NCBI GenBank assembly: GCA_947177485.1
Contig: CAMWUR010000002.1
Span: 1 to 64,000 of the forward strand
From: an uncultured Helicobacter sp.
GTDB taxonomy: Bacteria > Campylobacterota > Campylobacteria > Campylobacterales > Helicobacteraceae
Length of the DNA: 64,000 nt
Direction of reading: 5' to 3'
Numbering within the stretch: position 1 is the first letter of the stretch; the number at the start of each line of letters is the position of its first letter. The notes under the pieces were generated by a model. The model saw only the letters and a program-made list of their open reading frames with translations. It did no database searches and had not been told where the DNA came from. The translations under genes and the position numbers were made by a program. Below are positions 1 through 64,000 of the stretch, piece after piece.

Positions 1-55
1 TTGTGGATTCGTTGTCTTGCGTGCTGACCTTGCGCGTTGTTGTAGCTGGTTTTTT
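1..55. repeat. 55-bp direct repeat, copy 1 (may extend past window edge)
   Basis: Identical to 394-448; offset 393 bp = 131 codons, so in frame within the H1-like ORF. Confidence 0.9.
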
Positions 56-493
56 TGTTGTGCTCACTTTTTCTGTGGGCTTTTGTGTGGCTTTTTGTGT
101 TGCTGGTTTAGTCGCTGGCTTGGCTGGTGTTGTGGTTGTCTTTTTCGTTGTGACTTTTGGCTTTGTAGCAGTTTTTGTTACACTCGCTTTTTCTTGTGTT
201 TTGGGTGTTTGTTTGGGCTTCGATTCTGTTGGTTTTTTCGTTGCAGGCTTTTTAGCGACTGTTGAAGCTTTTGGCTTTGCTGCTGTTTTAGACGTCGCTT
301 TTGGTTTTGCTGCTGTTCTTGTTGTGGTTTTTGCAGGCGCTGGCTTTTTTGCTGTTGTTTTTGTTGTCTTGGCTGTGGTTTTTGTTGCTGTTTTTGTGGA
401 TTCGTTGTCTTGCGTGCTGACCTTGCGCGTTGTTGTAGCTGGTTTTTTCTCTCGTGCAGGTTTGAGTTGTTTGTCCTCTTTTTTGATACTCAT
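1..493 (-). CDS. Histone H1-like / AlgP-like Lys-Ala-Thr-Pro-rich basic protein, C-terminus truncated by window edge
   Basis: Minus-strand ORF open to the window edge and absent from the ORF track: ATG at 493, MSIKKEDKQLKPAREKKPATTTRKVSTQDNESTKTATKTTAKTTKTTAKKPAPAKTTTRTAAKPKATSKTAAKPK...; RBS AAAGGAGA just upstream. Confidence 0.85.
   Translation of the reverse strand, partial: MSIKKEDKQLKPAREKKPATTTRKVSTQDNESTKTATKTTAKTTKTTAKKPAPAKTTTRTAAKPKATSKTAAKPKASTVAKKPATKKPTESKPKQTPKTQEKASVTKTATKPKVTTKKTTTTPAKPATKPATQKATQKPTEKVSTTKKPATTTRKVSTQDNEST
394..448. repeat. 55-bp direct repeat, copy 2
   Basis: Same sequence as 1-55 (ttgtggattcgttgtcttgcgtgctgaccttgcgcgttgttgtagctggttttt). Confidence 0.9.
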
Positions 494-503
494 GATGTCT
501 CCT

Positions 504-1271
504 TTATCGGAATTTCCAATAGGTTTTGTGCTCGTTGATGTCATCTGGCAAAATTTTTGCAATCAGCAATTCTTCGTCTTTGCCCAAAAAGCTTTCCACC
601 GCCCCACTTGGCGCAATAAATAGCGAATCGCCATAAAATTCCCAATGGGGCGTTTCGCCACGATATGCCCCGATTCGATTGGCACGTAGCACATAGCAGC
701 TGTTCAAAAATGCGCGGCTTTGCAGAATCGCGCGCCAACGTTCTTGCGAACCAAAAGTTGCTGCTGTTGCCACACAGACAACATCGACATTTTGTGTCCT
801 TAACTTTATCCAAATTTCATCAAAATATGCCTCAAATCCAAATAAAAGGGCGATTTTGAGCTTGCAAATTTCGAGTATCAGCGGTGAATGTGGATTCTTT
901 GGTGTGGTGTTCCCAAAGAGTTCTTTTTCGTTCCAATGTGAAAAATCAAGGAGACGTTGTGCATTTGAATAACGCACCTTGCCGCCTTTTATCAGCGCAA
1001 AACTTTTATAAATTTTTTTGTTTTTGCGATGCAAAATCGGTGCAGCGAGAATCGTTTTATATCTTTTCGACAAGTCCATAAAAGATGCCAAAAACTTTTG
1101 TGTTTGGGCAAGATTTGCTTCGATATTTTTTTGCCAATCATGCAAGAAGGGCTCAACAACATATTCGCCCAATAACAATAAGCGCACGTCTTGCTCATCG
1201 CAAATCTTCCAATAGGATTCGAGCCTTTCGATGTTTGTGAGCTGCAAGGCGGCGATGTCAAACGATTCCAT
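504..1271 (-). CDS. Carbon-nitrogen hydrolase (nitrilase superfamily) family protein
   Basis: 255 aa; nitrilase-fold layout (LLLLGEYVVEPF, LLFGFEAYFDEIW, CVATAATFGSQERWRAILQSRAFLNSCYVLRANR). Confidence 0.75.
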   Translation of the reverse strand: MESFDIAALQLTNIERLESYWKICDEQDVRLLLLGEYVVEPFLHDWQKNIEANLAQTQKFLASFMDLSKRYKTILAAPILHRKNKKIYKSFALIKGGKVRYSNAQRLLDFSHWNEKELFGNTTPKNPHSPLILEICKLKIALLFGFEAYFDEIWIKLRTQNVDVVCVATAATFGSQERWRAILQSRAFLNSCYVLRANRIGAYRGETPHWEFYGDSLFIAPSGAVESFLGKDEELLIAKILPDDINEHKTYWKFR

Positions 1272-1492
1272 TATGTGTCCTTGCCGTCAGCGTTTGCGTT
1301 TTCGCGTTTGATTTCTTCAAACATCAGGTTTGCCTTCTCGAGCAATTGTTGCGCCTCTTTGAGCTTTTTTGAGCCCTCTGCATAGAGTTTGAGCGATTCG
1401 TCAAGAGAGACATCATCGCTCGAAAGGCGCGCGATAATGCCCTCAATATCGTGAATTTTGCTCTCAAAAGTTTCGTCAGAATCTGCCATCAA
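1271..1492 (-). CDS. xseB: Exodeoxyribonuclease VII small subunit
   Basis: 73 aa: FESKIHDIEGIIARLSSDDVSLDESLKLYAEGSKKLKEAQQLLEKA is typical of XseB. Confidence 0.93.
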   Translation of the reverse strand: MMADSDETFESKIHDIEGIIARLSSDDVSLDESLKLYAEGSKKLKEAQQLLEKANLMFEEIKRENANADGKDT

Positions 1493-1498
1493 AACTCC

Positions 1499-2599
1499 TT
1501 ACGCGGCTAAGATGTGTTTGATATAATGCTCAAAAAGTGGCACTTCGACCAAAAAGCTGTCATGTCCTGTTTGGCTCTGCACTTCATGAAAAGTGTGGGG
1601 CTTGTTGTTGTGTTGCAAGGCTTGTTTGATGCGCCACATTTCGTGTGGAGGAAACATTGTATCGTCACTAAATGCGATGAGATGGATGCATGAGTGAAAC
1701 TCTTTTGTTGCTTCTTCGAGGCTTTCGTGCCCTAGCGATAGGTCGTAGATACATAATGCTTTGGCAAGATAGAGATAGCAAAGTGGGTCAAAATAGCGAC
1801 AGAATGATTGCGCATTGTAATCAAGATAGCGCGATACTTCAAAGCGCCCAAACAACTCATAGAGCCCATCGCTATCGACATAGCGATGGTTAAACTTGCG
1901 CTGCATCGCGTGCGGCGAGAGATATTGCAAATATCCAATCATGCGTGCAAGTGCAAGTCCAGCAAGCGGCAATTCGGCAAGTTCGCTAATGAGATAATTC
2001 CCTGCCTTAAATCGCGGGTCTTTCATGATGGCGTCGCACATGATTTTATGTGCAGCAATCACATAGTCTGATGTTGCGTGTGTTGTGGCGAGCGCGATGA
2101 TGTGTTCGGCGCATTTAGGGTAGAGTTTGGCAAACGAAAGCGCAACCATGCCGCCCATCGAGCCCCCAATAACGGCTTTGAGCTTGTCGATTCCAAGCGA
2201 GGCAAGCAAAACTTTTTGTGAACGTACAATATCAGGAATGGTGATAACAGGAAATTTAAGGCGATAGGGAATCGCGCCATGATTCTGGGGCGAGAGGGCG
2301 CATGTCGAGCCATAGCAGCTGCCTAGCGCATTGATGCAAATCACAAAAAAATGGTCGGTGTCGATTCCTTTGCCGCTGCCGATGAGGTCATTCCACCAAC
2401 CCGCCTTATTTTCGCCCTCATAAATGCCCGCGGCATGGTGTGAGCCGCTGAATGCATGCGCAACTAGAATCGCGTTGCTTTTATCAGCATTGAGCGTGCC
2501 GTATGTTTCGTATGCAAGCTCAAAAGGCTCAAGAATGCGCCCAGAATCAAGATATAGGGGGCTTGTAAAATGGGCAATTTGAGGTTTGGGCGGGCGCAT
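1499..2599 (-). CDS. metX: Homoserine O-acetyltransferase
   Basis: 366 aa; AYETYGTLNADKSNAILVAHAFSGSHHAAG, VIGGSMGGMVAL, GHDSFL catalytic motifs. Confidence 0.95.
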   Translation of the reverse strand: MRPPKPQIAHFTSPLYLDSGRILEPFELAYETYGTLNADKSNAILVAHAFSGSHHAAGIYEGENKAGWWNDLIGSGKGIDTDHFFVICINALGSCYGSTCALSPQNHGAIPYRLKFPVITIPDIVRSQKVLLASLGIDKLKAVIGGSMGGMVALSFAKLYPKCAEHIIALATTHATSDYVIAAHKIMCDAIMKDPRFKAGNYLISELAELPLAGLALARMIGYLQYLSPHAMQRKFNHRYVDSDGLYELFGRFEVSRYLDYNAQSFCRYFDPLCYLYLAKALCIYDLSLGHESLEEATKEFHSCIHLIAFSDDTMFPPHEMWRIKQALQHNNKPHTFHEVQSQTGHDSFLVEVPLFEHYIKHILAA

Positions 2600-3234
2600 T
2601 ATTTCTCTTGGTGAAGGTTACAGATAAGGAAAAATGCCCCATCGACATTTTGACTAAGAAGCAGTGTGTTTTCGTTCACTTCGTGTTTGCAAACTGCACA
2701 GCAGTGACCAAAAAGTTGTTTGAAAAATGCCATGAGGCTGTCGTAATCGGGTTGTGAAATTTCGTGTGGCGCATAGAGCGAAGAACATAGAGATTCTAAG
2801 TCGTTTTGTGCACGTTCGCTTGTGAGCCCAAGCAGCGCGAGGCAATCGGTGCAAAGCTCAAGCGGCGCGTCTTGATAGACACGTAGGGCAGCGCGCCTGC
2901 CCGCAATTTTGTAGGTAAAGGCATTGCTCGAAGCGATAGAAGCAAAATAATTCTTTTTTTGTGGGGATTGCAACAATGTCTTGATGGTGTCGCAAGGCGC
3001 GATATGCAAGAGCGGCGCGCCGTGAGTTTGAAATTCTCGGTCGGTTAGAATGCCTTGATGAATCAAAACCCTAATGAGAGTGTTGTCGTTGAGTAATAGA
3101 TAGATTCCGTGCAAATCGCACCAAATATCGCAAAAATCGAGCGCCACACCGCCTTCGCGTAGATGTTTGAGCAAAAAGGAATCAACTGAATGATTTTTTT
3201 GCGCTAAAGCCTCGAGTGTTTGTTCAAACGCCAC
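2599..3234 (-). CDS. Conserved hypothetical protein with two Cys clusters (CTDC, CCAVC)
   Basis: Track ORF extends to 3363, but the plausible start is GTG at 3234 ([13 protein letters not shown]), overlapping the gmhA end by 11 bp. Confidence 0.6.
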
Positions 3235-3796
3235 AGCAGAGCCTTTCTTCGATGAGATGGCAGAGGATATGCCCCAACGTGATGTGCATTTCTTGGATTC
3301 GCGGCGTGTCGTTGCTTGGAACGATGAGATTGACATCACATAATGCTTGCATTGCGCCACCATCTTTGCCGCTTAGCCCAATGGTTTTGCAACCATGTTC
3401 GCGCGCTTTTTGGAGTGCAAGCAGGACATTTTTGGAATTTCCGCTCGTGCTGATTCCAAGAAGCACATCGCCTTTGTTTGCCAAGGCTTCGACTTGTCGT
3501 GCAAAGACGACATCAAAGCCATAGTCATTGCCAATGGCTGTGAGCGCAGACGTATCGGTGCTAAGGGCGATTGCTGCTATGCCACGTCGTTCTTTTTTGT
3601 AGCGCCCTGTGAGCTCGGCGGCAATGTGTTGCGAATCTGCCGCGCTCCCTCCATTGCCGCAAATCAAGAGCTTATTGCCTTCGCGAAAGGCTTGGAGCAG
3701 AATCGCAAGCGCATCGTTTAGCGGAGGTTGGAGTGTCGCTAGGCATATTTGTGCTACGTGGAGATGTGCTTGAAATTCAGATTCAAAAACGTCCAA
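3224..3796 (-). CDS. gmhA: Phosphoheptose (sedoheptulose 7-phosphate) isomerase
   Basis: 190 aa; [51 protein letters not shown]. Confidence 0.96.
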
Positions 3797-3871
3797 TGGC
3801 TACCTCGAAAACATAAAATACCATGATTATAGCGAAAAAACTTTAAAGTGGATTGAAATTTGAATGCAGAA

Positions 3872-3958
3872 TGGTGCCGAAGGTCGGACTCGAACCGACA
3901 CAGGGTTGCCCCTACTAGATTTTGAGTCTAGCGCGTCTACCAGTTCCACCACTCCGGC
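3872..3958 (-). tRNA. tRNA-Leu (anticodon CAA), CCA encoded
   Basis: Reverse complement GCCGGAGTGGTGGAACTGGTAGACGCGCTAGACTCAAAATCTAGTAGGGGC...GGTTCGAGTCCGACCTTCGGCACCA; class II long variable arm. Confidence 0.95.
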
Positions 3959-3962
3959 AAAA

Positions 3963-4049
3963 TGGTGCGCTGAGCGAGACTCGAACTCGCACGGGAAAAT
4001 CCCACTACCCCCTCAAGATAGCGTGTCTACCAGTTCCACCACCAGCGCA
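3963..4049 (-). tRNA. tRNA-Leu (anticodon GAG), CCA encoded
   Basis: Reverse complement TGCGCTGGTGGTGGAACTGGTAGACACGCTATCTTGAGGGGGTAGTGGGATTTTCCCGTGCGAGTTCGAGTCTCGCTCAGCGCACCA. Confidence 0.95.
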
Positions 4050-4072
4050 AAAGCTAAAGAAGTATTGCATTT

Positions 4073-4088
4073 CGGGGCTTGCGCCCCG
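4073..4088 (-). terminator. Stem-loop between atpE and tRNA-Leu genes
   Basis: CGGGGC-GCAA-GCCCCG (minus strand): 6-bp GC stem with GNRA-type loop; no strong U tract. Confidence 0.5.
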
Positions 4089-4096
4089 AGACAAGA

Positions 4097-4408
4097 TTAA
4101 ACACCAAAAGGATTGGCAAACAAAAGAAGCAAAGCAACAACGAGCATGTAGATGACTTGTGCTTCAATCATCGCAAGAGCGATGAACATTGTTGTGGTGA
4201 GTTTGCCACCAACGCCGGGGTTGCGCGCTGTGCCAGAAATGGTTGCAGCAGCGGTGCTACCCATACCAACCGCACCACCAAGTGCGGCAATCCCAAGACC
4301 GATACCAGCAGCGATAACAGAAGATGAGCGGAGAACAGCATCCGCATCAATTTCTGCTGCAAATGCAACACCAGCAAGCGCTACAAGCAAGAACAAGACT
4401 TTTTTCAT
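4097..4408 (-). CDS. atpE: ATP synthase F0 subunit c
   Basis: 103 aa; IAAGIGLGIAALGGAVGMGSTAAATISGTARNPGVGGKLTTTMFIALAMIEAQVIYMLVVALLLLFANPF. Confidence 0.97.
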   Translation of the reverse strand: MKKVLFLLVALAGVAFAAEIDADAVLRSSSVIAAGIGLGIAALGGAVGMGSTAAATISGTARNPGVGGKLTTTMFIALAMIEAQVIYMLVVALLLLFANPFGV

Positions 4409-4517
4409 ACGAAATCCTTAAAGATGAGGTCTGCCATGTTTGAGCCGTTCGGATTCATTCCCCTACTTATCCTCTCACAAAGACATCGCAGCATTATAGC
4501 GCAACAATCTTAAAAAA

Positions 4518-6635
4518 TCATGAATCTACAAGATTTAATTCGATTTTATTGTTTTCAAGCGATGTGATTTTGACGCTAACGTTCTGCCCCTCGCTCAAAT
4601 ATTGCGCAATCGATTCGCCACGTTTCTTGGTGATTTTCGAGATATGCACAAGTCCATCTTGCCCCTTTGGCAGCTCGACAAACGCGCCAAATTGCATGAT
4701 TTTTTTCACCTTGCCCATATATTGTTCGCCTACATTATAGAGTTCTTTGACAAGCGGTTTTGCGCTGCCTGCAACAAGCGTTTGGATATAGTCTTTTGCT
4801 GCGTTCACATCGTTCTTGTTGCTGCCTATGAGCTTGACTTCTCCAATCTCTTTGTTCAAATCAATTGCAACAGCAAATTTTTCGATAATCTCGCGAATCG
4901 TCTTGCCTGCTTGCCCAATCACATCAACCATCTTGCTCGGTGGAATCGAGAAGACAAGTGTAGAAGGGAGAATCTGGTCGTTTGGCACAATCTCTTTGCG
5001 CGCATTTTCCATGATGTCTAAAATCATGTCACGTGCCTCTTTTGCCTGCAAAAGTGCTTCATTGAGAATGTGCATGGGCAATCCGCCAAGCTTGATGTCC
5101 ATTTGGAGTGCGGTGATTCCATTGCGGCTTCCTGCAACCTTGAAGTCCATATCGCCATCATGGTCTTCAAGCCCCATAATATCGGTCAGAATAGCGTAGT
5201 TTTCATCTTCGGTAACAAGCCCCATCGCAACGCCTGCAATCAGGCTATGAATCGGAATGTCAGCAGCAGCGAGAGCCAAAGAACCGCCACAGACGCTTGC
5301 CATTGAGCTGCTGCCATTGGATTCGAGAATCTCGGAAACAATGCGCACGGTTTGCGCGTCTTTGCTCACGAGGCTTGATTCGAGCGCGCGCCGCGCGAGG
5401 TTGCCATGCCCGAGTTCGCGCCTGCCCGGCGAGCCGATTGTCCCCACCTCGCCCACGCAGAATGGAGGGAAGTTGTAGTGCAGCATGAAATGTTCCTTTT
5501 GCCCCATTTTGTCGCTCAAGAGCTCATAACTTTGTGCATCGCTGTCGCTGCCGATTGTGGCGGTAACAAGCGCTTGCGTCTGCCCGCGCGTAAACAGCAC
5601 AGAGGAATGCACACAGGGCAAGAAATTTGTGCGAATATCAATCGTGCGCACATCACGCAAACCTCTGCCATCGGCACGTTTTTTGCTGTCAAGAATCATC
5701 GCACGTACGGCATGTTTTTTGTATTTTTGCAACATCGCATCGACACTTTCTCTTTCCCAACCCTGCGCGACCACATGCGAATCGGCAAGAAGCGATTCAA
5801 GCACGGCGGCAAGCTCGCTTGCGCGCTCGCTTTTTGCCATTGCTTGCAATGCTGTATAGACAGGTTCGCGATAGTTTTGCGCGATGAAGTCATAGATTTC
5901 GGGTGAGTCGATGTCGGGACATAGCGCAACCTGTGCCTTTGGTTTGGCATGTGGCGCAAGATTCTGCGCATAGAGTGCGCTTTTTTGAGCAATCTCGTTT
6001 TTGGCAAAATCAAGAATCTCCATGAGCTCGTTTTCGGGAATCTCGCTTGCCCCGTCATTTTGCGCAATGCTGCGCATTTCTATCATCAAGAGATTGTCAT
6101 ATACGCCCGAGACAAATAAATCTAATGTGCTTTGGTTGAGCGTTGCGGTGTCGGGGTTGAGACAAAGACTGCCATGAACACGTCCCACGCGCACGGCGCA
6201 TGCGGGCTGGCTAATGGGAATGTTGGATACAAAGAGTGCGGCAGATGCGGCGTTGAGCGCAAGCGTTTGCAGGTCGGTTTGTTTGTCGCTGCTCAAAACA
6301 AGCACCGTGATTTGTGTGGGGTAATAGAATCCTTTGGGAAACAATGGGCGCAATGTGCGGTCGATAATGCGCGATGTCAGGGTCTCAAATTCGCTTGGCT
6401 TGCTTTCACGTTTGAAAAATCCGCTTGGAATCTTGCCTGCAGCATAGGATTTCTCAATATATTGCACCGTGAGAGGCAAAAAGTCGCCCAAACTGCTGCT
6501 GGCAAAATCGCTGCATATCGTGGCGAGTACGACACTGCCTCCTACCTGCATAAGCACGGCACCATTTGCTTGTTTGGCGACTTCATCGAGGAAAAAGGTC
6601 TCCTCATGGGTTTTGGTTTCTATCGTTTTTTTCAC
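4518..6635 (-). CDS. pnp: Polyribonucleotide nucleotidyltransferase
   Basis: 705 aa; RNase PH repeats, KH (PPSKMVDVIGQAGKTIREIIEK) and S1 domains. Confidence 0.97.
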   Translation of the reverse strand: MKKTIETKTHEETFFLDEVAKQANGAVLMQVGGSVVLATICSDFASSSLGDFLPLTVQYIEKSYAAGKIPSGFFKRESKPSEFETLTSRIIDRTLRPLFPKGFYYPTQITVLVLSSDKQTDLQTLALNAASAALFVSNIPISQPACAVRVGRVHGSLCLNPDTATLNQSTLDLFVSGVYDNLLMIEMRSIAQNDGASEIPENELMEILDFAKNEIAQKSALYAQNLAPHAKPKAQVALCPDIDSPEIYDFIAQNYREPVYTALQAMAKSERASELAAVLESLLADSHVVAQGWERESVDAMLQKYKKHAVRAMILDSKKRADGRGLRDVRTIDIRTNFLPCVHSSVLFTRGQTQALVTATIGSDSDAQSYELLSDKMGQKEHFMLHYNFPPFCVGEVGTIGSPGRRELGHGNLARRALESSLVSKDAQTVRIVSEILESNGSSSMASVCGGSLALAAADIPIHSLIAGVAMGLVTEDENYAILTDIMGLEDHDGDMDFKVAGSRNGITALQMDIKLGGLPMHILNEALLQAKEARDMILDIMENARKEIVPNDQILPSTLVFSIPPSKMVDVIGQAGKTIREIIEKFAVAIDLNKEIGEVKLIGSNKNDVNAAKDYIQTLVAGSAKPLVKELYNVGEQYMGKVKKIMQFGAFVELPKGQDGLVHISKITKKRGESIAQYLSEGQNVSVKITSLENNKIELNLVDS

Positions 6636-7360
6636 GTTTTCTCCTTGTTGTGCTTGTCGTGTTCTTGGGCAAGGAAGCCTTTGCCTAAGAGTTCTTCCAC
6701 CTTTTCTTGTGGCAAGCTTTCGTATTTTTCGTAATAATCTTCAATCTCGACAAAATGCGCAGGACGCAAAACGGTGTAGATATTATCGGCAATATCACGT
6801 AACAAAAGCTCCACATCAGCAGGCATGATTGGCACAGCAACACTCACACTCTTTGCTTGGCGATTGATGCATGATTTGATGGCTGTGGTGATGGTCATGC
6901 CGCTATCGATTCCTTCATCGACAATCACAATATCTTCGTCTTTGAGTGAATTAATCATCTCGCCTTTGCGCACTTTATAAATTGTGCTAAGAATCTGTTC
7001 TTCATAGCGCCGTTTTGCTTCGCCATAGATATAATCATTGCTGATTCCAAACGAAGAAATAAGCGCATCATGCGTGATGATGTCATAGGTTTCACTAACC
7101 ATTGCAATCGCGCATTCGGGATTGACGGGCGCAGGAATGCTTGCCGTAAAGAGCAGGTCATATTCTGCACCCAAAATCTTAGCAAGATTGTGTGCAAATA
7201 GCACACCACCATACGAAATGGCGATGACAAGAATCTTGCGCTTGCTCATCTCGGCAATGGGCATCACCTCAACCAAACGTGCAAGCGCATCATCGCGGTC
7301 TTTGAATTTCTCGATTCGTGCCGAGAGGCTGCTATTTTGCTGCGCCACCAATTGTTCCAA
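6632..7360 (-). CDS. Phosphoribosyltransferase family protein
   Basis: PRTase signature IVIVDEGIDSGMTITTAIKSC. Confidence 0.85.
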   Translation of the reverse strand: MEQLVAQQNSSLSARIEKFKDRDDALARLVEVMPIAEMSKRKILVIAISYGGVLFAHNLAKILGAEYDLLFTASIPAPVNPECAIAMVSETYDIITHDALISSFGISNDYIYGEAKRRYEEQILSTIYKVRKGEMINSLKDEDIVIVDEGIDSGMTITTAIKSCINRQAKSVSVAVPIMPADVELLLRDIADNIYTVLRPAHFVEIEDYYEKYESLPQEKVEELLGKGFLAQEHDKHNKEKT

Positions 7361-8672
7361 TCAAAGGCTTGACATCATTGTCGATGAAGCGCAATCCAAT
7401 TCCCATATAGACTCCTGATAGATTCGAGTTGATGATATTATCCCAGCCCACAAATGCGTCAATATAACGCAACAATGTGTAACGTAAATAGGCACGTACA
7501 TGTGGCGATGAACCGCGTACATCGAGCTTGCTACCAAAATCGTAAATATCTAATGTCATTTTGAGTTTGTTGTGCAGCGCAAAATAATCGATTCCTCCGC
7601 CCGCGCTACTTTCGATGATTCCTGCACGAAAGAGCCAATCGCCATACCGCTTGCCAAGCTGTGCGCTGAAATAATATTTATCTTTGTCGCCCTTTTTGGG
7701 CAAGATGGGCTCGCCATTTGCATCAACGCGTGAATAGTTGTCTGTCCCGACAACTTCGCCCATGTAGTAGTATGTTGGATTGGGCATGTAATTCACAGAA
7801 AAAGCCCCTCTGGAACGTGAATCGCGCATGAGATATTCGGCGCGCATGCCAAGCTCGATTTGACTTTTGTCGATTGCACCCAAAACATTATCGAGCCGCT
7901 GCACAACCGTGCGCCCTTCGGTAAAAAAACTATCAACAGAGTGCAGAGTGTTTTTGAGCGGTTCTTTGTTTTCGACAACGAGTTCATCGGCATTAGTAAG
8001 AAGCGAATCGAGCTTATCGGCAATCACGGGCAAGCGCGTGTTCAGAATCTGTGCGGTTTGGCGAAATGCATCACCTGCACCTTGCAGGCTTGTGAGCATA
8101 TCATGTGCCGAAACCTCGAGCGATTCGAGTTGTGCGCCCAAATTGCCTGAAACTTGTCGGATATTGGCGAGCGTTTCTTTGAAATTGAGCTTGGCTTCTT
8201 CGTCTATGAATCCCTGAAATTGAGCGAGGAATCGTTTAAATTCATCTGCTGCGTCTTTGATAGCAGCTGCTGTTTGGTCGAGCGTTGGAAGTGCTGTGAA
8301 ATGCGTGATTTGTCCATTATCGGCTAATGTTTGCGTACTTTTTCCGGGAATAATTTCAATGTATTTGCCTCCGAGCATGCTTTCTTGCGCAACAATCGCT
8401 GTGGAATCGATGGGGATTTTGATTGTATCATTCACGACCAATGTTGCTTGTGCTTTGTTGTCGCGCAAGAAAATTGCGCTCACAAAGCCTACATCGACAC
8501 CATTCACACGTACTTTTGCATATTGACTAAGCCCGCTCGCATTGTTGAGCTCGATATGCAGATGATAGCCTTTTTGTCGCCCATAACTCAATTGCGCGAT
8601 TTGCGTGCTCATGGTGAATAAAAGCACAATCCCAATGACAACAAAAATGCCGACTTTGGCTTCTTGCCTCAC
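7332..8672 (-). CDS. MlaD/MCE-domain protein
   Basis: N-term TM then MCE domain (ELNNASGLSQYAKVRVNGVDVGFVSAIFLRDNKAQATLVV...MLGGKYIEIIPG). Confidence 0.88.
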   Translation of the reverse strand: MRQEAKVGIFVVIGIVLLFTMSTQIAQLSYGRQKGYHLHIELNNASGLSQYAKVRVNGVDVGFVSAIFLRDNKAQATLVVNDTIKIPIDSTAIVAQESMLGGKYIEIIPGKSTQTLADNGQITHFTALPTLDQTAAAIKDAADEFKRFLAQFQGFIDEEAKLNFKETLANIRQVSGNLGAQLESLEVSAHDMLTSLQGAGDAFRQTAQILNTRLPVIADKLDSLLTNADELVVENKEPLKNTLHSVDSFFTEGRTVVQRLDNVLGAIDKSQIELGMRAEYLMRDSRSRGAFSVNYMPNPTYYYMGEVVGTDNYSRVDANGEPILPKKGDKDKYYFSAQLGKRYGDWLFRAGIIESSAGGGIDYFALHNKLKMTLDIYDFGSKLDVRGSSPHVRAYLRYTLLRYIDAFVGWDNIINSNLSGVYMGIGLRFIDNDVKPLIGTIGGAAK

Positions 8673-10802
8673 TTATAGTCCTTCCACAGATATTTTGAGC
8701 GGCAATGTAACAAGTGGTAACAAGCCGACTTCAAACATGATGTATTTTTCTTCTTGCGGGCGCACACCACTAGAAGTAAGCAGAGGGCGCACTTCTGATG
8801 CCAGACGCACGCGATACGAAAAACAGCGAATGGCTTTGTGGATTCCAACATTCCACGTGCGGAAATATTGTCTGTCGTAATCATATCCAATACTACCAAA
8901 TAAATCAAACCATTCAAATCTCTTATTAATTCCAGCATGGATAAAGTTTGCGGCATTCCAATCCCATGTTTGCTCTAAAAAGCGCATATAGGCTCTGCGC
9001 CGAAAATGCCCCGCATAAATGGCGATTTGTTCATCTGTATAGCTCACATCATGTGAAATTTCAGCAATTTTACGTTTTGAGGGAGAATAGAAAAACGAGC
9101 TTGTTAGCGTCCAATTGTCATTTGGAATCAGGCTAATTTCATGTTCAAAATCACCATAGGTTGTTGCGTTGCCATGCGTGTAAATGGGCTGCGCGATTTT
9201 ATGCGCGATTTGCATGCCATTGTTAAAATGGAAGTATTGTTGGGCTTTTAAACCAAGCGCATTATAGTCGCCCTCGATTTCAAAAACATCGTTGCCGCTT
9301 TGATGCAAGAATCCATTCAATTTATAATCGGCTTCAAGATGTAGTGAGTGTAAAAAATCAGAATAGGGACGCGCGAGGTCGCTATAAAATGCAACCCGAT
9401 ATTCGTTGGCAAACACGGTGCCCGGCGTGAGCTCGTTGGGGCGCGAATCGCGCCGATAGAAATCCGCCCTTACGGCTTGAAATTCTGTTGCGACTTTGAA
9501 AAAAAGATAGTCTTGAAATAACGATTGCGTGAAAGCGATGGGCAAATGGATTTCATTCTGGACAATGCTATATCCACTACGAGACGTGTAGTTGTTTGTA
9601 CGAAAGTCGATATTGTATGTAACTTTGTCCCAAAAAAATGGTGCGGTATAGCGGTGGTATTGCAATGAGGGTAAGATTTGTGCCGTATCTTGATTACTGA
9701 TTTGTGCAAGGTCGATTTGATAGCGCACATACGCGCCAAAATAATCATTTGCGCCATTGAGGAAGAAATTGATACGTGATGTAAGCAAACTATCATATAT
9801 ATCCACATCAATGCTGTCATGTTCTCGGATATGTAGATAATCGACATCGTTGATGTTGCTCCAGTCGATATAGAATCCATTTTCATGAAAATGCGATGGC
9901 AAAATCTCAAACAGATTGTAGCGCGTATAAAGCAGCTGAAAGCCCTTGTATTTCGTGTTTGCAAGGTCATATTGTTTTTGATAGGATTCTTTGACACCAA
10001 AATAGCCAAGATTGAGCTTAAGAATCTGATTGGTATCATCAGCATAGCGGTATTCGAGCTCCGCACCATAGCCTCTTTTGCTGCGCATCATTGTTGTAAT
10101 TGTGGCATCTTGACGCTCGTCAATCGCATAGAAAAAGGGCTGATTGTAGACAAATCCATCATTACGAGAGGTCTTGAGACGCGGAAAAAGGAAGCCTGTT
10201 TTGCGCTTTTGGTCAAGCGAAAAGGCAAAATAGGGAAGATAGAAAACGGGATATTTGTAGGCATAGAGCCGTGCATTCCAAAGTGAAAGCCACGAATCTT
10301 CTGTGTTGTAGTTGCCGCTCGAAAAGGCGATGCCCCAGATTGGCAGCTCAATGCTGCATGAAGAAAATGTTGAATTGCGCAATTCATAGGACGTTTTGCG
10401 CATCTCTGCTTCTTGCGCAGTTATCCAAATCCCTGTGGTTGTTTCTTGGAGATAGAGTGGGGCAAGCAAAGCAAAATTTTCATCGAGCTGCAAGCGCACT
10501 TTTTGGGCGCGCATATAGAGAGATTCGCCTTGAAAAACATGTACGTTACCTTCAAGGAGAATCTCGCGCGTTGTTGTGTTGTAGTATGCAAAATCGGCGT
10601 TGGCATAATAGCCACTTGAAACAACAAGGATATTGCCGCTGCCTTCGATGATTTCGCCATTTAGCTCCATAGAATCTGCGAGCAGCTCGAAGATTCTGCG
10701 GTTTTGTGTGTCGTAATGTTCTACGCTAGGCTGCGCTGCCAAAAGGGCAGACAAGGTGAGGCTAATCCAAAGAAAGCGCAATGGTTTTTGCCAATTTGTC
10801 AT
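8673..10802 (-). CDS. lptD: LPS-assembly protein LptD
   Basis: OstA-like N-terminus (ILVVSSGYYANADFAYYNTTTREILLEGNVHVFQGESLYMRAQKVRLQ) plus beta-barrel; likely start is internal Met (MTNWQKPLRFLW) rather than the track's 11018. Confidence 0.9.
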   Translation of the reverse strand: MTNWQKPLRFLWISLTLSALLAAQPSVEHYDTQNRRIFELLADSMELNGEIIEGSGNILVVSSGYYANADFAYYNTTTREILLEGNVHVFQGESLYMRAQKVRLQLDENFALLAPLYLQETTTGIWITAQEAEMRKTSYELRNSTFSSCSIELPIWGIAFSSGNYNTEDSWLSLWNARLYAYKYPVFYLPYFAFSLDQKRKTGFLFPRLKTSRNDGFVYNQPFFYAIDERQDATITTMMRSKRGYGAELEYRYADDTNQILKLNLGYFGVKESYQKQYDLANTKYKGFQLLYTRYNLFEILPSHFHENGFYIDWSNINDVDYLHIREHDSIDVDIYDSLLTSRINFFLNGANDYFGAYVRYQIDLAQISNQDTAQILPSLQYHRYTAPFFWDKVTYNIDFRTNNYTSRSGYSIVQNEIHLPIAFTQSLFQDYLFFKVATEFQAVRADFYRRDSRPNELTPGTVFANEYRVAFYSDLARPYSDFLHSLHLEADYKLNGFLHQSGNDVFEIEGDYNALGLKAQQYFHFNNGMQIAHKIAQPIYTHGNATTYGDFEHEISLIPNDNWTLTSSFFYSPSKRKIAEISHDVSYTDEQIAIYAGHFRRRAYMRFLEQTWDWNAANFIHAGINKRFEWFDLFGSIGYDYDRQYFRTWNVGIHKAIRCFSYRVRLASEVRPLLTSSGVRPQEEKYIMFEVGLLPLVTLPLKISVEGL

Positions 10803-11241
10803 GGAAGCCTCGCCTAAACGGGTCGGCAAAGATTGCGATAAAAGGAAGATAATAGAGCATTGCGCTGATGAGACGAACAATCGAACGAATCGCGGCTTGT
10901 TTGTAGCTCGGGTTGTCGAGCATTGTTGTATCAACCACGCGAATCTTGCAGAGCATTTTGCCCAATGTCGAACCATAGAGCGCAATAAACAGCCAATGGT
11001 AGATAAAAACAAGAACAATGCTCAAAGGAACAAGCGTTAAGATGATTCCCATAAGTGCGTTGCCATCGAGGATTCCGTTTTCGACTTTCAGTGCGGCGAT
11101 GTCGCCATAGACTGTGGCAAGTACGATGAGCGAGAGCAGGGCATCGTCAATGATATACGCAGAAATGCGCGTTTGTAGGTTTGGAATCTTGAGATTCTCG
11201 CGCTCAAGCGTCTCTTCGATTTTGTCATTTTCTGTCTTCAT
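10762..11241 (-). CDS. RDD family membrane protein
   Basis: RISAYIIDDALLSLIVL...WLFIALYGSTLGKMLCKIRVV. Confidence 0.88.
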   Translation of the reverse strand: MKTENDKIEETLERENLKIPNLQTRISAYIIDDALLSLIVLATVYGDIAALKVENGILDGNALMGIILTLVPLSIVLVFIYHWLFIALYGSTLGKMLCKIRVVDTTMLDNPSYKQAAIRSIVRLISAMLYYLPFIAIFADPFRRGFHDKLAKTIALSLD

Positions 11242-12494
11242 TGTAGCGCCCATTGTGCAATGTCATCGCGCATTTGCTTGCCACTAAAGCGCACGCTTTT
11301 GCAGAGAGAATATGCCGAGTTACGCGCCTCTTTGAGGCTGTCGGCGACACCAACGCACGCGATGACGCGCCCGCCTGTGGCGAGCAAATCTTCTCCGCTG
11401 CGCGAAACACCTGCAAAACACAGATGTGCGCCCTGTGGTGAGGGTGGGTCAAATGTAATCACGACAGGCTTAGGCGAGGAATAGGGATATTCGGCTGTGG
11501 CGAGCACAACACAAACAGCGCTTTGTTGTGAGAAACGTACATCGAGATTCTTGAGATTGCCTTGCGCGCATGCGGTGAGCACATCGAGCAGGGGCGTTTG
11601 CAACAAAGGCAGCAAAACTTCGCATTCGGGGTCGCCAAAGCGTACATTGAACTCGAGCAAGTAGGGCTTGGAATCGACAACCATGATTCCAGCAAACAAA
11701 ACGCCCGTGAATGCGCGCTTTTCTTGTCGCATTCCTGCAAGTGTTGGGGCGATGATGGTGCGCGAAATCGTGTCCATAATCTCCGACGTTGCTGCTGGGG
11801 CGGGAGCATAAGCGCCCATTCCACCTGTATTGGGTCCCTTGTTGCCGCTTAGTAGCCGTTTGTGGTCTTGAGCAGCGGGAAACAGCACAAAATCTTCTGA
11901 ATCACACACCGCAAATACAGAAAGCTCAAAACCTTCGAGATATTCTTCGACTACCACACGCTTGCCTGCTTCGCCAAATGCCTCGCCGCTCAACATCGAT
12001 TCGAGTGTCTCGCGCGCCTCCTTTGCATTTTGTGCAATCACCACGCCTTTGCCTGCACAAAGCCCATCAGCTTTGATGACGGCAGGATAGCCGAGCGTAT
12101 TGGCAAAGTCGAGCGCCTCGTTCAAGTCGCTTGTTTGGATAAAACGTGCTGTGGGGAGGTTGTGTCGCTTTGCAAAGTCTTTCATAAACGCTTTTGAGCC
12201 CTCCAAAATCGCTGCTTGCTGGCTTGGACCAAAAACCAAGAATCCTGCTTGTGCAAAAAGGTCACTCACGCCCGCAAGAAGCGGTGCTTCTGGACCAACG
12301 ATAACGAGCGAAATGGGAATGTCTTGTGCGATATTCAAAAGCTCATCATAAGAAGAGGCGATAAGGTTTTTGCCAAGTGTCTCTGTCGCTCCATTGCCTG
12401 GCGCAAAATAGAGCTGTGCAACGCGAGAATCGTTTGATAGTGCTAGTCCTAGCGCATATTCCCTTGCGCCATTTCCTATAATGAGGATTTTCAT
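11238..12494 (-). CDS. purD: Phosphoribosylamine--glycine ligase
   Basis: 418 aa; MKILIIGNGAREYALGLAL, GPNTGGMGAYAP, EFNVRFGDPECEVLLPLL. Confidence 0.97.
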   Translation of the reverse strand: MKILIIGNGAREYALGLALSNDSRVAQLYFAPGNGATETLGKNLIASSYDELLNIAQDIPISLVIVGPEAPLLAGVSDLFAQAGFLVFGPSQQAAILEGSKAFMKDFAKRHNLPTARFIQTSDLNEALDFANTLGYPAVIKADGLCAGKGVVIAQNAKEARETLESMLSGEAFGEAGKRVVVEEYLEGFELSVFAVCDSEDFVLFPAAQDHKRLLSGNKGPNTGGMGAYAPAPAATSEIMDTISRTIIAPTLAGMRQEKRAFTGVLFAGIMVVDSKPYLLEFNVRFGDPECEVLLPLLQTPLLDVLTACAQGNLKNLDVRFSQQSAVCVVLATAEYPYSSPKPVVITFDPPSPQGAHLCFAGVSRSGEDLLATGGRVIACVGVADSLKEARNSAYSLCKSVRFSGKQMRDDIAQWALQ

Positions 12495-12496
12495 AG

Positions 12497-12711
12497 TCGA
12501 GGATTCTCCGATGAGTGGTATAGCCCCAAATGACCGTTACCAACGCTATTTTGGCCCCAAAAAGCCAACAACTTAGGCACAAGCATTCTATTAGGCGCAG
12601 AACCTCACCACTAGGGCTACAAGCGGAAATGCGACACACCAAAATGACTATGCACCCAAACACACTTCGATTGTTAGACCGCATTGTGTTGGAATCTCGA
12701 ATCATCTAGGA
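12497..12711 (-). ncRNA. ssrS: Structured RNA upstream of purD; candidate 6S RNA (ssrS) / 'purD RNA motif'
   Basis: ~215-nt non-coding interval; TATAAT at 12723-12718; 5' end (CCUAGAUGAUUCGAGAUUCC) can pair with 3' end (GGAGAAUCCUCGACUAUG) via UAG/CUA, UCGAG/CUCGA, AUU/AAU and CC/GG. Class assignment is by recall and position, not covariance search. Confidence 0.6.
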
Positions 12712-12717
12712 ACGCGC

Positions 12718-12723
12718 ATTATA
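12718..12723 (-). promoter_or_regulatory. -10 box TATAAT of the purD-leader RNA
   Basis: Minus strand GAGGGCTATAATGCGCGTTCCTAG. Confidence 0.65.
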
Positions 12724-12737
12724 GCCCTCGCTTGCTT

Positions 12738-13715
12738 TTATCTTGCTAAAGCCTGCTTGAAAATTTCCGGCGCGAAATATTGCGCCGCTTCGTCATAGCT
12801 GATGATGAGGCGAGGCGCACCAAAGCTATATGGCAGAATCTCATAGGGCTGGTAGAGAAATGCAATTCCGTTGTATGCGGGGGCGATAATCTTACTCACA
12901 TCAAAATCGCTCGAGTTTTCGTCCACAAAAGCCGCGCTGCCATATCTTTTTACTTCTTGCAACAAACGTTGCTTGAGCTTGGGGAGATTCTGTGGCACGA
13001 GCGAGTTTGCAAGCTCGAGCTCCTCGCCGTTGCGCGAAAAGGTGCGCAAATCATAGACATGCGAGGCATGCGCGCCGCCCGTGTAGCTCGAGGTGATTTC
13101 CTCGAAAACGATACGTTTGGAATCGAAATAGACGATTTCGAGCAAAAAGCTTGCATCATAGACTTCGTTGTCCTCGAAAACATCGTCTTTGAGCGCCTCT
13201 TGTGCCGCTTTGCTAAAAGCTTGCGGCATTGTTGCGCATTGGTAGGGCATATCGTAGGCTTTTTGTAGCACATTTTGGATTGTCGAATCGTCTGAACATA
13301 GCGCAGTAATACTCATCGATGTCTTGCGACGTTTGTGTGTAAAAGTCGCACGTTCCACGCGAAACTCGCGAGATTCTGGCGCAATCTTTCGCCCGTTCCA
13401 TTGCACGTTTTCGAGCGCACCATGCGCAAAACGTGCCTTCAGAGTCTCGCCACACATGAACTCGCCCTCGCTTGGCGCGTCTGTGTCGTTGCTAAAATAA
13501 CGTTCTTGTTCGCCCAAGCGGCAGCTTTGCCGCACAGCGCCGTCAAGCCCTGCAAAGAGGAATCGCGCCTTGCCTTTTGCGCCCTCTTGAGCGCTTGCGA
13601 GATACAAAAACGCATTCTCGCCGAGCGTGTAGGTTTTGTAGGAGAGTTTGGTTGTTGCTGAGTCTTTTGCGCAAAGAATCCCGCATATCGTGAGGAGTAC
13701 GAGGAATATACGCAT
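12738..13715 (-). CDS. DUF3298 / RsiV-family secreted protein
   Basis: Start MRIFLVLLTICGILCAKD (signal peptide); SSYTGGAHASHVYDLRTFSRNGEELELANSL... LPYSFGAPRLIISYDEAAQYF. Confidence 0.72.
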   Translation of the reverse strand: MRIFLVLLTICGILCAKDSATTKLSYKTYTLGENAFLYLASAQEGAKGKARFLFAGLDGAVRQSCRLGEQERYFSNDTDAPSEGEFMCGETLKARFAHGALENVQWNGRKIAPESREFRVERATFTHKRRKTSMSITALCSDDSTIQNVLQKAYDMPYQCATMPQAFSKAAQEALKDDVFEDNEVYDASFLLEIVYFDSKRIVFEEITSSYTGGAHASHVYDLRTFSRNGEELELANSLVPQNLPKLKQRLLQEVKRYGSAAFVDENSSDFDVSKIIAPAYNGIAFLYQPYEILPYSFGAPRLIISYDEAAQYFAPEIFKQALAR

Positions 13716-13783
13716 TGTTTTTCCGCCTTTTTTCTTGCCATTATAACCCATTTTTGCTACAATCTCAAAAACGGGGAACAAAG

Positions 13784-15046
13784 ATGCAACAAACAATTAC
13801 AGAGAAAATCTTTTCGGAGCATTCTGGCACAGAGGCGCGTGCAGGGCGGATTGTGGAATGTTCTATTGATATGGTGATTGGCAATGACATCACCACGCCG
13901 CTTTCGATTCGGGCGTTTGAAGAAAGCGGCGCAAAGAAGCTTGCAAATCCTAATGGATTCTGTATTGTGCTAGACCATTTTATCCCCGCACAAGACATCG
14001 CGAGCGCAAATCAAGCGCGCATTAGCCGCGATTTTGCACGCAAACACCAACTCAAATATTTTTTTGATGAGAAAGATATGGGAATCGAACATGCGCTTTT
14101 ACCCGAAAAGGGCATTGTTGTAAGCGGCGATGTGATTATTGGCGCAGATTCGCATACATGCACGCATGGCGCGCTTGGCGCGTTTAGCACAGGTATGGGC
14201 AGCACAGATATTGCCTATGCAATGATTACGGGCAAAAATTGGTTCAAAGTTCCTGAATCGATTCGTGTCGAGTTCGTGGGCAAGCCCGCGCAGCATATTT
14301 ATGGCAAAGACTTGATTCTCGAGCTGATTCGGCAAATCGGTGTCGATGGCGCACTCTACAAGGCGCTTGAGTTTTGCGGCGAGAGTTTGCAATATCTCGG
14401 AATGGACGATAGATTTAGCCTGTGCAATATGGCTGTTGAGGCGGGTGCAAAGAATGGAATCATCGCCCCCGATGCGATTACACAAGCGTTTCTTGCCGAG
14501 CGCTCGTTGCGCGCCAAACCAAAAATCTATGCGAGCGATAGCGGTGCACAATATGTGCAGCATATTACGATTGATGTTAGCAAGCTTGAACCCGTTGTTG
14601 CGTACCCATTTTTGCCTAGCAATGGCAAAAGCATTGCGCAAGCCGTCAAAGACGACATCGCGATTGACCAAGTCTTTATCGGCAGCTGTACCAATGGGCG
14701 ATTGAGCGATTTGCGCATTGCCAGCGAGATTTTGCGCGGCAAGCGGGTGCATGATAATGTGCGGTTGATTGTTACGCCGGGCACGCAAAGAATCTACCGC
14801 GAAGCACACAAGCTCGGGTATATCGACACATTGCTTGATGCGGGTGCGCTGATTTCCAACCCAACATGCGGCGCGTGTTTGGGAGGATATATGGGCATTC
14901 TTGGCGAGAACGAACGTTGTGTTTCGACCACCAACCGCAACTTTATCGGACGTATGGGAGCAAGAAGCTCTGAAGTCTATCTTGCCAATGCTGCTGTCGC
15001 GGCGATGAGCGCCTTGCATGGCAAGATTGCAGACCCACGACAATAG
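13784..15046 (+). CDS. leuC: 3-isopropylmalate dehydratase large subunit
   Basis: GADSHTCTHGALGAFSTGMGSTDIAYA, FIGSCTNGRLSDLRIA, NPTCGACLGGYMGIL Fe-S/aconitase motifs; start MQQTITEKIF. Confidence 0.93.
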   Translation: MQQTITEKIFSEHSGTEARAGRIVECSIDMVIGNDITTPLSIRAFEESGAKKLANPNGFCIVLDHFIPAQDIASANQARISRDFARKHQLKYFFDEKDMGIEHALLPEKGIVVSGDVIIGADSHTCTHGALGAFSTGMGSTDIAYAMITGKNWFKVPESIRVEFVGKPAQHIYGKDLILELIRQIGVDGALYKALEFCGESLQYLGMDDRFSLCNMAVEAGAKNGIIAPDAITQAFLAERSLRAKPKIYASDSGAQYVQHITIDVSKLEPVVAYPFLPSNGKSIAQAVKDDIAIDQVFIGSCTNGRLSDLRIASEILRGKRVHDNVRLIVTPGTQRIYREAHKLGYIDTLLDAGALISNPTCGACLGGYMGILGENERCVSTTNRNFIGRMGARSSEVYLANAAVAAMSALHGKIADPRQ

Positions 15047-15094
15047 CGCCACGATTCTAAAACTTTTGGTGTTGGACTTTAAAGGAGAGGCTTT

Positions 15095-15838
15095 ATGAAT
15101 AATAGTAGAAAAGTGTATTTTTTTTCAACCTGTATCGGTGCGGCGGCTTGCGCAAATACATGTGTGAATGCGATAAAGCTCTTGCAAAAAGAAGGTTTGC
15201 AAGTGATTTTTAAAAAAGACCAAACATGCTGTGGGCAGCCAAGCTTTAATTCGGGATACTATAAAGAAACAAAAGACATTGCATTATATACGATGCGATT
15301 GTTTGAAGAGGATTATCCGATTATTCTGCCAAGCGGTTCGTGTACGGGTATGTTGCGTTCTGATTATCTGCAATTGTTTGCAGGCACCAAACAAGAGGAA
15401 GAGGCAAAGAGATTCTGCGCGAGCGTCTATGAATTGAGCGAATATCTCGACAAAGTGCTTCATGTGCGCTATGAAGACAGAGGCTCGCCTGTGGCGGTTA
15501 CGTGGCATAGCAATTGCCATGCATTGCGCACGGCAAAATGTATCGATTCTGCTAAGACATTGCTTCGGAGCTTGAAAAATGTCGATTTAGTCGAGCTCGA
15601 GCGCGAGGAAGAATGTTGTGGGTTTGGTGGGACATTTAGCGTCAAAGAACCCGAAATTTCCAACGCAATGGTGAGCCGCAAGATTGCTGACATCAAAGCG
15701 CGCAATGTCGAATATCTCATCGCAGGCGATGCGGGCTGCTTGTTGAATATCGGCGGAGCGATGAAAAAACAAGACGTTGATGTAACACCCATCCATCTCT
15801 ATGACTTTTTAGCACAACGTATTGGTCTAGCAGATTAA
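15095..15838 (+). CDS. lutA: L-lactate utilization protein LutA (CCG-domain Fe-S)
   Basis: STCIGAAACANTCVNAIKLLQKEGLQVIFKKDQTCCGQPSFNSGY...EECCGFGGTFSVK. Confidence 0.93.
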   Translation: MNNSRKVYFFSTCIGAAACANTCVNAIKLLQKEGLQVIFKKDQTCCGQPSFNSGYYKETKDIALYTMRLFEEDYPIILPSGSCTGMLRSDYLQLFAGTKQEEEAKRFCASVYELSEYLDKVLHVRYEDRGSPVAVTWHSNCHALRTAKCIDSAKTLLRSLKNVDLVELEREEECCGFGGTFSVKEPEISNAMVSRKIADIKARNVEYLIAGDAGCLLNIGGAMKKQDVDVTPIHLYDFLAQRIGLAD

Positions 15839-15862
15839 GATGGAACGATAAAGGATAGAATC

Positions 15863-17314
15863 ATGAGCACACAAAACGAACGCATTAAAGAGCAATACCA
15901 TCATGCGATTGAGATAGGTCTGAACGATGAACAATTGCGCACCAATCTTTTAAACGCGATGGACACTCTTAAGGGAAATCGCAAGAGATTGATTCAAAAT
16001 CGCTATACAGATTGGGACGATTTGCGCAAAAAAGCAAAAGAGCTCAAGCAAAAAAATTTACGCAAACTCGATAAAAACTTGGAGCTTTTTGAGCAAAATG
16101 CGACACGCAATGGAATCCAAGTGCATTGGGCAAACGATAGCAATGAAGCAAATCAAATTATCTATGAAATTATGTTGCGCAAAGGCATTCGGAAAATCCT
16201 CAAAGGCAAATCGATGGCAAGCGAGGAGATTCATTTTAATAAATTCTTAGAATCTAAGGGTTTTCAAGCGATTGAAACCGATTTGGGCGAGCTCATTTTG
16301 CAGCTTTTGGGCGAAATTCCTGTGCATATTGTCGTGCCTGCTATCCATAAAAATCGCTATGAAATTGGTGAATTATTCCACAAAAAACTCGATGCACAGC
16401 TTGAAAGTGAACCTGAAAAGCTGAATGCAATTGCCCGCAAACATTTGCGCAAAGAGTTTGAGGGATTTAAGATGGGCTTGAGCGGTGTGAATTTTGCAAT
16501 TGCAAATGAGGGTGCTATTTGGCTGATTGAAAATGAGGGCAATGGGCGCATGAGTACAACAGCGCCCGATATTCATGTTGCGATTTGTGGGATTGAAAAA
16601 GTTGTTGAAAGCTTTGAAGATGCTTCGATTCTTGATAGCTTGCTAGCGACATCAGCTGTCGGTGCACCGATTACTTGCTATAATAATATCATCACATCGC
16701 CACGTAAAGAGGGCGAGAAAGATGGACCCAAAGAAATGCACATTGTTTTACTTGATAATCATCGCTCGAATATGCTCAAAGATGAGCATTATTATCGTGC
16801 GATGAGCTGCATTCGCTGTGGGAGCTGTCTCAACCATTGCCCCGTATATGACAAAATCGGTGGGCATGCCTATCTTAGCACCTATCCTGGACCCATTGGC
16901 GAGGTGATTACACCCCAACTCTTTGGAATCAACACTTGTTCGCCCATGCTCGATTTGTGTTCGCTTTGTGGGCGATGTAGCGAAGTGTGTCCTGTCGAGA
17001 TTCCGCTTGCAGAGCTCATTCGCGATTTGCGCAGTGAGCGCGTGGGGCAGGGGCGCAAGACGATTGTGGGCAACGATGGCAGCACGCAAAACCCAAGCGA
17101 GATAGCCCAGATGAAGAGCTTTGCATCGGCTGCAACAAGCCCTGTTAAATGGCGTGTTGGAATCTCGCTCGTTGGTAGGCTTGGATTTTTGGGGCGCTAT
17201 GTTGCGCCCTATCTTCCTTTGGTCAAACATTGGGTGCGCTATCGTGAGTTTCCAACGATTCAGGGTGGATTGCATGCAAAAGTGGCAAATATGCAAGGAG
17301 TGATTTATGAGTAA
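15863..17314 (+). CDS. lutB: L-lactate utilization iron-sulfur protein LutB
   Basis: CIRCGSCLNHCPVY...CSLCGRCSEVCPVEIPLAELIRDLR. Confidence 0.94.
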   Translation: MSTQNERIKEQYHHAIEIGLNDEQLRTNLLNAMDTLKGNRKRLIQNRYTDWDDLRKKAKELKQKNLRKLDKNLELFEQNATRNGIQVHWANDSNEANQIIYEIMLRKGIRKILKGKSMASEEIHFNKFLESKGFQAIETDLGELILQLLGEIPVHIVVPAIHKNRYEIGELFHKKLDAQLESEPEKLNAIARKHLRKEFEGFKMGLSGVNFAIANEGAIWLIENEGNGRMSTTAPDIHVAICGIEKVVESFEDASILDSLLATSAVGAPITCYNNIITSPRKEGEKDGPKEMHIVLLDNHRSNMLKDEHYYRAMSCIRCGSCLNHCPVYDKIGGHAYLSTYPGPIGEVITPQLFGINTCSPMLDLCSLCGRCSEVCPVEIPLAELIRDLRSERVGQGRKTIVGNDGSTQNPSEIAQMKSFASAATSPVKWRVGISLVGRLGFLGRYVAPYLPLVKHWVRYREFPTIQGGLHAKVANMQGVIYE

Positions 17315-17966
17315 TGCAAGAGAAACAATCCTAAGTCGTGTGCGCGAATCCATTGGAATGAATTGTCATATTCCCGATTCTGCGCCACATTTTAATGGAG
17401 CAATTAAGCTTGAGTTTGACGGGGATTTGTATCAAAATTTCAAAGTCAATCAAGAGAATAATAAGGCTTTGATTGTTGAAACAGAGAGAGAAGATCTTGC
17501 CCAAACTCTCAATACCATTTTGCAAGAAAATGAGTCCAAAGATGTGCTCTATAATCCCGATATTGATATGGATTGCGCTCAATTAAAGGGCTGCAATTTT
17601 ATTCCCTACACACAAGTTGTTGACACATTCCGCGAGCAGCTTTTTCAGATTGATACGTCTATTGTGCAAGCGCGATGTGGCGTGGCAGATTTGGGCATTA
17701 TTGTGCTGACTTCTAACCCTAATGCACCACGTCTTTCTTCATTGGTTACAAATACATGTATTTATTTGCTCGATAAACGCAATATTGTCCAACATATTTA
17801 CGCGGGGATTGAGTTTGCCAAAAAATACGAAAGAGAGCGAAGCGGCACAGATATTTTGCCAAGCAATATCATCATTGTCGCTGGACCATCACGCACAGCA
17901 GACATCGAGCTTCAGACGGTGTTTGGCGTGCATGGACCTCGCAAGACGTATGTGGTGTTGTATTAA
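17307..17966 (+). CDS. lutC: LutC/YkgG family protein
   Basis: 219 aa; GVADLGIIVLTSNPNAPRLSSLVTNTCIYLL... IIIVAGPSRTADIELQTVFGVHGPRKTYVVL. Confidence 0.93.
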   Translation: MSNARETILSRVRESIGMNCHIPDSAPHFNGAIKLEFDGDLYQNFKVNQENNKALIVETEREDLAQTLNTILQENESKDVLYNPDIDMDCAQLKGCNFIPYTQVVDTFREQLFQIDTSIVQARCGVADLGIIVLTSNPNAPRLSSLVTNTCIYLLDKRNIVQHIYAGIEFAKKYERERSGTDILPSNIIIVAGPSRTADIELQTVFGVHGPRKTYVVLY

Positions 17967-17987
17967 AATATTCACAGGGGCAATTGC

Positions 17988-20426
17988 TTAAAAGTCAAAG
18001 TTCCCCTGTGCTCCTTTTTTACCCTTAAGTCGCCATTCGCATGCGGTTTCGTCTTCGGTGGCAATCTCGTTTAAAATCTCTTTGATGAGTTGATGATTTG
18101 CTTGGACTCCATTTTTAAGAAGCGGAATCACATACAGACAAAGTTTATCAAAGCTGATACCTCGATTCTCTCTTTGTGCCTTTGTGAGTTCGCCCACGAT
18201 ATAATATCGTGCCCTTTCTTCAATCGGGATTCCATAGTTTAAAATGCTCGCCTCATCACGAATATGATAAAGCTTTGTCTCGGAATCGTAATCGAATCGT
18301 TCATTGATGAGCAAGAGAACGTTTTGGAATTTGCCCATTAAAAGATAATAGCCCCCCTCAATTGCCATTTTAACAAGATGTGCGTTGATTGCCTCTAGTG
18401 TCGCGCCATTGTTGGCGACAATGACACTTTCCACGTCTTTATAGAGTTGCTCGAGCGATTCTGTGCCCGTTTCTATCTTGACACGTGTTTTTGGATTGTC
18501 GATTTTTTTAAAATAGAGAATCAGCTGCCCCTTGAGCACGCGCGTTGGATTCTGTACCTTTTTGAAGCTCGCAATGCCCGTATTTTCTTGACTCATGCTT
18601 CCTGCATATTCAAATCCCACATTTTCTGCCGATTCTACGAGGATTTGAAAAAGCTTTGGGTCTTGGTGTTGGAATACAAACGCAAGCCAGCGATTCCATT
18701 TTAGGACGCGATACATTTCTTTTAGCGAGGCTTTCATCAAGTCATAATACTCATAGCGACTTTTTTCGAGGCTGCCTTTTTCGATACATTCCTTTTCTTT
18801 TAGGGAAGAATCCATAGGAAAGTCAAGCCATGCATTCCACATTGTGCTTAAATCAAGATATGGAATCTTCGCGCCATAGGGTGGGTCGGTGTAGATAAAA
18901 TCCACGCTTTCCGTTTCGATTTCTTGCAGATTTGTTGCGTCCGCTTGGAAGATTTTTGCGCCATTGCTCTTGTGAATCCTCGAATCGCTCTGTGCGAGAT
19001 TCTCCCTTTGATTGAGCATTGCGCCCTTGAAGTCTTTGATGACATTCTCTAGGGGAGCAAAATAGCTCTGATAGAAAGAATCGCTTGGGGCATTTTCGAG
19101 TTCTTGTTTGCCCTTAAGAGTACGTTTGATTTTGTCTCTAAAATGTTGTCCTATGTCTAAAAAAGCAGGTTTGGGGGCAATACGATAACGATAGTATTTG
19201 TAAATGCCACTATCTCCAGCGCTTGGAACAGATTTTGCATAATGAAAAGTCAAATTACATCGCGTGATTGTATTATAAAATGCCAACATCAAAGAATAAC
19301 GTAGATTGCGCTTGTCGATTCTTTGTTCCTTGTTCCCGCTTGGTGTCGTATGTTTGAAAATGAGTTTTCTCAAAAGCGCGAGCTCGGCGAGCTGAATCTT
19401 GCTAAAAAGCTGCGAGACAGAGGGAACATCGCTACCCTTTGGCAAAGGCTCATCTTGCGGAATCCATAGCACAGAATCCTGCTCCTTTTGTGTCGCAACC
19501 TCGCCAAACTCTAAATCGATGGCGTTGGGATAATATTGCGCATGTTTTAAAATATTCTTTGCCTCTCTTTCGTTCTTGGGGCGCAGATTCTCGAACTCGT
19601 TTAGAATCTCTTCGCTCATATCATAGAGTTTGCCCAAATCGACTTTCGCGCTCAATGCCTTTGCCATAAAAACGGAGAGGGGATTCAAATCAACATGGAT
19701 TCCAATCCTGCCGTTCATCATCGCTTCAATCGCCGTTACGCCGCTGCCACCAAATGGGTCGAGCACGACATCGCCCTCGCTCGTAAAATTCTTGATGTTT
19801 TGCGTAACAATGTCCCAACTCTGCCGCGTGAAATACGCCAAGCAGCCATAATGCCGTGCCTTCTTTCTCTTTTGTGGTTTGATGATTGCCTTTGGCAACT
19901 CGCGACTTAGATACCATTCCTCGCTTTTTTGCTCTTTTTTCAAGCTCGAAATTGCTTCATCGCCAAGATATGCCCGCAAAAGATTCCATTTCTCCCGCAA
20001 ATCATTTTGCAAATCCAATTCCAAAACAACCTCTTGTCTTTCGAGCCGAAAAAGCATAAAAGTATATCCATTGCAAAGCGCGAAAAATTTAGCCTTGAAT
20101 CCCACAGCATAGCTCAATGCCTGTTTGTAGGCTTCGCTATCTTTCGCCACATCAATGCGTGGGGCTTTTGCGTCCAAGACACAATGGATTTTAGAATCGA
20201 CATACAGAGCATAATCAGGCATTAAATCCACCTCGATTTTCTTGTTGCTTCCAATCTTAAAATCTGCCCTTTCTCGTTTAGAAAGAATCATTTCAAGCTT
20301 GCGAGGATTTTTATCATCTTTGAGCACAAATCCTAACTCTTTTAAAAGTGGCGCAACCACAAATTCTCGCACAGAATCTTCTTTGAAATCCTCGTTTTCT
20401 AAAGCCGAAAAATCAAGCTTCAACAT
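17988..20426 (-). CDS. Fused PD-(D/E)XK nuclease (HsdR_N-like) + DNA methyltransferase
   Basis: 812 aa; PD-x13-DAK at aa 70-87, DPFGGSG at aa 223-229, DPPYGAK at aa 514-520. Confidence 0.85.
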   Translation of the reverse strand: MLKLDFSALENEDFKEDSVREFVVAPLLKELGFVLKDDKNPRKLEMILSKRERADFKIGSNKKIEVDLMPDYALYVDSKIHCVLDAKAPRIDVAKDSEAYKQALSYAVGFKAKFFALCNGYTFMLFRLERQEVVLELDLQNDLREKWNLLRAYLGDEAISSLKKEQKSEEWYLSRELPKAIIKPQKRKKARHYGCLAYFTRQSWDIVTQNIKNFTSEGDVVLDPFGGSGVTAIEAMMNGRIGIHVDLNPLSVFMAKALSAKVDLGKLYDMSEEILNEFENLRPKNEREAKNILKHAQYYPNAIDLEFGEVATQKEQDSVLWIPQDEPLPKGSDVPSVSQLFSKIQLAELALLRKLIFKHTTPSGNKEQRIDKRNLRYSLMLAFYNTITRCNLTFHYAKSVPSAGDSGIYKYYRYRIAPKPAFLDIGQHFRDKIKRTLKGKQELENAPSDSFYQSYFAPLENVIKDFKGAMLNQRENLAQSDSRIHKSNGAKIFQADATNLQEIETESVDFIYTDPPYGAKIPYLDLSTMWNAWLDFPMDSSLKEKECIEKGSLEKSRYEYYDLMKASLKEMYRVLKWNRWLAFVFQHQDPKLFQILVESAENVGFEYAGSMSQENTGIASFKKVQNPTRVLKGQLILYFKKIDNPKTRVKIETGTESLEQLYKDVESVIVANNGATLEAINAHLVKMAIEGGYYLLMGKFQNVLLLINERFDYDSETKLYHIRDEASILNYGIPIEERARYYIVGELTKAQRENRGISFDKLCLYVIPLLKNGVQANHQLIKEILNEIATEDETACEWRLKGKKGAQGNFDF

Positions 20427-21630
20427 TCTTAAATCCTTCCATGCTCAAACAATGGTAGCCATTTTCATAACGATAACCAAGCGTTAAATGGTGCAGCTCT
20501 AAAATACTGCGCACAATACTAAGTCCAAGCCCATAACCTTTTGCTTGTTGCGAATCGCCTCGCACAAACGGGTCGGTATAGAGGGTAAAGTCTTCATCAA
20601 GTGGCTTGCCTTTGTTGCGCACACAAATTGAATCGTTTTGCACGCAAACGATAATGGGTGTGCTATCCTCGCGGTATTTGAGCGCGTTGTCAATCAAATT
20701 TTTGAGCGCCACAGCAAGCCATTCTTTATCGCCGACAATGGTAAAATCATGTTCAAGCTCGAGTGTGGCTGAATCTTCGTCAGCAAAACTCGCGAGCAAA
20801 GCCTCCAAGACAAGCGTTTGTGCAAAAAATTGTTCTTTTTTGAGTAACGGAACTCCTTGCAAATATTCAAATGTCAGTAAGTGATTGGTGAGATGGTCGA
20901 GGCTATCAAAACAGGCTTTGAGTATTGCTTTTTCTTTTGTGTCTTGCATGATTTCAAGCGCAAGCTTACCTTTAGCAATCGGCGTGCGCAATTCATGCCC
21001 AGCGCTGCGCAAAAGCAACTCTTTGCTGCGCAAAAGCGAAGAGATTTTTGTTGCCATATGATTGAAACTATCGGCGAGTGCTCCGAGCTCATTGTTTTGT
21101 CGAATCGGAATCCGAATATTATAATCGCCTGATTCGAAATGTTTGATACCACGTGTAAGCTGCTTGATGGGGCGCAAGATGAGATAAAGAATAATATAAA
21201 ATGCGAGCATAACAAGCAATTGAGCGACAAGTAGCAAGTGGATTCCATAACTGTCCTCAAAATCTTGCTGCATATTTAAGGAAGCAAGAATCACATCGTC
21301 AAGATAATCGAGCAAAAGTCCATATTCATTCTCGCGCGACCAAATCACCATTCCACCAAAGACGCTATTTTCAGAGTATAAAATTTGTGCCCCAAGAGGA
21401 ATCAGCCCCCCGAGCTTGATATGATACCCCTTTGTTGCGAGCCCATCTTTGACGCGTACAATATCGCCTTTTATCAATGCGAGATAGAGTGGGTGGACAT
21501 CGTTTAGAATCTGATTGAGCTGCAGCGATTGGTCGCGCTCATCAAGCAGTTGCTCGCTCTTGATGAATAAAGTCAAAATAATCGTACAAGACAAAACTAC
21601 GAGCAGCAGAATCTGCCGAAAAATCGACAT
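20413..21630 (-). CDS. Sensor histidine kinase (ArsS-like)
   Basis: HAMP, LRSAGHELRTPIAKGKLALEI H-box, NLIDNALKY N-box, GYGLGLSIV G-box. Confidence 0.92.
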   Translation of the reverse strand: MSIFRQILLLVVLSCTIILTLFIKSEQLLDERDQSLQLNQILNDVHPLYLALIKGDIVRVKDGLATKGYHIKLGGLIPLGAQILYSENSVFGGMVIWSRENEYGLLLDYLDDVILASLNMQQDFEDSYGIHLLLVAQLLVMLAFYIILYLILRPIKQLTRGIKHFESGDYNIRIPIRQNNELGALADSFNHMATKISSLLRSKELLLRSAGHELRTPIAKGKLALEIMQDTKEKAILKACFDSLDHLTNHLLTFEYLQGVPLLKKEQFFAQTLVLEALLASFADEDSATLELEHDFTIVGDKEWLAVALKNLIDNALKYREDSTPIIVCVQNDSICVRNKGKPLDEDFTLYTDPFVRGDSQQAKGYGLGLSIVRSILELHHLTLGYRYENGYHCLSMEGFKNVEA

Positions 21631-21638
21631 AATCCCCC

Positions 21639-22307
21639 CTAACCAATGAATTTATAGCCAATGCCCCAGACTGATTTGATGTAGCGAGGTTGTTTGACAT
21701 CATCGCCAAGCTTTGCGCGCAAGTTAGAAATATGCGTGTCAACGCTACGCGAGTAGCTGCTTTCATGGATATTGTCAATCATGCTTGCGAGTGTCTCTCG
21801 GCTCACGGGCTCACCTTTTTTGCGAACCAAAAGCAATAAGATGTCGCGCTCTGTTGGTGTGAGGTCTAGCAGATGATTGCCAAGATAGATTTCTTTTTTT
21901 GTGTAGTCAATGCGCAAATCACCAATTTCCGAAATCTCTTTTTTATTGCGGCGCAAAAGGGCATTGATTCGTAACACGAGCTCACGCGGTTCATAGGGTT
22001 TTGCTAAATAATCATCAGCACCCAGCTCAAAACCCAAGATTTTATTGCCCAAATCGCCTCGCGCTGATGAAATGATAATCGGCGTTGTGCAAATTTTACG
22101 AATCTCTCTACACAAATCCAGCCCATCCATCTCGGGCAACATCAAATCAAGTACGAGAACATCAAACTTTTTGGGCTCTCTGCGCAATAGACTCAACGCT
22201 TGCATAGGCGAAACAAGCGCTTGTACGTGAATCTCAAATCCTGCAAGATAGGTTGCAATGAGTTCTTGCATTGCTATATCATCTTCAACAAGCAAGAGTT
22301 TTATCAT
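21639..22307 (-). CDS. OmpR-family response regulator
   Basis: MIKLLLVEDDIAMQELIATYL, DVLVLDLMLPEMDGLDL, winged-helix C-terminus SVDTHISNLRAKLGDD. Confidence 0.95.
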   Translation of the reverse strand: MIKLLLVEDDIAMQELIATYLAGFEIHVQALVSPMQALSLLRREPKKFDVLVLDLMLPEMDGLDLCREIRKICTTPIIISSARGDLGNKILGFELGADDYLAKPYEPRELVLRINALLRRNKKEISEIGDLRIDYTKKEIYLGNHLLDLTPTERDILLLLVRKKGEPVSRETLASMIDNIHESSYSRSVDTHISNLRAKLGDDVKQPRYIKSVWGIGYKFIG

Positions 22308-22738
22308 CGGCGGATACTCCATTCTTCGATATTGCGCGCAAAAATCTCACGTTGTTTTGGTGAGAGAATCGCATGGATTTTCTGAAAAAAATCTCGCTCG
22401 ACTTCTATGCGGTGCTTTTCAATTTTCAAAGCTTGATTTTTGTAGTATTCAAAGTCATAGGTATTGTGGTCAAAAAGATTGCGATTGAGGACAAAAAGAT
22501 GTGTATAGTCAGCTTGGATAAAGCGGTTTTGCAGGCGATAATCGCGCAAAATTTTGCGAAAAACTTCGAGTTGCTCGGGCGAAAGATGTAGTTTCTCTTT
22601 CCAATCATAATGATAGATGGGAGCATTTTCGCCTATACCAGCATTCGCGGCTCTTGTGGGTGTGTGTGCGCTCGTGTTGCTATCTGCAAAGCCCAATCCA
22701 ATGAGCAACAAGGCTTCTATTAATTTCCGAATCATCAT
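22304..22738 (-). CDS. Small periplasmic Spy/CpxP-like (LTXXQ-like) protein
   Basis: Signal peptide then LHLSPEQLEVFRKILRDYRLQNRFIQ...FFQKIHAILSPKQREIFARN. Confidence 0.6.
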   Translation of the reverse strand: MMIRKLIEALLLIGLGFADSNTSAHTPTRAANAGIGENAPIYHYDWKEKLHLSPEQLEVFRKILRDYRLQNRFIQADYTHLFVLNRNLFDHNTYDFEYYKNQALKIEKHRIEVERDFFQKIHAILSPKQREIFARNIEEWSIRR

Positions 22739-23145
22739 TTGACAAGCAAGACAGGGATTGGAGTTTTGGTGATAAAGTCATCTTGGTTAGAAGAAAAGAT
22801 TTTGTTGAAAAACGAATCCGTGCTTCTACCGATGACAAGCAGGTCATAATCCTTGACTTCTTCGAGTACCTGCTGCACTGGTTCTCCCTCTTTGAGGAGC
22901 ATTGTGGGTTTATGCCCCTTAGATGCGAAGAGGCTTTCAAATTTCCCCATTGTCTCTTTAGCACGTTGCTCTTCTGAATCTTGTCCTTCATCATACGAGG
23001 CAAGGACAGCATCGCCATAGAGGACAAAGTCTGCTTTGATGTGAATAAGGGTAAAGGCATAGTCTGTTGTGAAAAAATCAACGAGAAACTGCGCAGCGCG
23101 CTCACATTCGGGCGTGTCATCAATGGCAAACAAAACCTTTTTCAC
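22735..23145 (-). CDS. Universal stress protein family
   Basis: VLFAIDDTPECERAAQFLVDFF ... YDLLVIGRSTDSFFNKIF ... TPIPVLLVK. Confidence 0.9.
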   Translation of the reverse strand: MKKVLFAIDDTPECERAAQFLVDFFTTDYAFTLIHIKADFVLYGDAVLASYDEGQDSEEQRAKETMGKFESLFASKGHKPTMLLKEGEPVQQVLEEVKDYDLLVIGRSTDSFFNKIFSSNQDDFITKTPIPVLLVK

Positions 23146-23185
23146 AAATCCTCCTTGACAAACGATTGGGTATTATTATAGCAAA

Positions 23186-23752
23186 TCATTTCACAATTGC
23201 GCTAATGGCTTTGAAATGCGCGTCTTTGCAGCCTAGCATGGAGCCGAAGATAAAGGTTTCTGTTGGGAGAATAGTTACACCTTTTTGTGCCAACGCGCGG
23301 ATTGCAAGATTGTGGCATAAAATATCGCGCGAGCTGCAGCTATCGGCGAGGATAATGGTTTCATAGCCAAGCTTGAGCGCATGTATGGCGCTTTGGAAGA
23401 CACAAACATGGGATTCGATTCCGAACAAAACGAGCGTTTTGCAATCGCTTTTGCGCACAAAATGTGCCATTTGCACGTTGCCAAAAATACTGAATGTTTC
23501 TTTTTCAAGCACGGGTGCTTCGCCATATTCGAGCGCAGTTTTGCCCAAACCTTTGGGGTATTGCTCGCTCACAAGCATAGGCAATCCAAGCTCGGCAGAG
23601 GTTTTGAGAATCTTCGTTGCATTTGCAAGCACACGTTCTTTTTCTGCCATTACATTGATGAGCTTCTCTTGAATATCAACACAAACGAGTAATGTTTTGT
23701 TGCCAAAAAGCGGCGATTCAACAGACGTTTTGGATTTTTTGGAATGCGACAT
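23186..23752 (-). CDS. Isochorismatase-family hydrolase
   Basis: LLVCVDIQEKLINVM ... LFGIESHVCVFQSAIHALKLGYETIILADSCSSR. Confidence 0.92.
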   Translation of the reverse strand: MSHSKKSKTSVESPLFGNKTLLVCVDIQEKLINVMAEKERVLANATKILKTSAELGLPMLVSEQYPKGLGKTALEYGEAPVLEKETFSIFGNVQMAHFVRKSDCKTLVLFGIESHVCVFQSAIHALKLGYETIILADSCSSRDILCHNLAIRALAQKGVTILPTETFIFGSMLGCKDAHFKAISAIVK

Positions 23753-23981
23753 GGAAATCTCCTTCTAAAATTGGACATTATAGCATATTATGGAATCGCA
23801 AAAGGCTTTGCCTTTTGCTGTCGCTCGAGCAAGTGAATTGCCCTTCGCTCCCTAAAGTGATGTGCCACCGCGAGCTTTCGCTGTCTTGCGGCACTGCCCT
23901 ACGCGGGCGGCGAGAGGTATCGTTTCGAATCGCTCATAATTCTAGCTACTGTCATTGCGAGCGAGCAACTCGCGCCCGCTG
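23753..23981. repeat. Intergenic repeat island 1
   Basis: Contains GTCATTGCGAGCGAGCAACTCGC-type motif shared with other islands. Confidence 0.5.
23798..23818. terminator. Hairpin GCAAAAGGC-TTT-GCCTTTTGC
   Basis: Perfect 9-bp inverted repeat between two minus-strand genes. Confidence 0.5.
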
Positions 23982-24368
23982 CTAGCGCATACGACTATAG
24001 AGCTGTGCGAGAATCTGTGATTTGTTGCGTTCGATGCAAGCACGTACAACAGGCGTTGGCATCGGTGAGTTCCAGTTCTTATCGTTTGGTTCTTTGAACT
24101 GAATATCGACTTGGTCGCGATTTTGCGCACCTTTGCCATAGTAATGCCGCGCAAAAAGGCGAACCTGCGAATCTGCATGCAAACGCAAATCATTGATAAT
24201 CAGCTGCCTATCCTGCGGTTGCAGCTCTTGATAGGTTGTGAAAAAAACCATGACGCCTTGCGAACGTGAAACTTCGTCATTCCAACCCTTTGCCCAAAGC
24301 GTTCCGCTAAGGAATGCGAACAAGAGAATGATGAGCGCGAGGATAACTTTTGTACGTTTCTTTGCCAT
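23982..24368 (-). CDS. Hypothetical membrane-anchored/secreted protein
   Basis: 128 aa with N-terminal TM segment (VILALIILLFAFLSGTLWA); good RBS. Confidence 0.65.
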   Translation of the reverse strand: MAKKRTKVILALIILLFAFLSGTLWAKGWNDEVSRSQGVMVFFTTYQELQPQDRQLIINDLRLHADSQVRLFARHYYGKGAQNRDQVDIQFKEPNDKNWNSPMPTPVVRACIERNKSQILAQLYSRMR

Positions 24369-24803
24369 TGTGTTCTCCTTTTTGAAACGTTAAAGCAAAA
24401 AGGATTCCAAGATTCTTACTTTGCTTGTTGATTGCCACGTTCGCGCCGCTCGCTCGCAATGACGAAAGCCTCTGCTGTTTGTCATTCTGAACTCGCATTA
24501 GCGAGTGAAGAATCTCAAATCTAAAGAGATGTTTCGCTAACGCTCAACATGACAATTGGGAGATTTGACATATAATGAGAATTTTTGGAGATGCGACTTT
24601 AGCTGCACTTATGATGGTTTTATGAGTACGGTTAAAACCGCACTTTCGAAATGAAACATTTAGAATCATAAAAGATTCCAACGTCATTGCGAAGAGCGTA
24701 ACGAACGTGGCAGTTCATGTCAAGCGTTTAAGACGTTAGATTGCTTCGGCTAGCACCTCGCAATGACGTTGGATTTTATTCATAGCCTTAACCAAATGTT
24801 AGG
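24369..24803. repeat. Intergenic repeat island 2
   Basis: Contains CTCGCTCGCAATGACG, GAGATGTTTCGCTAACGCTCAACATGAC, paired palindromes at ~24587-24650 and two further CGTCATTGCGA/TCGCAATGACG motifs. Confidence 0.7.
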
Positions 24804-26108
24804 CTATGGCTTAAAAAATGCGGCGACAATCTCGGCATCGTTGCAGGCAATGCGTTTGTCAGCAAGAATCTGTTCGTCTTCATCGCCCTTGCCAAGAATG
24901 AGCAGCACATCATCAGGAGCAAGTGCGGCAATCGCGCGATGAATCGCCTGCCTGCGGTCGGGTTCAACGACACACTTTGACGTATCGTGGATTCCGCTTA
25001 GAATCTCATCGAGGATTGCCTGCGGCGATTCGGTGCGCGGATTGTCGTTGGTGAGATAGATTTTGGTGGCATATTTTTCGGCAATCGCACCCATTTTGGG
25101 GCGCTTGCTTGTGTCTCTATCGCCCCCTGCACCAAAGACAACGACTATGTTGCGATGCAAAAACGATTCGAAGATTTGGCGCATTCCGTCTTCAGTGTGG
25201 GCAAAGTCGACAATAATGAGTGGATTGGAGTGTACAACTTCCATTCTACCCTTCACACCGCCGAAGTTTTCGGCAAGCGCAACAATACGTTCTAGTGCGG
25301 CATTGGTGAGGAGATGCACAGCCGCAACAGCGGCGAGTAGGTTGTAGAGATTGTGTCGCCCAAAAAGCGGCGAGAAGAGCGACACATTTTGACGCGAATG
25401 TATGATTTGCGCGCTAATGCCGTCTTTGAAAGAATAGGCAGCGATAGAATATGTTGCTGGGGTTTCGATGGCGTACGTGCGCATGTTTGCTGGGTTGGGC
25501 GCAGCGTGCGATTCATCTTTGTTGATGAGCTTGAGTGTCGAATCGCCAAAAAATGCGTTTTTTGTCGCGACATATTCTGTCGTGGTCTTGTGAAAGTCTA
25601 AGTGGTCGCTTGTGATGTTGGTGAGAATCTTGAGTGCAAACTCTAAGCCCTCGATGCGATTCTGCGCAATCGCGTGCGAGCTGACTTCCATGATAAAAAA
25701 ATCACATTTGCGCTGCTTTGCCTCGAGTAAAAAGGTAAAAATTTCAAAAACAGGCGGTGTGGTGAGCGATTTATGAGCGATTTGTTGGTTGTTTATGAAG
25801 AATCCGCGCGTGCCAAGCAAAGCGACAGAATAGCCCAAATCGAGCAGAATCGAATAGATTGCCGCCGCTGTTGTGGTTTTGCCATTTGTGCCCGTGATTC
25901 CGACAATGCGCGCAAAGGGCGCGAAATGTTCCCATAAAAAACGTGGCGAGACAAAATGCGTGCAACCACGTTCGCGTGCCTCTTGTTCGTATTTTTGATT
26001 GAGCTGCGTGCGCAAGAACGCGCCCTTGCTGTCGACAATGCGCGAATCGTCCGTGATATAGGTAAATGCGGCATTCTCAATGGGAATCTTGCGTGTGTGT
26101 GGGTTCAT
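24804..26108 (-). CDS. murE: UDP-N-acetylmuramoyl-L-alanyl-D-glutamate--2,6-diaminopimelate ligase
   Basis: VGITGTNGKTTTAAAIYSIL, NDNPRTESPQAILDEI (DNPR motif). Confidence 0.95.
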   Translation of the reverse strand: MNPHTRKIPIENAAFTYITDDSRIVDSKGAFLRTQLNQKYEQEARERGCTHFVSPRFLWEHFAPFARIVGITGTNGKTTTAAAIYSILLDLGYSVALLGTRGFFINNQQIAHKSLTTPPVFEIFTFLLEAKQRKCDFFIMEVSSHAIAQNRIEGLEFALKILTNITSDHLDFHKTTTEYVATKNAFFGDSTLKLINKDESHAAPNPANMRTYAIETPATYSIAAYSFKDGISAQIIHSRQNVSLFSPLFGRHNLYNLLAAVAAVHLLTNAALERIVALAENFGGVKGRMEVVHSNPLIIVDFAHTEDGMRQIFESFLHRNIVVVFGAGGDRDTSKRPKMGAIAEKYATKIYLTNDNPRTESPQAILDEILSGIHDTSKCVVEPDRRQAIHRAIAALAPDDVLLILGKGDEDEQILADKRIACNDAEIVAAFFKP

Positions 26109-26707
26109 TGCGCATTCAAGATTTTGGAGTAGATTTCTCCTATTTTGGAATCAAAGCTCATTTTGTCATAGACTTCGTCCAGATAGACAAGCGCCATTTG
26201 GGCGAAGCCATGCTCCACCAAGATTTCTAAAAACTCGATAAATTCTTCGCGGCTTGTGAGGATGATTCGTGTGCTAAAAATCATATCTTCACATGCTTCT
26301 TTGAAGTTGTTGCTTTGCTCTAAATGTTTTTTGAAATCGCTATACAAAATACCATCGTTGCGGTCGATATTCAAGGCATTAATAATTTGCGTCATCGCCG
26401 CCATTTTGCTCAAATTGCCATCAAAACTTTCGACAAGATTGAGCAAGATTTTATCAGCGCCTGCGCGATTTTCACGTTTTAAAATTTGATAATAATCATA
26501 AAGCGCCTTGCTCTCTGTTTCATAATCAGCCGCTAAATCGGCAAGTAGCAAACCGACATGACTTTCTGTGTCGCTTTGGTGGAGCACCATTGCGTTAGAG
26601 TATTGTTTGAGAGATTCTTCATAATTGCCTCGTAAAAATGCACTTTCTGCTCGTTTTTTTAATGTGTTCAAGAGTCGCTTTTCGTTGTGTGCTAAAGACT
26701 TTTCCAT
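26105..26707 (-). CDS. Conserved hypothetical (TPR-like) protein
   Basis: 200 aa between murE and NifU-like gene; RAESAFLRGNYEESLKQYSNAMVLHQSDTESHVGLLLADLA. Confidence 0.65.
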   Translation of the reverse strand: MEKSLAHNEKRLLNTLKKRAESAFLRGNYEESLKQYSNAMVLHQSDTESHVGLLLADLAADYETESKALYDYYQILKRENRAGADKILLNLVESFDGNLSKMAAMTQIINALNIDRNDGILYSDFKKHLEQSNNFKEACEDMIFSTRIILTSREEFIEFLEILVEHGFAQMALVYLDEVYDKMSFDSKIGEIYSKILNAQ

Positions 26708-26988
26708 TGTTCCTCCATACCATGTGGGACATTGACAACTTCAATGTCTGGGTGTAGTTCCATTTTCAATGCGCGTTCAATACCGTGTTTGAGTGTTGTT
26801 GCGCTGCTTGGGCAGCCCTTGCAAGCTCCTTCGAGGCGAAGATAGACTTTGCCTGCAAGGATTCCGATGAGTGTTACATCACCGCCATCAAGCAGCAGAT
26901 GTGGGCGCACTTTTTGCAACACACTCTGCGTGGGGGCAAGCAATTCTTCATCGGTAAAAGGTAACATAGAATCTCCTTTTGATTCCAT
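26692..26988 (-). CDS. NifU-like C-terminal domain Fe-S scaffold
   Basis: VRPHLLLDGGDVTLIGILAGKVYLRLEGACKGCPSSATTLKHGIERAL. Confidence 0.93.
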   Translation of the reverse strand: MESKGDSMLPFTDEELLAPTQSVLQKVRPHLLLDGGDVTLIGILAGKVYLRLEGACKGCPSSATTLKHGIERALKMELHPDIEVVNVPHGMEEQWKSL

Positions 26989-26989
26989 T

Positions 26990-27586
26990 TTACTCCATAT
27001 CGGCTTTTAGAAAGCTTTGCTGAAGTGCTTGCAAAACTGCGCGTGGATAGAGCGCGTATTCGAGCGCGTGGATTTTTTGCTCGAAGCTTTCAAATGTGGG
27101 GGTCTCCTTGCGGTGGAAAGCGGCTTGGTCAATGATTGCGCCACTGTCGAGTTCGGCGCTCACCCAATGCACGCTCACGCCCGCGATTTTCATATCCGAT
27201 TCAAAGCTTTCTTTGATGGCATGCGCTCCCTTAAAAAGCGGCAAAAGCGAAGGGTGAATGTTGATTGCGGGATAGTGTTGCAAGAAATGGGGGCTAAGAA
27301 TGCGCATAAAGCCTGCCAAAATGCAGAGTTTGGGCGCAAAAGGCGCGAGCGCTTGTAGAATCTGTGTTTCAAATGCATGCCGCGTTTTATGGCGATGTGG
27401 CACGACCAAGCATGGCACGTCCAGCGCCTTTGCACGCGTGATTCCATACGCATTTTCATTGTTACACAGCACAGCACAAACACACAGGCGCAACCCCATA
27501 AATTCTTTATGATGGAGCTGCTCATAGAGGTTTTGCATATTGCTACCATTCCCGCTAAAAAAAATGACGAGCGGAAAATCACGCAT
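26990..27586 (-). CDS. purN: Phosphoribosylglycinamide formyltransferase
   Basis: VIFFSGNGSNMQNLYEQL...CILAGFMRILSPHFLQHYPAINIHPSLLPLFKGAHAI. Confidence 0.95.
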   Translation of the reverse strand: MRDFPLVIFFSGNGSNMQNLYEQLHHKEFMGLRLCVCAVLCNNENAYGITRAKALDVPCLVVPHRHKTRHAFETQILQALAPFAPKLCILAGFMRILSPHFLQHYPAINIHPSLLPLFKGAHAIKESFESDMKIAGVSVHWVSAELDSGAIIDQAAFHRKETPTFESFEQKIHALEYALYPRAVLQALQQSFLKADME

Positions 27587-27814
27587 TTAACGTTCTCCAA
27601 AAAAATGTTTGTGGCTTTTGCGCAATCCTTGTATAAGCGCAATCATCGCGTCTCTGTCGTATTCCAAATCCTCATCTTGCGATTCGAGCGCCTCGAGATA
27701 GGCTTCTGTGGCTTCTTCGAGTGCTTGCTTGCGCACACCAGCAAAATAGAGAGCTGTTTGAATCAAATCGATGATTTCAAGTGCAGATTCCTCTGAAAAC
27801 TCCTCGTGTTCCAT
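27587..27814 (-). CDS. Small acidic hypothetical protein
   Basis: 75 aa, RBS upstream, abuts purN stop. Confidence 0.55.
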   Translation of the reverse strand: MEHEEFSEESALEIIDLIQTALYFAGVRKQALEEATEAYLEALESQDEDLEYDRDAMIALIQGLRKSHKHFFGER

Positions 27815-27823
27815 ATTGTTCCT

Positions 27824-28885
27824 TTATTCATCAATGTTTGCAATATATTTCATCACGTTCTCTTTGATTTCACGATATAGAAAACTTTCTTTGAATGAAT
27901 CGATTCTGCCTCCCGATGCGTTTTTGTGTCCCCCGCCACGAAAATAAAGACGTGCCATTTCGCTCACATCGCATTTGTCGTTTGAACGCAGGCTCACGCT
28001 CCCGCGCATGCCAACATCGATGAAGAAATCAAAATCTTTGCAACGGTGCAAGAATGCGTTAGCAAGCACAGAGATATTCCCGATTCCATACGATAAGAAT
28101 CCACGGTGTCCATTGCAAAAAATCTCGCATTCTTTTTGCATTTTGCATAGCAATTCAACTTGTGCTTGTGAGCTAATATTATCGAGTGTATCACTCTCCA
28201 AACTACCGCCTAGCAATTCTTTCTTGAGCCGATGAATCGCGTTATCAAGCGCAATATGCCCTTTTTCTTTCTGCAAAAATTCCTGTGCTTTGGTGAGCAT
28301 ATTCAGCTTGTATTCGCGGTGTGCAGAATCAAACATAAAGCGGTTGATTTCTCTTGTTTCAACAATCATGCGCATGAGCACCTTGCCCATTTCAAAGCCG
28401 CTTTCGTCCTCTTTCCATAGGTCAATGGCGTTGATAACCTCAACGAGAGTGGGGAGCCATGCTTGTTGTTTGTAGATGTCTGGGTAGGATTTGTTGAAAA
28501 ATTGATAGGTGATTTTCGTGGCGCATAAATCATTGTTGAGATGATACCATTTGTGCGCGTTTGCCGAATCTTGCCCGCTTGCATGGTGGTCGAGGAGCTG
28601 TAAAGAAACGATTCTGCCCTCGTTGTTGCGCAAATCGTTGATTTCTTCTTCGAGTGCAGCGCATTCTTCGAGTGTGAGATTCAAATCGCTAATCAGCAAC
28701 ATGGCTTCTTTATGTCCTGATTTATAGAAGTCATCGCACATTTCATAGAGTCGTGTCATTACTTCTTTGCCATAATTTGCATTATAGAAATGAGCGTTTG
28801 CAAAGACTTTGGGTGCTAAGAATCGTGTGATGAGCTGGCAGCCGTAGCCATCAAGGTCTGTGTGAGAAAGGTGGTAGAGTTCCAT
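27824..28885 (-). CDS. DHH-family phosphoesterase
   Basis: LYHLSHTDLDGYGCQLI...LLDHHASGQD...FRGGGHKNASGGRI. Confidence 0.9.
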   Translation of the reverse strand: MELYHLSHTDLDGYGCQLITRFLAPKVFANAHFYNANYGKEVMTRLYEMCDDFYKSGHKEAMLLISDLNLTLEECAALEEEINDLRNNEGRIVSLQLLDHHASGQDSANAHKWYHLNNDLCATKITYQFFNKSYPDIYKQQAWLPTLVEVINAIDLWKEDESGFEMGKVLMRMIVETREINRFMFDSAHREYKLNMLTKAQEFLQKEKGHIALDNAIHRLKKELLGGSLESDTLDNISSQAQVELLCKMQKECEIFCNGHRGFLSYGIGNISVLANAFLHRCKDFDFFIDVGMRGSVSLRSNDKCDVSEMARLYFRGGGHKNASGGRIDSFKESFLYREIKENVMKYIANIDE

Positions 28886-29013
28886 TGTGTCTTTCCTTAT
28901 GTCGATTTCATAATTTTAGCCAAAAATCTTTCAAAACCCAAAGTGTCTAGTTTTGTTGGGAGTTTTTAAGCAACTTTGAGTTAGAATTGCGCTTTTGAAT
29001 ATAAGGAATATCT

Positions 29014-29148
29014 ATGAAGCGAACCTATCAACCCCATAACACTCCACGCAAGCGAACGCATGGCTTTCGGGCACGCATGAAAACAAAAACAGGGCGAAAG
29101 ATTATCAATGCGCGGCGAGCAAAAGGGCGCAATCGGCTTGCAGTCTAA
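29014..29148 (+). CDS. rpmH: 50S ribosomal protein L34
   Basis: Not in ORF track (<60 aa): [44 protein letters not shown]. Confidence 0.98.
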
Positions 29149-29509
29149 GCTGATTACTCTCAAAGAGAGCAAGGAATTTGACGCAATTTACAAGCATGGC
29201 AGCAAATGGCATGGCAAATTGCTTGTGTTGTTTTTTGTTAAGCAATCTCGAGCGCGCGTGGGCTTCACGGTCTCCAAGAAAGTCGGCTGTGCTGTTGTAC
29301 GCAACAAAATTCGCAGGCAATTGCGTGAGATTTATCGCAGCAATCGAGACTCGCTCCAAACAGGGGAATTAGTTGTTGTGGCAAAGGTCAGTGCAGCGCA
29401 GAGTCATTTTATGCAGCTCAATAAGGAATTTGTCGATGCGAGCCATTATTTGGGGATTTGCAAGCCAAAAGAGTCGCCGCGATTCCACAACGTGAAGGCG
29501 CGACAATGA
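29108..29509 (+). CDS. rnpA: Ribonuclease P protein component
   Basis: [28 protein letters not shown]; overlaps rpmH. Confidence 0.95.
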
Positions 29510-29931
29510 GCCTGCCTAGAATCTATTGCGCATTGCGCCGCTTGTATGCGAGCTTTTGCGCCGCTTCTCGAGCGAGCATTTGTTACCTGTTGCGTGCCTA
29601 CCAACTCTTTGTGTCGCCCATGTTTTTTGGTGCAAGCTGTCGCTATTATCCGAGCTGTTCGCAGTATGCGCTGTGGCTTTTTAGCGTGAACACCTCGATT
29701 CTGTGTGCGTCTGTTTATGTGCTTGCGCGTCTTGTACGTTGCAATCCATTTTGTGCAGGCGGAATCGACTATCCCATTGTGTGGTATAGCCCGCGCGCGT
29801 TTTTGCCAAAGCCATGTTGTGCTCGTAAGTCCATTGTTGTGCATTTTTGGCTTGTTCCGCGCAAACCATTTTTGGGCTTGCATAGTTTTTATCTCATCAA
29901 ATCTCAATACGAAGGAAAACTCTGTGTTTGA
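29506..29931 (+). CDS. yidD: Membrane protein insertion efficiency factor YidD
   Basis: AYQLFVSPMFFGASCRYYPSCSQYAL...LARLVRCNPFCAGGIDYP; start MSLPRIYC. Confidence 0.95.
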   Translation: MSLPRIYCALRRLYASFCAASRASICYLLRAYQLFVSPMFFGASCRYYPSCSQYALWLFSVNTSILCASVYVLARLVRCNPFCAGGIDYPIVWYSPRAFLPKPCCARKSIVVHFWLVPRKPFLGLHSFYLIKSQYEGKLCV

Positions 29932-31555
29932 TAAAATCAATCAACTTAGCCCACAAACACGAATGATGCTCGCTGTGGTTGTTTGCGTGCTTTTTTTTGT
30001 TCCTTATAGCTATTATGTCGCGCCACCTGTTGCAGCGACAAATGCCACAAAGCCAAACGTTCAAAGCCAAAGCGAAACCATCGCACCAACACCAAGCGCA
30101 GAAACTTCGGTTGCAGCCCCAGCAGCTGTTCCTCGTATGGAAGATGTGGAGAGTAGTGAGATTCTTTTTGAAGTGCGTTCGCCTCATTTTCATCTCATCT
30201 TTGATAAACAAGGGCAGATGGCACAAGCAACACTGCTTGGCAATCGCTATGGCGAAAAGGGCAAGGTTGTGTTGCTGAATGCAAGCGATTTGCGTCCGCT
30301 TGAATTGCGTTTTTCCAACAAAGACGTGATGCAACATGCTGCACATAATCCCTATCACGTTCTTTCGGCGCAAACACATATTGAGCTGACCGATTCTCCG
30401 CAAGAAGTGTTGATTGAGCAGAATCTTGGTGCTGATGATTCGTTTGTTGTGCGCAAAAAGTTTATCTTCTATCCTGATGGGCATTATGAGCTTGAAGTTT
30501 TTGGACAAAAATCAGGTGAAGTAGCGGATTTGGGCGCATTTTTTGTGAGCGTAGGTGCGCGCCCTGTTGCCGACAATGATTCGTTTGTATTTAAGGGTGC
30601 AATGGTGCGCAAGAGTGATGGCAAAATCGACACCTTTGAAGATGGCGATGTCACGTCTGAAGTCAAGATTGACGCGGCAACATTCCTCGCAGCTGTTGAT
30701 AGATACTATACCAATGTGCTCTATGTAAATGAAGGGCAGAGTTTTCCCGCCGCTGTGGTTGTGGGCAAAGACAATAACCCCGCGATGTTTGCTTCATTTA
30801 GCAATCGTGCGCAGATTTTTGGCTATGTCGGCGCAAAAGATTTGCAACATCTCAAACACATCAATCCCATATTGGGTGATGTGGTTGAATATGGCATCAT
30901 CACCTTTTTTGCAAAACCTCTTTTTTCATTACTTGAGTGGTTGCAAGAATCTTGTGGCAACTGGGGGTGGGCGATTGTCTTGCTCACGCTCATCGTGCGC
31001 ATTGTGCTCTTTCCGCTGACCTATAAGGGCATGGTTTCGATGCAAAAATTCAAAGACATTGCGCCTAAGATGAAAGAGATTCAACAAAAATACAAAGACG
31101 ACCCGCAAAAATTGCAAACACACATGATGGAACTCTACCGCAAACATGGAGCCAATCCGCTCGGTGGTTGCCTGCCGCTGTTGCTCCAAATGCCCATCTT
31201 CTTCGCGATTTATCGCGTGCTCTACAACGCTATCGAGCTCAAGGGCGCTGCGTGGATAGGTTGGATTACCGACTTGTCCGTTATGGACCCCTATTTCGTG
31301 CTGCCCGTGCTCATGGGCGTGTCGATGTTTGTGCAGCAACACATCACTCCCACGAGCTTCACCGACCCCATGCAAGAAAAAGTCTTTAAATACCTGCCTG
31401 TGATTTTTACGATTTTCTTTATCACTTTCCCATCGGGGCTTGTGTTGTATTGGTTTGTGAGCAATCTCTTTTCGATTGCCCAACAGTACACAATCAATAA
31501 GATTATGGAATCACGCAAGCAGCTTTTGAAAGGAGAACATGATGAAAAAAATTGA
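29924..31555 (+). CDS. yidC: Membrane protein insertase YidC
   Basis: Likely GTG start (VFDKINQLSPQTRMML); WGWAIVLLTLIVRIVLFPLTYKGMVSMQKFKDIAPKMKEIQQKYKDD. Confidence 0.95.
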   Translation: MFDKINQLSPQTRMMLAVVVCVLFFVPYSYYVAPPVAATNATKPNVQSQSETIAPTPSAETSVAAPAAVPRMEDVESSEILFEVRSPHFHLIFDKQGQMAQATLLGNRYGEKGKVVLLNASDLRPLELRFSNKDVMQHAAHNPYHVLSAQTHIELTDSPQEVLIEQNLGADDSFVVRKKFIFYPDGHYELEVFGQKSGEVADLGAFFVSVGARPVADNDSFVFKGAMVRKSDGKIDTFEDGDVTSEVKIDAATFLAAVDRYYTNVLYVNEGQSFPAAVVVGKDNNPAMFASFSNRAQIFGYVGAKDLQHLKHINPILGDVVEYGIITFFAKPLFSLLEWLQESCGNWGWAIVLLTLIVRIVLFPLTYKGMVSMQKFKDIAPKMKEIQQKYKDDPQKLQTHMMELYRKHGANPLGGCLPLLLQMPIFFAIYRVLYNAIELKGAAWIGWITDLSVMDPYFVLPVLMGVSMFVQQHITPTSFTDPMQEKVFKYLPVIFTIFFITFPSGLVLYWFVSNLFSIAQQYTINKIMESRKQLLKGEHDEKN

Positions 31556-32693
31556 AGCACCAAGTATGAATGAAGCATTGATTAAAGCATCAGAGGAGCT
31601 GGGGGTTTCTGTTACAGAAATCGAATATGAGATTGTCCAAGAGCCTTCCAAAGGTTTTTTGGGCTTTTGCAAAAAGCCTGCAATTATTGTCGCGAGCACA
31701 AAACAAAATCCGACAATTCCCGTTGTTATGCCTGCTGCACCTGTTCTTGCTGTCGCGACAGCTTCTGAACCGCCAAAGCGACCCAAAGTTAAGATTGTCT
31801 CAAAAGCGCGAGATAGAGTGATTCAAGAAGTTACCGAAGTTGAAACAAAGGTGGATTATAACTTTTCTCGCTCTGAAGATGCAATCTATGAGAATTTTTT
31901 TCATGAAGACATTGACAATACGACACAACCCTTTAAACCGCGCAAAGTCCCCGAAACAAGTTGTGCTCCCGAACCAAAAAAACCTGATGAGCAAAAACCT
32001 GAAATCAAGCCAGAAACAAAGGAAGAAATGCCCCAGCAAAAGCCTGCTCCAGAGCCAAAAACTATGCCGTCCATGCAAGATTTTAAGCCCAAAGTGCAGC
32101 CCATCGAATCCAAACTTGTCGAATCAAAACCCAAAAAACCCTTCAATCCGCTCCCTATCGCCGAGCTCAAGGAACACAAAGAAATAGAAGAGAGTAAAGA
32201 AAATCATGAGAACAACAAACGTTCTCCGAGTGAAATTGCAGGCATTGCCCTGCAAGTACAGAAAGAAATCAACGAGCTTTTTGCGCTGATGCCATTCAAT
32301 ATCAACCCTATCAAGGTGAGTGTTTTTGATGACCATACACTTTTTATCGAGTTTCATGGTGAAGATGCTGCATTACTCATCGGTAGAGAGGGTTATCGCT
32401 ATAAGGCGCTTTCCTATATGCTATTCCATTGGATTAATATGCGTTACAGATTGATGGTTCGGCTTGAGATTGCTGAATTTTTACATAATCAAGAATTGAT
32501 GATTGCGCATTATCTCACACCTGTCATCGAATCGATTCGAACAACTGGCAAGGGGCAAACTCGCCCACTTGATGGTGTTTTGGCTTATATTGCCCTGCGT
32601 CAGCTCCGCGAGACATTTCCTGACAAATATGTCTCGTTTCGCAAAACCCCTGAAGGCGGGAAATACGTGATTGTCAATGAGTTCTATCACTGA
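31542..32693 (+). CDS. khpB: Jag/KhpB RNA-binding protein (Jag_N, KH, R3H)
   Basis: Jag_N (KIEAPSMNEALIKASEELGVSVTEIEYEIVQEPSKGFLGF), long Pro/Lys linker, KH then ALRQLRETFPDKYVSFRKTPEGGKYVIV. Confidence 0.88.
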   Translation: MKKIEAPSMNEALIKASEELGVSVTEIEYEIVQEPSKGFLGFCKKPAIIVASTKQNPTIPVVMPAAPVLAVATASEPPKRPKVKIVSKARDRVIQEVTEVETKVDYNFSRSEDAIYENFFHEDIDNTTQPFKPRKVPETSCAPEPKKPDEQKPEIKPETKEEMPQQKPAPEPKTMPSMQDFKPKVQPIESKLVESKPKKPFNPLPIAELKEHKEIEESKENHENNKRSPSEIAGIALQVQKEINELFALMPFNINPIKVSVFDDHTLFIEFHGEDAALLIGREGYRYKALSYMLFHWINMRYRLMVRLEIAEFLHNQELMIAHYLTPVIESIRTTGKGQTRPLDGVLAYIALRQLRETFPDKYVSFRKTPEGGKYVIVNEFYH

Positions 32694-34029
32694 TACGATT
32701 GCGGCAATCGCCACTCCTTTGGGCTCTGGTGCGCTTGCTGTGGTGAAGATGAGCGGCACAGAGTGCCTACAAGTCGCTTGCGCATTGTTGCAAATTTCTC
32801 CGCATGCGTTGCGTCCTCGCTATGCGAGCTTGCGCCCTTTGTATGACCACAATGGCACGATTCTTGACGAGGTGATTGTGCTCTATTTTCAAGCACCACA
32901 TAGCTATACAGGCGAAGATGTGATAGAGTTTCAATGCCATGGTGGCAGCTTTATTGCCCATGCGATTTTGGATTCAGTGTTGCAATTTGCGTGCGTGCGG
33001 CTCGCGCACCCGGGCGAATTTAGTTTGCGTGCCGTCATCGCTGGGAAAATGGACATAACCCAAGCCGAAGCCATTGCCAAGCTCATTAGTGTCAAAGACG
33101 CGACAAGCCAACATTTGCTTGTACGCCAACTGCGCGGGAGTTTGAGTGATTTTATTGCACGTGAGCGCCATGTTTTGCTCGAATTTCTCGCAACAAGCGA
33201 GGTGAGCATTGACTATGCCGAAGAAGATTTGCCGTACAATCTTTTGCAATCCATTAGCGAAAGAATCCATGAGCGCATCACGCAATTTGAGCGCTTGCTC
33301 GATGTTTCACGAAGTTATGAGCGCTTTTCTAATGGATTTCATATTGCGCTTTTGGGCAAACCTAACACAGGCAAAAGTTCGCTACTCAATGCCTTGCTTT
33401 TGCGGGAACGTGCAATTGTGAGTGATATTGCGGGCACAACGCGCGATACGATTGAGGAATCATGTATGATTGCACAGCATCAACTGCGGATTATCGACAC
33501 AGCAGGCGTGCGCGAGAGTACCGATTCTATCGAGCAGCAAGGGATTACTCGAAGTCTTGCAAGCTGCGAGCAAAGCGATATTGTGCTTGCTGTGTTTGAC
33601 GCTTCTTCCCCGCTGACGCAAGAGGACGAGGCGATTATCAATCGACTCCCTACATTTGCACATGTGCTTGTTGTGTTGAATCAAATCGATAAAGGAATTG
33701 TCATTGATACATCGCGCTTTTTGCAATGGGAATGTGTCGAGGTGAGCGCCAAGAATGGACAGATTGCCCCTTTGTTGCATGTTTTGCGTCAAAAGCTCGA
33801 ATCCAAGCCTGCCGAAGACATCATCTTGAGTTCAAAGCGACAGATTCAAGCCTTTGTGAGTGTCGTTGATTGTTTACGTCAATCGCTGCAGCCGCTTTCT
33901 TCTGGTGAGCTTGAGCTGTTTTCATTTTGGATAAAAGAGGCGCTCAATGCGCTGAATACTATCACATCGCCCCATCATACCGAGGAGCTTTTGGATATGA
34001 TTTTTGGGCAATTTTGTTTGGGCAAATAG
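32677..34029 (+). CDS. mnmE: tRNA modification GTPase MnmE
   Basis: MSSITDTIAAIATPLGSGALAVVKMSG; GKPNTGKSSLLNALL; C-terminal FGQFCLGK. Confidence 0.97.
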   Translation: MSSITDTIAAIATPLGSGALAVVKMSGTECLQVACALLQISPHALRPRYASLRPLYDHNGTILDEVIVLYFQAPHSYTGEDVIEFQCHGGSFIAHAILDSVLQFACVRLAHPGEFSLRAVIAGKMDITQAEAIAKLISVKDATSQHLLVRQLRGSLSDFIARERHVLLEFLATSEVSIDYAEEDLPYNLLQSISERIHERITQFERLLDVSRSYERFSNGFHIALLGKPNTGKSSLLNALLLRERAIVSDIAGTTRDTIEESCMIAQHQLRIIDTAGVRESTDSIEQQGITRSLASCEQSDIVLAVFDASSPLTQEDEAIINRLPTFAHVLVVLNQIDKGIVIDTSRFLQWECVEVSAKNGQIAPLLHVLRQKLESKPAEDIILSSKRQIQAFVSVVDCLRQSLQPLSSGELELFSFWIKEALNALNTITSPHHTEELLDMIFGQFCLGK

Positions 34030-34216
34030 GCTCGCTCGCAATGACGATTAGAAACTTTGGAAGTGCGATTTCAATCGCACCCGTCAATATGTGCGACTGA
34101 AGTCGCACCTCCGATTTCCCCCTCCCTTGCGGAAGGGGTTAGGGGGAGGGTATCATGATTCCCACTTGTCATGTCTCTATTTGTCATGTTGAGCGAAGCA
34201 AAACATCTCAAATAGC
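34030..34216. repeat. Intergenic repeat island 3
   Basis: CTCGCTCGCAATGACG; palindromes 34063-34080 and 34091-34108; CCCCCTCCCTTGCGGAAGGGGTTAGGGGGAGGG; TTGTCATGTTGAGCGAAGCAAAACATCTC. Confidence 0.8.
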
Positions 34217-34567
34217 CTAGTAGGCACGTTTACGACATTTCCATTCAATTTTTCGCGCGGTAGGCAGCGGTATACTCTGCGTTTGGCTTGTTGCAGGAGC
34301 GGGGGCAAAGCCGCTATGGAGCAAATCGACTTCGACAATCTGCCCAACCTCGAGGTCTACGAATGTCCCATTTGTGTCCCACAACCCAAACCAACCACAA
34401 TCATCGCCCTTTAATCGCGTGTGGGGCAACACTTGAATCGTCATTGTCGCGCCCCAGCCTCCAATTGTGATTGTCTTTTGCGCGTCATCAATGGAGAGAA
34501 TCTGCCCCGTAATATCCCAATCTGCATGCGCCATTGCTACAAACAACAAAAAACACCATTTTTTCAT
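34217..34567 (-). CDS. Hypothetical secreted protein (DUF5666-like OB fold?)
   Basis: 116 aa, signal peptide, DITGQILSIDDAQKTITIGGWGATMTIQVLPHTRLKGDD. Confidence 0.55.
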   Translation of the reverse strand: MKKWCFLLFVAMAHADWDITGQILSIDDAQKTITIGGWGATMTIQVLPHTRLKGDDCGWFGLWDTNGTFVDLEVGQIVEVDLLHSGFAPAPATSQTQSIPLPTARKIEWKCRKRAY

Positions 34568-34576
34568 CGCAATTCC

Positions 34577-36334
34577 TTAGAATTTCTTTTTATTTGCCTC
34601 ATCAAGAATGATTGCCGCTGTCTTTTGGACATCTTCTGCAATTTTAGCAGAATTATGGGCAATCGAAAGGTTTTGCTGTGTAATGCTTTCGATTGCACTA
34701 ATGGAATCGTTGATGTTCTCAATGCCAATCGTTTGTTCATTGAGCGATGTTGACATTTCGTTGATTCCTTGAATCAATGTATTTGTGTTTGCCTCAATCT
34801 CGCTAAGGCTCTTTGTCGTGCGCTCGGCAAGATTGCGCACCTCGTCTGCCACCACGGCAAATCCGCGTCCATGTTCGCCCGCACGCGCTGCTTCAATCGC
34901 GGCATTGAGCGCGAGCAGATTCGTTTGGTCGGCGATGTCGCGAATGATTCCAATAACATTTTTGACCTCTTCACCTTGCGTTGTGATTTCTGATGTTTTT
35001 GCGCTGATGTTTTGAATTGCTGCCGTCATTTGTAGAATCGCTTGAGCAATCTGTGTGAGCTTGTCTGCTTGCTCATTTGCGCTTGTGTTGAGACTCTGCA
35101 CTGCCTCGCCGAGTTCTTTGCTATCGTTGTTGAGCAGATTTGCAGAATCAAGTGAATTGCGCAACATCTTACGAATCTCAACCCCCAATGCGTTTGTCGC
35201 TAATTCAATTTTGCCATGCGCATTCTCGATTTTTTGCGTGAAGTCGGAATTTTCATAGGCGCTAAAGAGTTTTTGTAACGCGTTGATGTCTGCACCAATG
35301 CTTTGTTCGACAGAATCAAGCATTGCGTTGAATATGTCTTTGAGTTCGCCTAGACGTGGGTTTTGTGGTGTATTTGTGATTCGATGTGTGAGATTGCCAT
35401 GTGTGATGTCTGTTGCAATCTGTGCTGTTTCTTTGATGACGATTGCGTCAAGCTCGAGCCCTTTGCCCGTTTTGTCGATATTTTCATTGATTGTCTCTGC
35501 GAGAACGCCAAATTCGTCTTTTGCATTGAGTTTGATTTTTTCGATTGTTTGCGTTTTGTTATTGAGATAGGCAAAGAACGAGAGTAGCCCGTCTTTGATG
35601 GCACGCATGCTTGAGACCATGTTGAAGTAGAACAAAAGGCTTAGGGGCGTGAATATGACGGCGAACACGGCAAGCGCAATGAGAATGGCGCGAAAACTCG
35701 AGATATTGACAATCCCGCTAATGTCTCGTGATGCCATTTCTGCCTGCGCGCTAAGGTTGTCGATATAGACGCCTGTTGAAATCCAGATTCCGTCTGTGTT
35801 GGGGATAAAGCATGCATACGCGAGCTTATCAGCAAGCTTGTTGCTGCCATCGGGTTGAGGTTTGGTAAAGACAAAGTAGACAAAGCCCCCATTATTTTGT
35901 GCAGCTTTATGCAAGTCGCGCACATAATAGACACCATTTGCGTCTGCTGTTTGCCCCAAATCTTTACCGATGAGGTCTTTGCGCGTGGGGTGTGCCACAG
36001 GAACATGGAGTTTATAGGCAAAGTAATAGCCCGATTTATCGTCTTCAAAGCGGAATTTCTCGATTGCTTGGGCGATGATGGCGATTTTTTGCTCTTCGTT
36101 TTGCACATCGACGAGCAAGTCGCCTATGGCATTTGCAACAGAGTCAGTAGAAAGCTTGAGCTTATCCTTAACGGCTATTTCTAGAGATTCATAAGTTTTT
36201 ATATGGAGCTGTTCTGTGAGGTGGATACTACTGATGTACAGAATTACAATCAATACCGCGAAAGACACGATTGTGCCGCTGATAAAAAAGAGAATTTTGA
36301 GTTTGAGCGATAGATCTTGATAGCGAAATCTCAT
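34577..36334 (-). CDS. Methyl-accepting chemotaxis protein with Cache-type sensor
   Basis: MCP signaling hairpin [44 protein letters not shown]. Confidence 0.95.
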
Positions 36335-36382
36335 TTTAATCCTTCTTTAAGGAAACTAGAGGATATTGTAGTGTACAAAGGC

Positions 36383-36886
36383 TTAAAATTTCACATCTTC
36401 AAGCACAATCCGAACCTTGCGTATAGAATCTTCAAAGACCATTTTGTGGGCACTACGTGTGTAGACAATCATGCTGTCTTTGCGCGCAATTTTTTGCACA
36501 ACGCTGCGCTCTAGGATTGTGAGATTCTCGCCACCATAAATATCGCGAAGCAACAGAATGTCTTCAAGAAGGCTGCTGGGTGCAAACTCGCCAAAGAGAT
36601 GTTGGATAAAGAGATGTTTGGGGTAGCATTCAGGCGTACAAATCTGATAATCATCAATGCTGATTTTATAGAGTGGCTTGCCAAGCGCATAAATTTCGAG
36701 CACAACAGAATCAACATTGTGCCGCACAAATCCCATGTCGTTGTAGCGCAATTGTGGGCTTAGAAACAGAATCTGATAGGGGGTGGTTGTTGGAACAAAC
36801 TCGGGCTGTGGCAAGCGCGCACAACCCGACAACAGGAGCAGCCCCGCGAGGAGCTGCCACAGCGCATTGAATGTTTTCACGAGCAC
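36383..36886 (-). CDS. Putative lipoprotein
   Basis: Lipobox LLLLSGC; 167 aa; immediately downstream of an LPP20-like gene. Confidence 0.65.
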   Translation of the reverse strand: MLVKTFNALWQLLAGLLLLSGCARLPQPEFVPTTTPYQILFLSPQLRYNDMGFVRHNVDSVVLEIYALGKPLYKISIDDYQICTPECYPKHLFIQHLFGEFAPSSLLEDILLLRDIYGGENLTILERSVVQKIARKDSMIVYTRSAHKMVFEDSIRKVRIVLEDVKF

Positions 36887-36891
36887 GTTTT

Positions 36892-37515
36892 CTAGCGGAA
36901 CTCTTCACCGCTTAGGATTCGATACCATCGTTTGCCATCAAGTTTGAGCTCCATGCTGACTTGGCAAAGACCATTTTCATAAACGGTTTCGAGAATCTCG
37001 GCGTTGCGAATGACAGCAAGCACTTTGGTTTTGACCGTTGAATTTTTAATCATCACATCACGCACGGTGTCTTGCGCATTGACGCGAATCCCATACATTT
37101 TCTCACCGATTTGGCGATACGCATCAACAATCGCGGCTCGTTTGGCGAGCGCCATTGCTTGCGCAGGACTCGAGGTGTTTTCGGGTGCAACACCAAGCCC
37201 AACGGCAGTGAGCTCAATCATGCTCGAAGGAGCGATAATCGGAGCATTTGGAATCACATACTCATCGGTCGAGATTTGATTCACATTCTGTGAGCGGTAT
37301 GTATTCCTATCAGGATACATCGGCGCAGATTGAATCGTTGTTGTTGTCTGCACGGTCTCAAGGGGCATCGTTGTGCGAATATTGTTATTCACAGGTTGTT
37401 GAATACCCATACTTGGAGCCATTTGAGGCGCTGTTGCAGGAGCAGGGTTGATTCCAGCGGTTGCGCCAAACACGAATGCACTAGATGCAGTGAATACTAA
37501 CAGAGACTTTTTCAT
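36892..37515 (-). CDS. LPP20-like / FlgP-like secreted protein
   Basis: GLGVAPENTSSPAQAMALAKRAAIVDAYRQIGEKMYGIRVNAQDTVRDVMIKNSTVKTKVLAVIRNAEILETVYENGLCQVSMEL. Confidence 0.65.
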   Translation of the reverse strand: MKKSLLVFTASSAFVFGATAGINPAPATAPQMAPSMGIQQPVNNNIRTTMPLETVQTTTTIQSAPMYPDRNTYRSQNVNQISTDEYVIPNAPIIAPSSMIELTAVGLGVAPENTSSPAQAMALAKRAAIVDAYRQIGEKMYGIRVNAQDTVRDVMIKNSTVKTKVLAVIRNAEILETVYENGLCQVSMELKLDGKRWYRILSGEEFR

Positions 37516-37577
37516 GGTCTATCCTTTGTTTTGAGTTATTACAAAGGTTGTAGCAATCTCTGTTCCACTTTTGCACT

Positions 37578-39707
37578 CTAGCCTACATCAGCCTCTAGGA
37601 GGGCATCTTCGAGCATATCGTCATGCGTTTTTTTGAAAACTTGCAGCTCACGTTTGAAGATTTTGCGCGCTTCTTTGAAGAAGTCGGCAATGTCGTTTTT
37701 AGGAATTGCAAGCGCACATAGCATGACGATTTGTAGGTAAAATCCGATACTTCCGCCCATAAGAATACCCCAATAAGGCATTTGCTGTTTAAGGAATTGT
37801 AGCTTTGCGGATGCGCTATCGAGGAATACGAACAGCTCCTCTTTGGTCGTTACATCATCATCAAAAAGCGTGTGTAACATTTTGAAAAACGAATCGCCCT
37901 TGTTTTTATAGAATGCTGTGATATGTTCAAAAAAGGCATGCTCTGCATTGCGGCTAAAGAAAGTCCGAAATTCTTTGAGCACAGCCTTTTTGTCGATTTT
38001 GTTGAGTCCAAATGTGCCGGGCTCAAAGGGCTTTGCGCCTTTGATGAATGCGCCTTCACCGAGATTGAGCGTGTGGTTGGGTTCAAAAACGCGCAACACA
38101 GATTCGATGTTTTCGCGCGAGTTGAGGTAGAGTGCATCGCTATACACGGGTTTATCTTTGTTGGGTTGCACAGGGAAGCTATCAGGCGGTAAATCCTCGA
38201 GCGTAAAGGCTTTCTCCTCGCCATAGAACGAATCCTTGGCATGCTTTGTGGAGCCGATGATATACCCACAATCAAGTCCGCAGAGAATCACATCGCTACC
38301 TGCCATCGCGGCGAGCGACACGGCTGCATTGCCCACAAAGGGCGAGGCGCCAATAAGGCGAATACGTGGTAAATGGATTTCGGCTGCACAACTGCCATCG
38401 CGCGAGAAAAGATAGGATTCATCAAAGAGTTCAAGCACTTTTGGATTCACGAGATTTGCACACACAAGCGTGATTCCGCGCAAATCGAGCCCCTCAAACG
38501 CCGTGTGGAGATAGTCTGTACGTTCGATTTCGAACTGAAAATCGGGCTTGATTCCATACCGCAACAAGGGCTTAATCGCCGTGCCGCAGCTGAAAATGAG
38601 CATGCGATTTGCATTTGCCTTGATGAATGGTAGCAGCGCATCGAGGCTTGGACCATTGCCCACAACGCAGATAGGCGCGGGCAGTCGGATTCCGCTTGCA
38701 AAAAACGCATTTTGGAGCAGATATTCACCCTTCGTGTTGTGGCGGTAGCGCATGTTTGCGAGTGCGTTTTTGATTCCAATGAGCTCATCATCAAATGTCC
38801 CCCAGCCGCGCGCGTTTGCTGAATAGGCGCCCTTGATGAGTTCGCGTGCACCTTGCAGCTTTGGTGTGTCATAGAGCATGAGCTCAAGCCGCAGATAGTT
38901 TGCGCTGATTTTGCGCTGTTCAAAGAAATTGATGATGTTGTTTGTGCTCAAAAACGAGCCGATGAACAAGAAGCATGCATTGTCGTTCACTTGCCCAAAA
39001 AGGGCGGGATAGTCAACAAAATAGCACGAGATTCGAAAGAGGTCGAGCGATTCTTCAAAGATGAGCAGCGCGTGGATTGTCGCGTAGCGCTCGCGCAATG
39101 CCTCAAGCACGAGCCCACCACCAAGCCCAAGCAAAGTGAGCGTGGGCAAGAATCCAGCGGGCAAATGCATGCCTTCGCGCATGATTCCATACGAAATGGC
39201 AGAATAACACAGCGCGTTGTAGATTTTGCTCGTAATCGGGAATTCTTTTTTCTTGAGATAGCCAATCGAGAGATTGTTCGTGTGCAGCTTCCACATCGGG
39301 TGTGTCAGCGGGCTGTCGCTTAGATTCTTTGCTGCCTCAATCATTGTGTATTTCCCCTCAATCTCGGGGAACATCAGTGTGCCATTTTGGATATTGACGA
39401 TATTGAGCCCTTTTGCGTCAAAGAGTAGATTGTATTCTGTGGGCGCACTTGAAAGCCCCTTGAAAAGTTCGGGCTCGCGTTGTTCGAAAAACTCGAGGTT
39501 TTTCATCATGCGTTCTTTAATCGCCTCTTCGATTGCCTGTGTGTCCTCGCCGCTTAGAATCTCGAAAAACTCGCCTAAACTTGCGCTGCTTTGCGCATTC
39601 ACGCCTCTTTTGACAATCTCTTCGAGCTCTTGTAAGGCTTCGATATTCTCGTGTGCCTCGAGCGGAATGCCAAATTCTTCATCAAATTTTTCGATGTGCT
39701 CACTCAT
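37578..39707 (-). CDS. DUF115 / motility-associated factor (Maf) glycosyltransferase-family protein
   Basis: 709 aa; ICVVGNGPSLDALLPFIKANANRMLIFSCGTAIKPLLRYGIKPDFQFEIERTD; LIGASPFVGNAAVSLAAMAGSDVILCGLDCGY. Confidence 0.8.
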   Translation of the reverse strand: MSEHIEKFDEEFGIPLEAHENIEALQELEEIVKRGVNAQSSASLGEFFEILSGEDTQAIEEAIKERMMKNLEFFEQREPELFKGLSSAPTEYNLLFDAKGLNIVNIQNGTLMFPEIEGKYTMIEAAKNLSDSPLTHPMWKLHTNNLSIGYLKKKEFPITSKIYNALCYSAISYGIMREGMHLPAGFLPTLTLLGLGGGLVLEALRERYATIHALLIFEESLDLFRISCYFVDYPALFGQVNDNACFLFIGSFLSTNNIINFFEQRKISANYLRLELMLYDTPKLQGARELIKGAYSANARGWGTFDDELIGIKNALANMRYRHNTKGEYLLQNAFFASGIRLPAPICVVGNGPSLDALLPFIKANANRMLIFSCGTAIKPLLRYGIKPDFQFEIERTDYLHTAFEGLDLRGITLVCANLVNPKVLELFDESYLFSRDGSCAAEIHLPRIRLIGASPFVGNAAVSLAAMAGSDVILCGLDCGYIIGSTKHAKDSFYGEEKAFTLEDLPPDSFPVQPNKDKPVYSDALYLNSRENIESVLRVFEPNHTLNLGEGAFIKGAKPFEPGTFGLNKIDKKAVLKEFRTFFSRNAEHAFFEHITAFYKNKGDSFFKMLHTLFDDDVTTKEELFVFLDSASAKLQFLKQQMPYWGILMGGSIGFYLQIVMLCALAIPKNDIADFFKEARKIFKRELQVFKKTHDDMLEDALLEADVG

Positions 39708-40519
39708 ACTATCTCCTCATTATACATTCGTTCTATCGGAAAGTCGCTTGGAATCCCAATGGTTCTATCGCTTGGACAATCCAAGAAGTTTTTGTCCATA
39801 AATGTTTGTGCATGGAGATTCATAAACGCAGCCTTGAGCGAGACGAATAGCTCTTTGTTTTGCTCCTCGAGCTTTTGTAGCATTATTTTTGTCGCCTCGC
39901 GCACATGCGGCGGTTTGTCGTGGATTGCGGGGCAGTTGCACAGCGGTGTTTGCAGGTTGTTGTACGCAACAAAGTCTATCATTTGTCGCTCGCGCAGCCA
40001 TATCAACGGGCGAATCACAACAATCCCATTGCTCGCGCGATAGAGTGGGGGCATCGAGCGCAGTGCGCCATTGTAGGAGAAGTTCATAAAAAAACTCTCG
40101 ACCGCATCATCGAGATGATGCCCAAGTGCAAGCTTATTGAATCCCCCCTCAAGCGCCTTGCTATACAGCGCGCCGCGCCGCATCCGCGAACAAAAGCTGC
40201 AAAAGCTGCTGCTGCCGCGCCGCTTTTCTTGCATGATTGCCATGATGTCCGTGCGATAGACCTCATGCGGAATCTCATTTTGCGCGCAATAATCTTGCAG
40301 ATAGCTAAAATCTTCGCCGATTCCATAATCGACCGTAACGGCTTTGAACTCAAACGCATAGGGCGCATGTTTTTTGTGGCGCGCAAGCAGAGTGGAAAGC
40401 AGCAGCGAATCTTTGCCGCCGCTTAGCCCAACGAGGATTCTGTCATTTTCTTTGATAAGCCCAAAATAAGCATTTGCGCGTCCAAACATGCTGATGATTT
40501 TTTTGCTAATCTCTATCAT
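39704..40519 (-). CDS. ttcA: TtcA-family tRNA 2-thiocytidine biosynthesis protein
   Basis: ILVGLSGGKDSLLL PP-loop; CSFCSRMRRGALY; ALGHHLDDAVESFFMN. Confidence 0.88.
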   Translation of the reverse strand: MIEISKKIISMFGRANAYFGLIKENDRILVGLSGGKDSLLLSTLLARHKKHAPYAFEFKAVTVDYGIGEDFSYLQDYCAQNEIPHEVYRTDIMAIMQEKRRGSSSFCSFCSRMRRGALYSKALEGGFNKLALGHHLDDAVESFFMNFSYNGALRSMPPLYRASNGIVVIRPLIWLRERQMIDFVAYNNLQTPLCNCPAIHDKPPHVREATKIMLQKLEEQNKELFVSLKAAFMNLHAQTFMDKNFLDCPSDRTIGIPSDFPIERMYNEEIV

Positions 40520-41811
40520 TTCAGGCTCTCCGCAATCTTTTGCTCTGTTATAAGGGACGCATTATAGCGAATCACAACCTGTTTTTCGGTGTGGTTGATG
40601 TAGTATTCACTCACACCCTCTAACGTTTGGAGTGAGGAGAGATGTGCCAAATCGGATTCATGATTGAAGGCATGGTAGAACACACCAAGCTTTGTGGGCG
40701 AATCAAGGAATCGCAAGACAAGCAGCCACGCGGCGCAGACGGCAGCGATAATTCCAAAGAGTAATGGTGCTTCGACAGACGAGAACGCGACCGAGCCAAA
40801 GAGCCCGCCAAAGAATGAGCCCATATAGCCACATGATGTGAAGATTCCGAGCGCCTTGCCTTTTTGGTGCGCCTTGCAATAGCGGCTTGCGAGAGATTGG
40901 AGGATTGGTTCATGGAAGCAGAAGCCGACAAAGAACAACACGCAGCCAACAGCGAGCAGCGCGAGGTTTGCGCCAAGTAGCAGCAAGCAGAGATAGGCGA
41001 GGACAAAAAGCACGATTCCGATTGCGAGCACGAGCTTGAATTTGCCACGTTTCTCGGCGAGGATTGCCGCAGGCGCCATCGCCAGCACGCCGAGCAGCGC
41101 GGCGGGGATATAGAATTGCCACATCGATTCCTTCGCGATTCCGTCTTGTGCCAGCAGCAGTGGAATGATGACAAACGCAAATGTCATGAACATCTTTTGC
41201 AAGAAATTGCTTGCGTTCATAATCCATAGATTCTTGTTTGCACCATCTGTTGCCTTTTGGCTATATGAAAATTGGACATGTGCGACATTGGGCACGAAAA
41301 AGAGCAGCAGGAGCGAGAACGCGCTCAAAACGCAGGCGAGCACAAAGAGCGTGCTCGCGTCTTTCTCGATGCTGCCGATAATCATCGCGAGCGCGAAGCT
41401 TAGTGAAATGGACGCGCCCATTGTCGCCATCGCTTTTGTGCGGCGCGATTCGGGGACGACATCGGCAATCATCGCGCTGACCACGCCGCCGATTGCCCCC
41501 ACGCCCTGCAAAAACCGCCCAAAAACGAGCATCTGTGCGCTTTGGGCAAATGCACAAACGAGCGAACCGATGATGAAAATCACGATTCCAAGCGCGATGA
41601 GCGGTTTGCGCCCGTATTTGTCGCTTAGGCTGCCAAAGGGGATTTGAAACAACACTTGCGAGAGGGCGTAGATTCCCATTGAAAGCCCGAGCAGCAGCGG
41701 AGTGCAATCATCAAAGCTTAGGACATAGAGCGCAAGCAAAGGCATCACCACGAACAGCCCAAAGAAACGACAGGCAAGAACCAAGCTCAATAACGCGACA
41801 CTCATGCGCAA
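40516..41811 (-). CDS. MFS transporter
   Basis: 431 aa, 12 TM, GSLSDKYGRKPLIALG motif A. Confidence 0.92.
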   Translation of the reverse strand: MRMSVALLSLVLACRFFGLFVVMPLLALYVLSFDDCTPLLLGLSMGIYALSQVLFQIPFGSLSDKYGRKPLIALGIVIFIIGSLVCAFAQSAQMLVFGRFLQGVGAIGGVVSAMIADVVPESRRTKAMATMGASISLSFALAMIIGSIEKDASTLFVLACVLSAFSLLLLFFVPNVAHVQFSYSQKATDGANKNLWIMNASNFLQKMFMTFAFVIIPLLLAQDGIAKESMWQFYIPAALLGVLAMAPAAILAEKRGKFKLVLAIGIVLFVLAYLCLLLLGANLALLAVGCVLFFVGFCFHEPILQSLASRYCKAHQKGKALGIFTSCGYMGSFFGGLFGSVAFSSVEAPLLFGIIAAVCAAWLLVLRFLDSPTKLGVFYHAFNHESDLAHLSSLQTLEGVSEYYINHTEKQVVIRYNASLITEQKIAESLK

Positions 41812-42240
41812 CCTTTAATAAATAAGGGATTATATCATATATGGAATTGCAAACGCGAATCGTGTTGGTGGTTTGCGGTGGTCAATCTCGCATTATCTTC
41901 CCCCTATGTGCTTTGGGGGTTAGGGGAGGGTCGTTTTATTGTCATGTTGAGGCGAAGCTGAAACATCTCTTTGCCATTGCTCACCGATAAGAAGTGTGCG
42001 GGGGTTGGGGGAGTGCTTCGCAAGTAGCACCCCTGTCCCCCTTAGAAGAAAAACACCAAGCGAAGAATTGCCAATAGATATGATAACTAGACAAAATCGG
42101 AGGTGCGGTTTTAACCGCACTCATGATGTGCGACTAAAGTCGCACCTCCATTTTGACGTCGTTGGTTGCCTCGGCAATGCCAACGTAATGATGCGAAAAA
42201 TCCCCATTCCCAATTAATGAAATTATATATGAGTAAACCT
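41812..42240. repeat. Intergenic repeat island 4
   Basis: CCCCCTATGTGCTTTGGGGGTTAGGGGAGGG; TTGTCATGTTGAGGCGAAGCTGAAACATCTC; palindromes 42103-42120 and 42128-42145. Confidence 0.8.
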
Positions 42241-42267
42241 CGCACATAGCGTGGATTCGTGGGCGGC

Positions 42268-42296
42268 TTGACAATGAACAGGAATTGTGATATAAT
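42268..42296 (+). promoter_or_regulatory. Consensus sigma70 promoter of marR-like gene
   Basis: TTGACA (42268-42273), 17-bp spacer, TATAAT (42291-42296). Confidence 0.85.
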
Positions 42297-42323
42297 CCGA
42301 AATCAGATTATTAGAGGTGTAGA

Positions 42324-42779
42324 ATGCGTTCAAAATGTAGCAAAGAACTCAAGGAATTTAATGCGATATATAGGGAACTAGATGAAATGTATCATAAGAT
42401 TGCATTGCAAATTGGCTTATCTGATAGTGCGCTGCGCATCTTCTACTATATCGCTGAATTTGGAGATGGTTGTTTGCAAAAAGAGATTGCAGAATATTAT
42501 TTTATCAGCAAGAAAACAATTCATTCTTCGATTAAAAATCTTGAATCGCAAGGCTATCTTGTATTGCAAAAGGGTAAACGAAGAGACATGCATGTTTATT
42601 TGACTCAAACAGGGCAGGAATTTGTGCAAGAACATATCATACCCATTTTTGAGTTTGAAAATGATATTTTCAACGCATTTTCGCCCAAAGAATCGCGACA
42701 ATTATTGCAGCTGATTAGAAAATATGTCATGGTATCTCGCAAAAAAGCACAAGAAAAATTTCAAATATATTTTGACTAG
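42324..42779 (+). CDS. MarR-family transcriptional regulator
   Basis: 151 aa wHTH; LQKEIAEYYFISKKTIHSSIKNLESQGYLVLQKGKRRDMHVYLTQTG. Confidence 0.92.
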   Translation: MRSKCSKELKEFNAIYRELDEMYHKIALQIGLSDSALRIFYYIAEFGDGCLQKEIAEYYFISKKTIHSSIKNLESQGYLVLQKGKRRDMHVYLTQTGQEFVQEHIIPIFEFENDIFNAFSPKESRQLLQLIRKYVMVSRKKAQEKFQIYFD

Positions 42780-42787
42780 GAGAAATA

Positions 42788-44113
42788 ATAGAATCAAAAC
42801 TTTCAGAATCACGGTTGCCAAAGCTCATTGCTTTTGGATTTCCTTCCATAATGATGTGGATTTTTACATCAATTTATACCGTTGTCGATGGCTTTTTTGT
42901 TTCAAACTTTGTCGGGAAACAATCTTTTGCGGCTTTGAATTTTATTTTCCCATTCGTGCTTGTTTTGGGCTCTTTTGGCTTTATGTTTGGGACAGGGGGC
43001 GGTGCGCTGATTGCAAAAACAATCGGCGAGGGTGAGATACGAAAGGCGAAGACGATTTTTTCGCTCGTGATTTATACGTCTATATTCTGCGGGATTGTGG
43101 TGGCTGTCGTGGGCATTTTCACCATTCGTCCTTTTGCCATTTCTCTTGGCGCAGAGGGACAATTTTTAGAAGACGGCATTCTCTATGGCGGCATTCTTCT
43201 TGCCGCTCTTCCTGCGTACATTTTGCAGGCAGCCTTTCAGTGTCTCTTTGCCACAGCGGGCAAGCCAGCAATTGGATTCTATGTAACACTTGCTGCGGGA
43301 ATTGTCAATATCATTTTAGACGCAGTCTTTATTATTTTATTTCAATGGGGGCTTGCGGGCGCGGCTTTTGCAACATTCATTAGTGAATGTGTTGGCGGCT
43401 TTGTGCCGCTTTTCTACTTTGCACGCAATAATCCGAGCCTTTTGCGACTTGGAAGAGCGCAATGGGATTTGAAGGCATTGTGCAAGACATGCACCAATGG
43501 TTCTTCGGAATTACTAAGCAATATCGCCATGCCTATCGTGGCTATGGTCTATAATTTGCAACTCTTAAAATATGCGGGCGAAGATGGTGTTGCGGTCTTT
43601 GGAGTATTGATGTATGTCAGTCTGATTTTTCAGGCAATCTTCATTGGCTATTCTATTGGAGTTTCGCCCATTATTAGCTATCACTATGGCGCGCAAAATC
43701 ACAAAAAGCTTCGCGAAGTCTTTAGGAATAGCCTCATTTTTATTGCCTTGTGTGCGCTTGCCATGTTTATTGCTGCTTTGATTTTTGCAGAGTCTTTATC
43801 GGCTATTTTTGTGGGCTATGATGACGCATTGTTCGCCTTAACAATCCATGCATTTTCTATCTTTTTATTCTCGTTTCTCTTTTCTGGTTTTGCGATTTTT
43901 GGTTCGTCATTTTTTACCGCATTGAATGACGGAATCACCTCTGCTATTATCTCTTTTGTGCGCACGCTTGTTTTTGAGATTCTTGCCGTGCTCATATTGC
44001 CAATCTTTTGGCTTGTTGATGGAATCTGGGCGTCTATTGTTGTTGCCGAAATTATGGCTGTGCTACTCACAATCTTTTTCTTGTGGCTGAAGCGGAAAAA
44101 ATATCAATATTGA
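42788..44113 (+). CDS. MATE-family efflux transporter (start codon uncertain)
   Basis: 12 TM MATE; track start is TTG 42815, but AGGAG at 42778-42782 sits 5 nt before in-frame ATA at 42788. Confidence 0.88.
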   Translation: MESKLSESRLPKLIAFGFPSIMMWIFTSIYTVVDGFFVSNFVGKQSFAALNFIFPFVLVLGSFGFMFGTGGGALIAKTIGEGEIRKAKTIFSLVIYTSIFCGIVVAVVGIFTIRPFAISLGAEGQFLEDGILYGGILLAALPAYILQAAFQCLFATAGKPAIGFYVTLAAGIVNIILDAVFIILFQWGLAGAAFATFISECVGGFVPLFYFARNNPSLLRLGRAQWDLKALCKTCTNGSSELLSNIAMPIVAMVYNLQLLKYAGEDGVAVFGVLMYVSLIFQAIFIGYSIGVSPIISYHYGAQNHKKLREVFRNSLIFIALCALAMFIAALIFAESLSAIFVGYDDALFALTIHAFSIFLFSFLFSGFAIFGSSFFTALNDGITSAIISFVRTLVFEILAVLILPIFWLVDGIWASIVVAEIMAVLLTIFFLWLKRKKYQY

Positions 44114-44278
44114 TTCCCATGTTTGCCCACAATCACCCTCCCACACGACATGTCCAAATTTAAGATTTATTTCAGCATTTAGGGTGTAAAATATCACTTT
44201 GCTGCCTTTTTTAGGCTAGCAGCGATGCATGAGATTATGAAAAAGGAACGATATGGTAACCCAAGAAAATATTCGGCA

Positions 44279-44881
44279 CTATTGTTTCGCTTCTCCTCTT
44301 TGTGCCACTTTTTCTTTTGTTGTGCTGTTTTTGAGAATCTCCACATGTTCATTTTTGATTTCAAGAGGCCAATCTATTCCCTGTTCCTGCACATTCCAAT
44401 CAGGAAAATTATTATTTTCTGCTTGTAGATAATCTTCAATACAACATTGTTCTATAAGTTTATAAGAAATATAAGCATTCGGTATTTCTTTTAATCCGAA
44501 AAGCCCCTTAATTTTTGTCGGAAAGTTTTCTTGAAAAATCATATAAAATTCAATTTTTGCACCACTTAAAATAGTATGATAAAGAAAATACCATATACCA
44601 AAGCTTCTAATGCTTGGTCGTCCTTTTGTGCCACCATCACGGTAGATTGATAAGGTATTCTTGATTCCACCTTCTGCTTGAGAACCACCAATTTTCTTGA
44701 TTTCTCCATCTACAACTATCAAATAAACTCGCGCAACATTATCTGTAAGGATTGTTTGAGGTAATTGCTTGCCATTTTCATCTTTAATGTTTTTAATATA
44801 ATTAAAATTTAATCTCGTACTTCCCTTGACAAATTCCACATCAGCAATTTTAAAAGCTGTTTTGACGTCATTGATATGCAT
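44279..44881 (-). CDS. Putative Type II restriction endonuclease (possibly GIY-YIG-like)
   Basis: 200 aa directly after DNA adenine methylase; RVYLIVVDGEIKKIGGSQ...GGIKNTLSIYRDGG weakly GIY-YIG-like. Confidence 0.6.
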   Translation of the reverse strand: MHINDVKTAFKIADVEFVKGSTRLNFNYIKNIKDENGKQLPQTILTDNVARVYLIVVDGEIKKIGGSQAEGGIKNTLSIYRDGGTKGRPSIRSFGIWYFLYHTILSGAKIEFYMIFQENFPTKIKGLFGLKEIPNAYISYKLIEQCCIEDYLQAENNNFPDWNVQEQGIDWPLEIKNEHVEILKNSTTKEKVAQRGEAKQ

Positions 44882-44882
44882 G

Positions 44883-45953
44883 TTACTCCTTTATAATCAG
44901 TAATTCATGGCTTTGTTTTGTATTGTTTATGTCGCCCCGTTCTAGTCTATTTTTACCCATTCTTGTTTCGCCTTGTCCCATTGTGTATTGCCATTTCGGC
45001 TCTAAAATTCTAAAATCTTTGTATGTTTCTCGCACAAAAGCGCAATCATTATAACTCAAGATAAACTTGCCTTTGTGTTTCTTGAGGTATTCTGCTAAAA
45101 GTTCATGCTTGAAAGAGTTGTGATGAATGGGAAAATTGCGCATTGGGTAAATTCCCTTAAACATCTTCGAATCTCCGTCTAAGAAATAAGGTGGGTCACA
45201 ATAGAAAAAATCATTGGGATACTTTTCAAATACATTCTCAAAACTCTTACATTCTACTTGGAGATTTTTTGTTTGAAAATTTTTGATTTTTTCCAAATTA
45301 TGTAGATAGCGGTTTTTGTCCTCATAGATTTTGCTCATCCAACCTAAAAATCCTGGTCCATAACTTAGGTTAAAATTAAAATAATAATCCCTTGCGAGAG
45401 TTAAAGAGTCTAAATGTACTTTGGGTGTATTCTGTGAATTTTTATGCCGCTCATTCCAAAATGATTTTAGTTCTTCCTTTATCTTAGTATATGTACATTG
45501 TGTTGGCTCAAGTTCCAATAAAGATTCATATAGTTTTTTAGAATCTATAACCAAAATCTGCCAAAAATTTACGAGAATATCGAAAATATCAAAGGCTTTT
45601 ACCTCTAAATCAAGCTCCAAAGCCGCAGCAACTTCTACACTCCCTCCACCCATGAATGGCGAAATGACACGTTCTATATCATTAGGAAAATGTTCAAGAA
45701 TAAGCCCAACCGCCAAAGATTTGCCACCGCCATAGCGCAAAGGGCTTTTTGTGTATCTTTTGTATTGCAAGGTTTTGCCTCTAAGTTCACTTAGAAACAA
45801 TTCCTTTTTATTGGCAAGAGAATAATTTTGTTCAAGGGAAATATTTTGGTAAAATAGACTCGGGATTGAATATGATGCTTTTTGTAGCAATACTATCTCC
45901 CCTACCTTCGATGCAGCCCGCATTCTTTGTGCGCGGGGTCTTCCCACCACCAC
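44883..45953 (-). CDS. DNA adenine methylase, D12 class (Dam-like); true start probably downstream of 45902
   Basis: SPLRYGGGKSLAVGLILEHFPNDIERVISPFMGGGSVEVAAALE ... FFYCDPPYFLDGDS. Confidence 0.9.
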   Translation of the reverse strand: MVVGRPRAQRMRAASKVGEIVLLQKASYSIPSLFYQNISLEQNYSLANKKELFLSELRGKTLQYKRYTKSPLRYGGGKSLAVGLILEHFPNDIERVISPFMGGGSVEVAAALELDLEVKAFDIFDILVNFWQILVIDSKKLYESLLELEPTQCTYTKIKEELKSFWNERHKNSQNTPKVHLDSLTLARDYYFNFNLSYGPGFLGWMSKIYEDKNRYLHNLEKIKNFQTKNLQVECKSFENVFEKYPNDFFYCDPPYFLDGDSKMFKGIYPMRNFPIHHNSFKHELLAEYLKKHKGKFILSYNDCAFVRETYKDFRILEPKWQYTMGQGETRMGKNRLERGDINNTKQSHELLIIKE

Positions 45954-46576
45954 CGCCCCGCGCGAATGTTCTCCCCGGGCTCAATCGCGCGTGTGCATGG
46001 CGCGCAGCCAATGCTTGCGAAACCTTGCGCATAGAGAGGATTTACGGGCAGGTTGCGCACGCTCGCATACTCCCAAACCTTCGCATCGTCCCAATCAAAG
46101 AGTGGATTGATTTTTTGCAGCCCAAACTGCGCATCGTCTTCGACAAGCCCAACATGCGCGCGCGTCATCGATTGCGCCGCGCGAATGCCGCTAATCCACG
46201 CGCTCACGCCCTCTAGCGCGCGCCGCAAGGGCAGAATCTTGCGCACACGGCAGCATTCCTTACGTTTCTCCAAGCTTTCGCGCATGCCCCACTCGCCAAT
46301 CTCGCGCTCGATTCTAGCGAGCTCCTCGCTCGTTGCGCAAAATATCGCAATTTCGATTCCAAAATATCGCTCAACCTCGCGTTGGTGGGCGAGGCTTTGT
46401 TCAAAAAGCTTGTGCGTGTCGAGCGTGAAAACCGCGATTTGCGGCAGGATTCCAAGCTTTGCGAGCAAATCAAGCAGAATCACATCTTCGATTTGGTGGC
46501 TAAAGGCAAGTTTAATGTTGCCATTGATTGTCGCGAGCGCGTCTCCAAGCCGTTTTTGGTCGTGTTCAAATGACAT
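45902..46576 (-). CDS. cysH: Adenylyl-sulfate (APS-type) reductase CysH
   Basis: [14 protein letters not shown] plus [11 protein letters not shown]...KECGLH: four-Cys Fe-S signature of assimilatory APS reductases. Confidence 0.9.
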
Positions 46577-47603
46577 ATTCGCTCCATTGTTCATTTTGAT
46601 TGGAATATCCGCGCATGTTGAGAAATTTTAGATACACAAACTCGGGCTGCTGCTGCTTAATCTCGCCCCATTGTGCCTTTGAAATCTCGGCTTCGATGGG
46701 TTCGCTATGCTGCTTATTTTCGGCAAGTTCGAGAATGAGGCGCACATGTGCGCCAAGGATTCGGTGGCTCAAAATCCGTGCGCAGTTCTCGCTGCCATCG
46801 AGCGAAACCTCGATTTCATGTGGGCGGATAAAGAGCATATCATGCTCATTTGCCTGTTTGGCGATTCTGCCCGAGAAGAGATTGACGTTGCCCAAAAAGC
46901 CGTACACAAAGGGGTTTGCGGGTTGTTCATAGACATCTTCGGGCGTGCCAATCTGCTCGATTCTGCCTTTGTTCATAATCACGATTGTATCGCTGACTTC
47001 GAGCGCCTCTTCTTGGTCGTGCGTTACAAAGACGCTCGTGATGTGAATCTCGTCATGTAGCTTGCGCAGCCAGCGGCGCAAATCTTGCCGCACCTTTGCA
47101 TCGAGCGCGCCAAAGGGCTCATCAAGCAGCAAAATCTTGGGCTCGACAGCCAGCGCCCGCGCGAGCGCAACGCGCTGCTTTTGCCCGCCAGAGAGCTCAT
47201 TTGGGTAGCGGTGGCTCATCGAATCAAGCTGCACCATGTGTAAGAGTTCCATGACTTTTTCGCGAATCTCGGTTTTGCTCGGGCGCGTGGCGCGCGGGCG
47301 AACGCGCAAGCCAAAGGCGATGTTGTCGAACACATTCATGTGCTTAAACAGCGCATAGTGTTGGAACACGAATCCAACGCCCCTATCTTTTGTCGGCGCG
47401 TTGGTGATGTCTTTGCCAAAAAACTCAACATTGCCGCTATCGGGCTCTTCGAGCCCAGCGATGATGCGCAGCAAGGTTGTTTTGCCCGAGCCGCTTGGTC
47501 CAAGCAGCGCGGTGAGCTTGCCTTCTTCTATCTCAAGATTGATATTATCGAGTGCAATGAATTGTTCAAAACGTTTATTGATATTTGCGATTTTAATGCT
47601 CAT
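46566..47603 (-). CDS. cysA: Sulfate/thiosulfate ABC transporter ATP-binding protein
   Basis: [68 protein letters not shown]. Confidence 0.93.
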
Positions 47604-47672
47604 TTCTCGCCTTTAAATCTTTTGCAGAATAATACACAATAAACCTTAAATAACACTTGATACGCAAAAATC

Positions 47673-48314
47673 CTATTTAATGAACTCTACTATTTCACTC
47701 AATTTCTTGCGCAATTGTTTGCTTTGGGGCTTCGTGCGATACCCAAAGGTGAGGATATAGGCAAGATTGAATTCGCCACGTGCATAGCTGTTGGTGTGGC
47801 TCTTGAGAATCGCCTCGACCTTGTCGGGCTCGAATCCCTCGATAGGGCAAGAATCGATGCCGATATACGCAGCGGCAGTCATCATGTTTGCGCTTGCGAT
47901 ATAGACTTGCATGCGCGCCCAATCTTCGATTCGCTCGCCCCAATTGTTTTGCGCAAAACTATGGAACGCATTGAGCACTGCTTGCATTTTTTCGGCATTG
48001 CCATGCGTCTTGCGCGTAAAGCTCTGCGCGAGGTAGGGGCTGCCTTTTTTGAATGTGGCTGCTTTGCGTGCAAGCAGCACGACAACATGCGAGGCTGTCG
48101 TGATTTGGGGCTGGTCCCAACACGCAGGGCGCAAGAGTTCTTTGATTTTTGGGTTGGTGATGACCACGAAATGCCACGGCTCGAGCCCGAAAGACGAGGG
48201 CGATTTGCGCCCTACCTCAAGAATAAAGTGTATATCATCATCGGACACAACGCGCTTGTCGTCAAAGAGTTTGCATGCATGGCGAAAGTCCATAGCCTCT
48301 GTGAATTTGTTCAT
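47673..48314 (-). CDS. NfsB/RdxA-like NAD(P)H nitroreductase
   Basis: MNKFTEAMDFRHACKLFDDKRVVSDDDIHFILEVGRKSPSSFGLEPWHFVVI. Confidence 0.9.
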   Translation of the reverse strand: MNKFTEAMDFRHACKLFDDKRVVSDDDIHFILEVGRKSPSSFGLEPWHFVVITNPKIKELLRPACWDQPQITTASHVVVLLARKAATFKKGSPYLAQSFTRKTHGNAEKMQAVLNAFHSFAQNNWGERIEDWARMQVYIASANMMTAAAYIGIDSCPIEGFEPDKVEAILKSHTNSYARGEFNLAYILTFGYRTKPQSKQLRKKLSEIVEFIK

Positions 48315-48581
48315 TGTTTATCCTTTATATATGAGAGATTTGGGATTGTAGCACAGAAGCGTAAATCGACAGGCTGCGGGGGCAGTAATCTATATTTTTT
48401 GAATAATCTATAAAAATAAAAAATGTATCTATAAACTTAATAAAATTCAATAAATCCCTATTTCACGCATTTTTATAGCATATCAAAAAAATATTATATT
48501 TCTCAAAAAAGGCAAAAATTTTAGTTATATTTAAAGAAAATTCTGCTATGCTACCGCATCTTAAATCAAAGGAGGTTTCTC

Positions 48582-49598
48582 ATGGAAACCAAAAAAGTTC
48601 TCAAAAGCGCGGCGCTGTTTGCCGCGCTTGGTTGGAATCTCGCTCTTGCAGCCGAGTATTCGTTGCTCAATGTGTCGTATGACCCAACACGTGAGCTATA
48701 CAAAGAGTATAATGCCGCGTTTGAGAAATACTACAAGGCAAAAACGGGCGACACTGTGAAAGTTTCGCAATCGCATGGTGGCTCGGGGACACAAGCGCGG
48801 AGCGTCATCGATGGCTCGCCTGCCGATGTCGTTACGCTTGCACTCGCGTTTGACATAGACGCGATTGCGCAAAAAAGTGGTAAAATTCCAAACGATTGGC
48901 AGACGCGCTTGCCGCAAAATAGCTCGCCCTATCTCTCGACCATCGTTTTTCTCGTGCGCAAGGGCAATCCGAAGGGAATCAAAGATTGGAGCGACCTCGT
49001 GCGCGATGATGTCAAGGTGATTACCCCAAACCCCAAAACATCGGGCGGGGCGCGCTGGAATCACCTCGCCGCGTGGGGCTATGCGCTACGTGCAAATGGC
49101 AATGACGAGACAAAGGCACGTGATTATATGGTGCGGCTCTATGAGAATGTCCCGGTGCTCGACACAGGCGCGCGCGGAGCGACAAACACATTCGTCAAAC
49201 GTGGTGTGGGTGATGTGCTGATTGCTTGGGAAAACGAGGCGCTTTTGGCGATTGAGAAAATCGGCAAAGGCAAATTTGACATCATCACGCCAAGCGTGAG
49301 TATCCTCGCCGAGCCGCCCGTGAGCATTGTCGATGCTGTTGTGCAGCAGAAGGGCACGCGCGCTGTGGCTGAAGAATATCTGCGCTATCTCTATGAAAAA
49401 GACGCGCAAGAAATCATCGCCAAAAATTTCTATCGCCCAAGTAATGCCGAAGTGTTCGCGAAATACACACACTATTTCAAGCCTATCGAGTTTTTTACGG
49501 TGGCTGAATTTGGTGGCTGGCAAGAAGCGCAAAAACGTCATTTTAGCGATGGTGGCGAGTTTGATAAGCTATTTGAAGTCATCAAAAGCAAAAAATAA
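48582..49598 (+). CDS. sbp: Sulfate ABC transporter substrate-binding protein
   Basis: [24 protein letters not shown]...[33 protein letters not shown]...[22 protein letters not shown]. Confidence 0.96.
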
Positions 49599-49619
49599 AT
49601 TTGACAACAAGGAGATTGC

Positions 49620-50438
49620 GTGCGCATACGTTTTGTAGAGCCAAGCATTCTGCCCGGTTTTGGGCTATCGTTTGGAATCGGCATTGCCTATATGAGCCTA
49701 CTCATCTTTATCCCACTTGCCGTACTCGTTACGTATAGTATGCAAATCGGCGCGGCGAGCTTTTGGCAGACCATCATCGACAAACAAGTGCAAAACGCGC
49801 TTTTTTTCTCGCTCACAACCTCGTTTTGCGCCGCGTTGTGCAATCTCTTCTGTGGCTTTGTAGTCGCATGGACACTTGCGCGCTATGATTTTTGGGGCAA
49901 ATCGCTGATTGACGCGCTTGTCGATTTGCCCTTTGCGCTACCCACAGCCGTTGCGGGAATTGCGCTCGCCTATCTTTTCAGCACCAATGGTGTTTTGGGC
50001 GGAATCATTGAACTCTTTGGCGAGGCACGCAAAGACTTCATCGGCGTGTGTGCTGCGCTCGTGTTCATCGGCTTGCCCTTTGTCGTGCGCACACTCGAAC
50101 CCGTCATTGAAGACCTCGATGTGCAGAGTGTCGAAGCGGCGCGAAGTCTTGGCGCAAACTTCGCCCAAACCTTCGCGCTCGTGATTCTGCCCTCTCTCCT
50201 GCCCGCCGCGCTCACAGGTTTTGCGCTCGCCTTTGCACGTGCGATTGGCGAATATGGCTCGGTGATTTTCGTCTCGAGCAATATTCCTTTTGAGAGTCAG
50301 ATTTTGCCTGTGGTGATTGTCGGCAAGATTGAATCCCATGACTATGTCGGCGCAAGTGTTGTGGGCGTGTTTATGATTCTTGTGTCGTTTGTGCTGCTGC
50401 TTGGAATCAACGCCTTGCAAAAATGGGGGCGACAATGA
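49620..50438 (+). CDS. cysT: Sulfate ABC transporter permease CysT
   Basis: LVDLPFALPTAVAGIALAYLFSTNG; EAARSLGANFAQTFALVILPSLLPAALTGFALAFARAIGEYGSVIFVSSN. Confidence 0.94.
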   Translation: MRIRFVEPSILPGFGLSFGIGIAYMSLLIFIPLAVLVTYSMQIGAASFWQTIIDKQVQNALFFSLTTSFCAALCNLFCGFVVAWTLARYDFWGKSLIDALVDLPFALPTAVAGIALAYLFSTNGVLGGIIELFGEARKDFIGVCAALVFIGLPFVVRTLEPVIEDLDVQSVEAARSLGANFAQTFALVILPSLLPAALTGFALAFARAIGEYGSVIFVSSNIPFESQILPVVIVGKIESHDYVGASVVGVFMILVSFVLLLGINALQKWGRQ

Positions 50439-51247
50439 ATACCGAACCCAAAATCCTCAAGCCTCTTTGTGTTGCGTTTTCGTTCGTGTTCTTTGCGTTT
50501 GTGTTGCTGCTACCATTATTCACGTTGTTTTCAGAGGCGTTTGCCGAAGGATTCGACGTCTATTTCGCGGCAATCACCGAAGAAAACACGCTCAAAGCCA
50601 TTCGCCTGACACTCCTTGTCGCTTGTATTGTGCTGCCGCTCAATAGCATTTTTGGAATCTTGCTTGCCTATGCGATTGCCAAATTTGATTTTCGAGGCAA
50701 AACGATTCTCACCACATTGCTCGAAGTGCCCTTCGCCATCTCGCCCGTCATTGCGGGGCTCATGTTCGTACTTCTTTTTGGCAGCAGCGGCGTCTTTGGG
50801 CAAACGCTCGATTCTCTTGGAATCCAAATCATGTTTGCGCTGCCCGGAATCGTCCTTGCAAGCGCGTTCATCACCTTTCCATTTGTCGCAAAAGAGCTGA
50901 TTCCGCTGATGAGCGAGCAGGGCAACGAGGAAGAGGAGGCGGCGCTAAGTCTCGGTGCAAATGGTTGGCAGACATTTTGGTTCGTCACTCTGCCCAACAT
51001 CAAGTGGGGGCTTTTCTATGGAATGGTTCTCACCAATGCGCGCACAATGGGAGAGTTTGGCGCTGTTGCGATTGTGAGCGGCAAGATTGTGGGAATCACC
51101 ACAACGATGCCTCTTTATATCGAGATTCTTTATAACGAATATGAATATATCGCCGCGTTTGCGATTGCAACCTTGCTCACTTTGCTTTCGATTCTCACAC
51201 TGACACTCAAATATGGAATTCGCAAGCTCGAATCGCGCCATGCCTAG
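50435..51247 (+). CDS. cysW: Sulfate ABC transporter permease CysW
   Basis: EVPFAISPVIAGLMFVLLFG; EEEAALSLGANGWQTFWFVTLPNIKWGLFYGMVLTNARTMGEFGAVAIVSG. Confidence 0.94.
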   Translation: MNTEPKILKPLCVAFSFVFFAFVLLLPLFTLFSEAFAEGFDVYFAAITEENTLKAIRLTLLVACIVLPLNSIFGILLAYAIAKFDFRGKTILTTLLEVPFAISPVIAGLMFVLLFGSSGVFGQTLDSLGIQIMFALPGIVLASAFITFPFVAKELIPLMSEQGNEEEEAALSLGANGWQTFWFVTLPNIKWGLFYGMVLTNARTMGEFGAVAIVSGKIVGITTTMPLYIEILYNEYEYIAAFAIATLLTLLSILTLTLKYGIRKLESRHA

Positions 51248-52359
51248 CGCAATGTGCCAGCAATTGCGCGCGCTTTTGCGCGCACGTTCGAATCGATTGT
51301 CGCAATTGTCTCGAGTGTGGGTTTGCAATGCGCAAAACATTGCAGGCAGTCTTGCACAATGTGTGCAATCTGCGTGAAAAGAATGCGCCCATGCAAATAG
51401 AGCTCGACAGCGATTTCGTTGGCAGCATTGATGACCACGCCAAGCTGCGGGTTGGCGAGCAGCGATTCCTTGAGCGCCCAGAGCGGATAGCGCTTTGTGT
51501 CAATCTCCGAAAAACTTAGCGGTGGCATCGCGCATAGATTGAGCGATTCAAAGAACGGCTTGTCCGCAAGTGCTGTTTGCAGCGCCTCGCTGCCAAGCAG
51601 CGCATAAGCAATCGGCAGGCGCATATCATTTTTTGCTAGATGTGCGCTTAGGCTGCCGTCAGCAAAGCGAACGAGCGCATGAATGAGTGAATTGCGCTCA
51701 ATGAGAGCGTGGAGTCGCGTTGTGCGAAACAGCCAATAGGCTTCGAGAATCTCAAATAGCTTGTTTGCCATTGTGGCGCTATCAATCGTGATTTTTTTGC
51801 CCATTGCCCAATTTGGGTGGCGCAACATATCGGCTGCTTTTTGAGAGGCGAGAGATTCAAGCGGCACATCGCGCGCTGCGCCGCCGCTTGCTGTAAGAAT
51901 CAGCTCATCAAAAGGTTGCCTGCTTTGTTGCAAAAACCAAAGGCTGAAATGCTCGCTGTCGACAGGGATAATGCGTGCGCAATCAATCCATGCGCCGCCG
52001 ACAACGAGCGATTCTTTATTCGCAAGCGCGATTGTTTTGCCGAGCGATTGTGCATAGAGTGTTGGCTCAAGCCCTAAGAATCCGCTAAGAGCGTTCAGAA
52101 CGAGCGTGGAGCGCGACTCGCGCAAAGCTCGCAAGATTCCATCTGTTCCGACAAACACTGCTTCGAGCGAATCGGTGTCGATTTGATTCACAAGAGATTG
52201 CTCGGCGACTACAACAAAGCGGGGGTGGAATTGGTGAATCTGTTGGTTGAGTAGGGCGATGTTGTAGCCTGCAACAAGCGTTTCGACAGGGAGGCAAAAA
52301 TTTTGTGCGACATCAAGTGCATTGCAACCAATCGAGCCGCTCGAGCCGAGTATGATCAT
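51244..52359 (-). CDS. dxr: 1-deoxy-D-xylulose 5-phosphate reductoisomerase
   Basis: MIILGSSGSIGCNALDVA; LALANKESLVVGG; ASGGAARD; HPNWAMGKKITIDSATMANK. Confidence 0.96.
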   Translation of the reverse strand: MIILGSSGSIGCNALDVAQNFCLPVETLVAGYNIALLNQQIHQFHPRFVVVAEQSLVNQIDTDSLEAVFVGTDGILRALRESRSTLVLNALSGFLGLEPTLYAQSLGKTIALANKESLVVGGAWIDCARIIPVDSEHFSLWFLQQSRQPFDELILTASGGAARDVPLESLASQKAADMLRHPNWAMGKKITIDSATMANKLFEILEAYWLFRTTRLHALIERNSLIHALVRFADGSLSAHLAKNDMRLPIAYALLGSEALQTALADKPFFESLNLCAMPPLSFSEIDTKRYPLWALKESLLANPQLGVVINAANEIAVELYLHGRILFTQIAHIVQDCLQCFAHCKPTLETIATIDSNVRAKARAIAGTLR

Positions 52360-53153
52360 GCAAGAATCCACAAAAAGAGCGGGTAGAACACGATGATGGC
52401 AAAGAGATAGCCGTCGACTCTATCGAGTACTCCGCCATGCCCGGGCAGCAATGTACCGCTGTCTTTGACGCCCGCAGCGCGTTTGAGTTGGCTTTCGTAT
52501 AAATCGCCAAACACGCTTGCGATAGCACAAAGGAGCGCAAGCAAAATTGCTTGCCAAAAGCGCACCTCGACCCACCAGATGTAGGCAAAAAGCCCGCCAA
52601 CGAGCGTTGCAATGCCGATTCCAATCAATGCGCCCTCTATCGTCTTGCCCGGCGAGCTTGGGCTAAGCGGGTGTGCGCCAAAGAGTTTGCCACCAAGCAG
52701 CGCGAAAACATCGCTGCAACCAACGATGGCAATCAGCAAAAATAAGGATGCAATGCCGAATTGTTGGTAGGTTGCAAGCAACAAAAGAAAGGAGATGCTC
52801 GGGTAGAGCAGAGGCAAGATGAAGAGGATTGTGCCCTTTTTGGTGAAGCCCTGAAAGCTTGCGAGGCACATGAGCAAGAAAAAGAGAGCAAGAAAGGCAA
52901 AAAGTGGCGAGAAAAAGATAAGCAACGCGAAAGCCCAAAGAATCGCGCCAAGCAGCAAGCTAAGGCTTGAGATTTTGCCGAGATAGAGTTTTGTGGCTTC
53001 GTAGAGCGCGCCTGCATAGACGATTCCCAAAAATGCCCACAGAACCCAAAAATTATGCAGCGCACCCACAACGATGACAAGCAGCAGCAGCACGCCAGCA
53101 GTATAGAAACGTTTGATGTCGATGGTTTTGAGCGCTTGCCATTTGTTTTGCAT
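52356..53153 (-). CDS. cdsA: Phosphatidate cytidylyltransferase
   Basis: C-terminal SQLKRAAGVKDSGTLLPGHGGVLDRVDGYLFA signature. Confidence 0.96.
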   Translation of the reverse strand: MQNKWQALKTIDIKRFYTAGVLLLLVIVVGALHNFWVLWAFLGIVYAGALYEATKLYLGKISSLSLLLGAILWAFALLIFFSPLFAFLALFFLLMCLASFQGFTKKGTILFILPLLYPSISFLLLLATYQQFGIASLFLLIAIVGCSDVFALLGGKLFGAHPLSPSSPGKTIEGALIGIGIATLVGGLFAYIWWVEVRFWQAILLALLCAIASVFGDLYESQLKRAAGVKDSGTLLPGHGGVLDRVDGYLFAIIVFYPLFLWILA

Positions 53154-53156
53154 GGA

Positions 53157-53732
53157 CTATCCTAACATGGTGAGAAGTTTTTCGGGCGAGATGTGTTGCA
53201 GCCACGAAAGGTCAAATCCAGCGACATGCGCGCTATATAGAGCAAAGAGGGCAAGGCAGAGATTGCCGATGCTTTTGTCCACAACGCTGCCTGTGCGGAA
53301 ACGCAAGGTGTAGGGTAGCAAGCCTATATTTTTCTTGCTAAATGGGAGATAGATGGGGCAACCGCTTTTGGTGAGCATATCGCCTGCAATATGCAAATAG
53401 CAGCCGAGCACGAGCCCAAAAAGTACAGCGAGATTCCACGAAAGGGCGAGAAATACGAAATACAGCGCGAAACCCACAACAAGCGGAAAGAGCAGAGTGT
53501 GCGTTGCACCGCGATGTCCAAAGAGTGCTTTGAACGCATGCGAAATTATGGGTGTTGCCTTGCCAATGCGCGATTGCGGCTCGTCAATATCGGGCAACAA
53601 TGCTCCTATGGCTATGCCTGCAAAAAAGAGTATCATGTCTTTGTGTGGTACAGCCGTGGCAATGGATTCATAGCCGATGATACCGCATGAGGCGATACAG
53701 AGCGCAAAGGCTACATGTGTTCTAGCAATCAT
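53157..53732 (-). CDS. YdjM/LexA-regulated-type metal-dependent hydrolase family membrane protein
   Basis: MIARTHVAFALCIAS...IAIGALLPDIDEPQSRIGK...LFGHRGATHTLLF. Confidence 0.85.
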   Translation of the reverse strand: MIARTHVAFALCIASCGIIGYESIATAVPHKDMILFFAGIAIGALLPDIDEPQSRIGKATPIISHAFKALFGHRGATHTLLFPLVVGFALYFVFLALSWNLAVLFGLVLGCYLHIAGDMLTKSGCPIYLPFSKKNIGLLPYTLRFRTGSVVDKSIGNLCLALFALYSAHVAGFDLSWLQHISPEKLLTMLG

Positions 53733-56011
53733 CATGCACCACCAAAGGCGATATGGATTTGCCCGCAAACTTCAAAACGTGCGTTTGTGTCGATTTCATT
53801 GGGGGAGAGTACAACGATGCGCATATCGCTTTGTGAGAGTTTTTCGGCAAGGAATCGGCGCAATTGCTGCGGAATCAGCAACACAGGAGAGATATTCAAA
53901 GCCTGCCGCACGCGGTCGACTTCTTGGCTGATTCCTTGCAAAAGCGCGTTTGTCTCGCCGAGCGTGAGGACAATCTGCCGCAAGCGCCCGCTGCCATCAT
54001 TTTGTTTGTTCAGTAGATATTGTTCGGTATCGGGCGTGAATGTGATGATTTTCAACACGCCATCATCATCTTTGAAAGTGTCGGTAATGACGCGTGCGAG
54101 AGACTGCCGCACGCGGTCGACGATGTAGTTGAAGTCGCCATTGGCAATCGGAATCGAATCAATCGTTGTTTCAAGGATTGTGAGCAAATCGCGAATGGGG
54201 ATTTGTTCATGCAACAACGCCTTCAGAATCTGTTGGATTGTTCCGAGCGGAATCTTGCGCGCCTCTTCGACAACGAGCGGATAGGATTTGGCGAGATTAT
54301 CGAGGAGCTTGCTCACATCTTGGCGCGTCATCAAATCTTCGGCATATTGTTTCACAACCTCGACGAGGTGGGTTGAAATCACCGTTGCAGGGTCAATCAC
54401 GGTGTAACCATAGACAATCGCGTTGTCTTTGTCTTTTTGGTCAATCCATAGCGCATCTAGCCCAAAGGCGGGTTCTTTGGTGGGGATTCCTTCAATCTTG
54501 CCTGTTGCACCCCCGTTGCCTTCAAAAGCGAGGAATTTGTCGGAATAGATTTGTGCGCCCGCAACCACAACGCCCTTGAGATGAATCTGATATTCATCTG
54601 GTGCGACTTGGAGGATATTTTTGACGCGCACAACAGGCATCACAAAGCCATATTCAGCGGCGAGGTTTTTACGTTGAAGTTTGATACGTTCGAGCAATCC
54701 GCCGCCATGTTTTGGGTCGGCAAGTTTGACGAGGTTATAGCCAAGCATAAGCTCGAGCAGCTCGACTTTCAAAGCCTCTTCGAGCAGCTCTTCGTCAGAT
54801 TTTGCTGGGGCTTGGGGCTTGGGCGCGGTGCCGTCTGCCGCGCTCACGGGCGTTAGAGAGCCTCTGTCTTCGCCCACTTTGCGCTTGCGCCTGCTTTCAA
54901 GCGGTGTTGCATGCGTGTCGCCTGCCTTTTTGTTAATCCAACGTTCTAAGATGGAGAATAGTCCTGTTTCGTCTTGACGCGAAAGGAGATATGCCATTGC
55001 CAAGAAGAGCATGCCGACAAAGCCGAGTGAGAAGGTTGGCAAGCCCGGAACAAGCGCGAATAGTAAGAGAATACTGCCCACAATCACGAGCACGCGCGAT
55101 TGGTCGATGAGTTGGTCGATGATGCCTTCGGCAAAGTTGCCGCCTTCTTCGGTTTTGCTCGAGCGCGTAACGATGATACCTGTTGCGGTCGAGACGATGA
55201 GCGCGGGGAGCTGCGAGACGAGCCCATCGCCAATCGTGAGGATTGTGAAAGTTGCAGCAGAATCTGCCATTGTCATGTCGCGTTGGAACACGCCGATGAG
55301 GAATCCACCGATGATGTTGATAAATGTAATGATAATCCCCGCGACTGCATCGCCCTTGACGAACTTGCTCGCACCATCCATAGAGCCATAAAAACTCGCC
55401 TCTTGCGCGAGCATTCCGCGCAATCGTTTTGCTTCTTTTTCGTCAATCGCTCCCGAGCCCAAATCGGCGTCAATTGCCATTTGTTTCCCGGGCATTGCAT
55501 CTAGTGTGAAGCGGGCAGAGACTTCTGCAACGCGCGTTGAGCCGTTGGTAACGACCATGAAATTGATGATGACAAGAATCAAGAAGACGATAATCCCGAT
55601 GACATAGTTGCCGCCCACGACAAACTGCCCAAACGAGGCGATAATCTCGCTTACTGCCTCGATTCCGTTGTGTCCCTCGCTTAGAATCTGTCGCGTGGTG
55701 GCGACATTGAGCGCGAGGCGAAAGAGTGTTACGATGAGCAAAATCGTGGGGAAAGCCGTGAAATCCGTTGGTTTTTCGATATAGAGTGAGATGAGGATAA
55801 TCAACACGGACACAGAGATAGAGATTGTCAAAAAAAAGTCGAGCATCCAGCTTGGCAGCGGGACGATGATGATGGCAATGATACAAACGATAAAGACAAC
55901 AACCGTCAGGTCTTTGGATTCGCTAATGCCTTTTAGAAAGGGCAATGTGCGCTGCAAAAAGCTCTTGTTGTCGCTTGCCTTTTTAACCTTTGCCAAAATA
56001 TCCCTCGCCAT
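53732..56011 (-). CDS. flhA: Flagellar biosynthesis protein FlhA
   Basis: FHIPEP signature region TRQILSEGHNGIEAVSEIIASFGQFVVGGNYVIGIIVFLILVIINFMVVTNGSTRVAEVSARFTLDAMPGKQMAID; likely start MARDILAKVKK. Confidence 0.96.
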   Translation of the reverse strand: MARDILAKVKKASDNKSFLQRTLPFLKGISESKDLTVVVFIVCIIAIIIVPLPSWMLDFFLTISISVSVLIILISLYIEKPTDFTAFPTILLIVTLFRLALNVATTRQILSEGHNGIEAVSEIIASFGQFVVGGNYVIGIIVFLILVIINFMVVTNGSTRVAEVSARFTLDAMPGKQMAIDADLGSGAIDEKEAKRLRGMLAQEASFYGSMDGASKFVKGDAVAGIIITFINIIGGFLIGVFQRDMTMADSAATFTILTIGDGLVSQLPALIVSTATGIIVTRSSKTEEGGNFAEGIIDQLIDQSRVLVIVGSILLLFALVPGLPTFSLGFVGMLFLAMAYLLSRQDETGLFSILERWINKKAGDTHATPLESRRKRKVGEDRGSLTPVSAADGTAPKPQAPAKSDEELLEEALKVELLELMLGYNLVKLADPKHGGGLLERIKLQRKNLAAEYGFVMPVVRVKNILQVAPDEYQIHLKGVVVAGAQIYSDKFLAFEGNGGATGKIEGIPTKEPAFGLDALWIDQKDKDNAIVYGYTVIDPATVISTHLVEVVKQYAEDLMTRQDVSKLLDNLAKSYPLVVEEARKIPLGTIQQILKALLHEQIPIRDLLTILETTIDSIPIANGDFNYIVDRVRQSLARVITDTFKDDDGVLKIITFTPDTEQYLLNKQNDGSGRLRQIVLTLGETNALLQGISQEVDRVRQALNISPVLLIPQQLRRFLAEKLSQSDMRIVVLSPNEIDTNARFEVCGQIHIAFGGA

Positions 56012-56141
56012 TTTTTTGAGTTTTGTTTGGGATATGATACAGAATTTAATGTAAAATTTTGCTTTTTGTGCTAGAATTTGTCTTCGCGTTCGCTTTAGCG
56101 AATGTGCACACCCCACACATACCAATCAAAGGAGGTCAGCA

Positions 56142-56414
56142 ATGGCTTTGGATTTGGCGAAAAAGAAAGAGATTATCGCAAAATTTGCGAGAAGCGAGAA
56201 TGATACAGGCTCTGCCGAAGTGCAGATTGCGCTTTTGAGCGAGCGGATTGCTTATCTCACGCAACATCTCAAAATCAATACAAAAGACCATTCGAGTCGT
56301 TTGGGCTTGCTCAAGCTCGTGGCGCGCCGGCGACACTTGCTCAAATATCTCAAGCGCAACAATTACGCTTCGTATAGCTCATTGATTGCAACGCTCAAGA
56401 TTAAGGACAGATAG
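56142..56414 (+). CDS. rpsO: 30S ribosomal protein S15
   Basis: 90 aa; [51 protein letters not shown]. Confidence 0.97.
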
Positions 56415-56416
56415 CG

Positions 56417-56441
56417 CTTTTGGGGCAATGCCCCAAAAGCA
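56417..56441. terminator. Bidirectional terminator hairpin GCTTTTGGGGC-AAT-GCCCCAAAAGC
   Basis: Perfect 11-bp inverted repeat between convergent rpsO and the 72-aa gene. Confidence 0.8.
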
Positions 56442-56449
56442 GCCGCTCC

Positions 56450-56668
56450 CTATGCTTTGATGTCAAGCAAACTCTTGAACATCTCCTCGTTGGTTTGGAC
56501 GCTCGATACGTTCGCCTCAACGCCACGTTGCGAAACCATGCTTTCTGTTGTCGCTTTTGCAAGGTCTGTGTTGCTCGATTCGAGCGCGTTGTTTACGCCG
56601 CTGATGTTTGTTTGCACGCCCTGTATGCCATTTTGCATTCCTGTTGTCAAATTTCCGCCGATTGTCAT
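56450..56668 (-). CDS. 72-aa protein with flagellar rod/hook C-terminal-like motif
   Basis: NTDLAKATTESMVSQRGVEANVSSVQTNEEMFKSLLDIKA resembles Flg_bbr_C; AAAGGAGAAC RBS before ATG. Confidence 0.65.
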   Translation of the reverse strand: MTIGGNLTTGMQNGIQGVQTNISGVNNALESSNTDLAKATTESMVSQRGVEANVSSVQTNEEMFKSLLDIKA

Positions 56669-56900
56669 TTTGTTCTCCTTTTTATTGTTTTGTTACCGCA
56701 AAAACAAGCTTTTGCTGTCGTTCGCATACATGTCCGCACTTCCATTTGTCATGTTGAGGCAAAGCCGAAACATCTCTGTGGATTCTTGGTGTTTGAGATT
56801 CTTCAGCCTCGCGGCTTCAGAATGACAAATGGTTGGAATTCTTTGCCTGTCGATTGCCATGCGTCCTCGCGGACACTCGCAATGACGCAATCTTTCCATG
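56669..56900. repeat. Intergenic repeat island 5
   Basis: TTGTCATGTTGAGGCAAAGCCGAAACATCTC; GATTGCCATGCGTCCTCGCGGACACTCGCAATGACG. Confidence 0.7.
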
Positions 56901-57503
56901 CTACTTAATCACCCCACACGCAAAGCGTGCACCGCCGCCGCCAAGTGCTGCAGGGTGGTCATGGTAATTGTCGCCACCGACATGTACCATAAGCGAGTGA
57001 TTCTTGATTTCATCAAGAGTCTTGATTTTGGGCGCAAGCACAGGCGTTTTCACCTCGCCATTTGCGTCTGCATAGACAGCGGGCAAATCGCCCTTGTGCC
57101 CATTATCGCTCCATGGGAATGAATGTGCGTTCTTGCTTTCTGGGTCCCAATGTCCGCCTGCTTTCATACCAAGCCCCTTTTCTGTCTTGCCGCAATCCGC
57201 ATTTGCATGGACATGGAATCCATGAATGCCTGTTTGGATATTTTTGAGGTTGGGATAGAACGCAACGCCATATTGTGTTTGTACAGCAACGACTTCGCCA
57301 ACGGGGGTGTCTTTCGAATCGCCCAACATCGCCATAGGAATCACGACATGTTTTTTCTCGCTTTTGGGGTCATAGAGTTTGGTTTTATCAGCCTCTGCCG
57401 CCAAGAGTGTATTTGAAGCAATGCCCGCAAAAAGCGCGCTTGCCACAAATATTTTGCGCAACATTTTTGTTGCTTGCATGTTTGTCTGATTGTGATATGT
57501 CAT
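56901..57503 (-). CDS. sodC: Cu/Zn superoxide dismutase, exported
   Basis: GIHGFHVHANADCG...AGGHWDPESKNAHSF...GDLPAVYADANGE...SLMVHVGGDNYHDHPAALGGGGARFACGVI. Confidence 0.95.
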   Translation of the reverse strand: MTYHNQTNMQATKMLRKIFVASALFAGIASNTLLAAEADKTKLYDPKSEKKHVVIPMAMLGDSKDTPVGEVVAVQTQYGVAFYPNLKNIQTGIHGFHVHANADCGKTEKGLGMKAGGHWDPESKNAHSFPWSDNGHKGDLPAVYADANGEVKTPVLAPKIKTLDEIKNHSLMVHVGGDNYHDHPAALGGGGARFACGVIK

Positions 57504-57577
57504 TTTTTCTCCTTGTTATCAAATCAAGATAGTATAGCATTTTTGTGTTGACGCATTTCTACAATTTTGAATTTTAT

Positions 57578-57630
57578 TGACATTCACTTTTGCCTCGTGC
57601 TAGAATCGTGCATCTTGAATTAGGAGAGGT
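57578..57630 (+). promoter_or_regulatory. Promoter (TTGACA-18 bp-TAGAAT) and RBS region of a 41-aa ORF
   Basis: TTGACATTCACTTTTGCCTCGTGCTAGAAT followed by TAGGAGAGG; outer coordinates approximate. Confidence 0.65.
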
Positions 57631-57634
57631 TTCT

Positions 57635-57760
57635 ATGGAATTTGATATTTATGCGTCTCATCTCTACAACGATGCTGCCGATTTGGACGACGAGGATTTC
57701 TGTGAGATTTTGGATAATCCTGAAATGTTCGACAGCGAAAACAGCGAGACTTTTAGCTAG
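57635..57760 (+). CDS. 41-aa acidic small protein
   Basis: ATG at 57635: MEFDIYASHLYNDAADLDDEDFCEILDNPEMFDSENSETFS*; AGGAGAGG SD; not in ORF track (<60 aa). Confidence 0.6.
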   Translation: MEFDIYASHLYNDAADLDDEDFCEILDNPEMFDSENSETFS

Positions 57761-58817
57761 AATCGCCCTTAGGGATTGCAGCCGTGCTGCTTTCGATGAT
57801 GTCGCTGCCATCGTGTAAACGCTCATGTCCTTTGGTGATGACTTTGTCCCCGCTATGCAGCGCGTTGGCTTCAACGCTGCGCACAAGGGCGAGATTTCCG
57901 CTATATTGACTGACTTGCACTTCGACACGTAATGCCTTTGAATCACGTGCAATAAACACAACTGCCTTGCCATTGCTTGGCAATATCGCATCACGTGGGA
58001 CGAGCAAGCCTTCGTTTTGCCCTGTGTGTGAGATTTTGACAAGTGCTTCGAGTCCTTCGATGAGGTGATGCTGCGAATCGGCAATCGTGAGCTTAATAGG
58101 GAACGTGCGTGCTTTGGCGTCTCCGACAGGAATGAGCGCTGCAATCGAGGCGGTGTAGGGCTTGCCCGCTATGATTGTCTCGATTTTTTGCCCGAGTTTG
58201 AGTGAGCGCAATACCGCAAAGGGCACATTCACATTAATCTCAAGTGATGTGAGATTTGCGATTGTGAAAAGCGAATCGCCGACATTCACCCATTCGCCTA
58301 GCTGGATAGAACGTGAGAGAATCATGCCATCATAGGGCGCGATGAGCGTCTTTTTGTCACGTTCTTTTTTGAGCCGTTTGAGCTCGGCAGCAATTGCGCC
58401 AGACGCGCCCTCTTGAGCTTTGAGGCTAAAAAGGGAATCCTCGTATTCCTTGAACGAAACCGAATTGCTTTTATACAAGCTCTCGAATCGTTCAAAATCC
58501 TTTTTGTTTTTCTGCAAAACGGCTTGTGCTTGTTTTAAAAGTGCTTCTTTAGAAAGAATGTCTTGATTGAGCAAATCGCTATTGAGCAGCGCGAGTTTCT
58601 GCCCCTTTTTGACCTTCTGCCCTTCTTCGACATAGACGGATTCGACAACGCCCGAGACTTCAGAGGCAAGATTGGAACGTTCCTTAAAAAACAATGTTCC
58701 AATAAACTCTCCTTTTTCTTGAAGGCTACCTGTCGAGATTGGTTGTGTCGCAACAAGCGTTGCAGGATATGCCATTGAAAGACACAACAAAAGAGTCAAA
58801 CAATATTTCATCGTCAT
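57753..58817 (-). CDS. Efflux RND periplasmic adaptor (HlyD/MFP family)
   Basis: SNLASEVSGVVESVYVEEGQKVKKGQKLALLNSDLL ... TLIAPYDGMILSRSIQLGEWVNVGDSLFTIANL. Confidence 0.92.
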   Translation of the reverse strand: MTMKYCLTLLLCLSMAYPATLVATQPISTGSLQEKGEFIGTLFFKERSNLASEVSGVVESVYVEEGQKVKKGQKLALLNSDLLNQDILSKEALLKQAQAVLQKNKKDFERFESLYKSNSVSFKEYEDSLFSLKAQEGASGAIAAELKRLKKERDKKTLIAPYDGMILSRSIQLGEWVNVGDSLFTIANLTSLEINVNVPFAVLRSLKLGQKIETIIAGKPYTASIAALIPVGDAKARTFPIKLTIADSQHHLIEGLEALVKISHTGQNEGLLVPRDAILPSNGKAVVFIARDSKALRVEVQVSQYSGNLALVRSVEANALHSGDKVITKGHERLHDGSDIIESSTAAIPKGDSS

Positions 58818-59065
58818 TCCTTACTATCTTTTTGTATGACAAGCAAAAGAGATTCCTTGATAGCAACGTGTGCGCATTCTACCAAAATTCATTAAATAAA
58901 GTGTGAATGTTACGATATGTTACGCTCACAAAAGTGGCATAGAAGCGTTATTGTGCGCGATGTTGTCCCTTTATAAAAATAATCTTTTGATGAAGACAAG
59001 GGGCAATCGCATAGCCTCGAGGCAAAATAGGCTAGAATCGAAGAAATTTAGAAACGGAGGTTGCA

Positions 59066-60412
59066 ATGGAAAATTTTGAGGCGATGTATCAACAAAAACT
59101 AAAAACTGCCGAGCAAGCAGCGAGCGTTATTCAATCGGGCGATTGGGTCGATTATGGTTGGGCTGTTACGACGCCTGTTGCTGTGGATAGGGCGCTTGCG
59201 AAGCGAATTAAAGAGCTTAATGATGTGCGGTTACGTGGGGGTGTTGTGCTATGGATTCCTGAAGTGTTTAAGGTGGATAATCCCCAAAACCATGTTTCGT
59301 GGCACACATGGCATGCAAGCGGCATTGGTAGGAAGCTCATCGCTGAAGGTTTGGGTTTTTATATGCCAATGCGCTATTCAGAGCTTCCACGTTATTATCG
59401 TGAGATGAAAAATCCAACTGATGTTGCGATTTTGCAGGTTGCGCCTATGGACAAACATGGCTATTTCAATTTTGGTCCAAGCGCCTCGCACATGCAAGCT
59501 TGCATCGAAAAAGCAAAGATTGTGATTGTCGAAGTCAATACGAATATGCCGCGCTGTTTGGGCGGCATGGGCGCTGATGTGCATATCTCGCAAGTCGATA
59601 TGATTGTTGAAGGCGACAATCCAAGTGTTGTCGAAGTCCCATCGGGAGCGCCCACAGAGGTGGATAAGCAAGTGGCAAAATATATTGTCGAGGAGATTCC
59701 AAACGGCGCATGTATTCAGCTTGGAATCGGTGGAATGCCAAACGCCGTTGGCGCGTCTATTGCGCAATCTGACCTCAAAGATTTGGGCGTGCATACCGAA
59801 GTGTATGTCGATGCGTTTGTTGATATGACAATGGCAGGCAAGGTGAATGGTCGAAAGAAAAACATCGACTGCGGGCGGCAAACTTTTTCATTTGCGATGG
59901 GCACGAAAAAACTTTATGATTTTCTTGATAACAACCCGGGCTGTATGAGCGCACCTGTCGATTATACAAACGATATACGCACGATTGCAAGCTTGGATAA
60001 TTTTGTTTCTATCAATAATGCTGTGGATATTGATTTGTTTGGGCAGGTCAATTCCGAATCGTCTGGCACACGGCATATCAGCGGGGCAGGCGGGCAGCTT
60101 GATTTTGTCTTGGGTGCATATCTCGCAAAAAATGGCAAGAGCTTCATTTGCTGCTCCTCGACTTTCAAGACAAAAGACGGCACGCTCAAATCACGGATTC
60201 TTCCGACATTGCAAGAGGGCAGCATCGTGACTGCAACGCGCGCAAATGTGCATTATGTCGTTACAGAATATGGAAAGGTGAATCTCAAAGGCTTGTCAAC
60301 GTGGGAAAAATGCGAGGCGATTATTTCTATTGCTCACCCCGATTTTCGAGATGAGCTGGTTAGCGCTGCCGAGAAAATGAAAATCTGGAAAAAGAGCAAC
60401 AAGAAATTCTAA
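59066..60412 (+). CDS. Acetyl-CoA hydrolase/transferase family, butyryl-CoA:acetate CoA-transferase-like
   Basis: 448 aa; [66 protein letters not shown]. Confidence 0.88.
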
Positions 60413-60422
60413 AGCAGTTTTG

Positions 60423-61403
60423 CTATTTTCTAAAGCTCGCAGGGCAAGCGCGTAAAATGCGCTTGCGCAATGCTTCTTCATAGCCATCACGTGAAGCGAC
60501 TTCGCAGAAAAACGAAAAGATTCGCGTGCGGCTTAACATCAGATTGTCCTTTGGGCGGCTGGCGATGATGAGCCCCTCAAAATCGCCGTTGGGACTCCAT
60601 ACAGGAGAGCCCACAGGGTTTTGTGGATAGAGATTCGAGAGGCTGCTCATTGCGTAGAGCCCTGCAATCGCCTTTTCTTTTTTTGCCTGTGCTGCAATCG
60701 CCTTGAGCTCGCTGTTTACGTCGATAATCTTTGGCGCAGATGGATTCTTTTGCTCGGTATAGAAGATTAAATCAGCAGGAACTTTATCGTATTCTTTCAG
60801 ATAAACCTCGAGTTGGCTTTTGGTTACTTTCGCTGCTCCCGCGCGCGTGTAGGGATAAAACAGCATTGTTTTTGTCATCTTTTCTTCGTTTGCAAGATAA
60901 TACACGCCTGCTCTTACCCCTTTGGTGATACGTGGAATCTGTGCATTGGGCACAAACCCTCCGCCTATGGGGACATTTTTATAGCCCTTTTTACGTCGCG
61001 CTGTGCCCTCTTTGGGGATAAAGCTTGCACCGCGCAGTTTGAGCACTTCATAGTGGAATCGATTCATCTCAACCGTATTGCCATACGGGTCTGTGAAAGA
61101 GACGATTTTATAGAGAACAATCTTTTGGATTCTGTCGATTGCATAGGGTTCGATGAGTGCGAAATAAATCATTGGTAAGCCGACAGAATCAAGGATTTTT
61201 ATCCGATTGTTACGTGCCCAGCCATTTTGCTTGAATAGCGAGCTTTCGCTGCCAAGCACATAGCCACCTTCAAGCAGCATACCAAAGCTGTTTTTGGGCG
61301 GTTCGCCATCGAAATTGCTTTCGATTTCTACCGAATCAAAGAGCCGAAATTGCGGTTCTGCCGCACTGATTGCAAGGAGTAAGAGGAGGCATACGATTCG
61401 CAT
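60423..61403 (-). CDS. Conserved hypothetical exported protein (Campylobacterales-type, PDZ/peptidase-like?)
   Basis: 326 aa with signal peptide MRIVCLLLLLAISAAEP; GSPVWSPNGDFEGLIIASRP. Confidence 0.6.
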   Translation of the reverse strand: MRIVCLLLLLAISAAEPQFRLFDSVEIESNFDGEPPKNSFGMLLEGGYVLGSESSLFKQNGWARNNRIKILDSVGLPMIYFALIEPYAIDRIQKIVLYKIVSFTDPYGNTVEMNRFHYEVLKLRGASFIPKEGTARRKKGYKNVPIGGGFVPNAQIPRITKGVRAGVYYLANEEKMTKTMLFYPYTRAGAAKVTKSQLEVYLKEYDKVPADLIFYTEQKNPSAPKIIDVNSELKAIAAQAKKEKAIAGLYAMSSLSNLYPQNPVGSPVWSPNGDFEGLIIASRPKDNLMLSRTRIFSFFCEVASRDGYEEALRKRILRACPASFRK

Positions 61404-61469
61404 GTTTTAACCTTTTTTTAGGGCTTTTGCGCTAGATTATAAATCAAATTTTAGCACAAAGGATAGAAT

Positions 61470-62021
61470 ATGAGTCATGAGCAATTGCCACTCAAAGAAT
61501 TTGACCTCCCAAAAGAAGAGATTCTCAAATTCAAAGAAGCACTCATCAAGACTTCTAAAGGAGACATCAAGCTAAAGTTGTTCCCAAATGAAGCGCCCAA
61601 CACTGTTGCTAATTTTGCAAGCCTTGCACGCGCGGGATTCTACGAAAATACAACCTTTCATCGCGTGATACCCGGCTTTATGGCACAAGGCGGTTGCCCC
61701 GATGGCAGCGGTGCTGGTGGTCCTGGGTATCGTATTGCTTGTGAGATTCAAGACAATCCACACACCCATAGGCGCGGTTCGCTCTCGATGGCACACGCAG
61801 GGCGCGACACGGGCGGCAGCCAATTCTTTATCTGTTTCGATGACCAACCGCACCTTGATGGCGAACACACCGTGTTTGGGCGAATCCCGCCAAATGAGCG
61901 CGCAAGCTATCAAGTGCTCGATAGCATTGAGCAAGGCGATACGATTCTGAAGATTCTCATCAACCCGCCTAAGGAAAACAAAGACAAAGACAAGGCAGGC
62001 AAAGGCAAGAAAAAAGGCTAG
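61470..62021 (+). CDS. Peptidylprolyl isomerase (cyclophilin type)
   Basis: [41 protein letters not shown]...[25 protein letters not shown]. Confidence 0.96.
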
Positions 62022-62024
62022 ATT

Positions 62025-62804
62025 CTAGGGAATGCGGCACACAATGGGGCTACGGTTGTGGAAATCGAGCATTTTTGTGTAGCCCACTTCTTTTGCAAGC
62101 CTTTGGGCGGATTCTCTGCCAAAGCCCACTTGCTGCACAGCATGAGCATCGCTGCCAAAGGTAATCGGAATGCCGAGCGCAAAAGCTTTGCGTAGAATCT
62201 GCTTGCTCGGGTAGATTTCTCCAATCGGCTTGCGCAGCCCCGCGCTGTTGATTTCAAGCGCCATGCCCGCGCTCTTAATCGATTCAAGTGTTTGGGTGAT
62301 TGCCTCGTGCACGGAATCATCTGGGGGATTGTTGAAAATTTTGAGCAAATCAAAATGCCCAACAATCTGAAAAAGCCCACTCTTTGCCATATCACGTATC
62401 GCATGCAAGTAACGTTGCCAACATTGCGACATATCTTGACGCATATATTCACTGATGAATTGTGGGTTGTCAAACCCCCAATCGTCCAAGAAATGTACCG
62501 AGCCAATCAGATAATCCACATCGGCATCAAGCACGCGTGAATCGAGGTGTTTGGGCAGATAATCCACCTCGAGTCCTTTGCGAATCGTGCAGCGCCCACT
62601 ATAACGTTCCTGTAATGTTTCGATGTCATGGAAATAGTCTTGGAGCTCATCAAAGCTCATGCGAAAGCCTGTGTCGTAATCCATAGGCGCGTGGCAAGCA
62701 AAGCCATAGACAGACACACCTTGCGACAATGCTGTGTCGACATACTCGCTCATTGTGCCTGTGGCGTGCTTGCAACGTGTGGTGTGGTTGTGGAGGTCGA
62801 GCAT
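62025..62804 (-). CDS. Histidinol-phosphatase (PHP family)
   Basis: MLDLHNHTTRCKHATGTMSEYVDTALSQGVSVYGFACHAPM...ITFGSDAHAVQQVG. Confidence 0.88.
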   Translation of the reverse strand: MLDLHNHTTRCKHATGTMSEYVDTALSQGVSVYGFACHAPMDYDTGFRMSFDELQDYFHDIETLQERYSGRCTIRKGLEVDYLPKHLDSRVLDADVDYLIGSVHFLDDWGFDNPQFISEYMRQDMSQCWQRYLHAIRDMAKSGLFQIVGHFDLLKIFNNPPDDSVHEAITQTLESIKSAGMALEINSAGLRKPIGEIYPSKQILRKAFALGIPITFGSDAHAVQQVGFGRESAQRLAKEVGYTKMLDFHNRSPIVCRIP

Positions 62805-62910
62805 TGTTTGCCTTGCAAGTTTGAAAATCTTTGGGCAGGATTCTAGCACAAAACGCGAGATTTTAGGAATCCTCACTCATTTTTTGTTACAATGCACACA
62901 AGGAGAGAAT

Positions 62911-63660
62911 ATGCGAAAATTATGCTTATGGATTGTGATGGGCTTTGCGCTCGTTTTTGCGGCACAAGAGATTCGTGTGGGGACGTCCAATACGTATCGT
63001 CCCTTTGCCTATATCGACGAAGGTGGCAAGCCAAGCGGCTATGACATCGATGTTTTGCGAGCCTTGCAAGAGATTGATGCAAATCTGTATTTTGTGTTTG
63101 ACCCGCAGGCATGGAGTGCGCTATTTTTGGGGCTTGATTCTGGGAAATACGATATGCTCGCGTATCAAATCAACAAGACAAAGGAACGTGAACAGAAATA
63201 TCTCTTTGCCACATTGCCCTACTTTTATGGTACAAGTGAGCTTGTCGTGCTTGAAGGCTCGAATGTGCGCGGCTTTGAGGATTTAAAAGGCAAAAAAATC
63301 GGCGTGGGAATTGGCGACAGCCACGCGGGCTTTGCCGAAGAATATCTCAAGGCACACCCCGAGCTTGGCATTCAGCTGTTGTATTACAAAAACTCACCCC
63401 CGCAGATTGCGGACATCAAAAATGGCAGAATCGATGCGATTGTCGATGACCCGATTGCTATCGTGCAAACAGCCGATTCTTTGGGTGTTTCGCTGAAAAG
63501 TACAGGTGTGGTGCTCGCCAAGACGCCTGTGTATTTTGTGTTTGGCAAAAAGCAGGCACATGTGCGCGACATGGTTTCAGAAGCGCTCCAAAAAGCCCTC
63601 GAATCGGGTAAGCTTCGTGAAATCTCGTTGCGCTATTTTGGGGTGGATAAGAGTCAATAA
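62911..63660 (+). CDS. Amino-acid ABC transporter substrate-binding protein
   Basis: Signal peptide; IRVGTSNTYRPFAYIDEGGKPSGYDIDVLRAL; start MRKLCLWIVMGF. Confidence 0.93.
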   Translation: MRKLCLWIVMGFALVFAAQEIRVGTSNTYRPFAYIDEGGKPSGYDIDVLRALQEIDANLYFVFDPQAWSALFLGLDSGKYDMLAYQINKTKEREQKYLFATLPYFYGTSELVVLEGSNVRGFEDLKGKKIGVGIGDSHAGFAEEYLKAHPELGIQLLYYKNSPPQIADIKNGRIDAIVDDPIAIVQTADSLGVSLKSTGVVLAKTPVYFVFGKKQAHVRDMVSEALQKALESGKLREISLRYFGVDKSQ

Positions 63661-63663
63661 TCG

Positions 63664-64000
63664 ATGTTTGATACGGCATATTTTTTTGATTCATTTTGGC
63701 GGCTCTTGCCCGCTTTGCCGATGACGCTCTTGCTGTCTGTTGTGTCGTTTGTGTTGGGTTGTGTGCTTGGATTCTTACTCGCGCTTGCGCGGCTTGGGCG
63801 CATTGCCGTGTTGCGCGCGTTTGTGGCTGTGTTTGTCTCGTTTTTTCGTGGGACGCCGCTTTTGGTGCAGCTTTTTTTATTTTATTATGGAATCCCTATC
63901 GCATTCATGGCGATGGGTACAAAGTTTGCGTTTGAGAATCTCGATGCGCTCTATTACGCGCTGTTTGTCCTCTCGCTCCATGCTGCGGCGTATATCAGCG
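63664..64000 (+). CDS. Amino-acid ABC transporter permease (HisM/GlnP type), truncated by window edge
   Basis: MFDTAYFFDSFWRLLPALPMTLLLSVVSFVLGCVLGFLLALAR...VSFFRGTPLLVQLFLFYYG; runs off the right edge. Confidence 0.93.
   Translation, partial: MFDTAYFFDSFWRLLPALPMTLLLSVVSFVLGCVLGFLLALARLGRIAVLRAFVAVFVSFFRGTPLLVQLFLFYYGIPIAFMAMGTKFAFENLDALYYALFVLSLHAAAYIS

What the first reader, a model, noticed from the sequence alone, without database searches (positions are those of the whole stretch)
12495..12723. Structured RNA upstream of purD with own promoter; closing stem includes a candidate purD SD (6S RNA / 'purD motif' candidate)
Seen: TATAAT at 12723-12718, then ~215 nt without a convincing ORF. 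The RNA 5' end can pair with the 3' end (UAG/CUA, UCGAG/CUCGA, AUU/AAU, CC/GG), and the 3' strand contains GGAG and ends directly at the purD AUG. Established: a 'purD' RNA motif was reported in epsilon-proteobacteria, and 6S RNAs are ~180-220-nt closed-stem RNAs; the link between them is from memory. Inference: folding could limit purD translation, or the RNA may be processed from the purD transcript.
Basis: partly seen in the sequence, partly recalled or inferred. Interest (0 to 1): 0.65.

Follow-up and report, generated by a model that had tools for sequence, protein, structure and literature searches.

The report
6S RNA gene upstream of purD
The stretch before purD encodes 6S RNA, the well-known small RNA that imitates a promoter to tie up RNA polymerase, in the gene position already published for Helicobacter pylori and Campylobacter jejuni; it is an ordinary member of a known kind.

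Summary
Rfam's purD motif (RF01069) matches 12651-12524(-) at 59.5 bits. That model is only the middle of a ~188-nt RNA, about 12711-12523(-), starting 7 nt after TATAAT (12723-12718).

The true closing stem, 12710-12698 with 12536-12525, is absent from RF01069. It forms in 98.2% of cells over 51 genomes, with changes on both sides in 8 of 12 pairs. A full-length covariance model hits 246 of 249 Campylobacterota genomes, and 0 of 70 purD loci from elsewhere.

Rfam's canonical 6S model (RF00013) matches the same RNA end to end in seven relatives (27.8-45.2 bits, all below its 46.4-bit cut-off). C. jejuni and H. pylori work (PMC3847290) already calls this purD-upstream RNA 6S and reports a pRNA.

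The RNA persists where purD is not adjacent, so it is a stand-alone 6S RNA, not a purD riboswitch. Novelty: new member of a known kind. Interest is low.

The parts
12718..12723 (-). -10 element TATAAT of the 6S RNA promoter
   Evidence: Sequence; exact TATAAT at the matching place in 43 of 51 homologous loci, counted. No -35 consensus found, in line with reported epsilonproteobacterial promoters (gnTAnaAT -10; PMC3847290).
12523..12711 (-). 6S RNA, about 188 nt (5' end near 12711-12710, 3' end near 12523; both inferred)
   Evidence: Full-length model R1: 12522-12712(-), 137.6 bits, E 4.4e-32 (the window is in the training set). C. jejuni homologue reported as 185 nt (PMC3847290).
12698..12710 (-). 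closing stem, 5' strand (CCUAGAUGA-U-UCG, one bulged U)
   Evidence: Covariation: helix 1, 98.2% of cells paired, 8 of 12 pairs with changes on both sides.
12525..12536 (-). closing stem, 3' strand (CGGUCAUUUGGG)
   Evidence: As above; pair probabilities above 0.99 in the isolated RNA.
12661..12697 (-). 5' side of the central bubble (expected template for pRNA)
   Evidence: Position between the closing stem and the inner stem; pRNA assignment by analogy with C. jejuni and H. pylori (PMC3847290).
12652..12660 (-). inner stem next to the bubble, 5' strand (UUUGGGUGC)
   Evidence: Pairs with 12580-12572; helices 2-3 (79.9% and 68.7% of cells paired, partly limited by alignment).
12572..12580 (-). 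inner stem, 3' strand (GUGCCUAAG)
   Evidence: As above.
12524..12651 (-). match to Rfam RF01069 (purD motif): apical arm, 3' side of the bubble and its hairpin, 3' closing strand unpaired in that model
   Evidence: 59.5 bits, E 1e-8, model 1-125 of 125.
12551..12568 (-). small hairpin in the 3' side of the central bubble (UUGGC...GCCAA)
   Evidence: Helix 7 (78.0% of cells paired, both-sided changes in all 5 pairs); predicted in most of 51 sequences folded singly.
12495..12522 (-). spacer between 6S RNA and purD; holds the candidate Shine-Dalgarno GGAG (12509-12506); not part of the RNA
   Evidence: Not conserved in sequence or in pairing among 47 loci.
11238..12494 (-). purD (phosphoribosylamine-glycine ligase), 418 aa
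   Evidence: ORF; TIGR00877 matches the window's genome at 1.1e-140.

Best explanation
The element is the 6S RNA gene (ssrS) of this Campylobacterota bacterium (family Helicobacteraceae, inferred from its neighbours). It is transcribed from its own sigma-70-type promoter immediately upstream of purD. The ~188-nt RNA folds into a rod: a 12-bp closing stem, an open central bubble with a small hairpin on its 3' side, and a long apical arm. As established for 6S RNA, this imitates an open promoter, so housekeeping RNA polymerase holoenzyme binds it and is held back. When nucleotides become plentiful, the polymerase copies a short pRNA from the 5' side of the bubble and is released. Shown here: gene position, structure, covariation, phylum-wide conservation, homology to canonical 6S RNA. 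Inferred from the family and from published C. jejuni and H. pylori data: transcription, polymerase binding, pRNA synthesis.
For: RF01069 match, E 1e-8. Conserved closing stem absent from RF01069: 51 loci, 98.2% of cells paired. Whole structure: 89.1% of cells paired against 71.3% after shuffling and 38-47% when slid; both-sided changes in 36 of 40 pairs; covariation score 0.616 against 0.270. Full-length model present in 246 of 249 Campylobacterota genomes, almost always single copy, and in 10 of 10 Campylobacterota but 0 of 70 other purD loci. RF00013 covers the RNA end to end (model 1-187) in L047 (45.2 bits), L014 (33.9), L016 (29.4), L020 (27.8) and weakly L011 (19.8). In whole genomes the significant RF00013 hits, G224 (38.2 bits, E 3.5e-6), G214, G197 and G039, coincide within 4 nt with R1 hits. 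Published: C. jejuni purD-upstream 185-nt RNA with 6S fold and a 13-nt pRNA; same locus in H. pylori (PMC3847290). Architecture as described for 6S RNAs in general (PMC8876501).
Against: RF00013 does not score this window's RNA, and its best score on the phylum's RNAs is just under its gathering cut-off (45.2 against 46.4). The minimum free energy is not unusual (z -0.21). No RNA-seq, polymerase binding or pRNA data exist for this organism here.
Confidence: 0.95

Rival explanations
1. A cis-regulatory leader of purD (purine riboswitch or attenuator), as the Rfam type 'Cis-reg' of RF01069 implies.
For: RF01069 is filed as Cis-reg; purD lies downstream on the same strand in 47 of 51 loci.
Against: The RNA is kept where no purD follows: L013, L042, L047 and L048, and purD lies elsewhere in G032, G049 and G083. 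Spacer length and sequence before purD vary. The closing stem and 6S architecture are conserved, and the canonical 6S model matches relatives end to end. C. jejuni transcript data show a discrete 185-nt RNA (PMC3847290).
Confidence: 0.03
2. 6S RNA whose 5' end can alternatively pair with the purD leader and hide its Shine-Dalgarno in read-through transcripts.
For: In this window the alternative pairing is possible (forced energy -60.6 against -62.3 kcal/mol) and the closing stem probability falls to 0.45 when the leader is attached.
Against: Leader pairing is within chance (14-24% of shuffles as good) and is not conserved: 1 of 47 leaders.
Confidence: 0.04
3. An ordinary 5' UTR with chance base pairing.
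For: Folding energy is no lower than for shuffled sequence.
Against: Strong covariation and phylum-wide conservation.
Confidence: 0.005

Closest known systems
6S RNA of Campylobacter jejuni and Helicobacter pylori (upstream of purD)
   Same: Same position before purD, own sigma-70-type promoter, length 185 against ~188 nt, closing stem / bubble / apical arm (PMC3847290).
   Different: Different species; transcription and pRNA not measured here. The upstream gene is reported to differ between those two species as well.
Rfam RF01069 purD RNA motif
   Same: Full-model match at 59.5 bits.
   Different: RF01069 covers only 125 positions, lacks the 5' bubble strand and the closing stem, and is labelled cis-regulatory.
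Rfam RF00013 6S / SsrS RNA
   Same: Same rod with closing stem, bubble and apical arm; end-to-end matches in seven relatives at exactly this RNA.
   Different: The window's own RNA is not found by RF00013; Campylobacterota 6S RNAs are too diverged from its seed.
Bacillus subtilis 6S-1 RNA
   Same: A small 3' bubble hairpin is predicted already in the free RNA, as reported for 6S-1 (PMC8876501).
   Different: No conserved central-bubble collapse helix could be shown here (5 of 51 sequences at p<0.05).

Membership tests
RF01069 purD motif | covariance model score above gathering cut-off | tested here: met
   59.5 against 41 bits
RF01069 purD motif | cis-regulation of purD | tested here: inconclusive
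   Adjacent to purD in 47 of 51 loci, but kept without adjacent purD in L013, L042, L047 and L048; regulation itself not testable
6S RNA | closing stem of 5' and 3' ends | tested here: met
   12 pairs, 98.2% of cells paired, 8 pairs with both-sided changes
6S RNA | central bubble between closing stem and apical arm | tested here: met
   No conserved pairing between the two sides of the bubble; covarying stems on both sides of it
6S RNA | homology to experimentally recognised 6S RNA of the same phylum | tested here: met
   RF01069 and R1 matches upstream of purD, the position reported for C. jejuni and H. pylori; Campylobacter showae L089 matches R1 at 72.5 bits. The H. pylori and C. jejuni sequences themselves were not retrieved by name
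6S RNA | binds housekeeping RNA polymerase holoenzyme and templates pRNA | not testable with these tools
   Needs experiment; a 13-nt pRNA is reported for C. jejuni (PMC3847290)
Rfam RF00013 (as a model, not as the biological family) | match above gathering cut-off | tested here: not met
   No match in the window; best homologue L047 45.2 against 46.4 bits. Read as a limit of the model's seed: sub-threshold full-length hits fall exactly on this RNA in relatives

The most novel reading that the evidence does not exclude
The widespread placement of 6S RNA before purD couples 6S RNA output to purine synthesis: read-through transcripts would make purD expression and 6S processing interdependent.
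Probability: 0.1. Interest if true: 0.5.

Novelty: new member of a known kind. Interest (0 to 1): 0.2.

Why it matters
It is useful as annotation: RF01069 is a truncated 6S RNA with a misleading cis-regulatory label, and a full-length model finds 6S RNA in nearly every Campylobacterota genome, where the standard RF00013 model finds almost none. It adds no new biology about this locus beyond what was published for C. jejuni and H. pylori.

Tried and rejected
(1) Minimum-free-energy z-score as evidence: uninformative. (3) An alternative pairing of the 5' bubble strand with the 3' bubble or with the 3' closing strand (a collapse helix), first suggested: only 2 and 5 of 51 sequences reached p<0.05, so dropped. 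(4) Consensus promoter and terminator scan: no sigma-70 consensus promoter and no terminator at the RNA; epsilonproteobacterial promoters lack a -35 consensus. (5) mafft-qinsi structural alignment: not usable here; realigned with the covariance model instead. (6) The PurD-based genome scan returned no record titled C. jejuni or H. pylori, so the functional anchor is the literature plus synteny.

Full report
Observation. Read on the minus strand, TATAAT lies at 12723-12718 and purD starts at 12494. Rfam's purD motif RF01069 matches 12651-12524(-) with 59.5 bits, E 1e-8, over the whole model. Folding energy alone would not have shown this: the minimum free energy is like that of shuffled sequence (z -0.21).

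Boundaries and structure. RF01069 was found in 51 of 59 related genomes. Reading those loci outward showed a conserved TATAAT, then typically 7-10 nt later a CCUGAGUG-type sequence. That sequence pairs with the CACUUGGG-type sequence at the end of the RF01069 match. In the window this closing stem is 12710-12698 with 12536-12525. RNAalifold finds it on its own in a sequence alignment. After realignment with a covariance model built from that alignment (R1), 40 pairs give 89.1% paired cells, against 71.3% in shuffles and 38-47% in slid versions. Both-sided changes occur in 36 of 40 pairs, and the closing stem is 98.2% paired. The realignment leans towards the model, but the closing stem was already near-perfect in the plain MAFFT alignment. 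The inner stem (12660-12652 with 12580-12572), the apical arm and a small 3' bubble hairpin complete a rod with an open centre, which is the 6S RNA architecture described in PMC8876501.

Is it 6S RNA? RF00013, Rfam's 6S model, does not score the window. In relatives it does: L047 45.2 bits, L014 33.9, L016 29.4, L020 27.8, L011 19.8 (the last not significant), each over model positions 1-187 and with ends at the closing stem found here. Its gathering score is 46.4, so none passes formally. In whole-genome searches of megabase genomes the significant RF00013 hits were G224, G214, G197 and G039; all four coincide within 4 nt with R1 hits. The whole-genome search did not report G049, whose locus L047 scores 45.2 when scored directly. 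PMC3847290 reports that the most transcribed non-coding RNA of C. jejuni after rRNA and tRNA lies upstream of purD. That RNA is 185 nt long, starts further upstream than the earlier proposed purine riboswitch, has the 6S fold and gives a 13-nt pRNA; the same region in H. pylori holds 6S RNA.

Distribution. R1 hits 246 of 249 Campylobacterota genomes, all but one of them with a single copy. Among 80 named purD loci it hits all 10 from Campylobacterota (some overlap the training set) and none of 70 from other groups. This fits a housekeeping RNA of the phylum.

Relation to purD. purD follows on the same strand in 47 of 51 loci. In four it does not. In L042 the next gene encodes an RDD-like membrane protein, resembling the one that follows purD in the window; L013 is followed by what looks by eye like a fructose-1,6-bisphosphatase gene; L047 and L048 have other contexts. 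In G032, G049 and G083 purD lies on another contig or about 150-200 kb away. An RNA kept without its supposed target is not a dedicated purD leader.

The proposed pairing of the 5' end with the purD leader, including the Shine-Dalgarno region, has ensemble probability 0.06-0.11 and is matched by 14-24% of shuffled leaders. Only 1 of 47 leaders is better than chance at p<0.05, against 42 of 47 for the real 3' arm. Start-codon choice is automatic and wrong for some loci (leaders given as negative lengths were not testable); this does not affect the window. The candidate Shine-Dalgarno GGAG (12509-12506) lies about 13 nt beyond the RNA's 3' end.

Mechanism. By established knowledge of 6S RNA (PMC8876501), the rod imitates an open promoter and sequesters housekeeping RNA polymerase; synthesis of a short pRNA from the 5' bubble strand refolds and releases it. 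None of this was measured here. A conserved collapse helix could not be shown.

Verdict. A correctly spotted, ordinary 6S RNA gene; new member of a known kind. The modest useful outcome is that RF01069 is a truncated 6S RNA model with a misleading cis-regulatory label.

Noticed in passing
window 3875-3958 and 3966-4048 (-): Two adjacent tRNA genes on the minus strand (RF00005 matches).
   Followed up: no
window 10762-11253 (-) and L042 from about position 607: The RDD-like membrane protein gene after purD has a counterpart directly after the 6S RNA in L042, where purD is not at the locus: local order 6S-(purD)-RDD.
   Followed up: partly
genome G237 (Campylobacterota, f11 g62): Lacks a match to the full-length 6S model and has no purD match above cut-off (best E 3.1e-8), so the whole locus may be lost or unassembled. 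G145 and G194 also lack a 6S match but have purD.
   Followed up: no
genome G101: The only genome of 249 with two matches to the full-length 6S model; the second copy was not examined.
   Followed up: no
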